Shown piece by piece: positions 1-64,000 of a stretch of 64,000 nucleotides of DNA. The stretch is taken from positions 38,286 to 102,285 of the forward strand of contig PWHN01000044.1 of assembly GCA_003554945.1 (NCBI GenBank), written 5' to 3'. The translations under genes and the position numbers were made by a program. The first letter of the stretch is position 1; each line of letters starts with the position of its first letter. A model generated the notes under the pieces. The model saw only the letters and a program-made list of their open reading frames with translations, did no database searches and was not told the origin of the DNA. Origin of the DNA: a bacterium. GTDB taxonomy: Bacteria > T1Sed10-126.

Positions 1-2
1 CT

Positions 3-611
3 GATGAGCTGAAACAGCGTGTAGATAAGATAGCGGAGGCCAGTCCGGAGAAAAATGCTCTGGCGCTGGACGTTCGTGGTATCAGCGAGGTAACGACAAA
101 TGCTGTGAAAGAATTCAAGCTAATTCGTGACATAGTAAATGAGAAAGGCTGGGACTTTTATCTCTGCAACATCCCTCGGCTTTTGCAGCCAAAAATATTA
201 AGAAACGAAAAAAACCGCGATGAATTAAACGTCTTCGCAAGCCGCGAAAATTTATTTTCACACCTGGAAGAGATAGAATCCAGCAAAATAAGCGTGACAC
301 CGGATCCATTACCGGTAATCGTTCGGACACCTGAAGGTGTAAGACTATTACAGGGGCAGGCTGTCGACCTTTCCGGTGATTACCTATATGTGCAGACAAC
401 AGACAAAAACGCCCTGGCTTTCAAGATGAAAAGAAAACAGCCGGCTGAAATTTCTTTCGAGACGAACAAATTTCAGATTCCACCCAGAGAGGCTCTCATA
501 CTGGATTCTAAAACAAAAGAAGAGGGGAAAGGTTTTCTGCTGACAGTTGAACTAACTGAGCTGCTGGAGCAGGATCTTGAACTGCTTAATAATTATTTCA
601 GTCCTCGCTAA
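3..611 (+). CDS. STAS/PilZ-like regulatory protein, 5' end outside window
   Basis: The frame is open from the first bases of the window through the GTG at 105, so the true start lies upstream and this is a C-terminal fragment of about 200 residues. The first 55 residues resemble the end of a STAS domain, with a hydrophobic strand (ALALDV), a helix and a second hydrophobic strand (WDFYLCNIP). The following segment has a PilZ-like pattern: an Arg-containing strand, then GQAVDLSGDYLYV, then alternating strands. STAS domains act in anti-anti-sigma switches and PilZ domains bind cyclic-di-GMP; a diguanylate cyclase is encoded at 58877. The stop is one base from the convergent peptidase gene. Both domain calls are by eye and the PilZ call is the weaker. 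Confidence 0.6.
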   Translation, partial: DELKQRVDKIAEASPEKNALALDVRGISEVTTNAVKEFKLIRDIVNEKGWDFYLCNIPRLLQPKILRNEKNRDELNVFASRENLFSHLEEIESSKISVTPDPLPVIVRTPEGVRLLQGQAVDLSGDYLYVQTTDKNALAFKMKRKQPAEISFETNKFQIPPREALILDSKTKEEGKGFLLTVELTELLEQDLELLNNYFSPR

Positions 612-612
612 C

Positions 613-1770
613 TCAATCAGATTTTAGAGCCAGACGCCGCGCGCTGCGGATCAGGGCCATCATTACCTGAACTTGTCCTGTCTCCATGCTGTCAAGCTCA
701 ACCGCCTCGTCCTCATGGTGGCGGTGATGACCGCGAGCCAGCCCAAGAGTGACGGTTGGTATTCCTGCATCAATAAATATACAGCCGTCCGAAGAAGCCG
801 GGCCCGGCTCTGAGGTAATCCCCAGCTCATCGTGAATCTCCTCCACCTCGTCGACGAGCCAGTGATCCTCGCGCAGGCCGGTCACGGGACGCCTGGTCAC
901 CTCTTCCACTGAAAGAGTCAAGCGGCCCTGTTTTTGCGTCTGACCAATAACTTCCATGGTTTGGTCATAGAGTTTTTCCATCAAATCGTTGGCATCCGAC
1001 CTTATTTCAAGATCCAGCTCACAACTATAAGGAACCGTATTGAAGGAACTTCCGCCTTCGATTCGACCGGCGTTTATAACACCAAAGTTATCCTGAGCAT
1101 TTGGCTCTTCAACTCGTTGGTAAAGCCTGGTAATTAACTCACTTAAAATTTTGATCGGGTTGGGACCAGTTTCATCGCGCCAGACGTGACCACCTTTACT
1201 GGTTGCTTTAACTCGCAGCCGGATATTTCCCAGCGACCAGTAGTCAATACGTCCCAATCCGTGCCCTTCGAGACAGAGCACGGCCCCCAGTTGATCATCT
1301 AAATTTTCAACAAAATAGCGGCATCCTCGCAGATTTCCCTGTCCCTCCGTCCCGGTAGTTCCGAGGAGGATGAGGTTGCCCGGCTCTTCAGGTGGAAGCA
1401 GTCGAACAATTGAGAGCAGGGTGGCCAGACCAAGGCTGTCGTCACCGACGCTGGGACCGGTAATTACCCGGTCATTCACCTCAACCGTATGATTAACGGA
1501 ACGGTCAAATACCGTGTCCAGGTGAGCGGTCACACAAACCGGAGGCACATCCCTGGTTTTACGGTGAGCAACAACGTTGCCTTCCGGGTCAATGTAGACG
1601 TTATCCACGTAAAGCTCACGAAACCTTGAAGCCAGCACTTCAGCCCGATCACGTTCATCGAAAGTAGGAGCCGGTGTTTGACTTATTTTTACAATATCGG
1701 CAATCAAATTCATGCGGTCGCTGGCGACGTCTTGACGCAGATCAGACAAATTTACTTCTTTAAGTGTCAT
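613..1770 (-). CDS. M20-family metallopeptidase homologue with altered active site
   Basis: This 385-residue protein has the M20 amidohydrolase/peptidase plan. The metal ligands HLD (in CVTAHLDTVF) and VGDDSLG are present. The dimerisation-domain His is in SKGGHVW, and a His-rich ligand segment (GHHRHHEDE) lies near the C-terminus. Relatives usually read GEEGLGDLRG at the catalytic motif, where the first Glu is the general base. Here it reads GTEGQGNLRG, so the base appears to be Thr. The enzyme may be inactive or use another residue. The start has a GGGAGG Shine-Dalgarno. No substrate can be named, because the family covers aminoacylases, peptidases and deacylases. Confidence 0.85.
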   Translation of the reverse strand: MTLKEVNLSDLRQDVASDRMNLIADIVKISQTPAPTFDERDRAEVLASRFRELYVDNVYIDPEGNVVAHRKTRDVPPVCVTAHLDTVFDRSVNHTVEVNDRVITGPSVGDDSLGLATLLSIVRLLPPEEPGNLILLGTTGTEGQGNLRGCRYFVENLDDQLGAVLCLEGHGLGRIDYWSLGNIRLRVKATSKGGHVWRDETGPNPIKILSELITRLYQRVEEPNAQDNFGVINAGRIEGGSSFNTVPYSCELDLEIRSDANDLMEKLYDQTMEVIGQTQKQGRLTLSVEEVTRRPVTGLREDHWLVDEVEEIHDELGITSEPGPASSDGCIFIDAGIPTVTLGLARGHHRHHEDEAVELDSMETGQVQVMMALIRSARRLALKSD

Positions 1771-1819
1771 TCCTAACTGAGCCTCCCTTCAAAATATCGG
1801 AAACCAGCCCGGCAAATTA

Positions 1820-4798
1820 TCAGTATGCCTTCACCTGGTACTGGTTGAAACCAAGCTCTTCCGTCAGTCGCTTGGCAATAAATTTGACGTAATTGTCAAT
1901 ATTCTTGTAATTAACGTATTTAAATGATTTTGCGTCAAATTTGGGGTTAAATTTGGGCTGACAGGACGCGGCGCGCGGGTGACCGCCATCACGGTGCGTC
2001 CCGAGAGCACGGGCAGCATCGTTCAGGTTTAAAATTTCCTCCTGATCCATTACGTTACGCATCAATAGATTGCCCGGTGAAATGGAGTAGAAAAAGTAAT
2101 CCATTGGATACTTACGCCGCAGATGGGCAAGAGCGAGCGGGAAGGAGAGATCAGGCTCGTCCTGCTCACTCCATACGGAGTCGGTAAAGCATATACTGAC
2201 TGTTCCATCGTCACCGGCTAGCTGCATGTTATAAACGTTACGGTCAAGACGTTTCAACACGTCCTCCATGTTTTCTTCTAATTCATCTGGATATTGCTCA
2301 CGCAGCTCAACCAACTCCAGACCGGTAACATCGCAGACAGTTTCAAGAATATAGTAAAGATATTCGGCGAAGTTACGGTCCGAGACGTTATCAAAACGCT
2401 CTTTGGGGAAGGACGGGTTATTCTCCGGCGAGCCCGTCGCAGCAGCTGCGTGCCCACCATCGGCGGGGCTACCAACCTTACTGACCAGATTGCTCAGATC
2501 AATTATGAAACCTTCTTCGTTCACACGACGGGTTGAAAACAGGAAGGAACCGTAGGCATAAAAGTAGTAGTCGATAGAGTAACGCTTGGTCAGATAATTA
2601 AGGGCTGATGCGACGTTAATTGTCGGCTCGCCGAGCTTCTGATTACAGAACGGGGAGAGAGCCGAATAAATATTTACGTCCTGACCGGGTCCGGACGCAT
2701 ATAGTTCCTTATACAGTTGCTCTTTTCCCTTCTCGCCGGCTGTCATGAGCTCCAGCGGATGTAAAAATTTGCGCATCCCCACATGCTCAGCGTAATCACC
2801 GTCCTCAGGCGGCTCAACCAGGTGAATATGAAATAGCGTCTTCTCCACCCGGGGCAATACTTTTTCCAAACCGGCCTCGTATTCAGCAACAACCTCGTCC
2901 CAGCCCTGCCGGGACATGATCTCTTTCATCTCCAACTCATTTTCTACGTTCATAAGCGCCTGAACCATCTCAATTTTATTGTAAGAGGAGCCGATCAGCT
3001 TTGAAATTTCGATAGCCAGCTCAGACTCGCGAATGTGAAGGTCCTGGACGTGAGCTTCCGCTCGTAAACGGCTGAGACCAGAATTGTCGGCGGCCGTTCC
3101 TTCCACGAATTGTTCGTAAATAAGGTCGGCCCCACACTTCTGCTCTTCTATCGGCATCTCCTCGCCCTGGGGCAGGCTGGAGAGAACAATGTCTTCCACA
3201 ATCAGCCCCTCTTCCTTAAGCCCCTGCAGACGTTCAAGGACGGCCGGCTCATAGGGGTGGTGATCGTCAATCCGGATCAAACGAACGTCCTTCTCGGCCA
3301 GATAACGAACATGTTCTTCAATAAGATCGCAATTGATCTCAATCGCCCGCTCCTCCCGCAGGCCCTCACCGGACTCAATTTTTTCCTTATTTGCTGAGGC
3401 ATCAGAAGTTACTTCTCCACTGCTACCTTTTACGTATTCAACCAGTCTAAACTCAGCCGAGTCAGGGGAAGGGTGTTCGTCAAAATAATTCTCACTGAGC
3501 TTCAGATTTTCAGGAAATGTCAGAAAATCAAGGTCGTTGTGGGTTACCGCGATACCAAACTCGTCCGGACTGATCCCATCGTGATTTAGCTTGACCTCAA
3601 CGGTTCCGTCCTCGGCGGTGGGAAGGGCAAGACTATTAAACTCATCGCCTGCCTCTTCCGGACGGGAAAGCGTGACCTCGCCTTCTGTAACGTTAACCAC
3701 CAATTCTATGTCAGAAACCGGGCGGCCAGACGCTGACTCGGAGAGCTGTACAATCAGACGGTCTTCCAGCGGCTGGTGCTGTTCCAACATCCAATCGTAA
3801 GATAGACCCTCCCAGAGTTCGTGCAGAGCTTTCATGTGGGAGTGTATTTTCTTGACGTTAGGATTTTCAGGATTGGCCTGCTGGATTTTATCAACCAGCT
3901 CGTAAAATTCAGATACTGGACCAAGCATAGTAGAGCGCAGAACCTTCAACCAGTCCAGCAGGTCCTGCAGCCCCGCCTCGTCAAGTTCGTCGTTAATGTT
4001 ACGAGTCAAGAGCGCTGTTGATACATAGACGGAAATCCCTTCAACCAGCACTCCCAGAAATTGCTCGTGCCAACCTAAACGTCCTTTGCAGGCAAAGTCA
4101 TACCCGGCAGCGTCGTTTAATAGAAGACGTTCATGAACTTTATCCTGGGGTAGCTCATCGAGCAGGTCACGTTTCATGGTAGAATCCAGAACCTCTTCCA
4201 GTTCTCGAGCCGCCGCCTCAAAATCTTCGCCAAACATTTTTTGACCGAGAAGCTCCATTACCTCTTCCTCGCCGCCGTCACCTACAATCTGCTCGGCGGC
4301 TCCGGCCAGGATACCCGCATAATGAACCGTTGACCAAATTTCAAAAAACTGGCGATCACTATTAATTTTGTCCATCTGTTTGTTCAGGTCGTTAAAAGCC
4401 GCTTTCCAGTGATCGGGAAACACCTCAGAATTTTGATAAAATAATTTCCGTAAATTTTCTTTTTCTTCATATAGCCGGCGGCGGACCTCAGCTTCGTCCT
4501 CACGTTTCATACGTCTTAATTCCAGCCGGGGAGGCAGAGCATCAATCGGAAAGTCAGGCAGATAAACGTCGCAGCCTTCGTGGATGTCGAGGTGTCGGAT
4601 TCCCTCTGAATAATTGACAAAATCAAACTCAAAATCCTCACCATATACCGGTTCTCGTCCCTCTTCTTCCTGAAAGTGGTTCTTAAACCAGGCACCGTAG
4701 AAAGCATTGGAACCGACCGTGTCCAGGTCACCACCCGATTCTTTACCCAGTCCTTCTTTTTCGCCCGCTCCGTGAATCACAAAAATCTTCTTGCGCAT
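1820..4798 (-). CDS. Large multidomain DHH-family protein (992 aa)
   Basis: The centre carries a DHH signature (IRIDDHHPYEP, residues 508-518) followed by a conserved Asp near 586 (HVQDLH), as in the DHH phosphoesterase superfamily (NrnA, RecJ, Prune). The C-terminal third holds two related modules, about 705-820 and 866-985. Each has a YFFY-type strand, a hydrophobic strand, then DGGH (780-783 and 937-940), like the GGGH motif of DHHA1 substrate-binding domains. The N-terminus (residues 1-12, FVIHGAGEK) loosely recalls an alpha/beta hydrolase. Residues 345-430 look like a beta-sandwich insert. The usual motif I (DxDG) is not evident. No signal peptide is seen, so it is probably cytoplasmic. 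DHH proteins cleave small phosphodiesters or nucleotides; the activity of this one is unknown. Confidence 0.75.
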   Translation of the reverse strand: MRKKIFVIHGAGEKEGLGKESGGDLDTVGSNAFYGAWFKNHFQEEEGREPVYGEDFEFDFVNYSEGIRHLDIHEGCDVYLPDFPIDALPPRLELRRMKREDEAEVRRRLYEEKENLRKLFYQNSEVFPDHWKAAFNDLNKQMDKINSDRQFFEIWSTVHYAGILAGAAEQIVGDGGEEEVMELLGQKMFGEDFEAAARELEEVLDSTMKRDLLDELPQDKVHERLLLNDAAGYDFACKGRLGWHEQFLGVLVEGISVYVSTALLTRNINDELDEAGLQDLLDWLKVLRSTMLGPVSEFYELVDKIQQANPENPNVKKIHSHMKALHELWEGLSYDWMLEQHQPLEDRLIVQLSESASGRPVSDIELVVNVTEGEVTLSRPEEAGDEFNSLALPTAEDGTVEVKLNHDGISPDEFGIAVTHNDLDFLTFPENLKLSENYFDEHPSPDSAEFRLVEYVKGSSGEVTSDASANKEKIESGEGLREERAIEINCDLIEEHVRYLAEKDVRLIRIDDHHPYEPAVLERLQGLKEEGLIVEDIVLSSLPQGEEMPIEEQKCGADLIYEQFVEGTAADNSGLSRLRAEAHVQDLHIRESELAIEISKLIGSSYNKIEMVQALMNVENELEMKEIMSRQGWDEVVAEYEAGLEKVLPRVEKTLFHIHLVEPPEDGDYAEHVGMRKFLHPLELMTAGEKGKEQLYKELYASGPGQDVNIYSALSPFCNQKLGEPTINVASALNYLTKRYSIDYYFYAYGSFLFSTRRVNEEGFIIDLSNLVSKVGSPADGGHAAAATGSPENNPSFPKERFDNVSDRNFAEYLYYILETVCDVTGLELVELREQYPDELEENMEDVLKRLDRNVYNMQLAGDDGTVSICFTDSVWSEQDEPDLSFPLALAHLRRKYPMDYFFYSISPGNLLMRNVMDQEEILNLNDAARALGTHRDGGHPRAASCQPKFNPKFDAKSFKYVNYKNIDNYVKFIAKRLTEELGFNQYQVKAY

Positions 4799-4977
4799 GT
4801 TATCCTCCTATGGAAAGTTATTTTCTCCCTTTTTCTGCATTTATAAAATACCAAAAATTGACGAAAAGAAATAGAGTCTTGTTTTCAATTTTTTTTGCTC
4901 GAGACCAATATTAATTTTTTTGACAGATAGAGGGAGTAAGAACTTCTGCGAAAAGGTTGGCGGAGGAAACATAAATT
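4799..4977. other. Divergent intergenic region
   Basis: This AT-rich spacer separates the divergent DHH and glycosyltransferase genes. The DHH side has a GGAGG-type ribosome-binding site next to its ATG. The glycosyltransferase side has GGCGGAGG ten bases before ATG 4978. A TTGACA occurs at 4920-4925, but no good -10 lies at the right distance, so no promoter is assigned. Confidence 0.5.
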
Positions 4978-6054
4978 ATGGGTTTAAAAATACAGTTCAC
5001 CGGTTTGCTTGCCAGCCCGACGAGCTGGGCACGGGTGGGCCGGGGTATGTTATCCCGACTGACGGCGGTCGACGGAATTGATCTGAAGATTAAACCGACC
5101 CGGGGAAAGCTGTGGACAAAAGACTTTCCCCTGCCGGCTGAAATTAAGACAGCGATTGGTGAGTGGCGAACACCCGATTTCGAGCTGATGTTTGCCTACC
5201 CACCGCTGCTGAAGAAATATCACGGCAAGAAGACTCGGCTCTGGAATTTTTCTGTTTATGAACCCAGCCGACTTCCCGTTTCCTGGGTAGATCCGCTCAA
5301 CAGAGACTGCGAGCGTGTGTTGGTTCCTTCTCGCCACAACTACAACCTCTATCAAAAAAGTGGCGTCCGGGAAGAACAACTGGAATTAATTCCTTACGGC
5401 TACTCCACCCGGCATTTTCCGGAATCACTTCCCTGGCCGGAAGATGAACAGTTAAATATTTTGACCGTGGCCACTCCACACTACCGCAAGGGCCTGGACG
5501 TTTTGTTGGCCTCCTCTGATCTATTGACAGAAAAACAGCTTCACTGGCAGGTACAGTTGCCTTACGTACCCGCAGAGAAAAAGACTGAATTCTGGGAAGA
5601 CGGGGAGATCAGAAAAAAACTGGAGACGGCCGGTTTTGACGTCCGGGTGGGTAGACTGTCGGATGCCGAAATAACAGAGTTATACAGGAGGACTAACCTG
5701 CTGGTTCAACCGAGTCGCTCGGAAGGCTTCGGCCTGGCAATACTCGAAGGGATGGCGGCCGGGCGACCGGTAGTGACAAGCAACTGGGGCGGACAGCTCG
5801 ACTTCGCCGGCCCGGGAATGATTCGCATCGAGGGCCAACTGCGTCCGGCGCGTGACTGCCAGTATGATGAAAAGCATCCCGCCGCCAAGGTTTTTGAACC
5901 GGACAAAGATGATTTCCGGCATCAGCTTATTCAGCTTCTCGACAGACCCGATGAGCTAAAAGAGCTGGGCCTGCAGGCACGAAAAAGCGTCCGGGACTTC
6001 ACCTGGAAAAACGCCGCAGATAAGCTGGCAAACCTGCTCAAACAATCGTATTGA
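4978..6054 (+). CDS. GT4-family glycosyltransferase
   Basis: This 358-residue protein has the two-lobe plan of GT-B group 1 glycosyltransferases. The C-terminal lobe carries the E-x7-E donor-site signature in SRSEGFGLAILEGMAAG, followed by GRPVVTSNWGG. These enzymes move a sugar from a nucleotide-sugar to a lipid, glycan or small acceptor on the cytoplasmic side of the membrane. There is no signal peptide or membrane segment. The start is supported by a strong Shine-Dalgarno (GGCGGAGG). It stands alone on its strand, divergent from the DHH gene. A second GT4 enzyme is encoded at 37951. The sugar and acceptor cannot be told from sequence. Confidence 0.88.
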   Translation: MGLKIQFTGLLASPTSWARVGRGMLSRLTAVDGIDLKIKPTRGKLWTKDFPLPAEIKTAIGEWRTPDFELMFAYPPLLKKYHGKKTRLWNFSVYEPSRLPVSWVDPLNRDCERVLVPSRHNYNLYQKSGVREEQLELIPYGYSTRHFPESLPWPEDEQLNILTVATPHYRKGLDVLLASSDLLTEKQLHWQVQLPYVPAEKKTEFWEDGEIRKKLETAGFDVRVGRLSDAEITELYRRTNLLVQPSRSEGFGLAILEGMAAGRPVVTSNWGGQLDFAGPGMIRIEGQLRPARDCQYDEKHPAAKVFEPDKDDFRHQLIQLLDRPDELKELGLQARKSVRDFTWKNAADKLANLLKQSY

Positions 6055-6060
6055 AACTAA

Positions 6061-6215
6061 TCCGCGCTCACATCCCCCCCTTTGTCTTCCCCCCCTCAAG
6101 GGGGGAAAAGGAAAGTGGGGATGGTCTTGAACGATAACCGTTTAAAATTCAAGATGGATTCCGGATCACGCTCCCTTCGGTCGCTTCCCCGGGATGACGA
6201 TTGGCAGCTCATTTG
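6061..6215. repeat. Dispersed C/G-run hairpin and 'GGATTCCGG' repeat
   Basis: Two short repeats sit between convergent genes. The first (about 6072-6107) is a run of Cs and a run of Gs around TCAA that can fold into a hairpin. The second (about 6153-6200) contains GGATTCCGGATCACGC and GGGATGACGA. Related copies occur near 8715, 10320-10440, 48295-48735 and 56270-56310. Confidence 0.7.
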
Positions 6216-6244
6216 GAAGTATGCGCTAAGCAATTGCCTTACAA

Positions 6245-6553
6245 CTAAACACTAACTGCTTCGTCAGCGTTAAGTTCAACCGTGTCAAAAGTATAGACTT
6301 TGCGCAGGTCTTTCGTAATTTCCCAGACACAGCTAAGCCCTTCGGGGAACTGCACGACGTCGCCGGCTTCGGCCTCAATACTCTCGTCGTTCGGCAGGTG
6401 AATTATAACCTCGCCTTCGATAATATACCCCGTTTCAGTCGAAGCATACGACCAGTCGAACTTGCTGGCTTCCTTCGACCAGGGCGACCAGGAATCTATT
6501 CCCAGCTCCTCTTTTCGAGCCTCATCAATTTGTTTTTCAACTTTCACTTCCAT
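6245..6553 (-). CDS. Small cupin-domain protein
   Basis: This is a 102-residue single-domain cupin. The beta-barrel core is visible in ETGYIIEGEVIIHL and EAEAGDVVQFPEG, the two conserved cupin motifs, with the EutQ/DUF861-like order. Such proteins bind a metal and a small molecule; the ligand here is unknown. The ATG at 6553 is preferred over the GTG at 6562, because that GTG lies inside the Shine-Dalgarno AAAGGAGGTG. The gene is immediately downstream of a miniature inverted-repeat element at 6574-6653. Confidence 0.8.
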   Translation of the reverse strand: MEVKVEKQIDEARKEELGIDSWSPWSKEASKFDWSYASTETGYIIEGEVIIHLPNDESIEAEAGDVVQFPEGLSCVWEITKDLRKVYTFDTVELNADEAVSV

Positions 6554-6573
6554 CACAAACACCTCCTTTTTTT

Positions 6574-6653
6574 GTAACTACTCATCTATCCCCTCTCCTC
6601 TCCCCCATTTGCCTTTCCCCCCTTCAAGGGGGGGAAATAAGGTGAGTAGTTAC
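6574..6653. mobile_element. MITE-like element, copy 1
   Basis: This 80-bp sequence is bounded by perfect 11-bp terminal inverted repeats, GTAACTACTCA and TGAGTAGTTAC. The interior is C-rich then G-rich and can fold. Copies with the same ends lie at 32809-32883 and about 33579-33675. No coding capacity is present, so it would need a transposase in trans. It ends directly upstream of the cupin ribosome-binding site. Confidence 0.7.
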
Positions 6654-6840
6654 TTATTTTAATGCTTTTGGCTGATAATTTTATCTTTTTAGAAGAATTT
6701 TCCAAGCTAATTTTTACAGAGGTCAAAACCTTACAGAAGAGTTTCTTGATTTTTCCTTCTCCACCTCCAGTAGATGGGGAAGGCTCCGGCCGGTTCTGTC
6801 CGAGGCTCGTAGACGACCGGGATGAAAATTTTAGCAACAA
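6654..6840. other. Non-coding stretch upstream of ferredoxin
   Basis: An AT-rich spacer holds a C-rich segment (about 6757-6775) and GGCTCCGGCCGG. I see no convincing gene in it. Confidence 0.4.
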
Positions 6841-6844
6841 GTGG

Positions 6845-6850
6845 TATAAT
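6845..6850 (+). promoter_or_regulatory. Extended -10 box of ferredoxin gene
   Basis: TGGTATAAT is a consensus extended -10 (TGnTATAAT) about 48 bases before the ferredoxin ATG. The -35 region is weak, as is common with extended -10 promoters. Confidence 0.55.
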
Positions 6851-6897
6851 TTTATTTCAAGTAATAAATTGAATCTTTATAAGGTGAGGTGTAAATT

Positions 6898-7071
6898 ATG
6901 GTCAAAGTAGACAAAGAGCTCTGTACGAGCTGTGGTATCTGCGTGGACAGCTGTCCGGTGCAAGCGATAGAGATGGACGGCGACGACCTGGCTGAAATCG
7001 ACCAGGACATCTGCGAGAACCACCAGGTCTGTATTGACGTATGTCCTGTCGACGCTATCGCAGAGGAATAA
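6898..7071 (+). CDS. Small 2[4Fe-4S]-type ferredoxin with His in second cluster motif
   Basis: This 57-residue protein starts MVKVDKELCTSCGICVDSCP, giving a perfect first cluster motif: C9, C12, C15 and C19-Pro. The second motif is C39-E-N-H42-Q-V-C45-x3-C49-Pro. His42 occupies the position of the second Cys. The other cluster would therefore be His-ligated, or a [3Fe-4S] type, or labile. Bacterial ferredoxins of this kind carry electrons between anaerobic redox enzymes in the cytoplasm. AAGGTGAGGTG upstream is a good ribosome-binding site. The gene has its own promoter and a strong hairpin follows, so it is probably monocistronic. Confidence 0.93.
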   Translation: MVKVDKELCTSCGICVDSCPVQAIEMDGDDLAEIDQDICENHQVCIDVCPVDAIAEE

Positions 7072-7086
7072 TCGGATTAATTAGAG

Positions 7087-7127
7087 GGCAGCGCTATCAG
7101 ACGGTTAACCCGTTCGATAGCGCTGCC
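7087..7127. terminator. Strong hairpin between convergent genes
   Basis: GGCAGCGCTATC (7087-7098) pairs perfectly with GATAGCGCTGCC (7116-7127). The 17-base loop can itself fold (ACGG/CCGT). It lies between the ferredoxin stop and the end of the convergent rubrerythrin-like gene. The T-tract is weak on both sides, so it may stop transcripts bidirectionally or protect 3' ends. Confidence 0.65.
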
Positions 7128-7139
7128 TGTTTACAAGAC

Positions 7140-7631
7140 TTACTTAACCTGCTTTAGCTTTTTAGTCAAAGTAACCAGGTGGTCTTTCTCCTCTTCAATA
7201 ATTTTCTCAACTTTTTCTCGCCCGTATTCCGCCGGCACATTGTCAACAATCTCCCGGTAAAAAAGAATAGTATCCTTCTCCATCCGCACACCGGTCTTGA
7301 GTATGTCAGCGAGAGACTCTTCACCGGTCAACTGTTTGGTCGCAGCAGGATCACCCTCACCGCCGTGTGAATCGGCCATTGCCTGCAGAAAAAGGTCAAC
7401 CTCGCCGTCGGGATCAAAACCGGTTGCGCCGACTGCACTACCGCCAAGAGATTCACGCATAGCGGAAAAAGTCTTGACGTGGTCGTCCTCCATTTCGGCC
7501 AGTTTGACAAGAAAATCATACTCACCCGCCGCCTCGTTAAGTTCGGCGGCGCGACGGTAAAACTGGGCGGCGTTCTTCTCAATTTCTACGGCAAACTCAA
7601 AAATCTCATCTGCTTTAAAACTGATACCCAT
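7140..7631 (-). CDS. Rubrerythrin-like ferritin-superfamily diiron protein
   Basis: This 163-residue protein is a four-helix bundle with two ExxH-type motifs (EMEDDHVKTF and EEEKDHLVTL) and matching Glu residues in the preceding helices (AVEIEKNAAQFY and VRMEKDTILFY). These are the diiron ligands of rubrerythrin or erythrin proteins, which reduce peroxide in anaerobes. No CxxC pairs occur, so the rubredoxin domain is missing and electrons must come from a separate carrier. The ATG at 7631 with AGGAGG upstream is chosen over a longer frame that runs into the ferritin gene. It is the last gene of the dfx-ftn-rbr operon, four bases after ferritin. Confidence 0.85.
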   Translation of the reverse strand: MGISFKADEIFEFAVEIEKNAAQFYRRAAELNEAAGEYDFLVKLAEMEDDHVKTFSAMRESLGGSAVGATGFDPDGEVDLFLQAMADSHGGEGDPAATKQLTGEESLADILKTGVRMEKDTILFYREIVDNVPAEYGREKVEKIIEEEKDHLVTLTKKLKQVK

Positions 7632-7635
7632 GCTA

Positions 7636-8154
7636 TCAGTCCTCCTCACCGGGAATTTGAAACATTGGCGGTCGCGCGGCAAACTCACGATCCAACATCA
7701 TTAACCCGCGCGGATCGTCGCCTGCCATCTTTAACTGCTGCACAAGCTCGTCGGCTGAATCTTCCTCTTCTACCTGTTCTTCAACAAACCACTGAAGGAA
7801 CTGCCGGGTGGCATGATCGCCTACCTCCTCCGCCAGATCAACCAGCTCGTTGATAAGACTGGTTACTTTCTGTTCGTGTTCAAACGTGGTTTCAGCTACG
7901 TCCAGGGCAGAATCCCACTCAACCGGCGGCTTTTCTATCTCATCAAGAATTACTCGCCCGCCCCGCTCCTGGACATAATTTTGGATTTTCATCGCATGAA
8001 CCGCTTCTTCCTGGGCCTGGATCTGCATCCAGTGTGCAAAGCCGCTTAAATTTTCCTCTTCCAGATAAGCGGACATCGACAGGTAAAGGTAAGAAGAGTA
8101 AAGTTCGGCATTAATCTGTTCGTTCAACGCCTCTTCGACTTCAGTTTTAAGCAT
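7636..8154 (-). CDS. ftnA: Ferritin
   Basis: This 172-residue bacterial non-haem ferritin stores iron in a 24-subunit shell. The ferroxidase-site residues appear as E17 (NAELYSSYLYL), E50 and H53 (AQEEAVHAMK), E94 and Q127. Length and helix order match FtnA. It sits 3 bases after the desulfoferrodoxin gene and 4 before the rubrerythrin-like gene, giving an operon that detoxifies superoxide and peroxide and sequesters the iron. Confidence 0.93.
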   Translation of the reverse strand: MLKTEVEEALNEQINAELYSSYLYLSMSAYLEEENLSGFAHWMQIQAQEEAVHAMKIQNYVQERGGRVILDEIEKPPVEWDSALDVAETTFEHEQKVTSLINELVDLAEEVGDHATRQFLQWFVEEQVEEEDSADELVQQLKMAGDDPRGLMMLDREFAARPPMFQIPGEED

Positions 8155-8157
8155 TCC

Positions 8158-8532
8158 TTACGACCTCCAGAGACCGTGGACGTTACAATGTTCACGGGCG
8201 CTTACTTCTTCAGCGTCTACTTCGAACTTAGCCACCGGCTCATCTCCCGGTTCCAGATACTGCTTACAGCTCTTGCCGTCAGCGGTTAACTCTATCCACT
8301 CGATGTAGTGAGCTTCTTCCATCGGGTGAATCGTGCTGCCTACTGTAACTTTGTAACCACCTTCAATCTCTTCTATTACGGGCACGTGTTTCTCCGTCGT
8401 ATAATCGGCCGTCTGTTCTTCCAGCAGCTCCATCGGCTGGCCGCAGCAGACAAGCTGTCCTTTGCCACCTCGCAGCACTTCGACAATATTGTCGCAGAGC
8501 TCACAGGCGTAAACTTCAGAGCGTTTCGCCAT
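8158..8532 (-). CDS. dfx: Desulfoferrodoxin (superoxide reductase)
   Basis: This 124-residue class I (two-domain) superoxide reductase has an N-terminal desulforedoxin domain with C10, C13, C29 and C30. The C-terminal catalytic domain has E47-K48-H49, H69 and H75 ([12 protein letters not shown]), C116 and H119, which are the His4-Cys iron ligands. It reduces superoxide to peroxide in anaerobes without making oxygen. It is the first gene of the operon and has an AAGGATG ribosome-binding site. Confidence 0.96.
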
Positions 8533-8588
8533 AGTAAATCATCCTTTCTAAAAATTAGTTGCGTAAAAGTTTGATTGATTCTACGTTC

Positions 8589-8616
8589 ATTTTACATTAC
8601 CCAAAAAAATTTACAA
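8589..8616 (-). promoter_or_regulatory. Promoter of dfx-ftn-rbr operon
   Basis: Read on the minus strand, TTGTAA (8611-8616) and TAAAAT (8589-8594) are 16 bases apart and about 57 bases before the dfx ATG. Peroxide or superoxide control is likely from the gene content, but no operator could be recognised. Confidence 0.45.
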
Positions 8617-8639
8617 GCCCTAATTTACAAAAAATTGAA

Positions 8640-9156
8640 CCTTCTAACAATTTTGGCTTTGCGGGCCTTGATTCGCAGTCCATTTTAACATCCTCGCCCG
8701 AAAATCTTTAAACTTCAACATGGATTCCGGGGCTCCGTTTCACTTCGTCCGGAATTACGACCTTGTGTGTTTGTCATTACGGCCCCGACCCTAATCTATC
8801 TTGATTGGTCTTTCATGGTTTTTGTTCTTGATCTTCGCTCTAGCTCTTGATTTCCCCGAACTTTCGCCTGTTCGCATGCTCGTCTGTTCGCCGACTCGAT
8901 GTTTACGCTGCCCCCGCCCCGAACTGGAATCCATCTTTACGGTCTACGATTTTCAACTTTCCAACTTTCCCACTTTCATACTTTCTCACTTTCCAACTTT
9001 CACACTTTATCACTCCCAAGGAGAGGATACAGGTGAGGGGGAAACTTGGTTTTGATTTTAGAACCTGAGGATGACTTTACCGCCCACAATCTCCTCCCCT
9101 AAAAAACGGTTTCGTGTATTGAATGTTAAACAGAAAAAAGATAAGTCCCCGGACGT
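8640..9156. other. Repeat-rich intergenic region
   Basis: Between dfx and the cation exporter lies about 0.9 kb without a convincing gene. It holds a dispersed repeat (about 8715-8765, GGATTCCGGGGCTCCG and GTCCGGAATTACGAC), an octamer array (8956-9014) and two palindromes (9157-9320). Confidence 0.6.
8956..9014. repeat. Octamer tandem repeat ACTTTNNN, array 1
   Basis: Seven consecutive 8-base units begin with ACTTT (last three bases CCA, CCC, CAT, CTC, CCA, CAC, ATC). The same family forms arrays at 23524-23630, 24807-24886 (opposite strand) and 24911-24974. Confidence 0.85.
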
Positions 9157-9190
9157 GTGATATAGTTAAGCTATAGCTTAACTATATCAC
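9157..9190. promoter_or_regulatory. 34-bp perfect palindrome, site 1
   Basis: GTGATATAGTTAAGC, four central bases TATA, and the exact reverse complement form a 34-base perfect palindrome. It shares the half-site ATATAGTTAAG with the palindrome at 9291-9320. It could be a dimeric repressor operator or an RNA hairpin. Confidence 0.6.
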
Positions 9191-9290
9191 TCACTGAAGG
9201 GCTTTTTTGTCTCATAATATATAACTTTATTTTAAAAAACATCATAAACAAAGGATTTTTTGATTGCAGGCAAACATTTTATAATGATAA

Positions 9291-9320
9291 ATATAGTTAA
9301 GTTAAAACTTAACTATATTA
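9291..9320. promoter_or_regulatory. 30-bp palindrome, site 2, upstream of CDF exporter
   Basis: AATATAGTTAAGTT, two As, and the exact reverse complement. It lies about 50 bases before the -35 of the CDF promoter, and its centre is 132 bases from the centre of site 1. This arrangement suits a repressor that loops DNA, or tandem hairpins in a leader; neither is proven. Confidence 0.55.
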
Positions 9321-9371
9321 GATTTTTCTGGAACGTTATTGCTGGAGTGAGCTGGTCATTTTTTTGTTTGC

Positions 9372-9400
9372 TTGACTCTTTTTCCATACGGACGTAAACT
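9372..9400 (+). promoter_or_regulatory. Promoter of CDF exporter
   Basis: TTGACT (9372-9377), a 17-base spacer and TAAACT (9395-9400), 43 bases before the ATG, which has GGAGAAAAG as its ribosome-binding site. Confidence 0.6.
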
Positions 9401-9442
9401 ACTCTTTACATAAAATAATTCTGGAGAAAAGTTGGATTAGTT

Positions 9443-10309
9443 ATGGACAAACAGAAAAAGATCATGTGGCCGTTATATTTTTTAACCGCAATGAGCCTGA
9501 CCCTGGCCCTGTTGAAACTCTGGGCCGGTTATGTTTCGGGCTCATCTTCGCTGCGCTCGATGGGTTTAAACAACACGGCTGACTTCTTCTACAGCATAAT
9601 TCTTGTGCTGGGGATGTGGGTCAGCCTGCAGCCGGCCGATGAAAACCACCCCGAGGGCCATTACCGCTACGAGTCACTGGTCGGCGTTGGCGTCGGTCTT
9701 CTTATCCTGCTCAGCGGCATGCTTGCCCTTTACGACGCTTATCTTGCGATCATTGGGGAGCGCCTTATCCGATTGACAGCACTTCCACTGGTAATTCTCG
9801 GAGGTTCTATTGCTATTAAAATTGCCTTTTCATGGTATCTGAAGCAATTAGGAGAAACGGCCAACTCGCCGGCCCTGGTCGCAATCAGTCGTGACCAGCT
9901 TGGTGATATACTGGCCGACGGCTCGGTTATCTTTGCGCTGATCAGCGCCCGCTACCTCTGGCCGGTCCTCGACCCGATAATCGCCTCACTGATCGGAATA
10001 TTTATCCTGAAAATTGGCTACGACGCCCTGCGCGAGAATATCGGGCACCTGACTGGCGAATCAGCCTCATATCGACTGCAGCAAAAAGCGCGTGAAATTG
10101 TCGCGCGCGAGACTGAATTTGACGGTCCTTACCACCTGCGTGCCCACCACGTCGGACCAAAAGTTTTTCTCTCCTTTGTGCTCCGAGCCGACGGCAACCG
10201 CACGTTGAGCAAGCTACACGCTGAAGAGGAAAAAATTCGCGATAAGTTATTAAATCTCGATCTGATAGAGCGGGTCTACATCCACCTGGAGCCAAAGAAA
10301 AAGCAATGA
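9443..10309 (+). CDS. CDF cation efflux protein, probably Mn2+ type
   Basis: This 288-residue protein is a cation diffusion facilitator, with about six membrane helices and a cytoplasmic C-terminal metal-binding domain (HLRAHHVGPKVFLSF). The transport site reads N43-x3-D47 in helix 2 and D155-x3-D159 in helix 5. Zinc transporters of the family usually have His and Asp. The Asn/Asp/Asp/Asp set is the pattern described for manganese exporters such as MntE, so Mn2+ (possibly Fe2+) is the likely substrate; this is inference. Two palindromes upstream suggest metal-responsive control. Confidence 0.85.
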   Translation: MDKQKKIMWPLYFLTAMSLTLALLKLWAGYVSGSSSLRSMGLNNTADFFYSIILVLGMWVSLQPADENHPEGHYRYESLVGVGVGLLILLSGMLALYDAYLAIIGERLIRLTALPLVILGGSIAIKIAFSWYLKQLGETANSPALVAISRDQLGDILADGSVIFALISARYLWPVLDPIIASLIGIFILKIGYDALRENIGHLTGESASYRLQQKAREIVARETEFDGPYHLRAHHVGPKVFLSFVLRADGNRTLSKLHAEEEKIRDKLLNLDLIERVYIHLEPKKKQ

Positions 10310-10319
10310 CCAGAACATA

Positions 10320-10445
10320 CCGACCCCCGTCATTGCCGGGCTTGACCCGGCAATCCATTTTCATGAGACCATAGATTCCAGATCTGCCCGGAGCACTCAA
10401 CGCTTTGAGTGCTCGGTTGTCCGGAATGACGTCGGAAGGCTCTGA
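10320..10445. repeat. Dispersed hairpin repeat
   Basis: Two palindromes are present: ATTGCCGGG-CTTGA-CCCGGCAAT (10332-10354) and GAGCACTCAA-CGC-TTTGAGTGCTC (about 10391-10412), followed by GTCCGGAATGACG. The region belongs to the 'GGAATCC / GGAATGACG' repeat family seen at 6153, 8715 and 48295-48735. Confidence 0.7.
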
Positions 10446-10462
10446 GCAATGACAAATAGTTC

Positions 10463-10491
10463 TTGTGGCTCTGATTTAAACCGGGTAAAAT
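10463..10491 (+). promoter_or_regulatory. Promoter of transglutaminase-like gene
   Basis: TTGTGG (10463-10468), 17 bases, TAAAAT (10486-10491), 33 bases before the GTG start. Confidence 0.45.
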
Positions 10492-10523
10492 ATTTTTAAT
10501 ATAAATTTTGGGGGCGATTACAA

Positions 10524-12026
10524 GTGAAAATCAGCCGCTGTTTTTTCGCTGTTAGCCTGACATTGCTGGCGGGCCTAACTCTTGTTTTGTCACCTTATCT
10601 TAACGCCCGGGAGAGAGCTATTGATGGGCGGCTGCAGGAGCGAAGAGATTTCAGGCAGCGACGTGAAGAAGAGTTCGCGCAATTTGTAGAGGAACGCTGG
10701 CAGGCGCTGGAAGAGTTCAGACAGGCGCGCACCTTTGAAGAAGATAAGCTGAAAGAGCCCCCAGAATATGAACCGGTCGAAGAAGAGCCTCTTGAACTGG
10801 AAAGAATTGAACGTCGCGAAGTAAGTAGGCCAACAAGAGAAGAGACCGAACCGCAAGTCGACGCTCCGCCACCGGATAAGCCAACCCCAGAAGCCCCCCC
10901 TGACCCCTCGCCTCCAGAAGCAGAGGTAGACCCGAGAAAAGTTTTGGAATGGTATGGTGTTCAGGTAGAAATTCCGACTTTAACCAGCCCACTGCCTGAA
11001 GTCGCGCCAACCGAGCCCGACGAGTCGATCGCGGCCGAATACCTGCAGGATTTTGAGGCTGAATCACCTGACTCTCTGATCGATGCAGTCGAGAACAATA
11101 GTTCAGAGCTTGACCTGCGCGGCTGGCACGAACTTTACTTTACCTATTCACTCGCCGACAGGCTAGTCGACACGACCCGTGAAAAACGACTTTTGACCTG
11201 GGCAGTAGCACAACAGCGCGGTCTTGACGTTAGACTGGCAATGGATGATAATGACTTTTATTTAATTTACCACTCGCCCCGCAGCTTACCGGGGACCAGT
11301 TACTACAGTCTCAACGGCCGAGAGTATTACCTGTTTTTACCCGATGAACAGGGGGAGCCGGAGGGAGGCGTAAGAACTTACGCAACTGACAACCCGGACG
11401 TCGAACAGGCTACAACCCCCTATGTTGACCGCCTGCCTAATTTGCCCTGGCAGGAGGAAAAACGGGCAATTGAATTTGAGTTTGAAGGAGAAAACTACAA
11501 TTTCATTCTCAACTACAACGACAACCTGGCCCAATACTTTCAATCGGTTCCCCAGGTTGAACCCCAGTATTATTTCAAATCGCTAACACCGGTGGGCATT
11601 GACGAGAACTTATTAGCAGAAATTGAGCCGATAATTGAAGAGATGTCCACCTGGACGGCCCTCGATTTTCTCTTGCGGCTGACCCAGAGAGGTTTTGTAT
11701 ACAAAACCGACGTAGAACAGTTCGGCCACCAGTGGTTTATGATCCCTGCCGATACAATCAATCATCCTTATTCCGACTGTGACGACCGGGCAATTTTCTA
11801 CGCCTGGCTGGTAAGGGAACTGCTGGGACTTGAGGTGGCCGGGGCCCTCTGGCCCGGTCACCTGTCGACAGCAGTCGAATTCCCGGACAGAAATATTATT
11901 GACGGAACTTATGTTATGATTGATGATACGCCTTATGTGCTCAACGACCCCACTTACATCGGTGCCGGTCCGGGCCGGGTAATGAAACAATTCCAGGGTC
12001 AGACGCCAGAGATACTTTTGCCTTAA
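10524..12026 (+). CDS. Secreted protein with coiled-coil, Pro/Glu linker and transglutaminase-like domain
   Basis: This is a 500-residue exported protein with a GTG start behind a GGGGG ribosome-binding site. Residues 1-29 form a signal peptide. Residues 30-85 are Arg/Glu-rich and probably coiled-coil. Residues 85-145 are a Pro/Glu linker. The C-terminal part has a papain-like transglutaminase core with the triad Cys419 (SDCDDRA), His446 (WPGHLSTA) and Asp475 (VLNDPTY). Such domains act as periplasmic cysteine proteases or cross-linking enzymes. A 51-residue lipoprotein gene follows 23 bases later, so the two are probably co-transcribed. Confidence 0.8.
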   Translation: MKISRCFFAVSLTLLAGLTLVLSPYLNARERAIDGRLQERRDFRQRREEEFAQFVEERWQALEEFRQARTFEEDKLKEPPEYEPVEEEPLELERIERREVSRPTREETEPQVDAPPPDKPTPEAPPDPSPPEAEVDPRKVLEWYGVQVEIPTLTSPLPEVAPTEPDESIAAEYLQDFEAESPDSLIDAVENNSSELDLRGWHELYFTYSLADRLVDTTREKRLLTWAVAQQRGLDVRLAMDDNDFYLIYHSPRSLPGTSYYSLNGREYYLFLPDEQGEPEGGVRTYATDNPDVEQATTPYVDRLPNLPWQEEKRAIEFEFEGENYNFILNYNDNLAQYFQSVPQVEPQYYFKSLTPVGIDENLLAEIEPIIEEMSTWTALDFLLRLTQRGFVYKTDVEQFGHQWFMIPADTINHPYSDCDDRAIFYAWLVRELLGLEVAGALWPGHLSTAVEFPDRNIIDGTYVMIDDTPYVLNDPTYIGAGPGRVMKQFQGQTPEILLP

Positions 12027-12049
12027 AATTTTACAAAGGGAGGAAAATC

Positions 12050-12205
12050 ATGAAGAAAGCAGTAGTTTTACTTTTCGCAGTGATAATCACATTCGGACTC
12101 GTGGGCTGTGCAGCCCGTGAATATCCAGAAGAAGAGGGGATTGACCGGGAGGAAACGGAGAGATCACGCGAGGACGCCCGTGAACAGCACAGACGTCACC
12201 ATTAA
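12050..12205 (+). CDS. Small lipoprotein (51 aa)
   Basis: The product starts with a 19-residue lipoprotein signal ending in the lipobox LVGC (Cys20). A 31-residue mature part follows that is almost entirely charged (EEEGIDREETERSRED, then a His/Arg tail). It would be a tiny membrane-anchored polyelectrolyte. GGGAGG lies 7 bases before the ATG. The gene follows the transglutaminase-like gene and is ended by a strong terminator. No family is recognised. Confidence 0.85.
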   Translation: MKKAVVLLFAVIITFGLVGCAAREYPEEEGIDREETERSREDAREQHRRHH

Positions 12206-12234
12206 ATTACTCGCCTGTTAAACAGATGAACTAC

Positions 12235-12274
12235 AAAAAAAGCAGGAGGCCCGCACCCGGAGCCTCCTGCTTTT
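12235..12274. terminator. Bidirectional Rho-independent terminator
   Basis: A-run, then AGCAGGAGGC (12241-12250), an 11-base loop, GCCTCCTGCT (12262-12271) and a T-run. It serves the small lipoprotein gene on the plus strand and the convergent porin-like gene on the minus strand. Confidence 0.9.
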
Positions 12275-12284
12275 ACTACTTGTT

Positions 12285-12917
12285 TTAGAGCCGCCAGCTT
12301 AAGCCGAAAGTATACAAGATTGTGTAGTAATCGTCGTTATAGTTACCATAATTAAAATCCTCACGGGGGATGGTGCCCTGGACCTCAAAATTACCGTTTA
12401 AACGCTCGGCAAATGCATAGTTCAAACCGAGACCAAACCCGAGCGCTGTTGTGCTTACTTCCTCACTGTCTTCAGAATCTACCCCATGGTGGCCTTCAAA
12501 ATCCCAATCAACCGTGTAATGAACCAACCCGAGCAGCGCGTAGGTGGAGAAATTCTCGGGCAATTCGCGGTCCCAGACGCGACCGAAGTTATAGCGGCCG
12601 TAAACTGCCACCATAGGACCAATATCAGCTTCAATAGCCCTCTGATCATCGTCACCAAAAAGACCAAGATGCCCCTCGATGGCAATATCATTGGAAAGGT
12701 TATAACCGGCTTTCAGGCGGGTTCCAAATGCACGAAAACCAGTCGCATCTTCATCTGCGTCGTCGAAACGGAGGTCCATGTTCCCAACCCCGACGTCAAA
12801 ATAGAGAGGACTCTCAGCGATCACACCGCTACGAATCATCTGCGCCTCGGCCGGCAAAAAGAAACCTACTACCAGCAGCAAACTTAAAACTGCAGTTACA
12901 TAAAATCGATATTTCAT
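12285..12917 (-). CDS. Outer-membrane beta-barrel protein (OmpA/OmpW-like size)
   Basis: This 210-residue protein has a clear signal peptide ending AEA|Q, then about eight amphipathic strands (LYFDVGVGNMDLRF, FGTRLKAGYNL, MVAVYGRYNF, STYALLGLVHY, LGFGLGLNYAF). The last strand, TILYTFGLSWRL, is typical of a small barrel. Loops are strongly acidic (DDADEDA, DSEDSEE), suggesting a saline habitat. The ATG at 12917 follows AGGAGG and gives a normal signal peptide; the longer frame does not. It shares a terminator with the convergent lipoprotein gene. Confidence 0.8.
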   Translation of the reverse strand: MKYRFYVTAVLSLLLVVGFFLPAEAQMIRSGVIAESPLYFDVGVGNMDLRFDDADEDATGFRAFGTRLKAGYNLSNDIAIEGHLGLFGDDDQRAIEADIGPMVAVYGRYNFGRVWDRELPENFSTYALLGLVHYTVDWDFEGHHGVDSEDSEEVSTTALGFGLGLNYAFAERLNGNFEVQGTIPREDFNYGNYNDDYYTILYTFGLSWRL

Positions 12918-13021
12918 CTCATTTCCTCCTAAAAGAATAGAGTAAAGCATATCAACCGCAAAATTATCTCTGTTTAAACAGAACAACTTTATTTCAAGTT
13001 GTCCGTGAAAAAATCGTTAAA

Positions 13022-14014
13022 TCAATGAAGAAAATCTAACAAATCCTCGTCGAAGCGGCGTTCGAACTTAACGCGGACTTCATCGCCAAACTTAAGCTGG
13101 TTGGCAACATCAGCGTCAGGAACGCGAACCCAGCTATAGGTGGGACCAAACTGGTTGGTGATGAAACCCTCACCAATTGTATTGATCTCCAGAAATGTCT
13201 GACCGGACAGGCGGTCCTCATACTCGCTAGTCCGCATAAACTCTACTTTCCAGCCTTCCTGGATGTTTTGTCGATCACCGATGTTCACCATAAAAATGTA
13301 ATCGTCGTCCATCTGGCGCCCCTCAACAACGTAACCGCGGGGAGCAAAAGCGTTCTGCAGGTCAACCCGTCCCAGGTCAACAGCTATGTCGGTAATATCA
13401 CCAAAAACCCGGCTGCCACCACGGGCAGTAACGTCACAACGGGACCAGTAGTCACTGGACAGTGCTTCATCACCGGAAGCACTGAGGTTGACAGTGGTCA
13501 CCCGTTCCATCTCCGGCAGGGAGTAGATGTCAAGCTCGAACTCCACCGTAGCGTCGTATTTACAGTGAGCCTGGGCGAAACCTTCGCGAACAATTTCGGT
13601 CGAGGCATCGGCCCGGATTATCCTTCCCCGAACAGCATAATCTGCAACGTCCGGCCCTGCGTAGCGGCCGGCATCACGGTCCTGCGCCAGACGTATCTCC
13701 TCGGCCAGTTCCTGGGCAGCCTCTCTATCTATGCGTTCAACCCCGACAGTTTCAAACCAGTCGGCAATCGAACTCTCAACTATACGATCGAGGTTCTGTT
13801 CCGCCGCCAGATCGTCCCCCCCCAGGTCAATCTCCTGAATTAGAACACGCGTTGCACCATATTCAATTTCTTCAGGTGCCGGTGCCATCTCAGCCTCCGA
13901 CAGGTTCATCTCCTGGTACTGATTGGGATCCTCCAGCCGTGTGGAAACCGCTCCAAAACAACCGGCCAGAACCAGACCCAGAACAAGATAAAAAATTAAC
14001 AAAGATCGTCGCAT
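13022..14014 (-). CDS. CsgG/FlgT-like outer-membrane lipoprotein
   Basis: This 330-residue protein has the lipobox LAGC (Cys19). The central part resembles CsgG-type lipoproteins: a strand (ATRVLIQEIDL), a helix with regular hydrophobics, then a repeated ADYAVRGRIIRAD-type strand. The C-terminal section (YIFMVNIGDRQNIQEGWKVEFMR) recalls the FlgT C-terminal module. CsgG forms an outer-membrane secretion pore, and FlgO/P/T lipoproteins build rings around a flagellar basal body. LPP20-type genes lie immediately upstream, which fits such an assembly. The exact family is uncertain. Confidence 0.65.
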   Translation of the reverse strand: MRRSLLIFYLVLGLVLAGCFGAVSTRLEDPNQYQEMNLSEAEMAPAPEEIEYGATRVLIQEIDLGGDDLAAEQNLDRIVESSIADWFETVGVERIDREAAQELAEEIRLAQDRDAGRYAGPDVADYAVRGRIIRADASTEIVREGFAQAHCKYDATVEFELDIYSLPEMERVTTVNLSASGDEALSSDYWSRCDVTARGGSRVFGDITDIAVDLGRVDLQNAFAPRGYVVEGRQMDDDYIFMVNIGDRQNIQEGWKVEFMRTSEYEDRLSGQTFLEINTIGEGFITNQFGPTYSWVRVPDADVANQLKFGDEVRVKFERRFDEDLLDFLH

Positions 14015-14044
14015 AACTGTCCCTCCTTAATGTGGTTAAATTTA

Positions 14045-15061
14045 TTAATCAATTCCGAGCAGCTTTTCAAAACCCTGCTGTTCTATCTCGGCAATTACGT
14101 CGTTAAAGGCAATCCCCCGCGCATCATCAAAGTCGGTCATTGAACTGCCCCGTTTTTCGTATGTCTGCGAGGAGAGCAGCCTACCGTGGCGACTGCGCAC
14201 TTCCAGTCGCACGTTAACTGTAACTTCTTTACTGCCGAAAAATTCGTCTTCATCAGTGGTTGCCGTAATAATTATCCGGGCCCAGTCTTCATATTGCTCT
14301 GCTGGTTCTGGTTCACCATCAAACTGAACGGAGTCAACCGCTTCTGAAGCAAGCTCCTCCTCAATATGATTGGCCACCGGCGCCGTTTCATCGTCACGAA
14401 TAATCACCACTTGAACCTTTCCACGAACCTTGTCGTAGTTGGCTTTTAAGTCCCGATATTTATCCCGGCGTTCGTCGTAGTTAATGTCAGCGCCAAGTAT
14501 ACGCAGCACCTGTAAATAAACCTCCGCCTGCTCTATTTTTGAGAGCGAGGCGTTCATCCGATAAAAATCAACCAGCGGACTGGGTGTGATTTTAAAATCG
14601 TCTTCTATTTCCTTTTCGAGCCGGTCCAGACGGTCGATCACGCTCTCAGAATATGCCGGCTTGTCCAGCCGGACTTCAACGTAATAGTTATCTTCATCCA
14701 TAGATTCGGAGCGATTTATCTCGTAATTATCCAACTCAAGATCACGAACTCGTGCTTCAATTTGCTGCCGGTATTCAGTTCCTACCTGGTCTCCTACTTC
14801 AGAGAAGACAAGCTCCTCCTGGGAACCAACTTCAGTTGAAAACCGGCCGGCAAGATTGCTTAGAGCGTTTGAGCGGGCCTGCTCCCGGTTTTGACCGCTG
14901 CCAATCACATACATGTGGCGTTCGGAATCCGAACGGGGGTTCTGCACCCACTGCGGTATAGAGGCGTATAATACCGTACAGGCGGCAAGAAAAAATACCG
15001 TCGTCAAGAAAAAAACAGATCCTGCCTGAGAAGCAGCATCTTCTGATTTTATAACTCTCAT
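14045..15061 (-). CDS. LPP20-type envelope protein
   Basis: This 338-residue exported protein has an N-terminal hydrophobic segment that contains a possible lipobox (LAAC) and a possible signal-peptidase I site (LYA|S). Residues 35-110 (IPQWVQNP, YVIGSGQNREQARSNALSNL) match the LPP20/FlgP fold found in outer-membrane-associated lipoproteins. The C-terminal half has alternating strands and a second alpha/beta domain with acidic patches. It lies 30 bases upstream of the CsgG/FlgT-like gene. A terminator at 15105-15148 separates it from the other LPP20 gene, so this pair probably has its own promoter. Confidence 0.7.
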   Translation of the reverse strand: MRVIKSEDAASQAGSVFFLTTVFFLAACTVLYASIPQWVQNPRSDSERHMYVIGSGQNREQARSNALSNLAGRFSTEVGSQEELVFSEVGDQVGTEYRQQIEARVRDLELDNYEINRSESMDEDNYYVEVRLDKPAYSESVIDRLDRLEKEIEDDFKITPSPLVDFYRMNASLSKIEQAEVYLQVLRILGADINYDERRDKYRDLKANYDKVRGKVQVVIIRDDETAPVANHIEEELASEAVDSVQFDGEPEPAEQYEDWARIIITATTDEDEFFGSKEVTVNVRLEVRSRHGRLLSSQTYEKRGSSMTDFDDARGIAFNDVIAEIEQQGFEKLLGID

Positions 15062-15104
15062 AAAAAATTACACCCCGGATCAATAATTATGGGCTGAATT
15101 TTTG

Positions 15105-15148
15105 AAAAAAATAGTCCCGGTTTGCCCGCTCACAGCTGGCAAACCGGG
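15105..15148 (-). terminator. Rho-independent terminator
   Basis: On the minus strand CCCGGTTTGCC (15148-15138) pairs with GGCAAACCGGG (15126-15116), followed by ACTATTTTTTT. It ends the LPP20 lipoprotein transcript. Confidence 0.88.
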
Positions 15149-15177
15149 TCAATCACGATTGCTTTGAATGTTAAGTT

Positions 15178-15756
15178 TTACTGCCCCTCGGGTTCAGCCA
15201 CGGAATCCCGTCCATCTATGGACTCATCCATTCGCTGGCGCGCCTGTTCACGGGAAAATTCAGTTTCAAGGCGTTCCATCTCATCAAACTGCTGACTTAC
15301 CTGATCAAGATCAACGCTGACCATTACCCAGGCATCAAAAACACCATCAACCTGGTCAACAGCCCGTTCTTCCTCACGAACGCCATGCAGTTCCTCGTCT
15401 ATCACACGCTCGGTCAACTGTTCAAAAGAAGATAAAATTTCAGCATCGGCTGCTTCGCCCATTTCCTGGACATAATCCTCCTGCCAGCTCTGAATGGACT
15501 GCCCCAACTGCTGCGCAATCTGGTTAGTGGCTCGAAGTTCTGCTCGCTGGATAGCGGTCTGTAGATTTCGGGACTGAGCGTTGGCAATTCCGTATAATTT
15601 GCCTTCCTCGGTCGGGGGACTCTGGGCCCAACTGGGACCAAAATCCATACCCCACTCGCCATCATCTTCTTCTACTTCAGGCTCCTGGGCACCAAAACAG
15701 CCGGCCAAACTAAATGCAAACAAAACAGTCATGACAACAATCAAACTCTTCTTCAT
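15178..15756 (-). CDS. LPP20 family lipoprotein
   Basis: This 192-residue protein has the lipobox LAGC (Cys20), an acidic linker, then an LPP20 domain: PSWAQSPP, LYGIANAQSRNLQTAIQRAELRA, IAQQLGQSIQSW. A Glu-rich C-terminal helix may be coiled-coil. LPP20 proteins are anchored in the outer membrane; relatives support flagellar or surface structures. It is upstream of a second LPP20-type gene and downstream of a FecR-type gene, and a terminator follows directly. Confidence 0.85.
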   Translation of the reverse strand: MKKSLIVVMTVLFAFSLAGCFGAQEPEVEEDDGEWGMDFGPSWAQSPPTEEGKLYGIANAQSRNLQTAIQRAELRATNQIAQQLGQSIQSWQEDYVQEMGEAADAEILSSFEQLTERVIDEELHGVREEERAVDQVDGVFDAWVMVSVDLDQVSQQFDEMERLETEFSREQARQRMDESIDGRDSVAEPEGQ

Positions 15757-15802
15757 AACTACTCAACCTCCTAAAAAATAATTGAATTGTTCTTCTCAAA
15801 AT

Positions 15803-16765
15803 TTATCTTCTCATCCTCTCCTCACGATCACGGCGGAACTCCTCAAATCTTTCTTCACGTTCCGCGATAAAATCATCCAGCGCCTGTTTACGCTGCTGGA
15901 TGAAATCTTCCCGTTTTTCTTCCAGTTCATAACGGTAGTCTATGTATTGTTCCCGGAACTGCTCGTATCTTTCTTCACGATCGGCAAGCTGACTCTGCAG
16001 CCGCTCTTTCTGCTGCCGTAGTTGCTGCAGCTCACGCTCAAGCGGGGCCGGATCAAACTCGGGCGGCAACGGTTCCTCAACTGATTTTTCCAGCCTATCA
16101 ATTTCAGTCTTTAATTCCACCAGCTCCGCCTGCAACTGTTCAACCCCACGATTCTCCCTCCAGTGCTGCCATGTAAGCTCAAGCTCCTGCCGCGGCTCGT
16201 CCAAACGGGAAACAACTGTCTCGTCAGTCTCCGGGTCAAATCTAACCTCGCCCCCCTCGCCGGCTACCAGGCGTTCTCCGGGGGAGGCGGAAACTTCCAC
16301 CGCTCCACTCTCGACTGCCGTCCAGCTCTCCTGTTCCAGCTCATAAGCAACCTGGAATTCCGTCCCCCGCACACCAATGACGGCGTTCGGAGTCCGCAGT
16401 TCAAACTCTCTTCCCAGAGCTTCCGTATCAATTCGGGCCGAGACCGAGCCATAGTTAAGTTTTATAGGTTCTCCAGGTTTGGGCAGGTTAACGCCGGAAG
16501 TTTCATTTAACTGCAGGGTGGATTTATCCTCTTCAAGTTCTAATTCAAGGTAGGAATCAATTTCAGTTTTCACCTGCGAGTCGCGGGGGATAGACTCGCC
16601 TTCTCCCAGGGTTCTCCACTCGGTTTCATCGGCCGGACGCGTTTCTGCCTCACCCCTGAGATATGACAGGTGCATTTCAGCCCAGACAAAAGAAGGAACT
16701 GCAGTTGCCAGTAGAAATACGCTCAACATAAAAAAAGTTGGTTTCCTGTGCCCGGGCTTGAACAT
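15803..16765 (-). CDS. FecR-domain secreted protein with long coiled-coil tail
   Basis: This 320-residue protein has a signal peptide ending VWA|E. Residues 35-185 form a FecR domain: RGEAETRPAD, SIPRDSQVKTE, LELEEDKSTLQL, RTPNAVIGVRGTEFQVAYE, SGAVEVSASPGERLVAGEG. Residues 200-320 are a highly charged coiled-coil that ends in an Arg/Glu-rich stretch (EERFEEFRRDREERMRR). FecR domains relay or scaffold signals in the periplasm; the coiled-coil could span to or bind the cell wall. The tail resembles the Arg/Glu-rich region after the signal peptide of the transglutaminase-like protein at 10524. Confidence 0.85.
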   Translation of the reverse strand: MFKPGHRKPTFFMLSVFLLATAVPSFVWAEMHLSYLRGEAETRPADETEWRTLGEGESIPRDSQVKTEIDSYLELELEEDKSTLQLNETSGVNLPKPGEPIKLNYGSVSARIDTEALGREFELRTPNAVIGVRGTEFQVAYELEQESWTAVESGAVEVSASPGERLVAGEGGEVRFDPETDETVVSRLDEPRQELELTWQHWRENRGVEQLQAELVELKTEIDRLEKSVEEPLPPEFDPAPLERELQQLRQQKERLQSQLADREERYEQFREQYIDYRYELEEKREDFIQQRKQALDDFIAEREERFEEFRRDREERMRR

Positions 16766-16856
16766 TATCCTGTCTCCCTAATTAAGATTTTTTACTTTAA
16801 TTACAGAGTAAACTAAAACAACTACAAAAGCAAGGTGAATTTTTTCACATTAAAAT

Positions 16857-17585
16857 TTATTCAATCACACCCCCTGTTCGCTCATAAACGTCCTTCACCG
16901 CTATATAGGGATCAAGAGCAAAACGCTTCAGATTGTCATATTCACGCAGGTAGGGGCGGGCTGTATTCACACCCTCCAGGGTCCGCCCGGCAACCGCAAC
17001 TTCAGCTTCCTGGTAGTAAAAGGGATGCATAAAGGAATCAACCAGGCTGCCACTGCTGGCGCGCAACGACGAGGGACCGGCGACGGGAAGCACTATGTAA
17101 AATCCGTCCCCCACTCCCCAGGTGGCCAGGGTCTGGTTAAAATTTCTGGGACGCTGGTCCAGATGCTCGCCGGCAACGTCAATTAAGCCGCCAACGCCAA
17201 AAGTAGAATTAACCACAAACCGGCCAAAAGCATGGTGGGCATCCTCGCCTCGTCCCTGTAATATTGAGTTTACAAAATGAAAAGGTTCGCGCAGGTTGTT
17301 AAAGAAATTTCCTATGGAGCGGCGCACCGGTCGGGGTGTCACAGTCTCATAACCCCTGGTCACCGGGTCGGCCACATAGGTATAAAAACGGTCGTTGAAA
17401 GCAAAAATACGGCGGTTTACAGGCTCCAGCGGGTCGGCAATTATCTCTCGGTCTTCAGCCTCCGGATCTTCCGCAAACGGATCACTAAAACCCCTTTCCT
17501 GACGGGTCCGGGCAGCAGCCGAAGACAATCCAGCTACAATTAATAGTAAAATTAATAGATTGACTACAATAAATTTAGTCTTGAT
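16857..17585 (-). CDS. mlaA: MlaA (VacJ) homologue, apparent ATC start
   Basis: The body matches MlaA: DPLEPVNRRIFAFNDRFY, FFNNLREPFHFVNSILQG, STFGVGGLIDVA, NQTLATWGVGDGFYIVLPV, GPSSLR. MlaA removes phospholipids from the outer leaflet of the outer membrane. No ATG, GTG or TTG precedes a signal peptide. The frame upstream of a TTG at 17528 encodes a perfect one (KTKFIVVNLLILLLIVAG, then SSAAA|R). It begins at ATC 17585, nine bases after GAGG, so ATC is the probable start codon. No lipobox Cys is present, unlike typical MlaA. The gene is last in the mla operon, 23 bases after mlaC. Confidence 0.88.
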   Translation of the reverse strand: MKTKFIVVNLLILLLIVAGLSSAAARTRQERGFSDPFAEDPEAEDREIIADPLEPVNRRIFAFNDRFYTYVADPVTRGYETVTPRPVRRSIGNFFNNLREPFHFVNSILQGRGEDAHHAFGRFVVNSTFGVGGLIDVAGEHLDQRPRNFNQTLATWGVGDGFYIVLPVAGPSSLRASSGSLVDSFMHPFYYQEAEVAVAGRTLEGVNTARPYLREYDNLKRFALDPYIAVKDVYERTGGVIE

Positions 17586-17608
17586 TGACTGACACCTCGA
17601 AGTTGATG

Positions 17609-18274
17609 TTACTCAAATTCAGGTACAATCTCGTCTGGCAACTCTTCTTTTTGAATATGCTCTCTCAATAATTTTAACAGGTCAGCTATTGACTGGCGGG
17701 CCAGTATATTATCAAACTGACGGCGATAGTTGCGGATAAGACTGATCCCCTCCACTTCAAAATCATATATCTTCCAGTCGTCGTGTTTGATCAAATAATA
17801 GGTGATTTTGGCATTGTAGTCATCGTCATCCCAGTAGAGCCTGGCTGTTGTAAAGACACGAGCATAAGTACCATCACGTCGCTCTTCAAACCCGTCAACG
17901 TCAATAGCACGAATTTCATAGACACCGTCAACATCAGCGAGGTCACCGGTTATCCTGTTGACATAGACTTCCTTGAGCAATTCGCTGAAGAGATCGATCA
18001 TTTCATCAAGCTGCTCGTCTGTTATCTGGCGGGCGTAGGGGCCCAGGGTTCGAAGAGTCATTTCTTCAAAATCAAAATCAGCTTCCAAAGTCTCAATCAA
18101 TCGCTGCTGGACAGTATCCGCCTGTATAGCATCAACCGGGTCGGTGTCACCAAGAATAGCCAGGACCTCGGCAATTTTTTCCTCAATAAATTCATCCGGT
18201 GACATAGCCTGCACCTCTTCTACACCGGTAAAGACAAACAGAGCGATTAGAGATATCAGGAAAACTTTTTTCAT
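17609..18274 (-). CDS. mlaC: MlaC, periplasmic phospholipid carrier
   Basis: This 221-residue protein has a signal peptide ending VQA|M and the all-helical plus sheet plan of MlaC/Tol-Ttg2D proteins: MTLRTLGPYARQITDEQLDEMIDLF, VYVNRI, TYYLIKHDDWKIYDFEVEGISLIRNYRRQFDNIL. MlaC ferries phospholipid between MlaA at the outer membrane and MlaFED at the inner membrane. Its start overlaps the mlaD stop by four bases (ATGA), indicating translational coupling. Confidence 0.94.
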   Translation of the reverse strand: MKKVFLISLIALFVFTGVEEVQAMSPDEFIEEKIAEVLAILGDTDPVDAIQADTVQQRLIETLEADFDFEEMTLRTLGPYARQITDEQLDEMIDLFSELLKEVYVNRITGDLADVDGVYEIRAIDVDGFEERRDGTYARVFTTARLYWDDDDYNAKITYYLIKHDDWKIYDFEVEGISLIRNYRRQFDNILARQSIADLLKLLREHIQKEELPDEIVPEFE

Positions 18275-18732
18275 AGCTCAAAATCATCCTCCCCGAACAG
18301 GAAGCGCGAAAGTAAATCCTCTATTAATAACGGCGGTTGGGTTTCAACTATTTCCCCGCTGCCGTCCTTGGGAATATTATCCCGCCCGTGCCCGGGAGTA
18401 ATTGCAATATAACGTTCGCCCAATAGACCCTCGGTAACTATTCGAGCTTCTGTTCCGGGATCTGGCAGATCAATTTTGTCATTGATTCGCATACGCACGT
18501 GTGCTCGAAAATCCTTTAATTCTATATCTACAACCCGACCAATCTTTACGCCAGACATCTCAACACCAGTGTTTACCTGCAGCCCGCTGACATCAGAAAA
18601 CACAGCCGTCACTTCATACTGGTTACGACCTAAAAAATCAACCTCACCAAAGGTTATAGAAAGGTAGGCCAGGCTGGCCAGCCCGACAATTAAAAAAATC
18701 CCGACCACGATATCAACCTTACGATCCATCAC
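18271..18732 (-). CDS. mlaD: MlaD, MCE-domain lipid-binding subunit
   Basis: This 153-residue protein has one N-terminal membrane helix (IVVGIFLIVGLASLAYLSI) and a single MCE domain (NQYEVTAVFSDVSGLQVNTG, VEMSGVKIGRV, RIVTEGLLGERYIAITPG). MlaD forms the hexameric ring of the MlaFED transporter in the inner membrane. The length matches the short Proteobacteria-type MlaD rather than an elongated, periplasm-spanning form. Its start lies within the end of mlaF. Confidence 0.94.
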   Translation of the reverse strand: MMDRKVDIVVGIFLIVGLASLAYLSITFGEVDFLGRNQYEVTAVFSDVSGLQVNTGVEMSGVKIGRVVDIELKDFRAHVRMRINDKIDLPDPGTEARIVTEGLLGERYIAITPGHGRDNIPKDGSGEIVETQPPLLIEDLLSRFLFGEDDFEL

Positions 18733-19477
18733 TTATCGCCTCCAGCGGCCCTTCAAGGGCCTCTTTTACAAATGTTTCCACAACCGGAATCTCGGAATCC
18801 ATAAACTCCTCCGGCGTGGTATAGGCAACTAATTCTCCATTATGTACCATAGCGACTTTATGCACAATTTGAAATACTTTTTGAAAACTGTGGGTAACAA
18901 TAACAGCGGTAAAACCATACTCCCGGTGTAAATTAAAGATCAAACGCAAAATCGAATTGCCGATCAAGGGATCCAGCCCGGTTGTCGGCTCATCAAAAAA
19001 TATGACTTCGGGACTGCTAACCAGAGTGCGCGCAAGCGCCGCTCTTTTCTGCATGCCACCGCTAAGTTCAGAGGGGTATTTTTCCGCCGCATCCTGCATC
19101 TCCACCCGGGCCAGATGCTCAAATACCCGGTCCTCAATTTCACCGCGACTTAACGAAGTCTTTTCGCGCAGTGGAAAAGCAAGGTTTTCATAGACGCTCA
19201 TTGAATCGAAAAGCGCTCCGTTCTGAAACAGCATGCCGATAGAATTCCTTACCTCGGCCAGCTCCTTGCCACGCAAATTATGAACGTTTTTCCCGTTTAT
19301 TAGCACCTCACCGGCGTCTGGATATATGAGACCGGTTATCGTTCTTAACAATACTGATTTGCCGGCTCCGCTGGCTCCCAGCAAAGCAATCATCTCCCCC
19401 TCTTCAACGGAAAGATCAACCCCCTTTAATACCGGTTCTTCTGCCATGGACTTCTCCAGAGCCCGCACTTCAATCAT
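18719..19477 (-). CDS. mlaF: MlaF, ABC transporter ATPase
   Basis: This 252-residue ABC ATPase has Walker A GASGAGKS, signature LSGGMQKRAALARTL, Walker B VIFFDEPTTGLDP and switch His in VTHS. It drives phospholipid transport by MlaFEDB. It overlaps mlaD by 14 bases and follows mlaE by 6, so the genes are co-translated. No MlaB (STAS) gene is found in this operon. Confidence 0.95.
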   Translation of the reverse strand: MIEVRALEKSMAEEPVLKGVDLSVEEGEMIALLGASGAGKSVLLRTITGLIYPDAGEVLINGKNVHNLRGKELAEVRNSIGMLFQNGALFDSMSVYENLAFPLREKTSLSRGEIEDRVFEHLARVEMQDAAEKYPSELSGGMQKRAALARTLVSSPEVIFFDEPTTGLDPLIGNSILRLIFNLHREYGFTAVIVTHSFQKVFQIVHKVAMVHNGELVAYTTPEEFMDSEIPVVETFVKEALEGPLEAISDGS

Positions 19478-19483
19478 TTTATA

Positions 19484-20254
19484 TCACCACATCAAAGAGG
19501 TCATAACGTAGTTAGAAGCAAGGATTAAAACGCTGGCCAGGACGACCGCCTCAGTTGATGCCGCTCCCACTCCCTCGGCTCCCTTGCCTGTGTAATAACC
19601 CTTGTAGCAGCTTACCCAGGCAATAAGAGCGCCAAAGACAAGCGCTTTTATTGAACCAAAATAAATGTCTGAAAAGACAACAAAATCAATAATACCACCA
19701 AAATAACTCCCGTAACTGACGCCAAGCAGACCACCGCTAACAACAAAACCTGCAAAAATCCCAACAAGGTTAAAAATTGCAGTTAGCAGAAATACGGAAA
19801 TAACAAAAGCCAGTAAGATTGGTGCCATAAAATAGCGGAAAGGATTTAAATTCATTATTTTCAGGGCATCAAATTGTTCGGTTATACGCATTACGCCCAG
19901 TTCAGAGGTAATCGATGAGCCGGCGCGTCCGGCCACCATGAGAGCACAGACCACGGGCCCTAGCTCCCTCAACAGGGCCGCGGCCACCAGCGTCCCCACC
20001 TGGGCGGCGGCACCAAACTGGGCCAGCGTCTGTTGACCGTGAAGACCCATCACTGCGCCGGTAAAAGCAGAAATTAAAACAATCAACCAGAGGGAGCGTG
20101 CACCGATAAAATAAATTCGCTGCACAATCCGACCAATTTTCACCGGCGGAACAAACAGATAAACTGCCATCTTGCCGGCGAAACGACCGAAACGTCCCAG
20201 CCGTTCGACAGAATAGCGAAGATTAGCTCCAATTTGTGCCAGATAGTCTAACAT
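19484..20254 (-). CDS. mlaE: MlaE, ABC transporter permease
   Basis: This 256-residue integral membrane protein of the MlaE family has about five to six helices and the conserved segments LRELGPVVCALMVAGRAGSSITSELGVMRITEQFDAL and GAEGVGAASTEAVVLASVLILASNYVMTSL. It forms the membrane channel of the MlaFED importer or exporter. It is the first gene of the five-gene mla operon, with AAGGAGG before its ATG. Confidence 0.95.
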   Translation of the reverse strand: MLDYLAQIGANLRYSVERLGRFGRFAGKMAVYLFVPPVKIGRIVQRIYFIGARSLWLIVLISAFTGAVMGLHGQQTLAQFGAAAQVGTLVAAALLRELGPVVCALMVAGRAGSSITSELGVMRITEQFDALKIMNLNPFRYFMAPILLAFVISVFLLTAIFNLVGIFAGFVVSGGLLGVSYGSYFGGIIDFVVFSDIYFGSIKALVFGALIAWVSCYKGYYTGKGAEGVGAASTEAVVLASVLILASNYVMTSLMW

Positions 20255-20277
20255 TGATTGCCTCCTTTGATTTCTAT

Positions 20278-20283
20278 ATTATA
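20278..20283 (-). promoter_or_regulatory. -10 box of mla operon
   Basis: On the minus strand TGTTATAAT is an extended -10, 24 bases before the mlaE ATG. No good -35 is seen at the expected distance. Confidence 0.45.
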
Positions 20284-20345
20284 ACAATTCTTTCCCCAGA
20301 CAACATCCTTGCTTTTCGGCCGCAGGCAAATTAAACTTTTGGGCT

Positions 20346-21221
20346 ATGAAAAATTTTCTAACCGGCTACAAACACGACCATTTCTTAAAAGCTGATTTGC
20401 ACCTGCACACCTATCACAGCGACGGGTGTTTTTCACCCACCAAGCTGCTTGAGATGTCAGTCGAGAACGAGCTGGAAGTTGTATCGATAACTGACCACGA
20501 CACAGTGCAAGGGTTAGCGGAGGCTGCTGAGGCGGCGGAGGACTATGCCTGCCATTTTTTACCCGGCGTCGAACTGGAAGCCTTTGTTAATCTTTCGGAT
20601 GGCAAATACTATTCCGTTCACCTGCTGGGCTACGGAATTGACTGGCAAAACAAAACACTGCGTGATTACCTGGCCAACATACGACAGGCGCGCATCGCTC
20701 GGGCAGAAAAAATTATTCACAGGCTTCGAGCCAACTTTAGCATTGACCTGCCTTACAGTGCTGTAAGTGGCGAAGCTAGCGGTGAGTCGGTGGGCCGGGT
20801 TCACATCGCCAGTGCCTTAAAAAAATATAACCACGTTGCAACAATTGATGAAGCCTTCGACAAATACATCGGCGAAGAACGGGCCGCATACGCCGCCAAA
20901 CCTCGCCACTCGCCTGAAAAGGTCATCAATCTGATAAAACAGGCCGGAGGCCAAACAGTCTGGGCCCACCCCTACTACACTCAAAATGATGACGTATTGC
21001 CTGTTCTTGTGGAAAAAGGCCTGGTGGGGCTGGAATGTTATCACCACGAGTTCGACGCTGAAACTACCCGCCATTACTTAAAATTAGCCGAACAGTATAA
21101 CCTCATCGTCACCGGTGGCTCCGATTTTCACGGCACACTCGAAGAAAACTTCAAACCCGGCGACTGGTGGTATCCCACCCGCGAGATCCCCTTCAACTCC
21201 CGAAATCATTCGAAAATTTAA
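20346..21221 (+). CDS. PHP-domain phosphoesterase (RNase AM/TrpH-like), paralogue 1
   Basis: This 291-residue protein has the PHP metal-site motifs: LHLHTYHSDG (HxH), SITDHDTVQG (DHD), a Glu in LPGVELEAF, a late His (WAHPYY) and TGGSDFHG (DxH). Relatives include TrpH/RNase AM, which trims 5' ends of RNA or hydrolyses 3',5'-bisnucleotides. The same order of motifs occurs in a 292-residue paralogue at 37051. The ribosome-binding site is poor. It is divergent from the mla operon. Confidence 0.88.
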   Translation: MKNFLTGYKHDHFLKADLHLHTYHSDGCFSPTKLLEMSVENELEVVSITDHDTVQGLAEAAEAAEDYACHFLPGVELEAFVNLSDGKYYSVHLLGYGIDWQNKTLRDYLANIRQARIARAEKIIHRLRANFSIDLPYSAVSGEASGESVGRVHIASALKKYNHVATIDEAFDKYIGEERAAYAAKPRHSPEKVINLIKQAGGQTVWAHPYYTQNDDVLPVLVEKGLVGLECYHHEFDAETTRHYLKLAEQYNLIVTGGSDFHGTLEENFKPGDWWYPTREIPFNSRNHSKI

Positions 21222-21249
21222 CCGGCCTGACTCTTAATTTTTACCTTTT

Positions 21250-22113
21250 TTAGTTAAACATATCGCTGCCGGATAATTTTTCGCTTATTTCGCGAATCCT
21301 ACGCTGTTCCTCGGCCGAGAGATTTTCCCACCCCACCCGGTCCATTTTATCCAGAAGTTCGTCCGCCTGGCGGAGCAACTTCTGCTTTTCTATCTCGTGC
21401 TGACGCCACTGGTCCTGTTTCTTTTTGTGCTTGCGGGACTTTAAATAGTCAGATAAGGGAGCCAGCAAAGGCTGACGCGGGTCCAGTTTCCAGCAGTAAA
21501 AAAGTCCCATTAAGAGCCCAAACAGGTGGGCCAGGTGAGCGACACCGGTCTGTGCTTCGGAAAAGCCGGCAATCAGCGTAAATATGCCGATAATCAGAAC
21601 AAAATGCTTCATTTTGATTGGAAATATCCCCCAGATAAAAACCATGCGTTCGGGCCAGTATAGGGCAAAAGCTCCCAGCAAACCAAAGATTGCCCCGGAT
21701 GCCCCAACCACCGGAATTCGACCGTAGCTAAAAATTACCATTCCCAGGCCGGCAACAATTCCACAGATCAGATAAAACCGAAGAAACCCGGCGGCTCCCC
21801 AGACCCGCTCCAGTTCCACTCCAAACATCCAGAGCACCAGCATATTAATTAAAATGTGGAATAAACCACCGTGTAAAAATTGGTAGGTAACAAGCTGCCA
21901 TAGAAATCCCCGGGTCACCAGATTTTCAGGAACCAGGGCCAGGTATTCTCCAAATGGATGGAGCACCGGCTCCGCCAGCGTCCCGCCAATAGTCAATCCA
22001 AAGCGAGGCAGGGTCATCTGCAGCAAAAATATTATCCCGTTGATCACCAGCAGATTCCGGACCATTGGGGTTGTCTTACCCGGCCCAAGCCGCATCCGCG
22101 TTCGTCGGCGCAC
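21250..22113 (-). CDS. Rhomboid-family intramembrane serine protease
   Basis: This 287-residue membrane protein has six helices in its first 205 residues and a charged cytoplasmic tail. It carries the rhomboid marks GGLFHILINMLVLWMFG, catalytic Ser in VVGASGAIFGLLG, and catalytic His in GVAHLAHLFGLLMG. It cleaves membrane proteins within the bilayer. The first codon is GTG; an ATG six codons later is also possible. It follows the glycosyltransferase-like gene by 2 bases, so both are probably one operon. Confidence 0.92.
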   Translation of the reverse strand: MRRRTRMRLGPGKTTPMVRNLLVINGIIFLLQMTLPRFGLTIGGTLAEPVLHPFGEYLALVPENLVTRGFLWQLVTYQFLHGGLFHILINMLVLWMFGVELERVWGAAGFLRFYLICGIVAGLGMVIFSYGRIPVVGASGAIFGLLGAFALYWPERMVFIWGIFPIKMKHFVLIIGIFTLIAGFSEAQTGVAHLAHLFGLLMGLFYCWKLDPRQPLLAPLSDYLKSRKHKKKQDQWRQHEIEKQKLLRQADELLDKMDRVGWENLSAEEQRRIREISEKLSGSDMFN

Positions 22114-22115
22114 GG

Positions 22116-23324
22116 TTAAGGCCAGACCACCTGCTGCAGCTCCTGACGGTTTTCATCAATATAATTCATCAGACGCTCCCAGCGGTTCTGAAACGTCTGT
22201 AACTGTTTCAACGGGTTGCCCGGGTCATACTCGTGGCGCCCGTAGAAAATGTTGTCCATGCAGCCTTCTACCGAAGCCTTATCGCCCTCCACCATAAAAT
22301 GCTGGGCCAGCATCATGTTTGTCCGGTAGATACGTTCCTCCAGGTCGTCTTTCAAAAACTTTCCGGGCCAGGGATCAAAATAAGAGGCAGGTATATTCAG
22401 TTTTTCCTCCATCTGACGGACTTTCTTCCTATCGTATAGAAAACGTTCAATGTCCAGCCGAACCAGTTTCCAGAGCGGATACCCCCGCGGTGGCGGCTGA
22501 TGCTGAACGCGCAGATCCCGATCCATGTAAAAACGATAACCGAAAACCCGCGAGTTAATCAACCAGTCCATGTCCTCTCCCCGGTGACAGCCCGGATCAA
22601 GAGGAACACGGCTGAAAAAGTCGCGATCTAAAACTATGTTCCCCATGACCACATAAGAGGTCTCTTTCAAGCGTGGTTCACCAAAGATATAGCGATCAAA
22701 CGCCTCGTTCATCGCCTCAGAGTTGTTCCAGTAAGCCATCCAGGAGGGAGGGCGGGAAGCGTAATTTATCGTTCCTTCTTCCGTATAATAGGGGCCACAG
22801 ACAACCTTGGCCTCCTCGCCAGTCTCGGGCACCTTCTGGTTTATGTGTTCGCCCGCTTTTTCAATGTAGTGGGGATCATCGACAACAACATCGTCGTCGG
22901 TCGAAATAATTGTCCTGTATCCCAGGATATGTGCGGCCAGTATCGACATGTTGCGCACGTCCGAGTAACCGTACATCGACAGCGGCTCCAGAAGCTCATC
23001 TTCAACCGTGCCCTCCAGGTGGTCCTTCAGGCGGCGAAACTCTTCAAAACCAAAGAGATGACAATTTATAGCGCCGGAGTTTTCCTCGATCTCCTCACGA
23101 ATCCTCCGGTCAACTTCGTCTTCCCACTTTCGACTCGATGAAACACTGGAGAGAACCACGTCAGCTTCGTCCTCAAGGCAGTCCAGCGAACGCAGGAAAC
23201 GACCCAGACATCCCTCTTCATCTATTGGAATCGGATGATCATAAATCTGATCAGTATCTTCAAAAAAATGTTCTTTCGGCGGCCCCCAGAAGGTAGGCGC
23301 AATAAAAGCAACTGGTGCACTCAT
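22116..23324 (-). CDS. GT-A-fold glycosyltransferase-like protein
   Basis: This 402-residue protein is unlike the GT4 enzymes in the window. The start (PVAFIAPTF) could be a nucleotide-binding strand. IISTDDDVVVDDP is a DxD-type metal/nucleotide-sugar motif. HRGEDMDWLINSRVFGYRFYM matches the late catalytic-base ED segment of GT2-like enzymes. No signal peptide is seen. Its product is probably a soluble glycan or glycerate-linked sugar, but nothing in the sequence fixes that. It is the first gene of a two-gene operon with the rhomboid. Confidence 0.65.
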   Translation of the reverse strand: MSAPVAFIAPTFWGPPKEHFFEDTDQIYDHPIPIDEEGCLGRFLRSLDCLEDEADVVLSSVSSSRKWEDEVDRRIREEIEENSGAINCHLFGFEEFRRLKDHLEGTVEDELLEPLSMYGYSDVRNMSILAAHILGYRTIISTDDDVVVDDPHYIEKAGEHINQKVPETGEEAKVVCGPYYTEEGTINYASRPPSWMAYWNNSEAMNEAFDRYIFGEPRLKETSYVVMGNIVLDRDFFSRVPLDPGCHRGEDMDWLINSRVFGYRFYMDRDLRVQHQPPPRGYPLWKLVRLDIERFLYDRKKVRQMEEKLNIPASYFDPWPGKFLKDDLEERIYRTNMMLAQHFMVEGDKASVEGCMDNIFYGRHEYDPGNPLKQLQTFQNRWERLMNYIDENRQELQQVVWP

Positions 23325-23523
23325 CTAAAATCCTCTCCTTTAAAAACAAATTTGTCCTCACAATTTTTTTATTCTTTATTTCCTTCTCCAAACATAGAAA
23401 TTCTGAACGATGTCGTTGGCCTTTTTCTGACGCAGGTCTTGGTTTTGCAGTTAGATTTCAACTTTAAACTGGAAACTATAAACTATAACGAACTTCAAGA
23501 TTTTACGGTCCCAACAGGTTCTT
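23325..23523. other. Intergenic AT-rich spacer
   Basis: Together with the octamer array this makes a gap of about 300 bases between the glycosyltransferase start and the pfkA stop. No gene or RNA is recognised in the spacer. Confidence 0.4.
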
Positions 23524-23630
23524 ACTTTCACACTTTCACACTTTCACACTTTCACACTTTCCCACTTTCACACTTTCCCACTTTCATACTTTCACACTTT
23601 CCCACTTTCATACTTTCACACTTTCCCACT
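23524..23630. repeat. Octamer tandem repeat ACTTTNNN, array 2
   Basis: Thirteen 8-base units of ACTTTCAC, ACTTTCCC or ACTTTCAT, ending ACT at the exact stop codon of pfkA (TGA, minus strand, 23632-23630). The array therefore forms the 3' untranslated region of pfkA. Confidence 0.95.
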
Positions 23631-24589
23631 CAAATAGACAACGTCTGCGAAATTCCGCGATTCTCCCAGCTTAAACTTTTCCCTTCAACCGCCTCCAGCA
23701 GATCGGTTAAGTTCCTCCTGCCCGAGCGAACGCCGATACAGACGCCACTTTCACCCTCAAGCAGTGTCTGCACGGCATAACTACCCATCTTTGCACCAAT
23801 AATCCTATCAAAAGCAAGCGGTTTACCGCCCCGCTGAATATGACCAAGAACAGCCACGCGGGTCTCCATCCCACTTTTTTCCTCCAGCTCGTCGGCAAGC
23901 CAGAAACCTTTTCCGGCACCTTCGGCCAGAACAATTATATAGTGCAGTTTTCCTCTTTTACGCGCTGCTCGCACACGAGTAACTATGCTGTCAACTTCGT
24001 ATTCTTCTTCGGGAATTAAAATTTCTTCTGCCCCACCGGCCAGGCCGACCGAAAGAGCAATGTGGCCGGAAGCACGACCCATAACTTCAATAATGAAGAG
24101 CCGTTCATGTGAGGTGGCAGTGTCGCGAATCCGGTCAACCGACTCAAGGGCCGTGTTAACTGCCGTGTCAAAACCAAGACAGAGATCCGTGCCGCCAATA
24201 TCGTTATCTATACTCCCGGGAATACCAACCACCTGACCGTTCCAGAAGTCAAGCAGCTCAGCAGCTCCTCGCAGTGAGCCGTCTCCGCCAATTACAATCA
24301 GCCCTTCAATACCAAGATGGTCCAAATTCTGAGCTGCTTTTTTAAGCCCTTCCGCCGTCTCGAATTCACGGCAGCGGAGCGTGCGGAGAATCGTTCCCCC
24401 CTTTTCAAGAATCCCCCCTACCATACGAACGTCAAGCTGCTGATATATTTCATTAATCAGGCCATAATATCCACGGTTGAATCCAATAACTTCTATGTTT
24501 TCTGCCCGGGCCGTGCGAACTACGCTTCTGATTGCCGGGTTCATACCGGGCGCATCGCCACCGCTTGTCACAATTCCAATTCTATTCAC
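23630..24589 (-). CDS. pfkA: 6-phosphofructokinase
   Basis: This 319-residue protein matches bacterial ATP-dependent PFK in length. It has TSGGDAPGMN, IGGDGSLRGA, IPGSIDNDI, EVMGRASGHIAL and LGHIQRGG. The Gly after GGD and the Gly in PGSIDNDI are those of ATP-users; pyrophosphate enzymes carry Asp and Lys there. It commits fructose 6-phosphate to glycolysis. With fbp (30865), eno (49537) and ackA (53039) it outlines fermentative sugar metabolism. Confidence 0.96.
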   Translation of the reverse strand: MNRIGIVTSGGDAPGMNPAIRSVVRTARAENIEVIGFNRGYYGLINEIYQQLDVRMVGGILEKGGTILRTLRCREFETAEGLKKAAQNLDHLGIEGLIVIGGDGSLRGAAELLDFWNGQVVGIPGSIDNDIGGTDLCLGFDTAVNTALESVDRIRDTATSHERLFIIEVMGRASGHIALSVGLAGGAEEILIPEEEYEVDSIVTRVRAARKRGKLHYIIVLAEGAGKGFWLADELEEKSGMETRVAVLGHIQRGGKPLAFDRIIGAKMGSYAVQTLLEGESGVCIGVRSGRRNLTDLLEAVEGKSLSWENRGISQTLSI

Positions 24590-24667
24590 TTAATCCACCT
24601 CAAATAGATAAAATTTTCTGTCCAACTCGTCATATTATTTGTCTTACCCAAATTTAACACTGAATCA

Positions 24668-24696
24668 TTGGCAAAACGACGTTGTTATTATATTAT
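24668..24696 (+). promoter_or_regulatory. Promoter of tRNA-Arg
   Basis: TTGGCA (24668-24673), 17 bases, TATTAT (24691-24696), 30 bases before the tRNA. Confidence 0.7.
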
Positions 24697-24726
24697 TAAT
24701 GGAGTCGAAAAGAAACACTTCATTAA

Positions 24727-24801
24727 GCGCCCGTAGCTCAGACTGGATAGAGCGCCGCCCTGCGGAGGCGGAGGCCGGGGGTTCAAATCCTCCCGGGCGT
24801 A
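24727..24801 (+). tRNA. tRNA-Arg (anticodon GCG)
   Basis: Full cloverleaf. The acceptor GCGCCCG pairs with CGGGCGT, with a G-U at the end. The D-arm is GCTC/GAGC and has the Arg identity base A20. The anticodon stem is CCGCC/GGCGG with loop CTGCGGA, giving anticodon GCG. The T-arm is GGGGG-TTCAAAT-CCTCC. CCA is not encoded. Most bacteria decode CGN with ACG (inosine); GCG is unusual. Confidence 0.93.
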
Positions 24802-24806
24802 TTGTT

Positions 24807-24886
24807 AGTTAGAAAGTTAAAAAGTTAAAAAGTTAGAAAGTTAAAAAGTTAAAAAGTTAGAAAGTTAAAAAGTTAAAAAGTTAAAA
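24807..24886. repeat. Octamer tandem repeat, array 3 (inverted orientation)
   Basis: Ten 8-base units AGTTAGAA or AGTTAAAA begin six bases after the tRNA-Arg. On the minus strand these read ACTTTTTA/ACTTTCTA-like, the same ACTTT family as arrays 1, 2 and 4. Confidence 0.93.
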
Positions 24887-24910
24887 TTCGTTAAATCTAT
24901 CCACCTTCTC

Positions 24911-24974
24911 ACGTTCTCACTCTTCCACTCTCCCACTTTTCCACTTTCATACTTTCCCACTTTCATACTTTCAA
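24911..24974. repeat. Octamer tandem repeat ACTTTNNN, array 4
   Basis: About eight 8-base units, degenerate at the 5' end (ACGTTCTC, ACTCTTCC) and regular later (ACTTTCAT, ACTTTCCC). It is inverted relative to array 3, 24 bases away. Confidence 0.85.
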
Positions 24975-25118
24975 CCAATCTCGTGGCATGAGCTAAAAAT
25001 TGCCACTAATTTTTCTTCTTATCTTTGATTTTTTGTCCTCTCTATAACCAAGTGTTTCCATTTTTTTCCCTCCCCTACACGATTCATATACCCTCTTACC
25101 CTTTAAGTCTAACCCGGT

Positions 25119-25263
25119 CTATGCATGAACCCTATGCATAGGCCGCCCAAAGGGCCGCCCATTCGTCAAATGGGCGGGGTTAACCCACCCAGCCCTTTAC
25201 TGGGAAAGAGCTGGGTGTCCTGCGGACGGATAATTCACGACAGTTGTGCTGTCAAGAATTATC
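25119..25263. other. Cluster of consecutive hairpins
   Basis: Five stems lie end to end. They are CTATGCAT/ATGCATAG (25119-25141), GCCC/GGGC (25145-25155), CCGCCCATT/AATGGGCGG (25155-25177), CACCCAGC/GCTGGGTG (25186-25217; CCCAG can alternatively pair with an inner CTGGG) and GATAATTC/GAATTATC with inner GACAG/CTGTC (25229-25263). No coding frame is convincing. It may be a folded RNA or a nest of repeats. Confidence 0.6.
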
Positions 25264-25367
25264 AGGGCCAAATCATCTATCACTTGATATCCTTTTTAAT
25301 TTCGGAGAATATCAGTTAAGATTATCTCGACTCTTGCTCTATAAAATATTTAATGGAGATTTTGAAA

Positions 25368-25628
25368 ATGCCTTCTCCTGAAGAACGCGCACGACGTAAT
25401 ATTGACAAACAACTCCGCCAGGCCAGCTGGGTTATCCAGGACATTGATGATATTAACCTGGGGGCGGCTCCGGGCATTGCAGTCCGAGAATATCCGACTG
25501 TTTCCGGACCAGCGGATTATTTTTTATTCGTTGATAAGAAAGCCATCGGTGTAGTCGAAGCAAAACAGTTATTTGGAGATAAACTGAAAGATCTACCTGA
25601 AGAACTCAACCGGAGCTTCGCGGCGTAG
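25368..25628 (+). pseudogene. hsdR remnant (type I restriction subunit, internal deletion)
   Basis: The 86-residue frame begins like HsdR: PSPEERARRNIDKQL, SWVIQDIDDINLG, GIAVREYPTVSGPADYFLFVDKKAIGVVEAK, which includes the PD-(D/E)xK nuclease motif. After EAK it continues KQLFGDKLKDLPEELNRSFAA and stops. That ending resembles the usual HsdR C-terminus, so about 700 or more residues, including the helicase, seem to have been removed in frame. ATG 25368 with GGAG upstream is preferred to 25353. The product, if made, could not translocate DNA. Confidence 0.75.
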
Positions 25629-25862
25629 TTCATTGCTGGTTGTTTACAAACGGACTACTTAACACTGCATAAATGGACTACTTTGGAAAAATTGGGACAG
25701 TGAAACGAAATGGAAGGGTTCTTATTTTCGTTTGGGCATAAACATAAGTAACGGGTTGCCAATAACCTTGTTACAACACTTAGCGGGCGGTAAAATACCA
25801 TACATAAAGTGAGTACACATTGTGTATAGTTAATGCTAAATTAAGAAAAAAGGTGAAACTTG
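25629..25862. other. Spacer between hsdR remnant and ATPase
   Basis: About 230 bases without a recognisable gene. An AT-rich stretch just before the ATPase ends in the ribosome-binding site AAAGGTG. Confidence 0.4.
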
Positions 25863-26996
25863 ATGACCAACCCATTTAAATACGGTGATGTGGTGACCGG
25901 AGAGAATTTTTGTAATCGTGAGCAAGAAAAGAAAAACTTAAAACAGGCGATAAAATCCGGGCAGAATACGCTACTATTTTCTGAAAGAAGAATGGGGAAA
26001 ACATCCCTGATTAAACAAGTTATGGAGGAAATAAGCAGCGGGAGCGTGAGTAGCGTCTATATCGATCTTTGGCCCACAGATGACCGCGTTACTTTTGCAA
26101 GAGCACTTGGACAGGGTGTAGCCAACCATTTGACGGCGCCTCTGGAAAAGACACTAAGAACTCTTAAGGCATGGTTTCAGTCGTTTCGGGTTGTTTCGTC
26201 GGTTACGCAGGAGGGTGAGGTATCATTTTCATTTGATTTCCAGGGAAATCCTGAACAATTAAAACTGGCCGAGATTCTTGAAATCCCTCAAAAATTAGCA
26301 GATAAAACGGGACAGCCGGTGGTTGTGATTTTTGATGAAATTCAGGAAATATCCGGGTATGACACAGATTACGTCGAGAAAAAATTAAGAAGTGTTATTC
26401 AGCATCATAATGAAGTGACCTACATTTTTCTGGGCAGCAGACGACATATTATTCATGAGATGTTTATGGACCGCAGCAGTCCATTTTATCATTCCTCCCA
26501 AAAACTTCCGTTGTCCACAATTGAAACCAAAGCCTGGATACCGTTCATTCGCCAACGATTCTCATCGGGAGGTAGAGAAATTTCAGAGGAAATGATTGAA
26601 ACAATATGTGAAATGACCGATGGGCATCCAAAATATACCCAGCATTTTTGCGAGGCACTGTGGGGTCAGACAGAACAGGATACCCAGATTTCAGAAAATG
26701 ATATCAATATAGCCCGGGACAAAGTTTTAATGGAAGACAGCTATGCCTACACCGTTATCGTTGAAAATCTTACCAATAATCAGAGACGTCTGCTGGTTGG
26801 CCTGGCAGTTGAAGGGAAAAATGTGAGTATATGGTCCAAGGAGTTCATGAACAAATACCGTCTCAGCGGTCAATCCTCCGTACAAAAGGCTATCAACTCA
26901 CTACAAAAAAAAGATCTCGTCGATAAAGATCAGGATGGTTACATTATCCTTGATCGGTTCTTTAAACTCTGGCTCGCCCGGGAGTATGCAGTATGA
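25863..26996 (+). CDS. AAA/STAND-type ATPase (ATPase_2-like) with winged helix
   Basis: This 377-residue ATPase has an N-terminal P-loop (SERRMGKTSL, about residues 40-50), Walker B VVVIFDEIQE, and a sensor strand YIFLGSRRH. A conserved TDGHPKYTQHFCEALW helix and a C-terminal winged-helix region (LRLLVGLAVEGKNVSIWSKEF) follow. This is the archaeal-ATPase / ATPase_2 class, often in mobile or defence loci. ATG 25863 follows AAAGGTG. It lies intact between two wrecked type I restriction genes. It could be a surviving accessory of that island, a regulator or an effector; function unknown. Confidence 0.82.
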   Translation: MTNPFKYGDVVTGENFCNREQEKKNLKQAIKSGQNTLLFSERRMGKTSLIKQVMEEISSGSVSSVYIDLWPTDDRVTFARALGQGVANHLTAPLEKTLRTLKAWFQSFRVVSSVTQEGEVSFSFDFQGNPEQLKLAEILEIPQKLADKTGQPVVVIFDEIQEISGYDTDYVEKKLRSVIQHHNEVTYIFLGSRRHIIHEMFMDRSSPFYHSSQKLPLSTIETKAWIPFIRQRFSSGGREISEEMIETICEMTDGHPKYTQHFCEALWGQTEQDTQISENDINIARDKVLMEDSYAYTVIVENLTNNQRRLLVGLAVEGKNVSIWSKEFMNKYRLSGQSSVQKAINSLQKKDLVDKDQDGYIILDRFFKLWLAREYAV

Positions 26997-27181
26997 CAGA
27001 AAACAGGCTGTTTTTTAGATTTTCACACTATGCGCCCAGTACCGCGAAAAGCCGGAAGTGACAATCCCAGGACTGAAGAAAAAGGACAGGATCAACAGGT
27101 TTTACGGGTTAATCTCCAGATAACGCCGTTCCACGACCGCGGAGGCATCGTCAAAGCCAAAGTAAAAATAGTGAAGAAATA
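26997..27181. other. Spacer with a short frame of unknown status
   Basis: An open frame of 50 codons (27030-27182, ATG to TAG) encodes a basic peptide ending RGGIVKAKVKIVKK. It has no clear ribosome-binding site and no recognised family. It may be a fragment of another lost gene. Confidence 0.25.
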
Positions 27182-27426
27182 GATAAACCCTATTTTTTAC
27201 CTTCAGATTGGTCTTGGAAGCGTATGACTGAATTTGGATAAATTGTCTCTGGGGACCCCCCTACCGAAAATGAGGCTAATTTTGGGGGAGATATCGCTTG
27301 GTTAACCCCCTCAGATGTGAATTGTCACTTTACCGTAGGTAATTCCCGGGCTTAATTCAATAGTTTAACCGAATATAATTCGACACGTTACACTTAATTT
27401 TGCCGGCTTGACCCTGCAGCATGAAA
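27182..27426 (+). pseudogene. hsdS remnant (type I specificity subunit)
   Basis: Translation gives DKPYFLPSDWSWKRM, then stop, then IVSGDPPTENEANFGGDIAW, then LTPSDV, as in the start of an HsdS target-recognition domain (usual pattern YELPEGWEW, IxxGxxP, GGDIPW, TPSD). Stops fall in frame at 27239, 27353 and 27395. No start or C-terminal half is seen. Together with the hsdR remnant this marks a decayed type I restriction-modification locus. Confidence 0.7.
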
Positions 27427-27446
27427 AGCGACTATATATCTGGTTG

Positions 27447-27890
27447 CTAGTAAAGTAGAGGCAATACTCTAACATTTATAGTCATAAGACCCAGGAACAG
27501 CCACCAGAAGGTTATAATGGTCATGTATTGAAAAGAAGTGAGCTGATCCAAAAACAATTTAACTACCAATTTAGAAATTGAGGCACCAAGCCAAGAAAAA
27601 TATATCATCAATACGAAATAGCTCATGAAACCGGTTGCAGCATCGAACAGTGTGGAAGCTTCATGATATCTCTCAATTGCTGGAAAAATTGAAAGCAAAG
27701 CTGAAATAACAATGATAGCGGTCCACCATTTTTTGTATTTGTCACACGAAAGAATAGTTGAACGGATTTTAGCACTGATTTTATTTTTAACAGGGACTGC
27801 TGCTATGAGTAGTAACCCAGATAAAACGATGACTATTAAGCTAATTGTCCACGCCAGGAAGAGAAAAAATAATATCACGAATAGATCCAT
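27447..27890 (-). CDS. Hypothetical membrane protein (147 aa)
   Basis: About four hydrophobic helices cover most of the protein (VILFFLFLAWTISLIVIVL, WTAIIVISALLSIF, MSYFVLMIYFSWLGAS, MTIITFWWLFLGLM). AGGAGGGG lies before the ATG. No family is recognised. It is on the opposite strand to its neighbours and low in charged residues compared with the rest of the window, which suggests recent acquisition. Confidence 0.7.
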   Translation of the reverse strand: MDLFVILFFLFLAWTISLIVIVLSGLLLIAAVPVKNKISAKIRSTILSCDKYKKWWTAIIVISALLSIFPAIERYHEASTLFDAATGFMSYFVLMIYFSWLGASISKLVVKLFLDQLTSFQYMTIITFWWLFLGLMTINVRVLPLLY

Positions 27891-28097
27891 CGTATCCCCT
27901 CCTAAGAATTATAAATTTGTGGAATTAGCTTATTATTTTCAGAAGCTATCTTAGTTAAAACGGCTGGTAACGTCAAGAAACACTGTCTCACTACAAAAAT
28001 AATTGTATCGACGATAATTTAATTTATACTGTGTTGTGTAGAGAAGTTAGCAAAATAAGCTTAGAGATTTTAAAATTTTTTAAGGAGGTAGTTAACG
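27891..28097. other. AT-rich spacer
   Basis: No gene or RNA is recognised. AAGGAGG lies ten bases before the DUF4282 ATG. Confidence 0.4.
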
Positions 28098-28388
28098 ATG
28101 GGTAAATCGTTCTTAGGTTCACTATTTGATTTTGGGTTCGACAGCTTAATCACGCCGAAAATTATTTCGATAATTTACGGCATCGCCATGTTTTTTATTG
28201 CTCTCGGGACCTTAGCCATGGTCCTTGGTGTTTTTAGCGAAAACTTTCTGGCTGGAATTGGGGCGCTTGTTATTTCCCCGATCATTTTCCTGCTGTGGTT
28301 AATTTTTGCTCGGGTTTATTGTGAGGTTATAATCGCGCTCTTCAAAATTGCCGAGAATACCAGTGCCTGGAAATCAAAGCCAGAGTAA
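28098..28388 (+). CDS. DUF4282 membrane protein
   Basis: This 96-residue protein begins FLGSLFDFGFDSLITPKIIS, followed by two long helices and LIFARVYCEVIIALFKIAENT, the pattern of DUF4282 proteins of Bacteria. Such proteins sit in the inner membrane; function unknown. It has a strong ribosome-binding site, and a hairpin follows the stop. Confidence 0.85.
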   Translation: MGKSFLGSLFDFGFDSLITPKIISIIYGIAMFFIALGTLAMVLGVFSENFLAGIGALVISPIIFLLWLIFARVYCEVIIALFKIAENTSAWKSKPE

Positions 28389-28412
28389 CACTGTTTTTTA
28401 ACTTGCTTTTGC

Positions 28413-28456
28413 ACCTGACTATTCACGACAGTCATGCTGTCGTGGATAGTTCAGGT
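28413..28456 (+). terminator. Long hairpin after DUF4282 gene
   Basis: ACCTGACTATTCACGACAG pairs with CTGTCGTGGATAGTTCAGGT with few mismatches, followed by CAGTTTTATC. It resembles the hairpin at 25229-25263 (both contain ATTCACGACAGT..TGCTGTC) and may be a member of a repeat family used as a terminator. Confidence 0.6.
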
Positions 28457-28482
28457 CAGTTTTATCCAGAGGAGATATAAAG

Positions 28483-29463
28483 ATGGGATTTATGCTGAAC
28501 GGCGAGTGGAAAAGTAAAGATTATACGCACAGCGAAAAAGGTGAGTTTAAGCGTGATGCTACAACTTTCCGTAACCGCGTGCAAAACGGCGGACAGTTTG
28601 AGCCAGAGTCCGATCGCTATCATCTTTACATAAGCTGGGCCTGCCCCTGGGCGAGTCGCGCCGTAATAATGCGTGAACTGAAGGGTCTTCAGGAGGTAAT
28701 CGGACTCTCGGTCGTTGACCCCTACATGGGCAAAGACGGCTGGTGGTTCAGCGAAAACCCGGGCTGTATCCCCGATAAGGTCAACGGAGCCCAGCTACTT
28801 CGTGAAATTTATCTGCTCGCCGACCCGGAGTTTACCGGCCGCGTGACGGTGCCGGTTTTCTGGGATAAAAAAGAGGAGACCATCGTCAACAACGAATCAA
28901 AAGAGATCATGCGCTTTTTCGACACCGAATTCAATCACCTGGCTGAACGCAATATTACCTTTTATCCCGACGGATATCGCCAGCAAATTGATGAAACCAT
29001 TGAGAAGATTTATCAACCAATAAATAACGGAGTTTACAGGGCCGGTTTTGCAGAAACTCAACAAGCCTACGACGAGGCGGTTGCAGAGCTTTTTGAGGAA
29101 CTTGATTACTGGGAGAGTATTCTTGCCGACCAGCGCTACCTCTGCGGACCGGTCTTAACGGAAGCTGATTGGTGCATGTTCACAACTCTCTACCGTTTTG
29201 ACGCTGTTTACTACCTTCATTTTAAATGTAATCTCCGCCACCTTTCCGATTACCCAAACTTACACAACTATCTGCTCGAACTTTACCAGCTTCCTGGAAT
29301 TAGCTCCGTCTGCAATATGGACCACGTGAAACAGCATTATTATCGCTCCCATCCCTTCTTAAATCCAAAACAGATCGTTCCGGCTGGACCCGAACTTGAT
29401 TTCGAGGCCAAACATAACCGTGATGATCTGCCCGGCGGACCACCGGAAGCTCTGTTTGAGTAG
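28483..29463 (+). CDS. Glutathionyl-hydroquinone reductase-like (Xi-class GST)
   Basis: This 326-residue protein matches the ECM4/YqjG family: YHLYISWACPWASRAVIMRELKGL with active-site Cys54, DGWWFS, VTVPVFWDK, SKEIMRFFDTEFN, GVYRAGFAETQQAY and SVCNMDHVKQHYY. The enzyme removes thiol groups from hydroquinone-thiol adducts. It is unusual in a probable anaerobe that may lack glutathione, so another low-molecular thiol could be used. AGGAGA lies before the ATG. Confidence 0.92.
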   Translation: MGFMLNGEWKSKDYTHSEKGEFKRDATTFRNRVQNGGQFEPESDRYHLYISWACPWASRAVIMRELKGLQEVIGLSVVDPYMGKDGWWFSENPGCIPDKVNGAQLLREIYLLADPEFTGRVTVPVFWDKKEETIVNNESKEIMRFFDTEFNHLAERNITFYPDGYRQQIDETIEKIYQPINNGVYRAGFAETQQAYDEAVAELFEELDYWESILADQRYLCGPVLTEADWCMFTTLYRFDAVYYLHFKCNLRHLSDYPNLHNYLLELYQLPGISSVCNMDHVKQHYYRSHPFLNPKQIVPAGPELDFEAKHNRDDLPGGPPEALFE

Positions 29464-29479
29464 CAAAGGACGGCCGCCT

Positions 29480-30060
29480 CTAAAATCTGTAGCCAAAACC
29501 GATCTATAAACCGTTCTGCACTATTTCAAAGTCTTCATCATCAATACTGAGATCTGTCTTTCTGACCAAAAGTGCGTGTCAAGATAGAATCTCTCAGTCA
29601 GGTGCGTTATCAGTCCAATCTCTGCCCCAACCGTGGGACCAACGTCGTCCGCATAATCAAAATTCCAAACCCACATTCCTGCGTCAAGTGAGGCGTAGAG
29701 ACTTGTCGGCGAGTTGGGAGTTAATAAAAAACCGAGACAGCCGGCCATACGCACATTCGTCATGTCATCATGGTCTTCATATATGTCTGCATGCAATGAA
29801 AGATTGGCTCCCCAGAAAAATCTGGAAGTAACTAATGAACGCCCCCGGAAGTTTAATCCAATTATACTGTGTCGCGGGTTATCAGCGTCTTCAATAATAA
29901 TCTCGGTTGAAACAACTCCCGCCGAAGTACTGGCGTCAAGCAAGAAATCTCCCGTTTGAAAGCGAGCATGACCATAGTTAGGTGTTGAAACAAGCAAAAA
30001 GATAGGCACTACAAGAATTATGAGTAAATTTAATTTTTCATGGCTTTTCCTCCTAAACAT
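29480..30060 (-). pseudogene. Outer-membrane beta-barrel gene with frameshift and stop
   Basis: The product begins with a signal peptide (LIILVVPIFLLVSTP) and beta-barrel strands (FLLDASTSAGVVSTEI, FFWGANLSLHADIYED, LYASLDAGMWVW). The open frame then ends in an abnormal tail, SERQISVLMMKTLK. Read one base out of phase from an A-run near 29560, it continues EKTDLSIDDEDFEIVQNGL, a TAG, then IGFGYRF and a stop. IGFGYRF with terminal Phe is the normal ending of a barrel. So at least one frameshift and one nonsense change damage the C-terminal insertion signal. A sequencing error at the A-run would explain only the frameshift. Confidence 0.7.
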
Positions 30061-30240
30061 TTTAATAACTCATCTGACCTAATTCACCTCCTTAAAGAAA
30101 ATATTAATCTGCAGGACAGCTATAATATACTCCAAAACAAACCGGAAAGCAATTTAATATTTAGATTATTTTTGGCTTTTCAAAAAATTCCCGCCAGCTC
30201 GCCCCCGGAGCACTTCCTGGGCCTGAAACATTGAGTGAAT
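30061..30240. other. Spacer before tRNA-related duplication
   Basis: No gene seen. AT-rich leader of the broken porin gene. Confidence 0.35.
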
Positions 30241-30536
30241 ACTCCCTCTGAAGACAGGGGCTTACGATAAGGAAACATACAACAGGCAAGAGAAGCAGAT
30301 TGTACATAAAAAAGTGTCCCCGAGGGGATTTGAACCCACTACTCCGTCGCATCCTGCTCTTCGAAGGGAAAGCTTCTTTCCCCTCGAGCTCCCCTACGGC
30401 ACATCCTGTGCCTAAGTGCCTGAGGGAATACTCCCTCAGACTCCCTCTGAAGACAGGGGCTTACGATAAGGAAACATACAACAGGCAAGAGAAGCAGATT
30501 GTACATAAAAAAGTGTCCCCGAGGGGATTTGAACCC
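30241..30536. repeat. 199-bp partial tandem duplication including tRNA-Glu 3' end
   Basis: Bases 30241-30337 are repeated exactly at 30440-30536. The repeat covers 22 bases of the 3' end of the tRNA-Glu (T-arm and acceptor) plus 75 bases of downstream flank. The first copy loses tRNA identity after TTTGAACCC. The unit is 199 bases. Confidence 0.9.
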
Positions 30537-30588
30537 CTGTCTTCAGGATGAAAACCTGATGTCCTTGGCCTGGCTAGACGACGGGGAC
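30514..30588 (-). tRNA. tRNA-Glu (anticodon UUC)
   Basis: Minus strand: acceptor GTCCCCG/CGGGGAC, anticodon arm CAGG-TTTTCAT-CCTG giving UUC, T-arm CAGGG-GTTCAAAT-CCC type. CCA is not encoded. Promoter at 30620-30648. Confidence 0.95.
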
Positions 30589-30619
30589 AGGTGTAACACG
30601 TTTTAATTAAGGGCTAAAT

Positions 30620-30648
30620 ATACTACAGAAGACAGCCCAGTTTGTCAA
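30620..30648 (-). promoter_or_regulatory. Promoter of tRNA-Glu
   Basis: On the minus strand TTGACA (30648-30643), 17 bases, TAGTAT (30625-30620). Close to consensus, 32 bases before the tRNA. Confidence 0.75.
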
Positions 30649-30861
30649 CTAAAAAATTCTAAAAATTATGTTTATTACAAGGCTGACCAGAAGACTGGTG
30701 GTAAGGGGAAAGTAAAAAGTGACATTGTCGTTCTCAATCACTATATCCCCAGGCAATCGACCGAAATAAGGTATTTCAGGCAAAAGCCGGAGCATGAAAC
30801 CAAGTATTACAAGAAGCAGTCCAAGCCCTATAAGAAGACGTCCAGCGAACGAAGCAGACAT
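30649..30861 (-). CDS. DUF2905 membrane protein
   Basis: This 70-residue protein has two membrane helices with EIPYFGRLPGDIVIENDN and FYFPLTTSLLVSLVIN between and within them. This matches DUF2905, a widespread small inner-membrane family of unknown role. It starts 3 bases after fbp, so it is co-transcribed. Confidence 0.92.
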   Translation of the reverse strand: MSASFAGRLLIGLGLLLVILGFMLRLLPEIPYFGRLPGDIVIENDNVTFYFPLTTSLLVSLVINIIFRIF

Positions 30862-30864
30862 TTT

Positions 30865-31899
30865 TTACCCCTGGTCTTCTTCCCGTAGATACTGTTCGAT
30901 TTTTTTGACGGCCTTCTTGTTACCGACATAAAAGGGAGTCTTCTGATGAAGATGCTCGGGCTGTTTTTCCAGTATTCTGCGGTAGCCGTCGCTGGCTGCG
31001 CCACCCGCTTGTTCCATTATATAAGCCAGGGGGGCAGCTTCATAGAGGAGACGGAGCTTCCCCTCGCCTTTGCCGACTACTTTTGGTTCCGGCGGATAGA
31101 GAAAGATACCGCCGCTCAAGAGGTTGCGATGAAAATCAGCAACACATGAGCCAACATACCGCGATGTATAGTCACCATTTTCGCGAAACTCTTTTACTGC
31201 CTTCTGAGCGCCGGCGGACCAGCTTTTAAAGTTAGACTCGTTAACACTCAGATAGCCCTCTCTCTGGGGCATGGTTATTTTTGGATAGGAGAGTAAAAAT
31301 TCGCCCAAAGAGTCGTCAAGAGTAAAACCGTAAACATTATCTCCTGCAGTATATACAAGCATGGTAGAGGAGCCGTAGATAATATAGCCGGCGGCTACCA
31401 GATCTTTGCCGGGTTGAAGCAAATCCTCCACTGTGGCAGCTTTTTCTACTCCGCCGGGAGTTTTTTTTCTGTAAATACCAAAAATCGTGCCAATACTAAC
31501 GTTGTAATCAATGTTAGACGAACCGTCGAGCGGGTCTATGGTAACAACGTATTTGCCCCGCAATTCCGGTTTGCGCACATGAATAGGGTCGGACTCCTCC
31601 TCAGAGCCGATAATGCAGATGCCACCGTTGTGAATTAAAGAGCGTGTGAAAACCGCGTTAGCGTAAAGATCAAGCCGGGCCTGGCGCTCGCCATGAACAT
31701 TTTCGTTTTTGCTTTTCCCGAGAATATCACCAAGGCCGGCACGGTTGACTTCACGCGAAACAATTTTGCCGGCTAGAGTAATCTGCCCGAGAAGCTGGCT
31801 GAACTCACCGGTTGCATTGGGATATTCCCGCTGAGTAATAGCAATATGACGCCGTAAATCAATTCCTTTCTCCATATGTTTATTAGACGACTTGCTCAT
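30865..31899 (-). CDS. fbp: Fructose-1,6-bisphosphatase, class I
   Basis: This 344-residue enzyme has the FBPase I active site: IDPLDGSSNIDYNVSIGTIFGIY, GSEEESDPI, SVNESNFKSW, YVGSCVADFHRNLLSGGIFLYP, LLYEAAPLAYIMEQAGG. It converts fructose bisphosphate to fructose 6-phosphate in gluconeogenesis, opposing pfkA. ATG 31899 follows GGAGGTG; the GTG at 31908 lies inside that ribosome-binding site. It heads an operon with the DUF2905 gene. Confidence 0.95.
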   Translation of the reverse strand: MSKSSNKHMEKGIDLRRHIAITQREYPNATGEFSQLLGQITLAGKIVSREVNRAGLGDILGKSKNENVHGERQARLDLYANAVFTRSLIHNGGICIIGSEEESDPIHVRKPELRGKYVVTIDPLDGSSNIDYNVSIGTIFGIYRKKTPGGVEKAATVEDLLQPGKDLVAAGYIIYGSSTMLVYTAGDNVYGFTLDDSLGEFLLSYPKITMPQREGYLSVNESNFKSWSAGAQKAVKEFRENGDYTSRYVGSCVADFHRNLLSGGIFLYPPEPKVVGKGEGKLRLLYEAAPLAYIMEQAGGAASDGYRRILEKQPEHLHQKTPFYVGNKKAVKKIEQYLREEDQG

Positions 31900-32075
31900 T
31901 GGTGGCACCTCCAGAGTAATTTAAAATAGGTCCGCGTATGATTTTAGTATAGGCTTGGCTTTTTGGCCACATTGTTGGACCTTGCGACTTATAAGGTAAA
32001 ACGATGAAATGTAAGTCACTGCCGAAGGAAAATAATGGTAGTAATCTTTATAACGTGAAAAAAATCACATTATGC
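31900..32075. other. Upstream region of fbp
   Basis: AT-rich; no gene recognised. Confidence 0.35.
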
Positions 32076-32104
32076 TTGTCAACAAAGTAGAAGGTTATTA
32101 TAAT
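32076..32104 (+). promoter_or_regulatory. Strong promoter without a nearby gene
   Basis: TTGTCA (32076-32081), exactly 17 bases, TATAAT (32099-32104). It points away from fbp towards the XRE gene, 324 bases before its start. Confidence 0.65.
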
Positions 32105-32110
32105 TATAGG

Positions 32111-32200
32111 CAATTAGACAATTTCTGATAGGAACCGTTAGCATTAAAATATTACTGAACGTTTTTCTGCGAAAGACTGCAGAAATTTTGTTGTTTATTT
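32111..32200 (+). ncRNA. Candidate small RNA
   Basis: A near-consensus promoter would start a transcript near 32111. About 55 bases on lies the stem TTTCTGC/GCAGAAA (32164-32185) followed by TTTTGTTGTTTATTTTTT, which looks like an intrinsic terminator. No frame of note lies between. A second promoter for the XRE gene follows, so this transcript seems separate. Existence needs RNA data. Confidence 0.4.
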
Positions 32201-32230
32201 TTTGTTTTAAAAAAATCAATTTATACTATT

Positions 32231-32259
32231 TTGCTTTTTCATTGAATTAATGCTATAAT
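32231..32259 (+). promoter_or_regulatory. Promoter of XRE regulator
   Basis: TTGCTT (32231-32236), 17 bases, and an extended -10 TGCTATAAT (TATAAT at 32254-32259). It gives a leader of about 160 bases. Confidence 0.6.
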
Positions 32260-32427
32260 TTTTACATAAGATGCTTATTTGGCTTTTCTATATACTGCCC
32301 AATTAGTTTACTCACTTCTCGCCTTTTTCACCAAGAAATTGAATCGACTGGCGCTGAATGGATAAAAATTATGTAGTATAGCAACTTTTAGGCACTATAA
32401 ACTTCTATATAAGTGAGGTAATATGTT

Positions 32428-32724
32428 ATGAAGCATTTGCGTGAAGAACCCGAGAAATTGCTGGACAAGTCAACCAAGTTCTGGTTGATGCAGCAAATAC
32501 GTGCGCGACTGAAACAGTTGCGACACGAGCGCGACATGACCCAGGCTGACGTGGCTGAAAAACTGGGTAAGGACCAGGTTTACGTTTCCAACTGTGAATC
32601 CGGTAGGCGGCGGCTTGATCCGATTGAGCTGTTGGCTTTTACGTCCGTTTACGAGATTACCCTGGAAGAATTATACGGTAATCTGGACCTTGAGGAAGCC
32701 ATATCACGCGACTACAGCATTTAA
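32428..32724 (+). CDS. XRE-family helix-turn-helix regulator
   Basis: This 98-residue protein has a classical HTH_3: IRARLKQLRHERDMTQADVAEKLGKDQVYVSNCESGRRRLDPIELLAF. The family acts as repressors in phages, toxin-antitoxin modules and metabolism. No toxin gene is adjacent. GAGGT lies before the ATG, and a strong terminator follows, so it is monocistronic. Confidence 0.93.
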   Translation: MKHLREEPEKLLDKSTKFWLMQQIRARLKQLRHERDMTQADVAEKLGKDQVYVSNCESGRRRLDPIELLAFTSVYEITLEELYGNLDLEEAISRDYSI

Positions 32725-32756
32725 CGACAGTATTTAACTCAGTAAATGGTCAAAGA

Positions 32757-32808
32757 GGCCGGGAGGTGGACTGTGAGAGCAGTTCACTCCCCGGCCTTTT
32801 CTTTTTTT
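32757..32808 (+). terminator. Rho-independent terminator of XRE gene
   Basis: GGCCGGG-A-GGTGGACT pairs with AGTTCACTC-CCCGGCC across a short loop, followed by TTTTCTTTTTTT. Confidence 0.93.
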
Positions 32809-32883
32809 GTAACTACTCATCTATTCCCTCTCCCCTGTAGGGAGAGGGCTAGGGTGAGGGGGAAAGATAAGGTGAATAGTTAC
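32809..32883. mobile_element. MITE-like element, copy 2
   Basis: Ends GTAACTACTCA and TGAATAGTTAC (one mismatch to copy 1) enclose a foldable C/G-rich core with GGGAGAGGGCTAGGGTGAGG. It directly follows the T-tract of the XRE terminator and precedes pyrF by 24 bases. Confidence 0.75.
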
Positions 32884-32907
32884 TTTTTTTATTAAGAGGT
32901 GAGTTAG

Positions 32908-33570
32908 ATGTGGGATAGAGATAGCGGAATAATGTTTGCTGCGGATTTACCCGACCGGGACAGCGCCTTTTCGATTTTGGACGAGGTGGCCGACCAGGTC
33001 GACGTAATTAAATTCAACTACCCGCTAATACTGCGGGAAGGAATTAACCTTCTTGGCGAGACCAAAAAACGTTACGGGCGACCCGTTTTCGCTGATTTTA
33101 AGGTGGCCGACGTGCCTGTAACAAACAACAGAATTATTAAATTATGTGAAGAAGAGGGCGTAGACGCTGTGATGCTGCACGGCTTTATTGGTGTGGAAGC
33201 ACTACGGCGGGCGAAGAAAGTGGCCGATAAGCTGGGTCTATTTCTGGTGACTCAACTAACAAGTCCCGGCGGGGCTGATTTTTTTGAGCCACACTGGAAA
33301 AAATTTGCTGAGCTGGCAGTGGTAATGGAATTAGAAGGAGTGCAGGCGCCCGGCAACAGGCCGCAGGTAGTAAAGCAAGTGAGAGAGATAGTAGGGGATG
33401 AACTTGTGATCGTCTCCTGCGGGATTGGGGCCCAGGGTGGTAAATACGGGGGTGCTATTGCCGCCGGCGCTGACTTTGAAATCATTGGACGCGACATCTA
33501 CCGAGCAGATTCTCCCGGCGACAAAGTGGAGTCAATCAGACGTGAAATTAAACCCCACCTCAACAATTAA
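32908..33570 (+). CDS. pyrF: Orotidine 5'-phosphate decarboxylase (archaeal-type)
   Basis: This 220-residue TIM-barrel enzyme has the catalytic set ADFKVADVPVT (Asp-x-Lys-x2-Asp), a Pro/Thr-rich TQLTSPGG loop, SCGIGAQGGKYGGAI and IIGRDIY. It makes UMP from OMP. The short length and motif spacing are those of the archaeal-type subfamily. It stands apart from other pyrimidine genes, between two copies of a miniature inverted-repeat element. Confidence 0.93.
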   Translation: MWDRDSGIMFAADLPDRDSAFSILDEVADQVDVIKFNYPLILREGINLLGETKKRYGRPVFADFKVADVPVTNNRIIKLCEEEGVDAVMLHGFIGVEALRRAKKVADKLGLFLVTQLTSPGGADFFEPHWKKFAELAVVMELEGVQAPGNRPQVVKQVREIVGDELVIVSCGIGAQGGKYGGAIAAGADFEIIGRDIYRADSPGDKVESIRREIKPHLNN

Positions 33571-33578
33571 CAACAAAA

Positions 33579-33675
33579 GTAACTACTCATCTATCCCCTC
33601 TTCGCTGGAAGGTGAGGGCCCGTTCCCCCCCTTTGTTTTCCCCCCGTCAAGGGGGAAAATAAAGTGAGTAGTTAA
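33579..33675. mobile_element. MITE-like element, copy 3
   Basis: Starts GTAACTACTCA nine bases after the pyrF stop and ends TGAGTAGTTAAC. The C-run/G-run hairpin of the dispersed family is inside. With copy 2 it brackets pyrF. Confidence 0.75.
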
Positions 33676-33706
33676 CAACAAAAGACAGATTATAAGGTGG
33701 AGTAAA

Positions 33707-33985
33707 ATGAGTGAAGAAACAGAGCTTGAGCTATCAATATATGAATACTGTGCCGAGGACGACTCCTACACAGTGCGTGGCGATTTGGGATACGCACCTG
33801 ACCTATCTGAGTTAAAGAAGCAGGCTGAATTAAATTTTCAACGTGTTGTCGACATGGAGCAGCTTGAAGCGCTGGTAATAATCAAAGAGGACGTGACCAT
33901 CCATCTGCACGCCGACGGGGAAGCAGTGATAAACGGAGTGCAGTCGGAAGCCGAAGCAGAGGAGCTCATGAAGAAGATAGTTTAG
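33707..33985 (+). CDS. Small acidic hypothetical protein (92 aa)
   Basis: The product is an alpha/beta protein with strands LELSIYEYC, YTVRGDLG, LEALVIIKEDVTIHLHADG and a C-terminal helix (AEAEELMKKIV). It is strongly acidic, as are most proteins here. AAGGTGGAG lies before the ATG. Its stop overlaps that of the convergent lipase gene by three bases. No family is recognised. Confidence 0.75.
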   Translation: MSEETELELSIYEYCAEDDSYTVRGDLGYAPDLSELKKQAELNFQRVVDMEQLEALVIIKEDVTIHLHADGEAVINGVQSEAEAEELMKKIV

Positions 33986-35088
33986 GGAAATTTGCCGGTT
34001 TGCAAAAAGTGGACGGTAGCCTGACGCACCTCTTGCAGGCCGGGCAGAAAACTGTGCATCCCCCTGACCACAAGAAAATCGGCGGCATTTTCAAGACGTG
34101 TAGTAGAAATGCTAATAGTTCCGTCTCCCGGGCCTGTAATCAGAGGATTCCATCCATCCTCGCCGCCAACCTGACCGGCAATTATACCTATTTCAACATC
34201 GGGAACAGGAAGCTGACTGACCTGTTCTTCGGTTAACGCTTTTCCGCTTTCTCCGGCCAGAACCTGGAAAGGAAAAAAATCTTCCAGAGCTTCTGCGACC
34301 TGAGACCCACGGTTGGGAGGAGCAACCATGACAATTTTACCTATATCAATATTCTCCTGCCAGTCAGCATCGGCGAAAAGACGGCGAACAACTATACCAC
34401 CCAGACTCTGGGTGACAAAAGAGACTGTATCAGCACCGTCAGCACGTTTTATGATAGTAGCCAGCTGTTCGGCATGCTCGTCAATAGACCGCCGGGTGCT
34501 CGGATAATTAACTGTTTGTGCCTCAAAACCAGCCTCGCTAAGCTCGGAGCGTAAGGGCTCGACACTATCCTTGCCGCGAAATAGACCGTGTAGAATAAAA
34601 ACCCAGTGGTTGCTTTTTGGCTCAAACTTCAGATCCCGGCGATAAGTTTGAAAAGCACTCTGGCAGGCTTCGTAACTACCCCAGGCGCGTCTCAAGTCCT
34701 GTGCGTCCAGTAGCCGGTGATGTCCGGCAAAGACGTTCTCCTGGATTCTCCAGCCGTGATAGACAAAGACGTCAGCCCAAAATTGGTCCCCACCCAGGGT
34801 CCAGATGGGCAGGTTAGGAAAGCCGTTACCATATTGAGCCTGCAGCATCTCTACCAGGGTCTCCTCCATCTGCTCCAGACTTCCCCGGCTTACAAGCTGG
34901 CGACGCTCACCGGATTCTCCCGTATTAATCAACTGACAGTTAGCGCCGTTATCCTGACATTCAATTGCATAATTGAGCACCTGGCGCTGCTCTTTCCAGT
35001 GATCTTCACTGGCGCTCAAATTATCCGCAAACCCGAACAAAATAACGGCAGTAAAAATAAGAAAAATAAGGCTGGAACGACGAAACAT
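33982..35088 (-). CDS. Secreted alpha/beta hydrolase (lipase-like)
   Basis: This 368-residue protein has a signal peptide (residues 1-27, ending LSA|S). An alpha/beta-hydrolase core begins near residue 165 with FILHGLFRGKDS (oxyanion loop), then VSFVTQSLGGIVVRR carrying the nucleophile Ser in TQSLGG, a variant of GxSxG. MVAPPNRGSQVA, GTISISTTRL (Asp region) and GMHSFLPG (catalytic His) follow. It resembles PGAP1/lipase-class-2 esterases. The N-terminal 150 residues are a separate domain rich in aromatic residues. Substrate unknown. Confidence 0.85.
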   Translation of the reverse strand: MFRRSSLIFLIFTAVILFGFADNLSASEDHWKEQRQVLNYAIECQDNGANCQLINTGESGERRQLVSRGSLEQMEETLVEMLQAQYGNGFPNLPIWTLGGDQFWADVFVYHGWRIQENVFAGHHRLLDAQDLRRAWGSYEACQSAFQTYRRDLKFEPKSNHWVFILHGLFRGKDSVEPLRSELSEAGFEAQTVNYPSTRRSIDEHAEQLATIIKRADGADTVSFVTQSLGGIVVRRLFADADWQENIDIGKIVMVAPPNRGSQVAEALEDFFPFQVLAGESGKALTEEQVSQLPVPDVEIGIIAGQVGGEDGWNPLITGPGDGTISISTTRLENAADFLVVRGMHSFLPGLQEVRQATVHFLQTGKFP

Positions 35089-35115
35089 GGGCAGGCACCT
35101 TTTTAAGTAAAAAAA

Positions 35116-36012
35116 TCAAATTTCTCTATTCTCCGGCGTATCCGGTGGTGAACTAGTACCAAATTGTTCGATATTTTCCTGGTAATGATTGATGGCAAAA
35201 TAGACCCAAACTATACCGGCTACCAGTGTAATAAACTCTGCGTAAGGTATATTAATTCCCGCCAAGCGCAGGGGAAAGAGAACAGTCTGAACGATAAGGA
35301 CAGGCGTGATGGCGTAAGCGGATACAAGCAGGAGTTGTCCCCAGCCAGGGTCTTCCGGGACGTTGTCCCGGGCGATAATTCCTCCGCTACTGATTAGAAC
35401 TATCCGGAGTATTGAGCTGAACAGAAGTTCAAGTAGAGTCAGAGCAGCAAGTGAAAAAATAAGTGCAATTCGAAAATAAGGGAGCCAGTCACTAATAAAG
35501 GCGGTATCAACGAGTATTTCCGGGGCCCCTTTAGTCTCTTCATAATAACGGGTCGAAAAATCCATGAACATGCCAGGGCCGGAGCGGGCAAACAATCTGC
35601 CGTTGACAGCAACAGCGAGCACGTCGTCATCCAGCCGGGCTCGATTAACACTACCTTCCGGATCAATAATTATTCGGTAATCCTGATAAATTTCCAGGCT
35701 GTAGGGGGACTGATTTTGAATCCGGAGGTCACCGTTTTGGAAATAGACGTCCGGCCAGTCGGCCATTAAGTTTTCGCCGACGACGCCACTCACATTCCAG
35801 ACAAAAAAACTACCGGCGAGCACCTGGATAGCCCCGAGGAGGAGTAGAAGCTTAAAAAAGTAACCAACAGTTGAACTGGTCTTTTCGGAAAGTGGAAAGA
35901 CATAAAATTTTGGATTACTGCAGGCCATGATGAGCCGACGCAGGAAACCGGCGGGCAGCTTGTTTAAACTATGATTGAAACCGTTTTTTGAGTCGTTAGC
36001 CTGTTTATCCAC
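35116..36012 (-). CDS. DUF1189-like membrane protein
   Basis: This 298-residue protein has a first helix after the conserved NPKFYVFPLSEKTSSTVGYFF segment. A periplasmic domain (LMADWPDVYFQNGDLRI, IYQDYRIIIDPEGSVN) and about four C-terminal helices follow. The order and the nGxL/IIDxxG signature resemble DUF1189, a Firmicutes inner-membrane family of unknown function. It may share a promoter with the downstream lipase-like gene (gap 27 bases). Confidence 0.7.
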   Translation of the reverse strand: MDKQANDSKNGFNHSLNKLPAGFLRRLIMACSNPKFYVFPLSEKTSSTVGYFFKLLLLLGAIQVLAGSFFVWNVSGVVGENLMADWPDVYFQNGDLRIQNQSPYSLEIYQDYRIIIDPEGSVNRARLDDDVLAVAVNGRLFARSGPGMFMDFSTRYYEETKGAPEILVDTAFISDWLPYFRIALIFSLAALTLLELLFSSILRIVLISSGGIIARDNVPEDPGWGQLLLVSAYAITPVLIVQTVLFPLRLAGINIPYAEFITLVAGIVWVYFAINHYQENIEQFGTSSPPDTPENREI

Positions 36013-36131
36013 TGTTTATCCTTTTTTTTATTTAACAGCTAAATTTTGATTGGAAAAAATTCGTAGTTTTGCCTGTTACATTGTATAATACAGCCCACTT
36101 TATGACGAGCCAGAACCTACCGGAAGGGGAT

Positions 36132-36179
36132 CATATTTTCTTCCCCGCGGGGGGAAGACCAGGCGGCAAGGAAAATATG
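36132..36179 (+). promoter_or_regulatory. Nested hairpin in folE2 leader
   Basis: CATATTTTC (36132-36140) pairs with GAAAATATG (36171-36179). Inside, CTTCCCC pairs with GGGGAAG (about 36140-36157). It lies about 60 bases before the folE2 start, downstream of a possible -10 TATAAT at 36084-36089. It could be a leader regulatory fold; it does not match the known THF riboswitch. Confidence 0.45.
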
Positions 36180-36235
36180 GAGCGGGACTCGATTCGCGAT
36201 GAAAAAATAACTGCTTTTTTCAGGAGTGAAACTTC

Positions 36236-37051
36236 TTGGTTAACAAAGAAAAAATGAAGGACGTGCAGGACAGCCCGGCTGCTCAAGAGGAAGAGCTGCA
36301 CCGGGTAGGAATCCGAGATTTTAAACTGCCGCTGCTTGTCGCCGACCGGGCAAACGACACACAACCCGTCGTAGCCACGGCAAATTTCGGCGTAAATCTT
36401 GACAAAAATCAACGCGGTGCCCATTTGAGCCGTTTTGTGGAACTGGCGGAAGACTACAGACGTTCCCGTTTCACCCTCCACTCAGTGGGAGAATTTCTGC
36501 GAGATATGAGAGAGCGACTGGAGTCAACTAATGCTTACGCTCGATTCGATTTCGACTACTTTATGCCCAAAGATTCGCCGCTGTCGGAAAAGGCTGCTCT
36601 TGTTGATTTCAACTGCGGCTTCGGTGGACTACTGGTTGAGGATAAAGTTAATATCTGGATCAGAACCGAAGTTCCGGTAACATCCTTATGTCCCTGCAGT
36701 AAATCAAACAGCGAGGGTGGCGCCCACAACCAGCGGGCGCGGGTCAAAACCAGGGCGGTTATCGACGGCATGGTCTGGTTGGAAGAAATGATTGAGCTAA
36801 TTGAAAACAGCGGTAGCAGCCAGGTTTATGCGCTGTTGAAAAGAGAAGATGAAGCCTATCTTACTAACGAAGCCTACGAGAATCCCAAGTTTGTCGAGGA
36901 TATTGTCCGCGATTTAAGCGCCAGTTTAAAAGAACATGAACAGATAAAGGATTTTGTGGCTGAATGCGTTAGCTATGAATCGATCCACAACCACAATGCC
37001 TACGCAGCCACTCGCCACGGAACATTCTGGGACCGGCTGGAGGAGTTTTAA
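36236..37051 (+). CDS. folE2: GTP cyclohydrolase IB (FolE2)
   Basis: This 271-residue protein matches FolE2: VGIRDFKLPLLV, KNQRGAHLSRFVE, VTSLCPCSKSNSEGGAHNQRARV (catalytic Cys and metal loop) and a C-terminal IHNHNAYA (His). It converts GTP to dihydroneopterin triphosphate, the first step of folate and queuosine synthesis, and in relatives substitutes for zinc-dependent FolE. The TTG start follows AGGAG. Its stop overlaps the following PHP gene (TAATG), so the two are coupled. folK lies elsewhere at 54362. Confidence 0.95.
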   Translation: MVNKEKMKDVQDSPAAQEEELHRVGIRDFKLPLLVADRANDTQPVVATANFGVNLDKNQRGAHLSRFVELAEDYRRSRFTLHSVGEFLRDMRERLESTNAYARFDFDYFMPKDSPLSEKAALVDFNCGFGGLLVEDKVNIWIRTEVPVTSLCPCSKSNSEGGAHNQRARVKTRAVIDGMVWLEEMIELIENSGSSQVYALLKREDEAYLTNEAYENPKFVEDIVRDLSASLKEHEQIKDFVAECVSYESIHNHNAYAATRHGTFWDRLEEF

Positions 37052-37929
37052 TGACAAGTTACGAGAAGGCGCTCATCGAACAGGGTGGAATGGATCTCCA
37101 CTCACACTCTTTTGCCTCGGATGGCCAGTTCAAACCAAAAGAGCTGGCAAAACGAGCCGAGTCGGCCGGACTGGAGATACTTGCGCTGACCGACCATGAC
37201 ACCGTAGCCGGAGTTGAAGAGTTTATGTCCGCCGGTCAAAATTTGTCTCTAACTACTGTCCCCGGTGTAGAAATAAGCTGTCAGAGCGGCAAAAAACGAT
37301 TTCATATCCTTGGCTACTACATAGACTGGACGCGCCCAAAACTGAAAAAACGACTGAATTTTTTTGAACAGGCCCGGGCCGATCGTGTTCGGAGAATGCT
37401 TGAAGTTTTAGCAAGGCACACTGGAATCAAAATATCTTTTGACGAAGTTTCCCGCCGCGCCGGCAAGAGCCTGATTGGTAAACCTCACGTAGCACAGACC
37501 TTAGTTGCGAAGGGAGTGGTTAATTCCACTGCCGAAGCTTTTAATCAATACCTGGCTCACGGCCGGCCGCTTGATAAAGTCCCCAAGGAACGAATGGGAG
37601 TAAACGAAGCGATAGGTTTAATAAAAGAGTCCGGCGGCGTGCCGGTGCTTGCCCACCCGGTCCTGCATGAAGGTAAACTTGATTTAAAACGGCTGATTGG
37701 CCTTGGGATAGAAGGATTAGAGGTTTTTTACTCCGACAATCAAGCCGAAGACTCTGCCCATTACTGGAAGTTAGCCCGCAAACACGATTTGATTGTTACC
37801 GGGGGCAGCGATTTTCACGGCAGTGTAAAACCCGAGGTTAAGCTGGGCGATATACGAGTAGACAGCGATTTTTTACAACCCCTCAAGCAAGCCAGTCGCC
37901 GGGCCGGTGGTCGACTTGATATCCAGTGA
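37051..37929 (+). CDS. PHP-domain phosphoesterase, paralogue 2
   Basis: This 292-residue protein has MDLHSHSFASDG, LALTDHDTVAG, PGVEISC, VLAHPVLHEG and TGGSDFHG, the PHP metal ligands in order. It is clearly a paralogue of the protein at 20346 across its length. It is translationally coupled to folE2 (shared TAATG). The possible link is dephosphorylation of a nucleotide or pterin intermediate, but that is inference; RNase AM-like activity is equally possible. Confidence 0.88.
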   Translation: MTSYEKALIEQGGMDLHSHSFASDGQFKPKELAKRAESAGLEILALTDHDTVAGVEEFMSAGQNLSLTTVPGVEISCQSGKKRFHILGYYIDWTRPKLKKRLNFFEQARADRVRRMLEVLARHTGIKISFDEVSRRAGKSLIGKPHVAQTLVAKGVVNSTAEAFNQYLAHGRPLDKVPKERMGVNEAIGLIKESGGVPVLAHPVLHEGKLDLKRLIGLGIEGLEVFYSDNQAEDSAHYWKLARKHDLIVTGGSDFHGSVKPEVKLGDIRVDSDFLQPLKQASRRAGGRLDIQ

Positions 37930-37950
37930 TTTTGTGAGGAATGAGTAGCC

Positions 37951-39045
37951 GTGGTTACAAAAATTAAGCTCGGATTGGAATTAACAACCCTACATACGGC
38001 TCATCGGACGCGTGGATTTGGCCGCGTTGCCCAGGCCTATTTTGAAGAGTTGAGCCGGCGGCCAGAAATTGAGGTGGCTCCATACAGCACTGATGAATTT
38101 CCACGCTCCACGGGAACCAGGGATGACCAGTGGAAAGATCAGCTCTGGGACCGCTGGCGGCTGGCCTGGAGTTATCGCACGCAGGAGATCGACCTGCTCC
38201 AGATCATTGACCCGATGAAAGTTCCACCTTTTAGCTCAGCACCAGTGGTAACCATGGTTCATGATCTAATTCCATACATTTACCGGGAGCGTTATCAACC
38301 CAACCTATTTGTGCAGTATCTATACTGGCGAATGAAAAGGCAAATAAAATCATCGGCCGGAGTAGTAACACCATCACACAGCACGGCTGAAGACCTGGCG
38401 ATGATGTTTGCTATAAATGAGGACAGAATTCAACCGATTCCACATGGAATAGACAGGAAACGTTTTTATCCGAGAGCGGAGACAGAGATTAAAGAACTCT
38501 GTCAGAAATACCGGCTGCGGCGTCCTTACTTCCTTATGGTGGCCGACCTCAGCAAATATGATCCAAGAAAAAGCCTGGAACCTGTGATTACCCGCTGGGA
38601 TGTTGAAAAGCTACAAGAAGTCTCGCTGGTTGTAGCCGGCAAACAAGGCGAGTATTCAGAACAGTTGAAACGAAAATGGCCCGGACGAAGAAATCAGCTT
38701 ATATTTCCGGGCTACGTCGACGATAACGAATTGGCCGGGCTCTACAGTGGAGCCAGCGGACTGATTTTTCCCTCCCGTTACGAAGGATTTGGCTTTCCGG
38801 TGCTGGAGGCGATGGCCTGTGGAACACGGCCGGTGGTCAGAACTATAGGGTCGGTCAAAGAAATTATAGACGGTCACGCAATTCAGCTGGAAGACAGTTA
38901 TTTTGAGGAGGAACTGGTAGATGCGCTTCTGGAGCTAAAATACGAGTCCGACACCGACGAAAAACTTGTAACACATACGAAAAAGTACAGTTGGGAAAAA
39001 ACTATTGAACGACTTTTAGAATATTATAAAAACTTTTTGCCCTGA
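37951..39045 (+). CDS. GT4-family glycosyltransferase
   Basis: This 364-residue GT-B enzyme has an N-terminal acceptor lobe (VVTMVHDLIPYIYRERY) and a C-terminal donor lobe with the E-x7-E motif RYEGFGFPVLEAMACGTRPV. The GTG start follows a weak GAGGA. It is a different protein from the GT4 at 4978. It is separated by 21 bases from the PHP gene and could be in its operon. It ends 5 bases from rarA. Sugar and acceptor unknown. Confidence 0.87.
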   Translation: MVTKIKLGLELTTLHTAHRTRGFGRVAQAYFEELSRRPEIEVAPYSTDEFPRSTGTRDDQWKDQLWDRWRLAWSYRTQEIDLLQIIDPMKVPPFSSAPVVTMVHDLIPYIYRERYQPNLFVQYLYWRMKRQIKSSAGVVTPSHSTAEDLAMMFAINEDRIQPIPHGIDRKRFYPRAETEIKELCQKYRLRRPYFLMVADLSKYDPRKSLEPVITRWDVEKLQEVSLVVAGKQGEYSEQLKRKWPGRRNQLIFPGYVDDNELAGLYSGASGLIFPSRYEGFGFPVLEAMACGTRPVVRTIGSVKEIIDGHAIQLEDSYFEEELVDALLELKYESDTDEKLVTHTKKYSWEKTIERLLEYYKNFLP

Positions 39046-39050
39046 ACTTT

Positions 39051-40361
39051 TCACTCTCCGGCAAGCTCATCCAGGTATTTCTTCAGGCGACTCTCCTGCC
39101 CATGTGAAGTGGGTTTATAAAAGTCCTGCGGCTCTGTTAGGTAATCCTGCTTAACGTAGGCGCCCGGATAATTATGAGGATACTGGTATTCCCCGCTCGC
39201 CTGTTTATCTTTTTCACTGCCGTAACTGCTATCGCGCAGGTGTGGGGGGACGGGGAGTTCGAGTCCATCCCTTATTGCCTGGCGGGCCTTTTTTATAGCC
39301 TCATAGCTGGCATTGCTCTTGGGTGAGGAAGCCAGGTAGGTAGTGGCCTGGGCCAGCGGAATCTGTGCTTCCGGAAGACCCACGGTTTCAACAGCCTGCT
39401 GGGCGGCAACCGTCAGGGTGAGAGCATAGGGAGCAGCGTTGCCAATATCCTCGGAAGCAGCGATTATAAGGCGACGGGCGATAAACCGGGGGTCTTCGCC
39501 GGCTTCCAGCATACGAGCGAGATAATAAATAGCAGCGTCCGGGTCCGATCCTCTAATGCTCTTTATAAAGGCCGAGGCAACGTCATAGTGATGGTCGGCG
39601 TCGCGATCGTAATCGACATATTTTTCTTGATAAACACCCTCCAGAAGGTCACGGTTAATCGTCTTCTGTTCCGCAGTCAGAACGGCGATCTCCAACCCTT
39701 GAAGCAGACGGCGTCCATCTCCACCGGCAACGTCGAGAATATATTCTTCTGCTTCCGCGGTCAATTCAACCTCCCCGTCATATCCACGTTCATCCCTCAA
39801 AGCACGATTTAAGAGAATACGGAGGTTATCCTCGCTCAATTTTTTAAATTCAACCAGCAGGGAGCGAGAAATAAGAGCGTTGTTCAGGTAGTAATAGGGA
39901 TTCTGAGTAGTAGCGCCGATTAAGATCAGAGTTCTTTTTTCTACTGAAGGCAGGAGCGCGTCCTGCTGGGCTTTGTTAAAACGGTGAATTTCATCGAAGA
40001 AAAGAATCGTCCGTCTGGATTGAGCCTGCTGACGCTGGCGCGCCCGTTCAATGACCGCCCGCAGGTCATCCTTGCCCGCAAGGACAGCATTCAAACGCTC
40101 AAAGGCGGCATCAGTGCGGCGGGCAACAATATTTGCGAGAGCTGTTTTACCAACTCCGGGAGGACCGTGAATAATAAGACTACTCAGCCGGTCGGCCTCA
40201 AGAGCTCTTCTGAGTGGGGTCCCCGGACCGACCGCATTTTCCTGACCTACAAACTCAGACAGGTCACGGGGGGCAAGCCGCAAAGGAAGAGGCTGCGTCG
40301 CCGGATCAGTATCTCCGGCAGGCTGTTGCTTAAAAAGATTGCTCTCCTGCTCAGTCGCCAC
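39051..40361 (-). CDS. rarA: Replication-associated AAA ATPase RarA (MgsA)
   Basis: This 436-residue protein has Walker A GPPGVGKT, Walker B ILFFDEIHRFNKAQQDALLP, sensor GATTQNP and the long C-terminal tetramerisation/replication domain (DVASAFIKSIRGSDPDAAIYYLARMLEAGEDPRFIARRL) typical of RarA. It acts at stalled replication forks. GTG 40361 lies just inside the end of the thioredoxin-like gene upstream (11-base overlap). The longer open frame overlaps more and lacks a ribosome-binding site. Confidence 0.94.
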   Translation of the reverse strand: MATEQESNLFKQQPAGDTDPATQPLPLRLAPRDLSEFVGQENAVGPGTPLRRALEADRLSSLIIHGPPGVGKTALANIVARRTDAAFERLNAVLAGKDDLRAVIERARQRQQAQSRRTILFFDEIHRFNKAQQDALLPSVEKRTLILIGATTQNPYYYLNNALISRSLLVEFKKLSEDNLRILLNRALRDERGYDGEVELTAEAEEYILDVAGGDGRRLLQGLEIAVLTAEQKTINRDLLEGVYQEKYVDYDRDADHHYDVASAFIKSIRGSDPDAAIYYLARMLEAGEDPRFIARRLIIAASEDIGNAAPYALTLTVAAQQAVETVGLPEAQIPLAQATTYLASSPKSNASYEAIKKARQAIRDGLELPVPPHLRDSSYGSEKDKQASGEYQYPHNYPGAYVKQDYLTEPQDFYKPTSHGQESRLKKYLDELAGE

Positions 40362-41034
40362 GTATTTTTTCCAAACAGTCGCGGACAAATTTTGATATGT
40401 TGCGAAAATCGTCCCAGCGTTTGAGGCAAGCACCCTCCTGAAAGAGTAATACGGTGGGAAATTTTGTTATGCCCTGTTTTTTTACAAGGTCAGGATTTTT
40501 CGTGGCATTAACCAGTGAAAGTCTAACCTGGCTGCTGGCGCGCGATTTTATTTTTTCAAGCGAAGGACTGACCTGCCAGTTTGTCGGCTCCGCAGGGTTC
40601 ATAACGGCAACAAGATGAAAATATGTGCCTGTATTAATAATGTGAGGAAATGAAACTGAATCCACGAGTTCAAATTTTGAGGTTTCAAAGAGAAATCTCC
40701 CGACGAGAAAATCTTTGAACACGTGCTTAAACTCATCAGTGTAGTGAAAATCACCCAGCCGCCGTAATTCCTTACCATCGCGGAAAATAATAAAGGCGGG
40801 ACAGCTTTTGATCCCCCACTGATAAAAGTAGTCACGGTAGTCACGAATACGGGCAGCTATGAAAGTGAAAATATTTATATGTTCCTGAGCTACTTTTGAA
40901 ACGGCTGGTTCAATCAACTGACAGAGATTTGATCTGGGCTCGATAAAATAGATGAGCACGGGTTTCTTGGCCGAAGCTATTTCCCCCTCCAGCTTATCCC
41001 CTTTTGGTGGACGGAAGGGACGTGGTAAAGCCAC
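40351..41034 (-). CDS. Tandem degenerate thioredoxin-fold protein
   Basis: This 227-residue protein has two thioredoxin-like halves. Each has a first strand (PVLIYFIEP and FHLVAVMNP), a cis-Pro strand (SCPAFIIF and KFPTVLLF) and a final helix. The active-site positions read EPRSNLCQ in the first (one Cys) and NPAEPTNW in the second (none), so no CxxC redox centre is left. The protein is probably a scaffold or chaperone rather than a reductase. It is coupled with zapA upstream (3-base gap) and rarA downstream. Confidence 0.8.
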   Translation of the reverse strand: MALPRPFRPPKGDKLEGEIASAKKPVLIYFIEPRSNLCQLIEPAVSKVAQEHINIFTFIAARIRDYRDYFYQWGIKSCPAFIIFRDGKELRRLGDFHYTDEFKHVFKDFLVGRFLFETSKFELVDSVSFPHIINTGTYFHLVAVMNPAEPTNWQVSPSLEKIKSRASSQVRLSLVNATKNPDLVKKQGITKFPTVLLFQEGACLKRWDDFRNISKFVRDCLEKIRGD

Positions 41035-41037
41035 TAT

Positions 41038-41322
41038 TTACTCCTCCTCAATAGCCTTCATTTTTTTCTGGATCTGCTCGAAACGGTTCAAAAGCTCGTC
41101 GGTCAGTTCGGCCGGGCGGTCTTCAATCTCCGCCGCAGTTAATTCGCCGGCAAGATTTAAAGAAACAAGCAATGCCACCTGAAGGCGACTGGCCTGCGGG
41201 GCCTTGGTCTTAATCGTTTCAATTTTGTCCTCTACCAGTCTCAACGACCGCTCGATCAACTCGGGGTCCTCACCCGTTTTCACGGGAATGTTCACGCCAA
41301 GTAATTCTACAGAATCAGCCAT
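41038..41322 (-). CDS. zapA: Cell division protein ZapA
   Basis: This 94-residue protein has the ZapA plan: a short beta start (VELLGVNIPVKTGEDPE), then helices (LRLVEDKIETIK, ASRLQVALLVSLNLAGEL) and a coiled-coil (DELLNRFEQIQKKMKAIEEE). ZapA promotes FtsZ bundling at midcell. The position after pheT matches many Firmicutes genomes. Confidence 0.9.
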   Translation of the reverse strand: MADSVELLGVNIPVKTGEDPELIERSLRLVEDKIETIKTKAPQASRLQVALLVSLNLAGELTAAEIEDRPAELTDELLNRFEQIQKKMKAIEEE

Positions 41323-41331
41323 TTAAATCAC

Positions 41332-41604
41332 TCAGCTCGTCTCATCTACAAGGCTCATAATATGTTTAAATTTTTGTTCTAACGCGCCCGTCAAATCGAC
41401 AGCGGCAGCGGTCTGCCGCTCCAGATCACTTTCCAACGATTGTATCTCAGACCCTGCTTCAGATAACTCCTGTTTTAACTCTTTATTTTTTTCTTGCAAC
41501 TGTTGGAGCTCCGCCCGGGTCCGTTCAAATTTAATCAGAAGTTCCTCGACCGCGTCAAGATGTTCTTTTAAAAGCTCCTCGTAGTAATTGTCTCTTTCAC
41601 TCAT
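41332..41604 (-). CDS. Small coiled-coil protein between pheT and zapA
   Basis: This 90-residue protein is almost entirely helical with heptads (YYEELLKEHLDAVEELLIKFERTRAELQQLQ, EKNKELKQELSEAG, QSLESDLERQTAAAVDL). The ATG at 41604 overlaps the pheT stop by 8 bases. It is an unnamed ZapA-neighbour; its size and coiled-coil resemble ZapB or DivIC-like division proteins, but homology is not shown. Confidence 0.65.
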   Translation of the reverse strand: MSERDNYYEELLKEHLDAVEELLIKFERTRAELQQLQEKNKELKQELSEAGSEIQSLESDLERQTAAAVDLTGALEQKFKHIMSLVDETS

Positions 41605-43966
41605 CGCGCAACTGGGCGTTGTATTTGTCTTGCAGTGTGGACAAAATTTTGTCCTGAATATTATTGACTTCATCATCGCTCAGGGAACGATCCTCTGCCC
41701 GAAATAAAAGTCTGAAGCTAAGACTTTTTTTTCCGGCAGGAAGCGGCTCCCCCTGATAGAGATCAAATAGATTGATTTCCTCCAGCCAGTCGGCGGTCGT
41801 GCGAATAGTTTTTTCGAGTGGTTCCACCTGTTGGTCCAGGTCAACTACAAGATCAAGGTCACGCTTAACCGGCGGTTGAGTGGAAAATTTGGAATAACTG
41901 CGCGGCCGGGGTTCAGGTAGCCCATCAAGGTTAAGTTCAGCCCCAAGAACCGGACCGGGATAGTCGTAAGAAAGCAAATCTTCACTTATCCGCCCCAGTT
42001 TCCCGACCTGTCTGTCCGCGACCACAATGCGAGTTGATTTTTCGGGCATCATTCCCGGTAGTTCAACGGTTTTTAGCTCAAAGCGAGGTAGATGGAGCTG
42101 GGCGAACAGCTTTTCCAGCAGACCCTTAAGATCGTAAAAATCCTGATAGCGATTGCTATCATCCCAGTGTTGCTCGTAAATATGGGTATGGGAGAGTATG
42201 GCCAGGTGCAGAGGCTCAGCCTCACTCTTACCGGGAAAAACGCGCCCAATTTCAAAGAGAGAGAGCTCCTCGTTTCCAGCGGCGAAGTTGTCCTCAAAAC
42301 TGGTAAACAGTGAATCGAGGAGGGTCTGCCGCATAGTTTTTTGTGTGACCGCGAGCGGATTGGCGAGATGAAGGCTTTCTTCGCCGGGCACTTCTGCAAA
42401 ACGATGTTCATCGGGACCCAGAAAACTAAAGTTTATATTTTCTGAATATCCCTGGTTGACAAGGAAATTGCGAACCTTGGATTCGAGGCGTTCCTCGTGA
42501 TCCGGTGTGCGTTCAGAATTAAGCCGGGGGTAAGTAACCGGAATCTGTTCGTAACCCTGCAGCCGGACAACTTCCTCAACGAGATCTTCAGGGCGGCGTA
42601 AATCGGATCGCCAGGCGGGAACATCGACCTGCCATTCTCGCTTGTTTTCCTGCACGTTAAGACCAAGTTTCTCAAGCTGGTTGGACGTCTTCTCCGGGCC
42701 AACTTCATAACCAATAATTTGTTCGAACAACTCAGGTTTGTAGGGGATCCGTATTTGGGGTGCATCTTTAGCCCGGCAGGTCACCGATTTGTTTATTTGT
42801 AGTTGCTCTTCATCCTGCGCGGGATCCTGTTCAAAAAGCTGAAGACAGCGAGCCAGGCAGCGATCATAATTTTCTGGGTCCACCCCACGTTCAAAACGGT
42901 GCGAGGCTTCAGTAGAAAGCTTGTGGTCCTGGGCACTCGAACGAATACCGGTGGGTTCAAAATAAGCACCTTCCAGCAAAATCCGGTTGGTCGACGCGCT
43001 GACCTGACTGTAAGCACCGCCCATAACACCGGCCAGTGCCTGCGGCCGGCGCGCGTCGGCGATGACCAGATCCTCCTGGGCCAACTGGCGTTTTTCGTCA
43101 TCAAGCGTGGTCAGTTTCTCAGCTTGTCTTGCGTAACGAACAATAACCGGCAACTGAAGCCGGTCGGCGTCAAACGGATGCAGAGGATGGCCAACTTCAA
43201 ACAGAGTATAGTTTGTGATGTCAACTATATTATTCAAAGGACGCAGACCCATTTTTAATATTTTTTTCTGGATCTCAAAAGAAGACTCGGCTACTTTTAC
43301 TCCACTCACTGGAACAGCAGTATAACTCCAGCAGGCTTCGGGGGCTTCGATTTTTACCTCGAGATCTGTCTCTGCAACTCCCGCCGGCAGAGAATTTGGA
43401 CGTGGGTCTTTTAAGTCCAGGTTTTCAGCGGCTGCAAAATCGCGGGCGACACCAAGATGCGAGAGACAGTCGCTACGGTTTGGAGTCAGGTCAAGCTCCA
43501 GAATCGGGGCTTCAAGATCAAGGATTTTGGAAGCCGGCTGACCCGGCTTAATCTTTTCGGGAAGGTTTAGCAAAGTCTGGGCATCAGTTGTTAAACCAAG
43601 CTCACGCGAAGAGCAAAGAAGTCCTTCCGAGTCGTGCCCGGCGAATTTTCTTGTTTCAACCTGTTCTCCGTTCAGAAAGCTACCCGGCGGGGCCCAGAGG
43701 TAGGTTTTCCCGGCTTGCACCTGAGGCGCCGCGGTAACTACCTGACAGCTTCGAGAACCGTCATTCACCTGACAAATCTTCAGGTCAGACCGCGAGTCGT
43801 GAGGAGATATTTCTTCCACCCGGGCACTTAGGACACCCCGGTTAAGATGGGCCAGGTCCAGCGTCGCATCGACCTCCAGCCCAATGTCAGTGAGCCGGCG
43901 CGCCAGATCCTCAGTTTTTGAAGGAAGTTCTACAAATTCAGCCAGCCAGTCAGTTAGTATACGCAT
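41597..43966 (-). CDS. pheT: Phenylalanyl-tRNA synthetase beta subunit
   Basis: This 789-residue subunit of the alpha2-beta2 PheRS has, in order, an EMAP-type tRNA-binding domain (ARVEEISPHDSRSDLKICQV), a B3/4 editing region, B5 helix-turn-helix (RIPYKPELFEQIIGYEV), a catalytic-like core and the C-terminal FDX-ACB anticodon-binding domain (KFSTQPPVKRDLDLVVD). It stands 12 bases after pheS. Confidence 0.96.
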   Translation of the reverse strand: MRILTDWLAEFVELPSKTEDLARRLTDIGLEVDATLDLAHLNRGVLSARVEEISPHDSRSDLKICQVNDGSRSCQVVTAAPQVQAGKTYLWAPPGSFLNGEQVETRKFAGHDSEGLLCSSRELGLTTDAQTLLNLPEKIKPGQPASKILDLEAPILELDLTPNRSDCLSHLGVARDFAAAENLDLKDPRPNSLPAGVAETDLEVKIEAPEACWSYTAVPVSGVKVAESSFEIQKKILKMGLRPLNNIVDITNYTLFEVGHPLHPFDADRLQLPVIVRYARQAEKLTTLDDEKRQLAQEDLVIADARRPQALAGVMGGAYSQVSASTNRILLEGAYFEPTGIRSSAQDHKLSTEASHRFERGVDPENYDRCLARCLQLFEQDPAQDEEQLQINKSVTCRAKDAPQIRIPYKPELFEQIIGYEVGPEKTSNQLEKLGLNVQENKREWQVDVPAWRSDLRRPEDLVEEVVRLQGYEQIPVTYPRLNSERTPDHEERLESKVRNFLVNQGYSENINFSFLGPDEHRFAEVPGEESLHLANPLAVTQKTMRQTLLDSLFTSFEDNFAAGNEELSLFEIGRVFPGKSEAEPLHLAILSHTHIYEQHWDDSNRYQDFYDLKGLLEKLFAQLHLPRFELKTVELPGMMPEKSTRIVVADRQVGKLGRISEDLLSYDYPGPVLGAELNLDGLPEPRPRSYSKFSTQPPVKRDLDLVVDLDQQVEPLEKTIRTTADWLEEINLFDLYQGEPLPAGKKSLSFRLLFRAEDRSLSDDEVNNIQDKILSTLQDKYNAQLRDE

Positions 43967-43978
43967 CGAATTTCTCCG

Positions 43979-44983
43979 TTAAAATTGGTTCAAGAACCTG
44001 AGATCGTTTTCATAGAAAAGCTGCAGATTGTCAATGCCGTATTTAAGCATGGCCAGTCGCTCAACTCCCATTCCAAATGCAAACCCCTGCCAGCGATCAG
44101 TGTCATATCCGACTGCTTTGAAAACTTCCGGATCGACCATGCCGGCGCCCAAAATTTCAAGCCATTCGCCTCCAGCTTCTTCAAATTGAATGTCTACCTC
44201 GGCTGATGGCTCTGTAAAGGGAAAGTAACTCGGACGAAAACGAAGCCGGGTTTCAGGCCCAAAAAAACGGTGAACAAAGAGTTCCAGGGTCCCTTTCAGA
44301 TCAGCAAAAGTCGCCTGCCTGTCAACCCAGAGCCCTTCGACCTGGTGAAAAACCGGTGAATGAGACATATCGGCGGCATCGCGTCGAAAAGTCCTACCGG
44401 GAGCTATTATTTGAAGCGGCGGCTTTTCAGCCTCCATAACGTGCACCTGGACAGGAGAAGTATGGGTTCTAAGCAGCCGACCGTCCTCAAGATAAAGGGT
44501 ATCGTGCATATCGCGTGCGGGATGATCGGCGGGAATGTTCAAAGCTTCGAAATTGTAGAAATCAGTCTCTATCTCCGGGCCCTCGACAGTGGTGTAACCC
44601 ATACGCTCAAAGATTTCCACAATCCGCTCCAGAGCTAAATTTAGCGGATGTTTACTCCCACGGGAGTTAACCCGACCGGGCAGGGTCGGGTCGAAAGGGG
44701 GGGCACCTTCTTCTGACCCGGAAGAACTGGAAACTTTTCCCTGCTTTTGTTCAAATTTTTTGGAGAGTTTCTGTTTTAAGGCATTTGCTCTTTTTCCAAC
44801 CTGGGGCCGCTGCTCGCTCGGGATCTCACCTATGGAACTGAGTATCTGGCGCAGCATCCCGCTGCGGCCGAGATATTTCACACGATAATCTTCCAGCTCC
44901 TCCGGCGAGGTGCAGTCCTCCAGCTCTGCTGGCGCCTCACTTTCGAGCTGGTCAAGCAGCTCGAGTGGTGAAGGCAAACTCAC
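43979..44983 (-). CDS. pheS: Phenylalanyl-tRNA synthetase alpha subunit
   Basis: This 334-residue class II aaRS subunit has an N-terminal coiled-coil, then [53 protein letters not shown] (motif 2) and [18 protein letters not shown] (motif 3). The GTG start overlaps the rplT stop by four bases, so the ribosomal and synthetase genes are coupled. Confidence 0.96.
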
Positions 44984-45333
44984 TCAATCTCCCGAGCAAA
45001 ATCTACTATGGCACTGAACGCCTCGGGGTCACGAACTGCCAGGTCGGCAAGCATCTTGCGATTCAATTTAACGTCAGCTTTCTTCAGTTTACCAATCAAC
45101 TGACTGTAGGACATACCGTTCTGGCGAGCGGCTGCATTGATACGTGTAATCCACAGGCGCCGAAAGTTCCGCTTTTTCTCCTTGCGATGGCGGTAGGCGT
45201 GTTTTAGTCCACGTTCAACGCTCTGCTTGGCTTCCCGGTAATTAGTGCTACGTCCTCCCCGGTAGCCACGAGCTTGTTTTAAAACCTTCTTGTGCCGTCG
45301 GCGTCTAATTTTACTTTTTTTAGTACCAGCCAT
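44980..45333 (-). CDS. rplT: 50S ribosomal protein L20
   Basis: This 117-residue L20 has [28 protein letters not shown] and [24 protein letters not shown]. The N-terminus (MAGTKKSKI) differs from the usual MPRVKRG. A 125-base gap with a hairpin separates it from rpmI, larger than in most genomes. Confidence 0.96.
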
Positions 45334-45394
45334 TTTCTACTCCTCCTTCTTTTAACTTAAGTAGCAGTCTTATTTCAATTTTTAACGGTTAATT

Positions 45395-45414
45395 GCGGCA
45401 GCGGTATAAGCCGC
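45395..45414 (-). promoter_or_regulatory. Hairpin in rpmI-rplT spacer
   Basis: GCGGC pairs with GCCGC, with a competing inner GCGG/CCGC stem, in the 125-base spacer before rplT. L20 autoregulates this operon in other bacteria through RNA structure; a link here is inference. Confidence 0.35.
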
Positions 45415-45458
45415 ACAGGCGGGTCAATCTTCAGTTACGTCTCCAGAAACGCAGTTAC

Positions 45459-45659
45459 TCAGCCGTAAGGCATCATTTTCTTTATGCGTTTGAAGTCCGA
45501 ACGATTGATCTCCTTGGAGCCTCTTAGTTGACGTTTAGCATCGCTGCCCATCTTAGAAAGCAGATGACTTTTCCGGGCACGGTGATGCATAACCTTACCG
45601 GTGCCGGTAATTTTAAACCTTTTTGCAACCGCTTTACGGGTCTTCATTTTTTTAGACAT
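45459..45659 (-). CDS. rpmI: 50S ribosomal protein L35
   Basis: This 66-residue L35 has KKMKTRKAVAKRFKITGTGKVMHHRARKSHLLSKM and SDFKRIKKMMPYG. It is 19 bases after infC, as usual. Confidence 0.96.
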   Translation of the reverse strand: MSKKMKTRKAVAKRFKITGTGKVMHHRARKSHLLSKMGSDAKRQLRGSKEINRSDFKRIKKMMPYG

Positions 45660-45678
45660 AACGTATACCTCCGTTCAA

Positions 45679-46194
45679 TCAACTGGGTTCAACAACCATG
45701 GTCATCATGTGACCTTCCATGGTCGGTTCTTTTGTCACTTCTCCCTCTTCCTCAAGCTCTTCTTTAATTTTATTCAATAGTCTCCTGCCCAGTTCAGGCT
45801 TGGTGATTTGCCTGCCCCGGAAGAAAACCTGGAACTTCACCTTATTGTTGTTATTCAAAAAACGTCTGGCGTCGTTAAGCTTAAAGTCCAAATCATGCTC
45901 TTCAATCTGCGGGTTGAAGCGCAGTTGTTTTAACTTCATCGTGTCCTGGGCCTGTCGCGCCGCCTGACGCGCCTTTTGCTTCTCATATTTATATTTGCCA
46001 TAATCCATCATCTTGACAACGACGGGCTTAGCGTTTGGCGCCACTTCGACCAGATCCTTGTCTCGACTTCTGGCCTCTTCCAACGCCTTCTCCGTAGACA
46101 CTATACCAATCTGCTCACTGTCCTCTGTGACCAGCCTTACCTCATCGTCAGTTATTTCCTCGTTAACCCGAATATTCTCTTCCGATTTTCCTAT
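45679..46194 (-). CDS. infC: Translation initiation factor IF-3, non-canonical start
   Basis: This factor of about 171 residues has NIRVNEEITDDEVRLV (N-domain), VVKMMDYGKYKYEKQK, KQLRFNPQIEEHDLDFKLNDARRFL and FFRGRQITKPELGRRLL. It checks the start codon on the 30S subunit. The ribosome-binding site GGAGGTG is followed by CCTTTGATAGGAAAA. ATA at 46194 stands 8 bases after GGAGG, while the only normal candidate is TTG three bases earlier, with a spacing of 5. infC often uses a rare start for autoregulation, so ATA is preferred, with TTG as the alternative. Confidence 0.9.
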   Translation of the reverse strand: MGKSEENIRVNEEITDDEVRLVTEDSEQIGIVSTEKALEEARSRDKDLVEVAPNAKPVVVKMMDYGKYKYEKQKARQAARQAQDTMKLKQLRFNPQIEEHDLDFKLNDARRFLNNNNKVKFQVFFRGRQITKPELGRRLLNKIKEELEEEGEVTKEPTMEGHMMTMVVEPS

Positions 46195-46290
46195 CAAAGG
46201 CACCTCCAAAACAAGTTTTTGTGTATCCTTACCTGTACAACCAAGTAATGATATCTTATTTTCACCAAAATAATAACATTTTTTGGGGTT

Positions 46291-48207
46291 TTAGCCCAGT
46301 GGTGTTATCGGCTGTCTGGAATCAATGATCTGACGAAGCCGTTGAACGGCTTCATCAACAGACAGAGTGTTGCTTTCCTCCTCACCATAAGTTCGAACCT
46401 CAACACTTCTTGCCTCTTCTTCATCGCTACCGACTATAATTGCGTAGGGGATCTTCTGCTTGATAGCAGTCCGAATTCGTTTGCCAAGGCTTTCGGAGGC
46501 CGGCTGAATACTCGAATTGATGTTTTCATTTCGGAACTGAGCGGCTATTTCCTCGGCGTATTCGCGGTTTGCGGGATCAACCGGCAGAATCCAGACAGGG
46601 GTTGGTGCCAGCCAGGGGGGGAAGGCACCGCCGTAGTGTTCGACCAGACAGCCAAAAAACCTCTCAATTGACCCGAAAAGAGCCCGGTGAATCATAATTG
46701 GACGCTGTTCCTCGCCGTCCTCGTCAACATAGGCAACATCAAAACGTTCTGGAATATTAAAGTCCACCTGGATAGTGCTGCACTGCCACTCCCGGTCCAA
46801 TGAGTCACGAATTTTTAGGTCAATTTTAGGACCGTAATAAACCCCTTCGCCGGGGTCAATATCGTAATCAAGCCCGGCCTCTTCCAGAGCATTTTTGAGA
46901 GAGTTGGTGGCCAGCTCCCAGCGGTCCTCCGAACCAACGTAATCGTCCGGTCGGGTGCTTACAAATATTTCGTAGTCTTTAAATCCAAAAGTTGAAAGAA
47001 TTTCAGTGGTAAACTCAAGCAGCTGCTGCAGCTCCTCCTCAAGCTGTTTAGGCCGGCAGTATATGTGGGCGTCATCCTGGGTAAAACCTCGCACACGCAG
47101 AAGACCGTGTAAAACACCGGATTTTTCATAGCGGTAGACGGTCCCCAGCTCAGCGTATCGAATCGGCAGGTCGCGGTAACTACGGGTCCGGGAGTTAAAT
47201 ATTTGCATGTGAAAGGGACAGTTCATCGGCTTTACCCTGTAGTTACGGTCGTCCATCTCCATACGCGGGAACATGTGCTGCTTGTAATGATCCAGGTGAC
47301 CACTCACTTCCCAGAGTTCCTCCTGTGCCAGATGAGGAGTTCGAACTGAGCGATACCCCTCTTCGCGGTGGCGGTTGCGCCAGTAATTTTCAATTTCCTG
47401 ACGAATTTCAGCACCTCGCGGGTGCCAAATAATCAATCCGGGTCCCACCTCTTCGCTGATATGGAATAGATCAAGTTCACGTCCAAGACGACGGTGGTCC
47501 CGTTTTTTCGCTTCCTCCAGCATCTTTTCGTATTCTTCCAATTCAGTCTCAGTCTGAAAAGCAACCCCGTAAACTCGCTGGAGCATCGGACCGGTCTCGT
47601 CGCCACGCCAGTAGGCGCCGGCAAGCTTGGTAAGCTTTATCACGCCGAGGTCGCCGGTTGACATCAAGTGCGGGCCGCCACAGAGGTCTTCAAAATCCTG
47701 CTGGCGGTAGAAACTGGGCTCACCGTCAAGCTCGTCAAGTAGTTCCAGCTTGTATTCGGCTCCGCTTTCTTTAAATTTTTGCCGCGCCTCCTCGACGCTG
47801 CAGGAGTAACGCTCGATCGGGATGCCCCGCTGGATAATCTGCTGAATAATTCCCTCCAGGTTCTCCAGTTCGTCTTCTGAGAGATTACGCGGCAGATCAA
47901 AATCATAGTAAAAACCATCATCCACGGGCGGGCCTATCGCCAGTTTAAGGTCACCATCCATGTAGTATTGCATAGCATGAGCAAGCACATGAGAGGCGGT
48001 ATGCCAGTAGATATGCTTGCCGGCCGAATCTTCGTAAGTTACAAACTGTATTTCAGCGCCTTCCGGCGGCTGCTCACGCAAGTCCTGCAGCTCACCGTTA
48101 ACAAGCGCTCCCAGGGCTTCGTTTTTTTCTAATTTTTTTGCCAATTCATAAAGCGACTGGTCGTCGGGTATCTCTATTTTATCTCCCATAACATTAACCT
48201 GTTTCAT
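46291..48207 (-). CDS. thrS: Threonyl-tRNA synthetase
   Basis: This 638-residue class II aaRS has an N-terminal TGS domain, an editing domain with HTASHVLAHAM, the catalytic core (GPGLIIWHPRGAEIRQEIE, MNCPFHMQIF, RVRGFTQDDAHIYC) and a C-terminal anticodon domain (PVWILPVDPANREYAEEIAAQF). ATG 48207 is preferred to an earlier TTG, which lacks a ribosome-binding site. No T-box leader is recognised. Confidence 0.96.
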   Translation of the reverse strand: MKQVNVMGDKIEIPDDQSLYELAKKLEKNEALGALVNGELQDLREQPPEGAEIQFVTYEDSAGKHIYWHTASHVLAHAMQYYMDGDLKLAIGPPVDDGFYYDFDLPRNLSEDELENLEGIIQQIIQRGIPIERYSCSVEEARQKFKESGAEYKLELLDELDGEPSFYRQQDFEDLCGGPHLMSTGDLGVIKLTKLAGAYWRGDETGPMLQRVYGVAFQTETELEEYEKMLEEAKKRDHRRLGRELDLFHISEEVGPGLIIWHPRGAEIRQEIENYWRNRHREEGYRSVRTPHLAQEELWEVSGHLDHYKQHMFPRMEMDDRNYRVKPMNCPFHMQIFNSRTRSYRDLPIRYAELGTVYRYEKSGVLHGLLRVRGFTQDDAHIYCRPKQLEEELQQLLEFTTEILSTFGFKDYEIFVSTRPDDYVGSEDRWELATNSLKNALEEAGLDYDIDPGEGVYYGPKIDLKIRDSLDREWQCSTIQVDFNIPERFDVAYVDEDGEEQRPIMIHRALFGSIERFFGCLVEHYGGAFPPWLAPTPVWILPVDPANREYAEEIAAQFRNENINSSIQPASESLGKRIRTAIKQKIPYAIIVGSDEEEARSVEVRTYGEEESNTLSVDEAVQRLRQIIDSRQPITPLG

Positions 48208-48739
48208 CACAATCACTCGCAATTCTGTTATTTGAAATTACTGTTCAAACGACGAAAAGAATACCATTATGGCCGGTTGTCTGCAAGTTTTACCTATCCC
48301 GGATTCCGTCATTCCGGCCTCCGAACCGGAAAACACCAGCTTAAAGCTCAAAGCCAAAAGCTGAAAGCTAATTCAAATCCATTAAGTGCTCATAATCTTG
48401 TTCATGTTCTTGAACTTGACGTCATTCCGGGCAAGCGACCGTAGGGAGCGCGATCCGGAATCCATGTTGGATTTTTAATGGTTATCAAACAATATTGGGA
48501 AACTTGCTCCGAGAAGAGGAAATTAGGATATTAGGAGATGAGGAGATTAGGCAAGGTCAAGTGCAGGGGAACACAAGTGCGGAAAACCTGAAACCTTAAA
48601 ATGGATTGCGGATCAGGGTCCGCAATGACGACCTTTAGGTCAAAACCATCCCCCCTTTCCTTTTCCCCCCTTGAAGGGGGGAAAGACAAAGGGGGGTGAA
48701 AAATGGATTGCGGGTCAGGGCCCGCAATGACGAGATCGG
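48208..48739. repeat. Dense dispersed-repeat region
   Basis: Contains repeats of the 'GGATTCCGTCATTCCGG ... GTCATTCCGGG ... GCGATCCGGAATCCATG' family (about 48295-48475). Two ATGGATTGCGG / GGGTCCGCAATGACG copies lie at about 48600-48630 and 48703-48733. The C-run/G-run hairpin lies between them (48647-48697). No gene is convincing here. Confidence 0.75.
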
Positions 48740-48919
48740 TAACGGTTTTCCCTTATTCCGCGGAAGAGTGTTGGAGAAAGGGAGAAAGACGATAGAAAAT
48801 TCTGGACCGACAGCACGGGGTATTTCAAAAAGTTGGTATTTTTTGTAAAGTTAACGATTGCAGATGCAAAAAACGCACAGTGTTTAAACTCATACTTTAT
48901 CCAACTGGAGGTTTTAATA
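48740..48919. other. Spacer without recognised gene
   Basis: Nothing convincing; a 160-codon minus-strand frame overlaps here and into the next feature but lacks coding character. Confidence 0.35.
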
Positions 48920-49078
48920 ATGGTTTGGCTGGCCGGAGGAGCAACACAGCCGAGCAAGCGGATCAGTGGCGAGACCAGGGAGTTGTCGCTAATTCTGCCG
49001 CTACAGATTCCAGAAGCCGGACTGGCGATAAAAGAAAACGCCCGCATAACCAGTTTGGGTGTTATAAATACTTCTTGA
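48920..49078 (+). CDS. Possible small protein (52 aa)
   Basis: ATG 48920 follows a strong Shine-Dalgarno (GGAGG, 8-base spacing). The frame encodes VWLAGGATQPSKRISGE, then TRELSLILPLQIPEAGLAI and a short tail. Not hydrophobic enough for a membrane protein and no family is recognised. Existence as a gene is uncertain. Confidence 0.35.
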   Translation: MVWLAGGATQPSKRISGETRELSLILPLQIPEAGLAIKENARITSLGVINTS

Positions 49079-49170
49079 TCGCCGCCACATAAATTGACAG
49101 AACAGAGGGTTTTGGTATGATTTTCAGGGCTGTAAAAAATCATCATCCAAATCAAGGAGGGAAAATACCT

Positions 49171-49494
49171 ATGACTGTATCGTTTGAGGACTTTCAAAAG
49201 CTCGATTTACGGATCGGCGAGGTGGTTGAATGCACCGATCATCCAAACGCCGACAATCTTTTACTACTGCAGACCGACGTTGGAGACAAAAAAATTCAGC
49301 TTGTCGCCGGATTGAAGGGCCATTACACACCGTCGGAGCTGGAGGGCAGGAAAATCGTCGTCCTGGTTAATCTTGAGCCGGCGACACTGCGCGGAGAGAA
49401 GAGCGAAGGAATGCTGCTGGCCGCTGACGGTGATGATGGTGTCTCGCTTCTTCAGCCGGATGCAGATGTGGCTGCAGGCACAAATATATTGTAG
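49171..49494 (+). CDS. tRNA-binding (MetG C-terminal/Trbp111-like) protein
   Basis: This 107-residue OB-fold protein has LDLRIGEVVECTDHPNADNLLLLQTDVGDKKIQLVAGLKGHY and LEGRKIVVLVNLEPATLRGEKSEGMLLAA. It matches the free-standing tRNA-binding domain that is otherwise fused to methionyl-tRNA synthetase and PheT. It is related to CsaA and Trbp111, which bind tRNA elbows non-specifically. ATG 49171 with AAGGAGGG is chosen over an upstream frame start. It lies 42 bases before eno. Confidence 0.9.
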   Translation: MTVSFEDFQKLDLRIGEVVECTDHPNADNLLLLQTDVGDKKIQLVAGLKGHYTPSELEGRKIVVLVNLEPATLRGEKSEGMLLAADGDDGVSLLQPDADVAAGTNIL

Positions 49495-49500
49495 AAATAA

Positions 49501-50814
<1,314 letters not shown>

Positions 50815-50868
50815 CCCGGTTAATTAACCGCGCGGCGCAGCGCTATTTTTAGTTATTTTTTAACAAAA

Positions 50869-51107
50869 TGGTTCTATTGAAATCCTTACTGAAACCGGTC
50901 TACTCAAAGGTGTTGGGACTCATTCTTGATTGGCCTCCGGCCAATCTCCGAGGTATATCTGGCAATAATCAGATCATCCAAGATCTATTGCCAGCTATAA
51001 ATCCGTCAAACACCTTTGAGTAGCCCAAGTAAAGCGTATGGATATTTTTAAAAAGTAGCACTAATCAATTGCTCTCTAAGATAGCAAAAAGGATTTCAAT
51101 AGAGCCA
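50869..51107. repeat. Nested inverted-repeat element (MITE or structured RNA)
   Basis: The outer pair is TGGTTCTATTGAAATCCTT (50869-50887) with its complement at 51089-51107 (18 of 19). A second pair is CTACTCAAAGGTGTT (50900-50914) with its exact complement (51009-51023). Inside lie two further hairpins: GATTGGCC/GGCCAATC (50929-50947) and CTGGCAATA/TATTGCCAG with an inner AGATC/GATCT (about 50959-50996). The whole can fold as a branched structure. No coding frame is present. Confidence 0.85.
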
Positions 51108-51208
51108 CTAAAATAACTGTATCTTTTTTATGCTGCTACAGCGGTGGCGCTGTAATTAATCGTGCCAGTTTGTAGTAAAATCAGAAAATTTTTGAGGTGA
51201 ATTAGGTA
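51108..51208. promoter_or_regulatory. Leader of the aromatic-pathway operon
   Basis: Contains a small hairpin (CTACAGC-GGTG-GCGCTGTA, about 51136-51153), a possible -10 TAAAAT (51176-51181) with a poor -35, and the ribosome-binding site TTGAGGTG before ATG 51209. Confidence 0.4.
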
Positions 51209-52003
51209 ATGATTGGCAAGGATATTCGTATGGAAAGATTGATGAACCGTGAGTCGGGCAACACAGTAATCGTGCCCATGGATCACGGCGTAACAATTGG
51301 GCCTGTGCCCGGTCTGGAAAATATGTCCCGGGCTGTCGACAACGTCGTTGAAGGAGGAGCGACGGCTGTGTTGATGCACAAAGGGATGGTGGCTCACGGA
51401 CACCGCGGCGGCGGTGAAGACGTGGGACTTATCATTCACATGTCCGCCAGCACTTCTCTTTCTCTGCGACCCAACCATAAGATCCAGAGCTGTACCGTTG
51501 AGGAAGCCGTTCGCATGGGTGCTGACGCTGTTTCAATCCATATTAATCTGGGTGCAGAAAACGAATACCTCATGCTCCAGAAATTTGGTGAAATTGGTAA
51601 TAAATGTCAGCAGTGGGGAATGCCGCTGGTCGCCATGATGTATACCCGCGGTCCTCGAATTGATAACGAGTATGAAACTGGCGTCGTCGCTCACGCTGCC
51701 CGGGTGGGCGCCGAGCTAGGCGCTGATATCGTCAAATGCAACTACACCGGCGATCCCGAGAGCTTCTCGCGTGTAATCGAAGGCTGTCCGGTTCCCGTAG
51801 TAATTGCCGGCGGTGAGAAAATGGACGACGAGGCCAGCATATTAGAGATGGTTCAGGAAGCTCTGAACGCCGGGGCGAGGGGTGTCTCCATCGGAAGAAA
51901 CGTTTTTCAGGCAGCATCCCCCGACCGCATGGTTGAGGCTATCTCCTCAATTGTTCACCACGGTCAGACGACAGATAAAGCGGAGGAGATTTTAAATGAG
52001 TAA
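51209..52003 (+). CDS. 2-amino-3,7-dideoxy-D-threo-hept-6-ulosonate synthase
   Basis: This 264-residue class I aldolase of the DeoC/FbaB barrel has [60 protein letters not shown] with the Schiff-base Lys in IVKCNY, and GGEKMDDE. It matches the archaeal enzyme that starts the alternative route to 3-dehydroquinate from a hydroxypyruvaldehyde phosphate donor and aspartate semialdehyde. Its last bases overlap the start of the next gene. The pair is the diagnostic archaeal-type aro set. Confidence 0.9.
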
Positions 52004-53009
52004 AAAAGGTACGATTTGGGTAGCGGTTGATGACTACGATCGAAATTTTATCACTGGCTGTCTCGAGGCCGGTGTCGACGGTATTTACTGCGAGAAAGGC
52101 ATCGGTGAGCGAGTCGGGCAACTGGGAGTTGTGACGACTATAAGCCCGGACGGCGATCTTGTCCCCGGTGAAGATGTTACTACCGTTACAATTTCCGGCA
52201 AAGAGGACGAAGAAAAAGCATTATCCGAGGCTAAACAGCGCTATGTAATTGTGGAAACGGCCGACTGGATGATCATTCCGCTGGAAAATTTAATTGCCCA
52301 AACGGAAAATTTGTTTGCCCGTGTTGATTCGGCGGGGGACGCCCGAACTGCCCTGGAAACCCTGGAGAAAGGTGTGGACGGGGTTCTTCTTGATACTTCC
52401 AGTCTATCTGAGGTTGAACAGACGGTTGACCTGGTTAAGAATGTCGACGTCAGCTATGATCTGCAGACGGCCCGAATCACCGCGGTGAAAAAGCTCGGGC
52501 TTGGAGATCGGGTCTGTGTCGACACCTGCACTATGATGAATATGGGGGAAGGAATGTTGGTTGGTGACTCGAGCGCCGGCATGTTCCTGGTTTCTGCCGA
52601 GGTGAAAGAATCCGAATACGTCGCCTCCCGTCCCTTCCGGGTTAATGCCGGCGGAGTCCACGCTTACATTCGAGTGCCTGGCGACCGGACAAAATATCTG
52701 GCCGAACTACAGACTGGCGACGAAGTTACTGTTATCGATCATAAAGGCCGGGGTAAACCGGCAATAGTCGGTCGTTCCAAGCTGGAAAAACGGCCGTTGA
52801 TGAAGATAAACGCTGAACTGGAAACTGAGGAGGGCACGAAAGAAATATCGCTGGTTCTTCAGAACGCCGAGACTATTAACCTCGTGGCCCCGGGTGGCGA
52901 ACCCGTCTCAGTGGCACGGCTGCGGCCCGGCGATGAGGTGCTGGCCTTTTACGAAGAAGCCGGCAGACATTTTGGTGTAAAAGTAGAAGAGACTATAGCA
53001 GAGAAGTAA
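51996..53009 (+). CDS. 3-dehydroquinate synthase type II
   Basis: This 337-residue protein of the archaeal-type (AroB') family has the diagnostic segments [75 protein letters not shown] and [12 protein letters not shown]. It oxidatively deaminates and cyclises the product of the previous enzyme to 3-dehydroquinate. It overlaps the upstream gene by 8 bases (translational coupling). This route replaces AroF/AroB of common bacteria. Confidence 0.93.
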
Positions 53010-53023
53010 ACTGTCCTCCTAAG

Positions 53024-53047
53024 AAATTAAGAGAACTCTTAATTTTT
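53024..53047 (+). terminator. Terminator of aromatic operon, overlapping ackA 3' end
   Basis: AAATTAAGAG-AA-CTCTTAATTT is followed by TTTTAG. It lies just after the dehydroquinate-synthase stop and contains the stop codon of the convergent ackA. Confidence 0.55.
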
Positions 53048-54256
53048 TAGACAGCGGTAGCAGTCGCGAGCAATCATTAGCTCTTCGTTAGTAGGTATTA
53101 CCATGAGGTCAGTGTTGCCGCTATCAGCAGAAAAATGGCCCTCCTCGCCCACTAATTCTTCATTTGCGGCGGCGTCCGGCACGATCCCCAGTCCATCCAG
53201 ACCGCTAACTGCTCGCTGGCGGACAGCGTATGAATTTTCCCCTATGCCGCCGCTAAAAACTATTGCGTCGGCAGCGTTAAGAAGTCCGTAATAGGCACAA
53301 ATATACTTCTTCAGCCGCTGACTGAAGACATCTATGGCCAGTTCGGCTCTTTCATTCCCTTCACCCATTAATCCAAGTAAAGTACGCATGTCATTCGTTT
53401 CCCCTGACAATCCAAGCAGGCCGCTTTCTTTGTTCAAAACACGATCTATTTCTTCCCGACTAAAATCTTCAAGTTGCATAATATAGGTAACTACTGCAGG
53501 GTCAAGATCTCCCGAACGTGTCCCCATAACAAGACCTTCCAGTGGGGTAAAGCCCATCGAAGTGTCAATAACCGTCTTGCCGTCAAAAGCAGCAAGAGAA
53601 GCTCCATTGCCAAGATGACAGGTTATAACCTTAATTTCAGCCGAGCTTGTGCCCAGCATATGGGCGCAGCGCCAGCGGAGATAACGATGGCTGAGCCCGT
53701 GAAAACCATAGCGTCGGATTCCGTGTTTTTCATAATATTTTCTGGGGATTGCATACATGTAAGATTTTTTAGGAAGAGTCTGGTGAACTCCAGTGTCAAA
53801 AGCGGCAATCTGCGGGGTGCCCGGAAAATGCTCACGCGCCGCCCGGATACCGGCGAGGTTGTGGGGGTTGTGAAGGGGAGCAAATTGGATACACTCTTCA
53901 ATCTGTTCCTCCACCTTTTCATCGATAACCACGGATTCACTGAGCAGCTCTCCTCCGTGAACTACCCTGTGGCCGACACCATCCAGATCTTCGATTGATT
54001 TAAGTGCCCCTGTTTCATCGCTCTCCAGGATTTGCATCGCTTTTTCGAGCGCCTCGTGGTGGTTTGTTATCTCCAGCTCTTTTTCGATGTCAAGGCCACC
54101 ATCATGAATTTCTAGGGTTGAAATATCCTGCCCTATATCCTGAACGGATCCGTGAACTAATATTTTGTCACTATTATTTAAAATCTGCTCAGAGGAGGTT
54201 TCAACAAGCTTAAACTTAAGTGAGGAGCTGCCACAATTTATGACGAGAAATAACAT
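53039..54256 (-). CDS. ackA: Acetate kinase
   Basis: This 405-residue ASKHA enzyme has VINCGSSSLKFKL, AFDTGVHQT, RRYGFHGLSHRYL, HLGNGASLAAFDG and DTSMGFTPLEGLVMGTRSGDLDP. It makes ATP and acetate from acetyl phosphate, the last step of acetate fermentation. ATG 54256 with AAGGAG is chosen over a longer frame. No pta is adjacent. Confidence 0.96.
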   Translation of the reverse strand: MLFLVINCGSSSLKFKLVETSSEQILNNSDKILVHGSVQDIGQDISTLEIHDGGLDIEKELEITNHHEALEKAMQILESDETGALKSIEDLDGVGHRVVHGGELLSESVVIDEKVEEQIEECIQFAPLHNPHNLAGIRAAREHFPGTPQIAAFDTGVHQTLPKKSYMYAIPRKYYEKHGIRRYGFHGLSHRYLRWRCAHMLGTSSAEIKVITCHLGNGASLAAFDGKTVIDTSMGFTPLEGLVMGTRSGDLDPAVVTYIMQLEDFSREEIDRVLNKESGLLGLSGETNDMRTLLGLMGEGNERAELAIDVFSQRLKKYICAYYGLLNAADAIVFSGGIGENSYAVRQRAVSGLDGLGIVPDAAANEELVGEEGHFSADSGNTDLMVIPTNEELMIARDCYRCLKN

Positions 54257-54361
54257 TACAAATCTCCTTATGAGGTAGGGCTCGTCGAACACCGGTGCGT
54301 TTTGATAAAATTAATTAGCCAAATTTTTTATTATTCTGCCATAAAAAGGGTGAAAACGCAA

Positions 54362-54844
54362 ATGAACAGTTCCTCCCCTGTATTAATTGGATTAGGTACA
54401 AATCTTGGTCAGCGGAAAAAAAATCTTGAGCTGGCACGCGCAGAGCTGGATCGTTTTTGTGAGAAACTTGAAGCCTCCTCGATAATCGAGACGAAGCCCG
54501 TCGGTATCAGCTCAAAAAATGATTTTTTAAACCAGGTCGTCTGTCTGCACGCCGCCTCTTTTGAAACGCCGGCCGCAACACTGAAGACGTTAATAGAGTT
54601 AGAGTTGAAGCTGGGGCGTGATCGGAAGAAAAACGCTCCCGACCGGGTGATTGACCTGGATCTACTCTATTTTGGTCAACAAGTCTGCAGCAGCGAACCG
54701 ATCCTTCCCCACCCCCGGCTGCAGGAGAGACTATTTGTCTTAGAACCGCTGGTTGAGCTTGTCCCCGACTTTCGCCACCCCGTTTTTGGAAAGACTCAAC
54801 AGCAGTTACTGGCTGATCTAAAAAAAAGAAAGAGAGTCGGTTAA
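54362..54844 (+). CDS. folK: 2-amino-4-hydroxy-6-hydroxymethyldihydropteridine diphosphokinase
   Basis: This 160-residue HPPK of normal length has LIGLGTNLGQRKKNLELA, FLNQVVCL, ELELKLGRDRKKNAPDRVIDLDLLYFG, LPHPRLQERLFVLEPL. It pyrophosphorylates hydroxymethyl-dihydropterin in folate synthesis. ATG 54362 with AAGGGTG upstream is chosen over the frame start at 54302. Other folate genes are not adjacent; folE2 is at 36236. Confidence 0.95.
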   Translation: MNSSSPVLIGLGTNLGQRKKNLELARAELDRFCEKLEASSIIETKPVGISSKNDFLNQVVCLHAASFETPAATLKTLIELELKLGRDRKKNAPDRVIDLDLLYFGQQVCSSEPILPHPRLQERLFVLEPLVELVPDFRHPVFGKTQQQLLADLKKRKRVG

Positions 54845-55038
54845 TTCCTACTTTACCCCCACCTGCCCCCGGCAGCAAGAAAAATAGGGTAACCATACAT
54901 TAATTTTTCTTTCACTTGCCTCTCAAGGTGTCGAAAAATATAAGTAAGTGTCCATTTTCTAACAGCCGGTTAATAGACATAATTCGCTTCAACACAATTC
55001 ATAAAAATGAGATAATATACTATTTTGGAGGCTTTAAA

Positions 55039-55449
55039 ATGAGTACTAAACTTTATCTGGATGACGTGGTCGAAGAGACAGGGATTTCCAAACGCAACGT
55101 AAAATACTGGTGCCAGAAGTATGAACTCCCGGTTGAGAAAGATGGCCGAAAAAACGTTTACCCGGCAGATACCATAAATGCCCTGCGACTGGTCAAACTG
55201 CTCTCGGGCAGCAAGCTCTTCAACCATCGCTTTATTCGTCTTCAAATTGAGCGAGCTTTTGGACGCTCTGAGGCGGAAATTGAGTTGAGCGAAAATTATG
55301 AAAGAGCAAGAGTTGAAGGGCGTGAACTGTTGCAAAAGTTTAGCCGTCCTACTGGCACTGTTCTCCTGCCCGGATTAAGCAAACATAGGTCGGAGACAGC
55401 TGCAAGGGGCGAGGGTAAGAAAGGCGATATAGATGATGTCCTACTCTGA
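55039..55449 (+). CDS. MerR-family regulator
   Basis: This 136-residue protein has an N-terminal MerR winged helix: LYLDDVVEETGISKRNVKYWCQKYELP, KNVYPADTINALRLVKLLSG. A helical segment and a poorly ordered basic/acidic tail follow. ATG 55039 has TTGGAGG upstream. Its last 17 bases overlap the murI start, so it probably shares the murI transcript. Effector unknown. Confidence 0.82.
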   Translation: MSTKLYLDDVVEETGISKRNVKYWCQKYELPVEKDGRKNVYPADTINALRLVKLLSGSKLFNHRFIRLQIERAFGRSEAEIELSENYERARVEGRELLQKFSRPTGTVLLPGLSKHRSETAARGEGKKGDIDDVLL

Positions 55450-56248
55450 AACTGTTTCCCCGGTTGGTTTCTTTGATTCCGGCGTCGGCGGGCTAACCGT
55501 GTTAAGCGCCTTCCTAGAACAGGCCGGTAGTTTCCCTTTCCATTACCTGGCCGACACAGCACATTGCCCTTACGGCGACCGGCCCCTTGACGAAGTTAAA
55601 GAATACGCATTAGCAGCAACTGATTTTTTGGTTGATCAGGGCTGCGAAACAGTGGTAATGGCCTGTAACATAAGCTCCAGCATCGCTCTGGAGCGCGCAC
55701 AGCAGCGTCACCCCGACATTACGATTAGCGGACTGGTCAATGAAAACCTGGGCCGGGTCGTCGAACAGCAGGTATCCAACGACAAAGTAGGCGTGCTTGC
55801 TACGCTTGGCACTGTTAAGAGTAAGCGTTACACTGAGGTATTAAATGAATTTAACCTGGAGGTTATTCAGCAGGCCTGCTCTCCCCTGGTTCCGCTGGTT
55901 GAGGCGGGGCAGCTTGAAGGCAGAGAGGTAGAGGATACCCTCAAACCTCTACTTTTTCCCCTGCTTGAAGCCGACGTTGACGCTGTCGTGCTCGGCTGCA
56001 CTCACTATCCTTTCCTGCTTAAACCACTGAAAAAATTGCTGCCCGACGATGTCTCCGTAATTGACCCGGGGAAGGCGCTGGCTGGTTATCTGGCCCCACG
56101 TCTTTCCACAAACGGCTGCCGACAAACCAAAAATTTCTGGGCCACAGGCAGTAAAGAATCGCTGCAGGAACTTCTCCCTTACTTTTCTTTTGACGTTCCT
56201 GAAGAAATTGGTTCTGTTTCCCTGCCTCTAACATCCCCAACCACTTAA
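55433..56248 (+). CDS. murI: Glutamate racemase
   Basis: This 271-residue enzyme has PVGFFDSGVGGLTVL, LADTAHCPYGDR, VVMACNISSS with the first catalytic Cys, and AVVLGCTHYPFLLKP with the second Cys/His. It makes D-glutamate for peptidoglycan. The usual ACNTA/S motif reads ACNISS, a modest variant. It starts inside the MerR gene. Confidence 0.94.
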   Translation: MMSYSETVSPVGFFDSGVGGLTVLSAFLEQAGSFPFHYLADTAHCPYGDRPLDEVKEYALAATDFLVDQGCETVVMACNISSSIALERAQQRHPDITISGLVNENLGRVVEQQVSNDKVGVLATLGTVKSKRYTEVLNEFNLEVIQQACSPLVPLVEAGQLEGREVEDTLKPLLFPLLEADVDAVVLGCTHYPFLLKPLKKLLPDDVSVIDPGKALAGYLAPRLSTNGCRQTKNFWATGSKESLQELLPYFSFDVPEEIGSVSLPLTSPTT

Positions 56249-56327
56249 CAAGACGTCTGAACAGCACTTTGGTTCCTCCCTTCAAGGGGGAAAGATGCGT
56301 TGGAGGGGTCAGAAAATCAAAAAAATC
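56249..56327. repeat. Dispersed C-run/G-run repeat copy
   Basis: CCTCCCTTCAAGGGGGAAAGATGCG at about 56273-56297 is a copy of the C-run/TCAA/G-run hairpin family. Confidence 0.6.
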
Positions 56328-56356
56328 TTGATTTTAAGGCGGGAATGTCTTATATA
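56328..56356 (+). promoter_or_regulatory. Promoter of sigma-factor gene
   Basis: TTGATT (56328-56333), 17 bases, TATATA (56351-56356), about 107 bases before the ATG. Confidence 0.4.
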
Positions 56357-56462
56357 TTAATGGTAATCGCAGCAGAAAATATACCACTGGAATAAGGCGT
56401 CTAAAGGATCGGTTATAAACTATGCACTACATGTCATTCACTACCGGGGGAGAGAACCTACC

Positions 56463-57047
56463 ATGATAGACAAAGCAGACACCAGCGCGACTTCAGAAGA
56501 GAGCTATACGGAGATTCTACGCCGTTTCGAGCCTCTGCTTCGTGAAATTGCTTCTGATTATTATCTGCCCGGTGGAAATCGGGAGGATTTGCTCCAGGAG
56601 GCGAGAATAGCGCTAACCAGGGCTTACGAAAGCTACGATCCTGACTATGACGTCCCGTTTTCTGCTTTTGCTGCTCTCTGCGTGCGGAGACAATTGCAGG
56701 ATCACGTGCGCCAGCAGAGACGAAAAAAACACGAAATTCTTAACGAGTCAAACTCACTCGAGGAAGTAAAAGTGCGACCGCCTTCGGACGCTCCCGACCC
56801 CGAGAGTCAGTTGCTGGCTATGGAGACGTTGGAGTTTTTGCAAGAAGTGGCAAGTGAATCTCTTACAGAGCTGGAACAACAAGCACTGGCAGGATACCTG
56901 GCCGATGAAAGTTATCGCGAGATGGCGCAGCGCCTGGGAAAAGACGAAAAAGCTATAGACAATGCTCTCGCCCGAGCGCGACAAAAAATTGCCCGAGAAA
57001 TTGATCGTAGCCAGGTCTCACTGACTGCTTTTAGCCTTTTAAGCTAA
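56463..57047 (+). CDS. Sigma-70 family sigma factor, SigH-like
   Basis: This 194-residue sigma factor has region 2 in LREIASDYYLPGGNREDLLQEARIALTRAYESYDPDYDVPFSAFAALCVRRQLQDHVR and region 4 in LQEVASESLTELEQQALAGYLADESYREMAQRLGKDEKAIDNALARARQKIAREI. The region 2 spacing and the DNALxRAxxKI ending are as in SigH of Firmicutes, a sporulation/competence sigma. It ends 11 bases from the convergent DUF5610-like gene. Confidence 0.88.
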   Translation: MIDKADTSATSEESYTEILRRFEPLLREIASDYYLPGGNREDLLQEARIALTRAYESYDPDYDVPFSAFAALCVRRQLQDHVRQQRRKKHEILNESNSLEEVKVRPPSDAPDPESQLLAMETLEFLQEVASESLTELEQQALAGYLADESYREMAQRLGKDEKAIDNALARARQKIAREIDRSQVSLTAFSLLS

Positions 57048-57058
57048 CAGGGCCCCTT

Positions 57059-57796
57059 TTAATCCTCGGCACTCGTCAACCCCGGCGGGAGACCCTCGGT
57101 TTCCTGGAGGGCTCTTTGATTTTCTGCCGCTATTTCCGCCGCCTGCTGCGCCGCATTTGACTCTTCCGCCTCAGCTTCAGTTGCTTCTTCGGCGGCCTCA
57201 TCTTCTTCCATCAGACCCTCAAGCATACCGTTAAATAACGTCTGTATTTCGTTAATCAACTCGGAAAAATCACTGGTCATGCTGTCGCCCAGGATTTCAT
57301 CTGCGTTTTCAAAGCCTTCGTCAGCGGCGGCAAGAATTTCTTCAACCACTGATTCGCTGTCCTCAGCTTCTTCGGCTCCCTCCGCACCAAGAAATTGCTC
57401 TGCATAACCTAACAGTCGCCCGGCTGTGTTTTCCGGACTTATATCTCCCGTGCCGGGCTGAACCGGACTGGGTATCGGAGCATCCTGATCCGAAGCTCCA
57501 TCGAGTTGTGTGGTTAATGAAGTTCTAACTTCAGTTTCAATAATCATGTGGGCGGTGTTGTCGTTCACACCCATGCTGACGTTTTGGGAGAGATCAAGCT
57601 CAATTGCGCTTCTCCCCTCCTCGTCACCGCCTTCGACCTCAATATTCTGCTGTGCGTTTTGTTCAAAAAGTTTTTCCTGTAACTCGCCTGTCAGCGCTTC
57701 GCTACTCTCGCCACTTTCCTGGCCTTCGTTCGCGTCCGTACTGCCAGGTGGCTGTGGTAGCTGACCGGCGTTGTTTGATACTGACTCAATTCCCAT
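57059..57796 (-). CDS. Acidic DUF5610-like protein
   Basis: This 245-residue protein has an Ala/Glu-rich, low-complexity C-terminus. Residues about 120-205 (ISPENTAGRLLGYAEQFL, EEILAAADEGFENADEILGD, ELINEIQTLFNGMLEGL) resemble DUF5610, whose usual pattern is SPExTAxRIVxFA ... GFxxAxxIL. No signal peptide or membrane segment. ATG 57796 follows GGAG, with the upstream frame start unlikely. Function unknown. Confidence 0.65.
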   Translation of the reverse strand: MGIESVSNNAGQLPQPPGSTDANEGQESGESSEALTGELQEKLFEQNAQQNIEVEGGDEEGRSAIELDLSQNVSMGVNDNTAHMIIETEVRTSLTTQLDGASDQDAPIPSPVQPGTGDISPENTAGRLLGYAEQFLGAEGAEEAEDSESVVEEILAAADEGFENADEILGDSMTSDFSELINEIQTLFNGMLEGLMEEDEAAEEATEAEAEESNAAQQAAEIAAENQRALQETEGLPPGLTSAED

Positions 57797-58080
57797 TGCA
57801 ATCACTCCGTTGAAATGTAATAAGATTTTTCCACTACTTTAATTCATCGGCTGTTCATGGGTTGAGGTTTAGCTCGTTTATAAATCAAGCAGCTGTGGCC
57901 TGGTTTGTAACCGGCTATACCTCAACTCACTACTCATCACACTCTCTATTGAGTGCTCGGGAGACTGAGTGGCCCGTTTTCGCCAAGGATTTCTATAAAG
58001 CCAAATAAGATATAGACTATCTTGCTTGCAAAACGCAAAACTTCAATGACTGGTTTGTCGGCAGCCACAATGATTTTACT
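57797..58080. repeat. Repeat-containing spacer
   Basis: A foldable repeat lies at about 57861-57929: TTGAGGTTTAGC ... GCTATACCTCAA with GTGGCCTGGTTTGTAACCGG inside. A related copy is at 63906-63955. No gene is recognised. Confidence 0.6.
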
Positions 58081-58108
58081 TTGAATTAATCGGAAACAGG
58101 GATATAGT
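58081..58108 (+). promoter_or_regulatory. Promoter of OmpA lipoprotein gene
   Basis: TTGAAT (58081-58086), 16 bases, TATAGT (58103-58108). Confidence 0.5.
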
Positions 58109-58142
58109 TTAGAAAAGAAAAAAGTTTATGGAGATGATAATT

Positions 58143-58745
58143 GTGAAAATAACAGTAACTTTACTGGCAGTTATTCTCATCACCGGTTGTGCCCGCTACA
58201 GACCGGCTGAACGACCGGAGTTAACAGAACCCGAATTAACTCCCACGATAACCTATCTTGACGAGACCGACGAAGCTACCGCTGAGCAGGAGAAAGAAAC
58301 AATTCGAAGCGATGCGGAGGCAATTGATGAAGTGGAGGCCAGAGTAGTAGGAGAAAATATAATTCTAACCGTCGGAGCCCACGTGCTCTTTCCTACTCTG
58401 AGCGCCGAGGTCAAGGAGAGCGCTTATCCGGTTCTTGATGAGGTGGCCAAGCTATTGCTTGATTACCCGGATCGAATGGTAATGGTCGCCGGTCACGCCG
58501 ACACACAGCCGGTTATGACCGAACGTTTCCCTTCCAACTGGGATCTGTCGGCACAGCGCGCTGTAAATGTAGTTAAATATATTCGGCACTTGCCTGAATT
58601 AGATGTCTCTCGCCTAATTGCTGCCGGCTTCGGAGAACATCATCCAGTTGCTCCCAACGATTCCCCGGAAAACAGACGTCTCAACCGGCGCGTTGAATTC
58701 ATACTTTTACCACGCTGGGAAAAGATCGAAGAGATCCGAATGTAA
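58143..58745 (+). CDS. OmpA-family lipoprotein
   Basis: This 200-residue protein has the lipobox ITGC at residue 16 when started at GTG 58143 (GGAG nine bases before); ATG 58128 would add five residues. Residues 85-190 form an OmpA/MotB peptidoglycan-binding domain: LTVGAHVLFPTLSAEVKESA, VMVAGHADTQPV, FPSNWDLSAQRAVNVVKYI, RLNRRVEFILL. It probably tethers the outer membrane or a complex to the cell wall. The SNWDLSxQRA segment is closest to MotB-type OmpA domains. Confidence 0.92.
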   Translation: MKITVTLLAVILITGCARYRPAERPELTEPELTPTITYLDETDEATAEQEKETIRSDAEAIDEVEARVVGENIILTVGAHVLFPTLSAEVKESAYPVLDEVAKLLLDYPDRMVMVAGHADTQPVMTERFPSNWDLSAQRAVNVVKYIRHLPELDVSRLIAAGFGEHHPVAPNDSPENRRLNRRVEFILLPRWEKIEEIRM

Positions 58746-58762
58746 AATTGCCGGCAACATTT

Positions 58763-58791
58763 TTGACATTTCAGCAAAAAAATAGTAAGAT
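58763..58791 (+). promoter_or_regulatory. Promoter of tRNA-Gln
   Basis: TTGACA (58763-58768), exactly 17 bases, TAAGAT (58786-58791), 13 bases before the tRNA. Confidence 0.75.
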
Positions 58792-58804
58792 TATGGTTAC
58801 TGAT

Positions 58805-58875
58805 TGGGCCGTAGCCAAAGGGTAAGGCAACGGGTTTTGGTCCCGTGACTCCAGGTTCGAATCCTGGCGGCCCAG
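58805..58875 (+). tRNA. tRNA-Gln (anticodon UUG)
   Basis: Acceptor TGGGCCG/CGGCCCA, anticodon arm ACGGG-TTTTGGT-CCCGT giving UUG, T-arm CCAGG-TTCGAAT-CCTGG. The gene ends two bases from the stop codon of the convergent cyclase gene. Confidence 0.95.
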
Positions 58876-58876
58876 C

Positions 58877-60142
58877 TTACTTCTTCACCACAAGCCTGTT
58901 TCTTCCCTCGTCTTTAGCCTTAAAAAGTGCGTTGTCCGCCGCGTTGAGAACTTCGTCGGGATCCTCAAATTTATCTGTTGAATCGGAAAGCCCGATGCTA
59001 ACTGTCACCTGCTTCCAGAGCACTTTTTTCGCTCGTTTGCTCTTCCTTGTCACTCCGACCCTGTTGTTTTCCACCGCCGTGCGAATACCCTGCAGTTCCG
59101 CTTCTACTTCCTCCACATGCAAACCAGGATAAATTAATGTAAATTCCTCGCCTCCAAACCGGTAGGCGGTGGCGCTGGACTCTTTTTCTAACAGCTCGGC
59201 TACCTGCTGCAGCACGCGGTCTCCGGCGTCGTGACCATACTGATCGTTAAATTTTTTAAAATGGTCGATATCAATCATTGCTATGGAATAGACGCCCCGC
59301 AATCGGCTTAATTTTTCATTCAGTGCCATTCTGCCGCGAATTTGAGTCAAAGGATCAAGATAAGCCTTATTCCAGGCGTGAGCAACACTTATAACAAGCA
59401 CAAACAGCCAGCTTGTAGCAAGCAGCCACAGATTGAAAGAATCAAGCTGTTCTGATTTGCCAACGCCTAAAAAAGGTACGGCTGCGCCAAGAGCAATCCA
59501 GAAGAGAAAAAATTGATTGTGGACATAGAAGGAACGCTCAAGCTTGAAAAGCAAGACAAAGGCCAGAAAAAGTAGCAGTCCGGCGGGTAAAACAGGAATA
59601 CTTAGATCTAACCCTATGAACGGCAGAGGCAGCAACAGCTCACTGGACAGTAAAATATTTGACGTCGTTTTAAAACCAAGGGCAAAAGCGGGCCAGAGCA
59701 GTGTGAAAAAAATTGTGAGCGCAAACAGGTAGACCAGTGTTAGACCGGTAAAAACGTCTCTTTCCCGAGTAACATGGATAAAAATAACAAGCAGCGGAAC
59801 TATTAACGGTAGCGTCGATAGATGCGCCGCTATCAGTTCCACGAATATCTCTGGCAGCGAGATTAACACCTGGAATTGTTGCACTGCAGTAGCCAGTGTA
59901 ACAAGTAGCACCAGCCAGCCGGTTACAAAGAGACGCACGGAATTAAAATAGAGGTTAAGCAGCAACGCACAGATTATTATCAGTAACCCGGCAGAAAAAA
60001 TTACTGCCGCATGACGCGGCGAGGTAAAATCTACCAGTTGAAGACTTTCGGGCAGGTAAACAGCCATCAGAACAAGCAATGGAAAAAAGAGGTTCTTGAA
60101 AAAAGCCTTTTTTTCCACTGCCCCGCTATTGTTTATAAACAA
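58877..60142 (-). CDS. Membrane-bound diguanylate cyclase
   Basis: This 421-residue protein has about eight to nine N-terminal membrane helices (1-250) and a C-terminal GGDEF domain: DPLTQIRGRMALNEKLSRL, AMIDIDHFKKFNDQYGHDAGDRVLQQVA, AYRFGGEEFTLIY. The active loop is GGEEF, so it should be catalytic and make cyclic-di-GMP. The RxxD inhibitory site before GGEEF is absent (ESSATAYRF), so product inhibition may not occur. The N-terminal part is probably a sensor of membrane-soluble signals. Confidence 0.92.
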   Translation of the reverse strand: MFINNSGAVEKKAFFKNLFFPLLVLMAVYLPESLQLVDFTSPRHAAVIFSAGLLIIICALLLNLYFNSVRLFVTGWLVLLVTLATAVQQFQVLISLPEIFVELIAAHLSTLPLIVPLLVIFIHVTRERDVFTGLTLVYLFALTIFFTLLWPAFALGFKTTSNILLSSELLLPLPFIGLDLSIPVLPAGLLLFLAFVLLFKLERSFYVHNQFFLFWIALGAAVPFLGVGKSEQLDSFNLWLLATSWLFVLVISVAHAWNKAYLDPLTQIRGRMALNEKLSRLRGVYSIAMIDIDHFKKFNDQYGHDAGDRVLQQVAELLEKESSATAYRFGGEEFTLIYPGLHVEEVEAELQGIRTAVENNRVGVTRKSKRAKKVLWKQVTVSIGLSDSTDKFEDPDEVLNAADNALFKAKDEGRNRLVVKK

Positions 60143-60207
60143 GTTTTATCTCCTCTCTTAAGGCTGGCCCAGAACCTTCCGACGTTATTCCCTCTCTCCT
60201 TCCCCCC

Positions 60208-62007
60208 TTAGCCTTCTTTTTTTATCCGCCGGGCTATCTCCGGCGTGATCCCTTTTACGGTTATTAGCTCTTCCAGACTGGCCTGTCGTACTCTGGCCGG
60301 ACTACCAAACGTTTTAAGTAGTTGTTTCAATCGTTTTTCCCCGATACCTTTTATTTCTCTGAGCCCTGAGGATATTACCATCTGACGCCGGTCTCGATGA
60401 TAGCTGACGGCGAATCTGTGTGCCTCGTCGCGCAGTCGCTGAAAAAATTGCAGCGCTCGCGAATCTTCGGGCAAGTTATATACGTTTTCCGGCTTATTAA
60501 CGTATATGATTTCCTCACGTTTGGCCAGTGATACGACCGGTAACTGTGGGTTAAAATTATCCATTACCGCCCGGCCAACACCAAGTTGACCGGGCCCACC
60601 GTCGACAAATACCAGGCTGGGGAACTGCTCCTCTTCCTCCGTCAAACGCCGATAACGGCGCTGCAGCGCCTCACGCAGTGACCGATAGTCATCAGCGCTA
60701 TTTTCTCGAGAAATTTTAAAACGTCGATAACCGGCTTTGTCTGGTTCACCGTTAACAAACCTTACCATGGCGGCCACAGTCTCTTTGCCCTGGTGGGTGC
60801 TTACGTCATAAGCTTCCACAATTTCGGGCAGCCAGGGAAGATCAAGCATCTCTTTTACTGTTAAAAGAACGTCTCCCTCGCGCCGTTTCCTGGCCAGAGC
60901 TTCATTTTCCGCGGCCAGCTTTGCGGTTCTTTTTGCTGACTCAACCAGCTTTCGTTTTTCTCCCCGCTCTGGCACTTTGAGTTTAATCCGTCGGCCGGCT
61001 GTCTCCAATAACTTCTCCCCAACCAGCGCAGAATCCGGCAGAATTGTGGGAAGCAGTATTACCTGCGGGATACTTGTAGCGGCGGGATAGTAGGTGAGAA
61101 TAAAATCCTGCAGAGCCTGGCTGTCATCAATATCCCCCGACTGCCCTGGAAATTCAAGCCGGTTGATAATCCTGTTCTCCCGGATCTGAAAGAGGACGAC
61201 GGCACTAACGTCTTCTTTCGTCCCCAGACCGAGGACGTCAGCGTTGCTGGTGGAGTTGATGAAGGAAGAGCGTTTTGTCATATTTTCCAACGCCTCGAGC
61301 CGGTCCCGGTAGACAGCGGCAGCTTCAAAATTTTTATTCGCAGCATGACGCTCCATCTCGTCTTTTAAATAGTTACGGACCGGTCCATATTTGCCGCGCA
61401 AAAACCGACAGAGGTTCTCTATCATCTCAGTGTATTCCGCTTTACTCTGCAGACCAACACAGGGTCCCTCGCACTGCTTGATGTCGTAGTCGAGACAGGT
61501 GTTATATTTGTCGGAATCGCCCCCGGCGGGCAGATCATGAGCGCAGGAACGGTAGGGGAAAATGTCTCGCAGGGCCTCAAGGGTTCGGCGCATGCTGGTA
61601 ACGTCCGTGTAGGGACCAAAGTAAGAGGCGTCCTCAAGGCGATGCTCGCGGGTTACTTCAACCCGGGGATAAGTCTCGTTTGTGGTTACCTTGATGTAGG
61701 GGTAGGATTTATCGTCTCTGTATACGATATTGTAGCGCGGACGGTGCTCTTTGATTAAATCGTATTCAACGCTCAGCGCTTCACGGTCGGTGGACAGAAC
61801 AATTGTCTGGATATCGCCGGTCGCTCGAACCATGGCCCGCTTCCGTACATCGCTGCGAGCATCCCTGAAGTGCTGGGGCACACGCTCTGCCAGGTCATTG
61901 GATTTCCCCACATAAAGGACCTCTCCACGTTTGCTTTTGAAAAGGTAGACACCGGGGGAATGGGGAAGATTATCTAACTGCTTTTGAAGTTCGTCCGGTA
62001 TCTGCAG
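60208..62007 (-). CDS. uvrC: Excinuclease ABC subunit C, apparent CTG start
   Basis: This protein of about 599 residues is of normal UvrC length. A GIY-YIG domain begins LPHSPGVYLFKSK and EVLYVGKSNDL. A UVR helix (KNFEAAAVYRDRLEAL), an RNase H-like endonuclease domain and C-terminal HhH motifs (IKGIGEKRLKQLLKTFG, VKGITPEIARRI) follow. It nicks both sides of a DNA lesion. No ATG, GTG or TTG occurs in frame before the GIY domain. CTG at 62007 stands nine bases after GGGAGG, so CTG is the probable start. It overlaps rimI by 38 bases. Confidence 0.93.
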   Translation of the reverse strand: MQIPDELQKQLDNLPHSPGVYLFKSKRGEVLYVGKSNDLAERVPQHFRDARSDVRKRAMVRATGDIQTIVLSTDREALSVEYDLIKEHRPRYNIVYRDDKSYPYIKVTTNETYPRVEVTREHRLEDASYFGPYTDVTSMRRTLEALRDIFPYRSCAHDLPAGGDSDKYNTCLDYDIKQCEGPCVGLQSKAEYTEMIENLCRFLRGKYGPVRNYLKDEMERHAANKNFEAAAVYRDRLEALENMTKRSSFINSTSNADVLGLGTKEDVSAVVLFQIRENRIINRLEFPGQSGDIDDSQALQDFILTYYPAATSIPQVILLPTILPDSALVGEKLLETAGRRIKLKVPERGEKRKLVESAKRTAKLAAENEALARKRREGDVLLTVKEMLDLPWLPEIVEAYDVSTHQGKETVAAMVRFVNGEPDKAGYRRFKISRENSADDYRSLREALQRRYRRLTEEEEQFPSLVFVDGGPGQLGVGRAVMDNFNPQLPVVSLAKREEIIYVNKPENVYNLPEDSRALQFFQRLRDEAHRFAVSYHRDRRQMVISSGLREIKGIGEKRLKQLLKTFGSPARVRQASLEELITVKGITPEIARRIKKEG

Positions 62008-62461
62008 CTGAGGCCACCTCCCGCCGGCCCAGGGGACGACTCATGACCAGAGCCGTCTCTCCGTTGTCAACGTAATAATTTTCTTGCGTTCCCTGCTCTT
62101 CAAATCCTAACTTTTTGTAAAGCGTTCGGGCGGCTCTGTTTGAAACGCGAACCTGCAGCTTTATTTTTTCACGCAATCCCCTCTGCTCGGCAATTAATTT
62201 TTGCACAAGAGCAGTGGCGGCACCCTGACGACGAGCGGTAGGTTCTACGGCCAGAGTGGTCACATTGACTGTCGACGCTTTTAGCCAGGCAGCCAGATGT
62301 CCCACAACGCGACAATTATTTTCCGCCACAAGCAACCGACGGCGACCTCGATTCAAAAGCTGTCGGTAAAAAACATCGGAGTCCCAGGGCTCCTCAAAGG
62401 AGGCTTTCTCAATTTTAACGGCGTCACTTATGTCCGAAATTTCCATTTCCCGAACTCTCAA
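61970..62461 (-). CDS. rimI: Ribosomal-protein-alanine acetyltransferase RimI
   Basis: This 163-residue GNAT has VREMEISDISDAVKIEKASFEEPWDSDVF, TTLAVEPTARRQGAATALVQKLI (acetyl-CoA loop RRQGAA) and LQVRVSNRAARTLYKKLGFEEQG. It acetylates the N-terminus of S18 in other bacteria. TTG 62461 follows AAGGAGG by 7 bases and overlaps the tsaB stop. It lies in the usual tsaE-tsaB-rimI order. Confidence 0.92.
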   Translation of the reverse strand: MRVREMEISDISDAVKIEKASFEEPWDSDVFYRQLLNRGRRRLLVAENNCRVVGHLAAWLKASTVNVTTLAVEPTARRQGAATALVQKLIAEQRGLREKIKLQVRVSNRAARTLYKKLGFEEQGTQENYYVDNGETALVMSRPLGRREVASAADTGRTSKAVR

Positions 62462-63150
62462 CGTTTTGCCTCCTTTGCTTTTTCAGCGTCAGTGCGGCGA
62501 ACATAACTGGGACTTACTTCATCTGGATTTTCGGCGGCTCCCAGCTCGAGCTGTTCATAGGTAAAATCAACCAGCGGAGCCGCCAGTGCTCGTCTCTGTT
62601 CACCGGGATAAAAAATCACGTCTTCTGGCCAATTTTCTGGTTCAGGTTTCCACTGGCGCTCACGACTGACAATAAGTCCGCCACCTCTTTCACTGAGTTC
62701 GACTTTCAATCTATCCGGGGTAACCGCAGCAGGTTGATTAATCTCTTCAAGAGTCTCTTTTTCCAGGTTCCAGCTAAAGGTCTGTCTGTAGAGTTCGCCA
62801 CGACGTGCGCTTACAACTGCAACAATATTTCCAGGAAAACCAGCTCCAAAACGGGCCAGTAGTCTCAGTGAAGTAGTGCTCACCAGCGCCGCCTGACTCG
62901 TTTCCGCCAGCACTTTGGCGGCGGTCACCCCCAGCCTGATCGCCGTAAAAGCTCCCGGACCTCGACAAACACCAATCGCATCCAGCTCTTCCGGTTGTAC
63001 ATCGTGATTTTCCAGCAATTTATGAATAGCTGGGAACAGGCGACATGAGTGTGGGCGCGATGAGTGCAGGTAGTTTAGTTCCACCAACCGACCGTCTCGC
63101 GCCAGAGCCAGCGACCCGCCCCGGTCAAGCGTTTCAATTGCTAAGAGCAT
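62458..63150 (-). CDS. tsaB: tRNA threonylcarbamoyladenosine protein TsaB
   Basis: This 230-residue ASKHA-fold protein has LLAIETLDRGGSLALARDG, GVCRGPGAFTAIRLGVTAAKVLAE and VSARRGELYRQTF. It is the non-catalytic partner of TsaD in making t6A at position 37 of ANN-decoding tRNAs. ATG 63150 with GGAGGAG upstream is chosen. It overlaps tsaE by 17 bases. Confidence 0.93.
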   Translation of the reverse strand: MLLAIETLDRGGSLALARDGRLVELNYLHSSRPHSCRLFPAIHKLLENHDVQPEELDAIGVCRGPGAFTAIRLGVTAAKVLAETSQAALVSTTSLRLLARFGAGFPGNIVAVVSARRGELYRQTFSWNLEKETLEEINQPAAVTPDRLKVELSERGGGLIVSRERQWKPEPENWPEDVIFYPGEQRRALAAPLVDFTYEQLELGAAENPDEVSPSYVRRTDAEKAKEAKR

Positions 63151-63583
63151 CTGGTTGATTCTCCTCCGCTGCGAGCATACGGCTACTCCGTCCGTCGTGG
63201 GAAAAAGTAACTGTAAGGGTCTTTTCCGGCCAACCCAGTTCCCAGCGATCCGCCCATTCAACCACTACAAGGCTATCACCAAAGTAATCCTCTAATCCGA
63301 CTGTAAGTTGAGACTCGCGTGAGTCTAATCGATACAGGTCGGCGTGGGCTACTTTTACTTCCGGACAACTGTATTGATTAACAAGTGTAAACGTAGGACT
63401 GCGCACTTCCCTGGGACAACCACCAAGTCCCTCCACAAGTCCTTTAACAAATGTCGTCTTTCCAGCACCCAGCGGTCCAACGAGAGCAATTGCCGTAAAA
63501 CTGTTCCAGTAGTTTTTATTATCCCGGGCCAGAGCGCGGGTCTCTGCTTCCGATTCAGTTGTCCAGTTCTTTTTCTTACTCAT
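63134..63583 (-). CDS. tsaE: tRNA threonylcarbamoyladenosine protein TsaE
   Basis: This 149-residue ATPase has Walker A VGPLGAGKTTFVKGL, VRSPTFTLVNQY and LVVVEWADRW, the TsaE set. It binds TsaB-TsaD and is essential for t6A turnover in many bacteria. ATG 63583 is chosen; the TTG at 63601 lacks a ribosome-binding site. It is first in the operon tsaE-tsaB-rimI-uvrC. Confidence 0.93.
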   Translation of the reverse strand: MSKKKNWTTESEAETRALARDNKNYWNSFTAIALVGPLGAGKTTFVKGLVEGLGGCPREVRSPTFTLVNQYSCPEVKVAHADLYRLDSRESQLTVGLEDYFGDSLVVVEWADRWELGWPEKTLTVTFSHDGRSSRMLAAEENQPDALSN

Positions 63584-63627
63584 CTTAATTCCATCTTTCA
63601 ATTTGATTTTGACGGGGAAGGAAAAGG

Positions 63628-63718
63628 CGGAGAGGGAGGGATTCGAACCCTCGGTACCCTAAAAAGGGTACACACGGTTTCCAACCGTGCTCCTTCGACC
63701 AGACTCGGACACCTCTCC
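63628..63718 (-). tRNA. tRNA-Ser (anticodon GGA)
   Basis: Minus strand: acceptor GGAGAGG/CCTCTCC, anticodon arm CACGG-TTGGAAA-CCGTG giving GGA, a long variable arm (GTACCC/GGGTAC) and discriminator G, all as expected for Ser. 91 bases; CCA is not encoded. Confidence 0.95.
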
Positions 63719-64000
63719 GGATTTACCGACTTCTAATTCAAACAACTAATGCATTGTTCATATTTACTTACAATCAGACCACATATTTTCCCGGGCCCTG
63801 AGTTTTATTTTTTGGCTGAACTAACTAAAGTTTGCGATTTCCCCATTCTGCGAACCAAGCACTCAATCGGGCATACAAAGAGCTACCTGCAGGTGTTTTT
63901 CGGAATTATAGCCGGTTGCAGGCCACGATGGCCTGGTTTGCAATCGGCTATACCTTGGAGGTTGCCTGGACCATTTAGCAATGGAGGCTTTTTCCTTCCA
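63719..64000. other. Window end with repeat copy
   Basis: No gene is recognised. A foldable repeat at about 63906-63953 reads TATAGCCGGTTGCAGGCC ... GGCCTGGTTTGCAATCGGCTATA, related to the copy at 57861-57929. Confidence 0.6.

Follow-up and report, generated by a model that had tools for sequence, protein, structure and literature searches.

A MITE with a conserved three-way-junction core, proposed to encode a mobile minus-strand RNA that binds CsrA

CsrA decoy RNAs and MITEs are each already known. The decoys CsrB/CsrC and RsmX/Y/Z resemble the element described here in their GGA-tipped hairpins, in having several CsrA sites per RNA and in residing in CsrA-encoding genomes; they are, however, single-copy and immobile, have their own promoter and terminator and lack an invariant three-way junction, and no CsrB or RsmX/Y/Z family in Rfam matched the core of the element at E values up to 10. 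Known MITEs share with it a short length, the absence of an ORF, terminal inverted repeats (TIRs), target duplications, high copy number and intergenic location, but not a single conserved inner RNA structure shared by MITEs of different phyla whose ends are unrelated. REP/BIME elements with RAYT are likewise high-copy extragenic palindromes, often just after stop codons; they are hairpins of 20–40 nt, whereas the core is a three-way junction of about 130 nt that does not require a Y1 transposase. IStrons (transposon plus group I intron) and retrozymes (retrotransposon plus hammerhead ribozyme) also place a structured RNA module on a mobile element, whereas the core is a different and much smaller RNA that has no known catalysis and is found in several unrelated MITE families. 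Unlike the integron attC site (R-box core sites, IntI), it has its conserved bases in the inner junction and not at the hairpin base.

The locus lies in the window, by which we mean the whole 64,000-nt stretch of DNA analysed. Here eno ends at 50814 and a dhnA-type gene, the first of an archaeal-type shikimate pair, starts at 51209, with no gene or ORF between them, in agreement with an earlier note that placed a gene-free structure of 239 bases between eno and the aromatic operon. The 19-base outer arms reported there were recovered (50869–50887 and 51089–51107, 19 nt, 95% complementary), as were the two inner hairpins (50928–50946, with 8 bp around TCC, and 50954–50999); the second pair of arms is present (50897–50914 and 51009–51026, 94% complementary) but measures 18 nt rather than the 15 bases given. 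The element truly begins with GG at 50870 and ends with CC at 51106, and an imperfect 8-bp duplication borders it. RNA folding energies against 200 dinucleotide shuffles gave z = −10.3 for the plus strand and z = −7.2 for the minus strand, the latter being antisense to both eno and dhnA. The features are as follows.

50862–50869, no strand: left target-site duplication AACAAAAT, 7/8 identical to the right copy
50870–50887, plus: left TIR GGTTCTATTGAAATCCTT, family consensus GGCTCTRTTGAAATCC, from arm complementarity and genome-wide TIR matches
50897–50914, plus: 5' arm of helix P1; classes B–G have other, complementary sequences instead
50920–50927, plus: invariant junction TCATTCT(T/C), on the minus strand AAUGA and part of GAG/AAG; TCATTCTC in 91/95 copies
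50928–50946, minus: hairpin P2, loop GGA (GGCC-GGA-GGCC), from the alignment of copies
50947–50953, plus: invariant TCCGAGG, on the minus strand CCUCGGA (GGA bulge, CUC pairs with GAG); 94/95 copies
50954–50999, minus: hairpin P3, tip UUGGAU, from the alignment of copies
51000–51005, plus: junction AATCCG, on the minus strand CGGAUU; the same or close variants in most unselected copies
51009–51026, plus: 3' arm of helix P1, from arm complementarity
51089–51106, minus: right TIR, from arm complementarity
51107–51114, no strand: right target-site duplication ACTAAAAT, by comparison with the left copy
63882–63983, minus: second core in the same window, partial, class D, breaking off near the contig end; pattern and model matches

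Weak partial MITE matches at 57966–58003 and 19828–19851 of the window are probably solo remnants or chance.

The earlier note had set a MITE against a structured RNA, with many unlinked copies to decide for the former. Each reading is supported, and only the either/or framing fails, as the element is both: the proposed copy-number check yielded about 60 copies of the structured core in the 2.2-Mb genome (covariance model R1), yet an RNA is not refuted. Several observations show mobility. Within the genome, 50 matches to the 239-bp sequence were found, about 18 of them long and many at contig ends, and the TIR occurs at 51 places with no more than 2 mismatches, compared to 1 for the reversed control. 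Full copies begin with GGCTCTRTTGAAATCC, end with its complement and are flanked by 8-bp target duplications; exact duplications of 8–9 bp were found for ttacaaaa (L019), agtagtttc (L002) and gaaaaagc (half copies L007/L008), and 7/8 positions match in the window copy, L005 and L010. Furthermore, a genome of the same family has eno and dhnA adjacent with a 54-nt spacer and no element, compared to 394 nt in the window genome, although this empty-site comparison rests on that one genome. With TIRs, no transposase ORF, target-site duplications, dispersed copies and an empty orthologous site, the feature is a MITE, presumably moved in trans by a transposase that would recognise GGCTCTRTTGAAATCC and leave 8-bp duplications. 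No transposase ORF adjoined nine other TIR places when an autonomous insertion sequence with these ends was sought, and contigs break at repeats; the autonomous partner is thus missing or unassembled. The 239-bp sequence was also absent from relatives (58 genomes searched).

The inner part of the element is far more widely conserved than this one sequence. A pattern built on it matched 39 places in the window genome and none for the reversed control; these places fall into at least seven classes (A–G) with wholly different P1, P2 and P3 stems, nearly all of them complementary, on several MITE backbones. The core is a three-way junction of about 130 nt, in which the stems change completely yet stay paired while about 20 junction bases are fixed. 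Among 102 model matches aligned to the covariance model, 88% of pair cells were paired, covariation reached 0.74 (0.155 after shuffling) and 43/44 pairs had double changes. The signal was lost when the pairing partner was shifted by one column, and the result was reproduced on 65 diverse sequences. Alignments fitted to a structure favour such figures; the stems are nonetheless legible by eye. Of 95 copies taken without pattern selection, 91 had TCATTCTC and 94 had TCCGAGG, with AATCCG or a close variant as the third strand. The minus-strand sequence of the junction is CGGAUU - P3 - C - CUC[GGA]P2 GAG - AAUGA, with purine-rich mismatches, and its CUC-GAG pairing has the variants CTT/AAG and CTT/GAG among the copies.

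Two variants of the arrangement were observed in the window genome. Class A copies L012, L015, L020, L034 and L011 have a hairpin of about 74 bp (CCGAGCACTCAAT...ATTGAGTGCTCGG) in place of P2, with the junction intact; at L087, L088 and L080 a single MITE contains a class B core together with one of class D or G in the opposite orientation.

An Rfam scan gave no match at the element at gathering or relaxed thresholds (E up to 10), including to the skipping-rope and other computationally found motifs. A riboswitch was rejected, as the copies have no downstream gene in common, and so was an intrinsic terminator on the minus strand, as copies in G390 have no T-run beyond P1. At L176, L197 and L188, which lie in Patescibacteria and one Omnitrophota genome, the P1 arms terminate in A/T runs directly behind a stop codon, and the core there looks to sit atop an intrinsic terminator.

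We then asked which strand bears the constraint. A transition in a stem of duplex DNA appears as G.U when one strand is read and as A.C when the complementary strand is read. Distinct stem changes within ten families, read on the plus strand, gave 74 A.C vs 31 G.U (p = 3e-5); for P1 in 72 copies from three Nitrospirae genomes, the count was 95 A.C vs 11 G.U cells, with nearly every column in agreement. A smaller mixed sample, whose alignment was fitted to the plus strand, had a weaker bias in the same direction that was not significant (45 vs 31, p = 0.14). The A.C excess on the plus strand corresponds to G.U wobbles on the minus strand, and wobble is therefore tolerated mainly on the minus strand of the window. 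Since DDE transposases move MITEs without passing through single-stranded DNA, we read the selected minus strand as RNA, a reading made from sequence. The bias also occurs in families with near-random gene orientation and is therefore not explained by transcription-linked mutation. The structured-RNA reading, in which transcription itself is only inferred, is thus supported by strong covariation together with a tolerance of G.U that is specific to one strand.

The core was absent from the only other genome examined in the same phylum, and present in four unrelated genomes among 386. With a stricter pattern, GTDB representatives contained at least 102 matching stretches; among the matches listed, Nitrospirota were the most frequent, and the core-bearing lineages were Nitrospirota, Nitrospinota, Desulfobacterota-type MAGs, Latescibacterota, Spirochaetes, Omnitrophota, Campylobacterota and at least three Patescibacteria. 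About 12 listed pattern matches (e.g. Rhizobium, Chitinophaga and Croceicoccus) were unconfirmed by the covariance model and look like chance. Eight genomes contained 43, 38, 27, 31, 92, 14, 32 and 1 copies. In several genomes the core is central in elements of about 200 bp with unrelated ends: CCCRGAATTGTCATT (duplications of about 5 bp), CTGAAAAATAGAGAT (6 bp), CCTAARCTGAGCGATT (5 bp), TGTCCGGTAAA and GTGGTTATTAAGCAAAAGTG, the duplications being scored by eye. In the Nitrospirae genome with 92 copies, mostly nothing recognisable lies outside P1. The trpE-trpG spacer of Nitrospirae contains a core in two sister genomes, 17 bp in one relative, decayed halves in two more and different inserts in other genomes. 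These unrelated host ends and the variable trpE-trpG occupancy indicate that the core travels, and does so with more than one transposase. We found no earlier description of this motif, or of an RNA fold common to unrelated MITEs across phyla, in the open-licence PMC literature, the only literature covered; it is new to us to that extent.

In a related genome, the trpE-trpG spacer (L344) contains a different palindromic repeat, GTCATTGCGAG...CTCGCAATGAC. No transposase ORF recurs beside cores, only common background families. A HUH/RAYT transposase was rejected as partner, the Y1 family PF01797 being absent from G124 and G284, two of five core-bearing genomes of 98–100% completeness.

The loops of the core vary with the presence of CsrA. 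CsrA (PF02599) was found in 10/19 core-bearing genomes, including the window genome (G000:C104:42878-43036, E = 3.4e-25). GGA stood in minus-strand hairpin tips in 94/100 copies from the ten CsrA-bearing genomes, compared to 14/80 copies from the nine without detected CsrA, and in both loops in 72/100 and 2/80, respectively. All ten CsrA-bearing genomes have GGA loops in most copies and six of the other nine are GGA-poor (genome-level Fisher p = 0.003); the exceptions, with GGA but no detected CsrA, are two Patescibacteria with a single copy each and G176, an assembly of 81% completeness. In CsrA-bearing genomes no loop triplet is more common than GGA (166/200 loops), whereas its complement TCC was found in 3/200. 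The match holds within Nitrospirota, where G386 and G389 have CsrA and GGA (in G389 in P2 only) and G390, G394 and G395 have neither. The comparison covers 19 genomes only, copies within a genome are not independent, and there is no phylogenetic correction beyond this within-Nitrospirota contrast. The loop contexts (GACAU-GGA-UGUC, AUACA-GGA-UGUA and GACA-GGA-UGUC) resemble the CsrA SELEX consensus RUACARGGAUGU, with GGA in a hairpin loop (PMC7652899). A point against CsrA is the length of the P2 stems, which at 7–8 bp are longer than CsrA SELEX favours.

We therefore favour, with a probability of roughly 55%, a transposon-dispersed three-way-junction RNA of the minus strand that, in hosts with CsrA, binds this protein. 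The centre of the element would encode this compact RNA on the minus strand of the window, and in CsrA-bearing hosts, including that of the window, its P2 and P3 tips would present GGA in a CsrA-binding form, near ACANGGANGU. The CsrA dimer has two RNA sites. Minus-strand transcripts are predicted to fold and to be bound at their GGA tips by CsrA dimers, and the dozens of dispersed copies may jointly act as a CsrA decoy, or place nearby genes under CsrA control. The analysis itself shows mobility, a conserved structure, wobble selection on the minus strand and the correspondence of GGA loops to CsrA; transcription, CsrA binding and titration or any other effect are inferred. No promoter or transcript is known. 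If the reading is true, transposons spread the binding sites of a global post-transcriptional regulator genome-wide, in many phyla and in a fold outside Rfam; experiments would have an easy entry point in a single short RNA and a known protein, with clear predictions for hosts with and without CsrA.

CsrA cannot be the whole explanation. The invariant junction persists in genomes without CsrA and so has a further function, which could be that of a new ribozyme or a protein-binding fold. A bolder account, which we hold only tentatively and consider on balance unlikely, is a new class of mobile functional RNA, possibly catalytic, that moved between unrelated MITEs across phyla with an unknown activity at its junction and gained two CsrA-binding loops in CsrA-bearing hosts, becoming a genome-wide decoy.

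For the fixed junction, a new ribozyme is the first alternative, and the orientation of copies relative to genes bears on it. In three Nitrospirae genomes, the distance from the preceding stop codon to a copy is about 10 nt and that from a copy to the following start about 28 nt. Between tandem genes the mRNA strand there is plus in 42 vs 10 cases (p = 9e-6), and in tight operon spacers in 31 vs 4 (p = 3.5e-6), ORFs being called by a simple rule. The bias is weaker over the first set of loci (49 vs 24), and orientation in MITE-rich genomes is near random. No CsrA was found in those Nitrospirae genomes, and CsrA thus leaves their bias unexplained; helix stability, near equal on both strands, does not explain it alone either. 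An antisense excess is expected if sense insertions damage mRNAs, and the pattern is as expected if the minus-strand RNA harms an mRNA containing it, which fits a ribozyme or another cis effect. The minus-strand RNA might accordingly be primarily cis-acting and mRNA-disrupting, most likely as an undescribed self-cleaving ribozyme with the junction as its active site and CsrA loops acquired later in some hosts. Invariant junction strands between freely changing stems, also in hosts without CsrA, and mismatches of the G.A type on the minus strand favour this; the lack of an Rfam ribozyme match, the random orientation in MITE-rich genomes and the absence of cleavage data weigh against it, and we regard it as improbable though still worth keeping. 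Against the favoured CsrA reading, it counts that minus-strand expression is doubtful in the low-copy Nitrospirae, where this strand mostly runs antisense to the host operon.

The same tandem sites, where plus is the mRNA strand at 42/52, could instead suggest that the plus-strand RNA functions in operon mRNAs as a REP-like 3'-UTR element. This is doubtful, as wobbles are selected on the minus strand and MITE-rich genomes show no orientation preference. We hold equally little confidence in an action at the DNA level, in which a recombinase would recognise the element as a single strand folded in the manner of an attC site or an IS200/REP end. Stems of almost pure Watson-Crick pairs, G.T being the milder mismatch in DNA too, and copies close behind stop codons would suit it; the host MITEs, however, have 5-, 6- or 8-bp target duplications of the DDE type, with no single-strand stage, the Y1 family and a recurrent neighbouring gene are lacking as noted above, and the CsrA-linked GGA loops are not predicted. 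That the structure merely reflects MITE arms without function, whose palindromes hairpin-templated repair holds at perfect complementarity, can be set aside as very improbable. Palindromes are frequent in MITE arms and many copies per genome are, by inference, young, but the junction bases are fixed across phyla despite entirely different stems, the wobble bias is strand-specific and the host TIRs are unrelated.

Two further observations concern the core. In Spirochaetes genome G392, cores L319, L320 and L321 are clustered 190–360 bp apart with fragments of other cores between them, which suggests nested insertion. The sole match on a viral contig, by pattern only, is L248 on an IMG/VR contig (218–296, minus strand).
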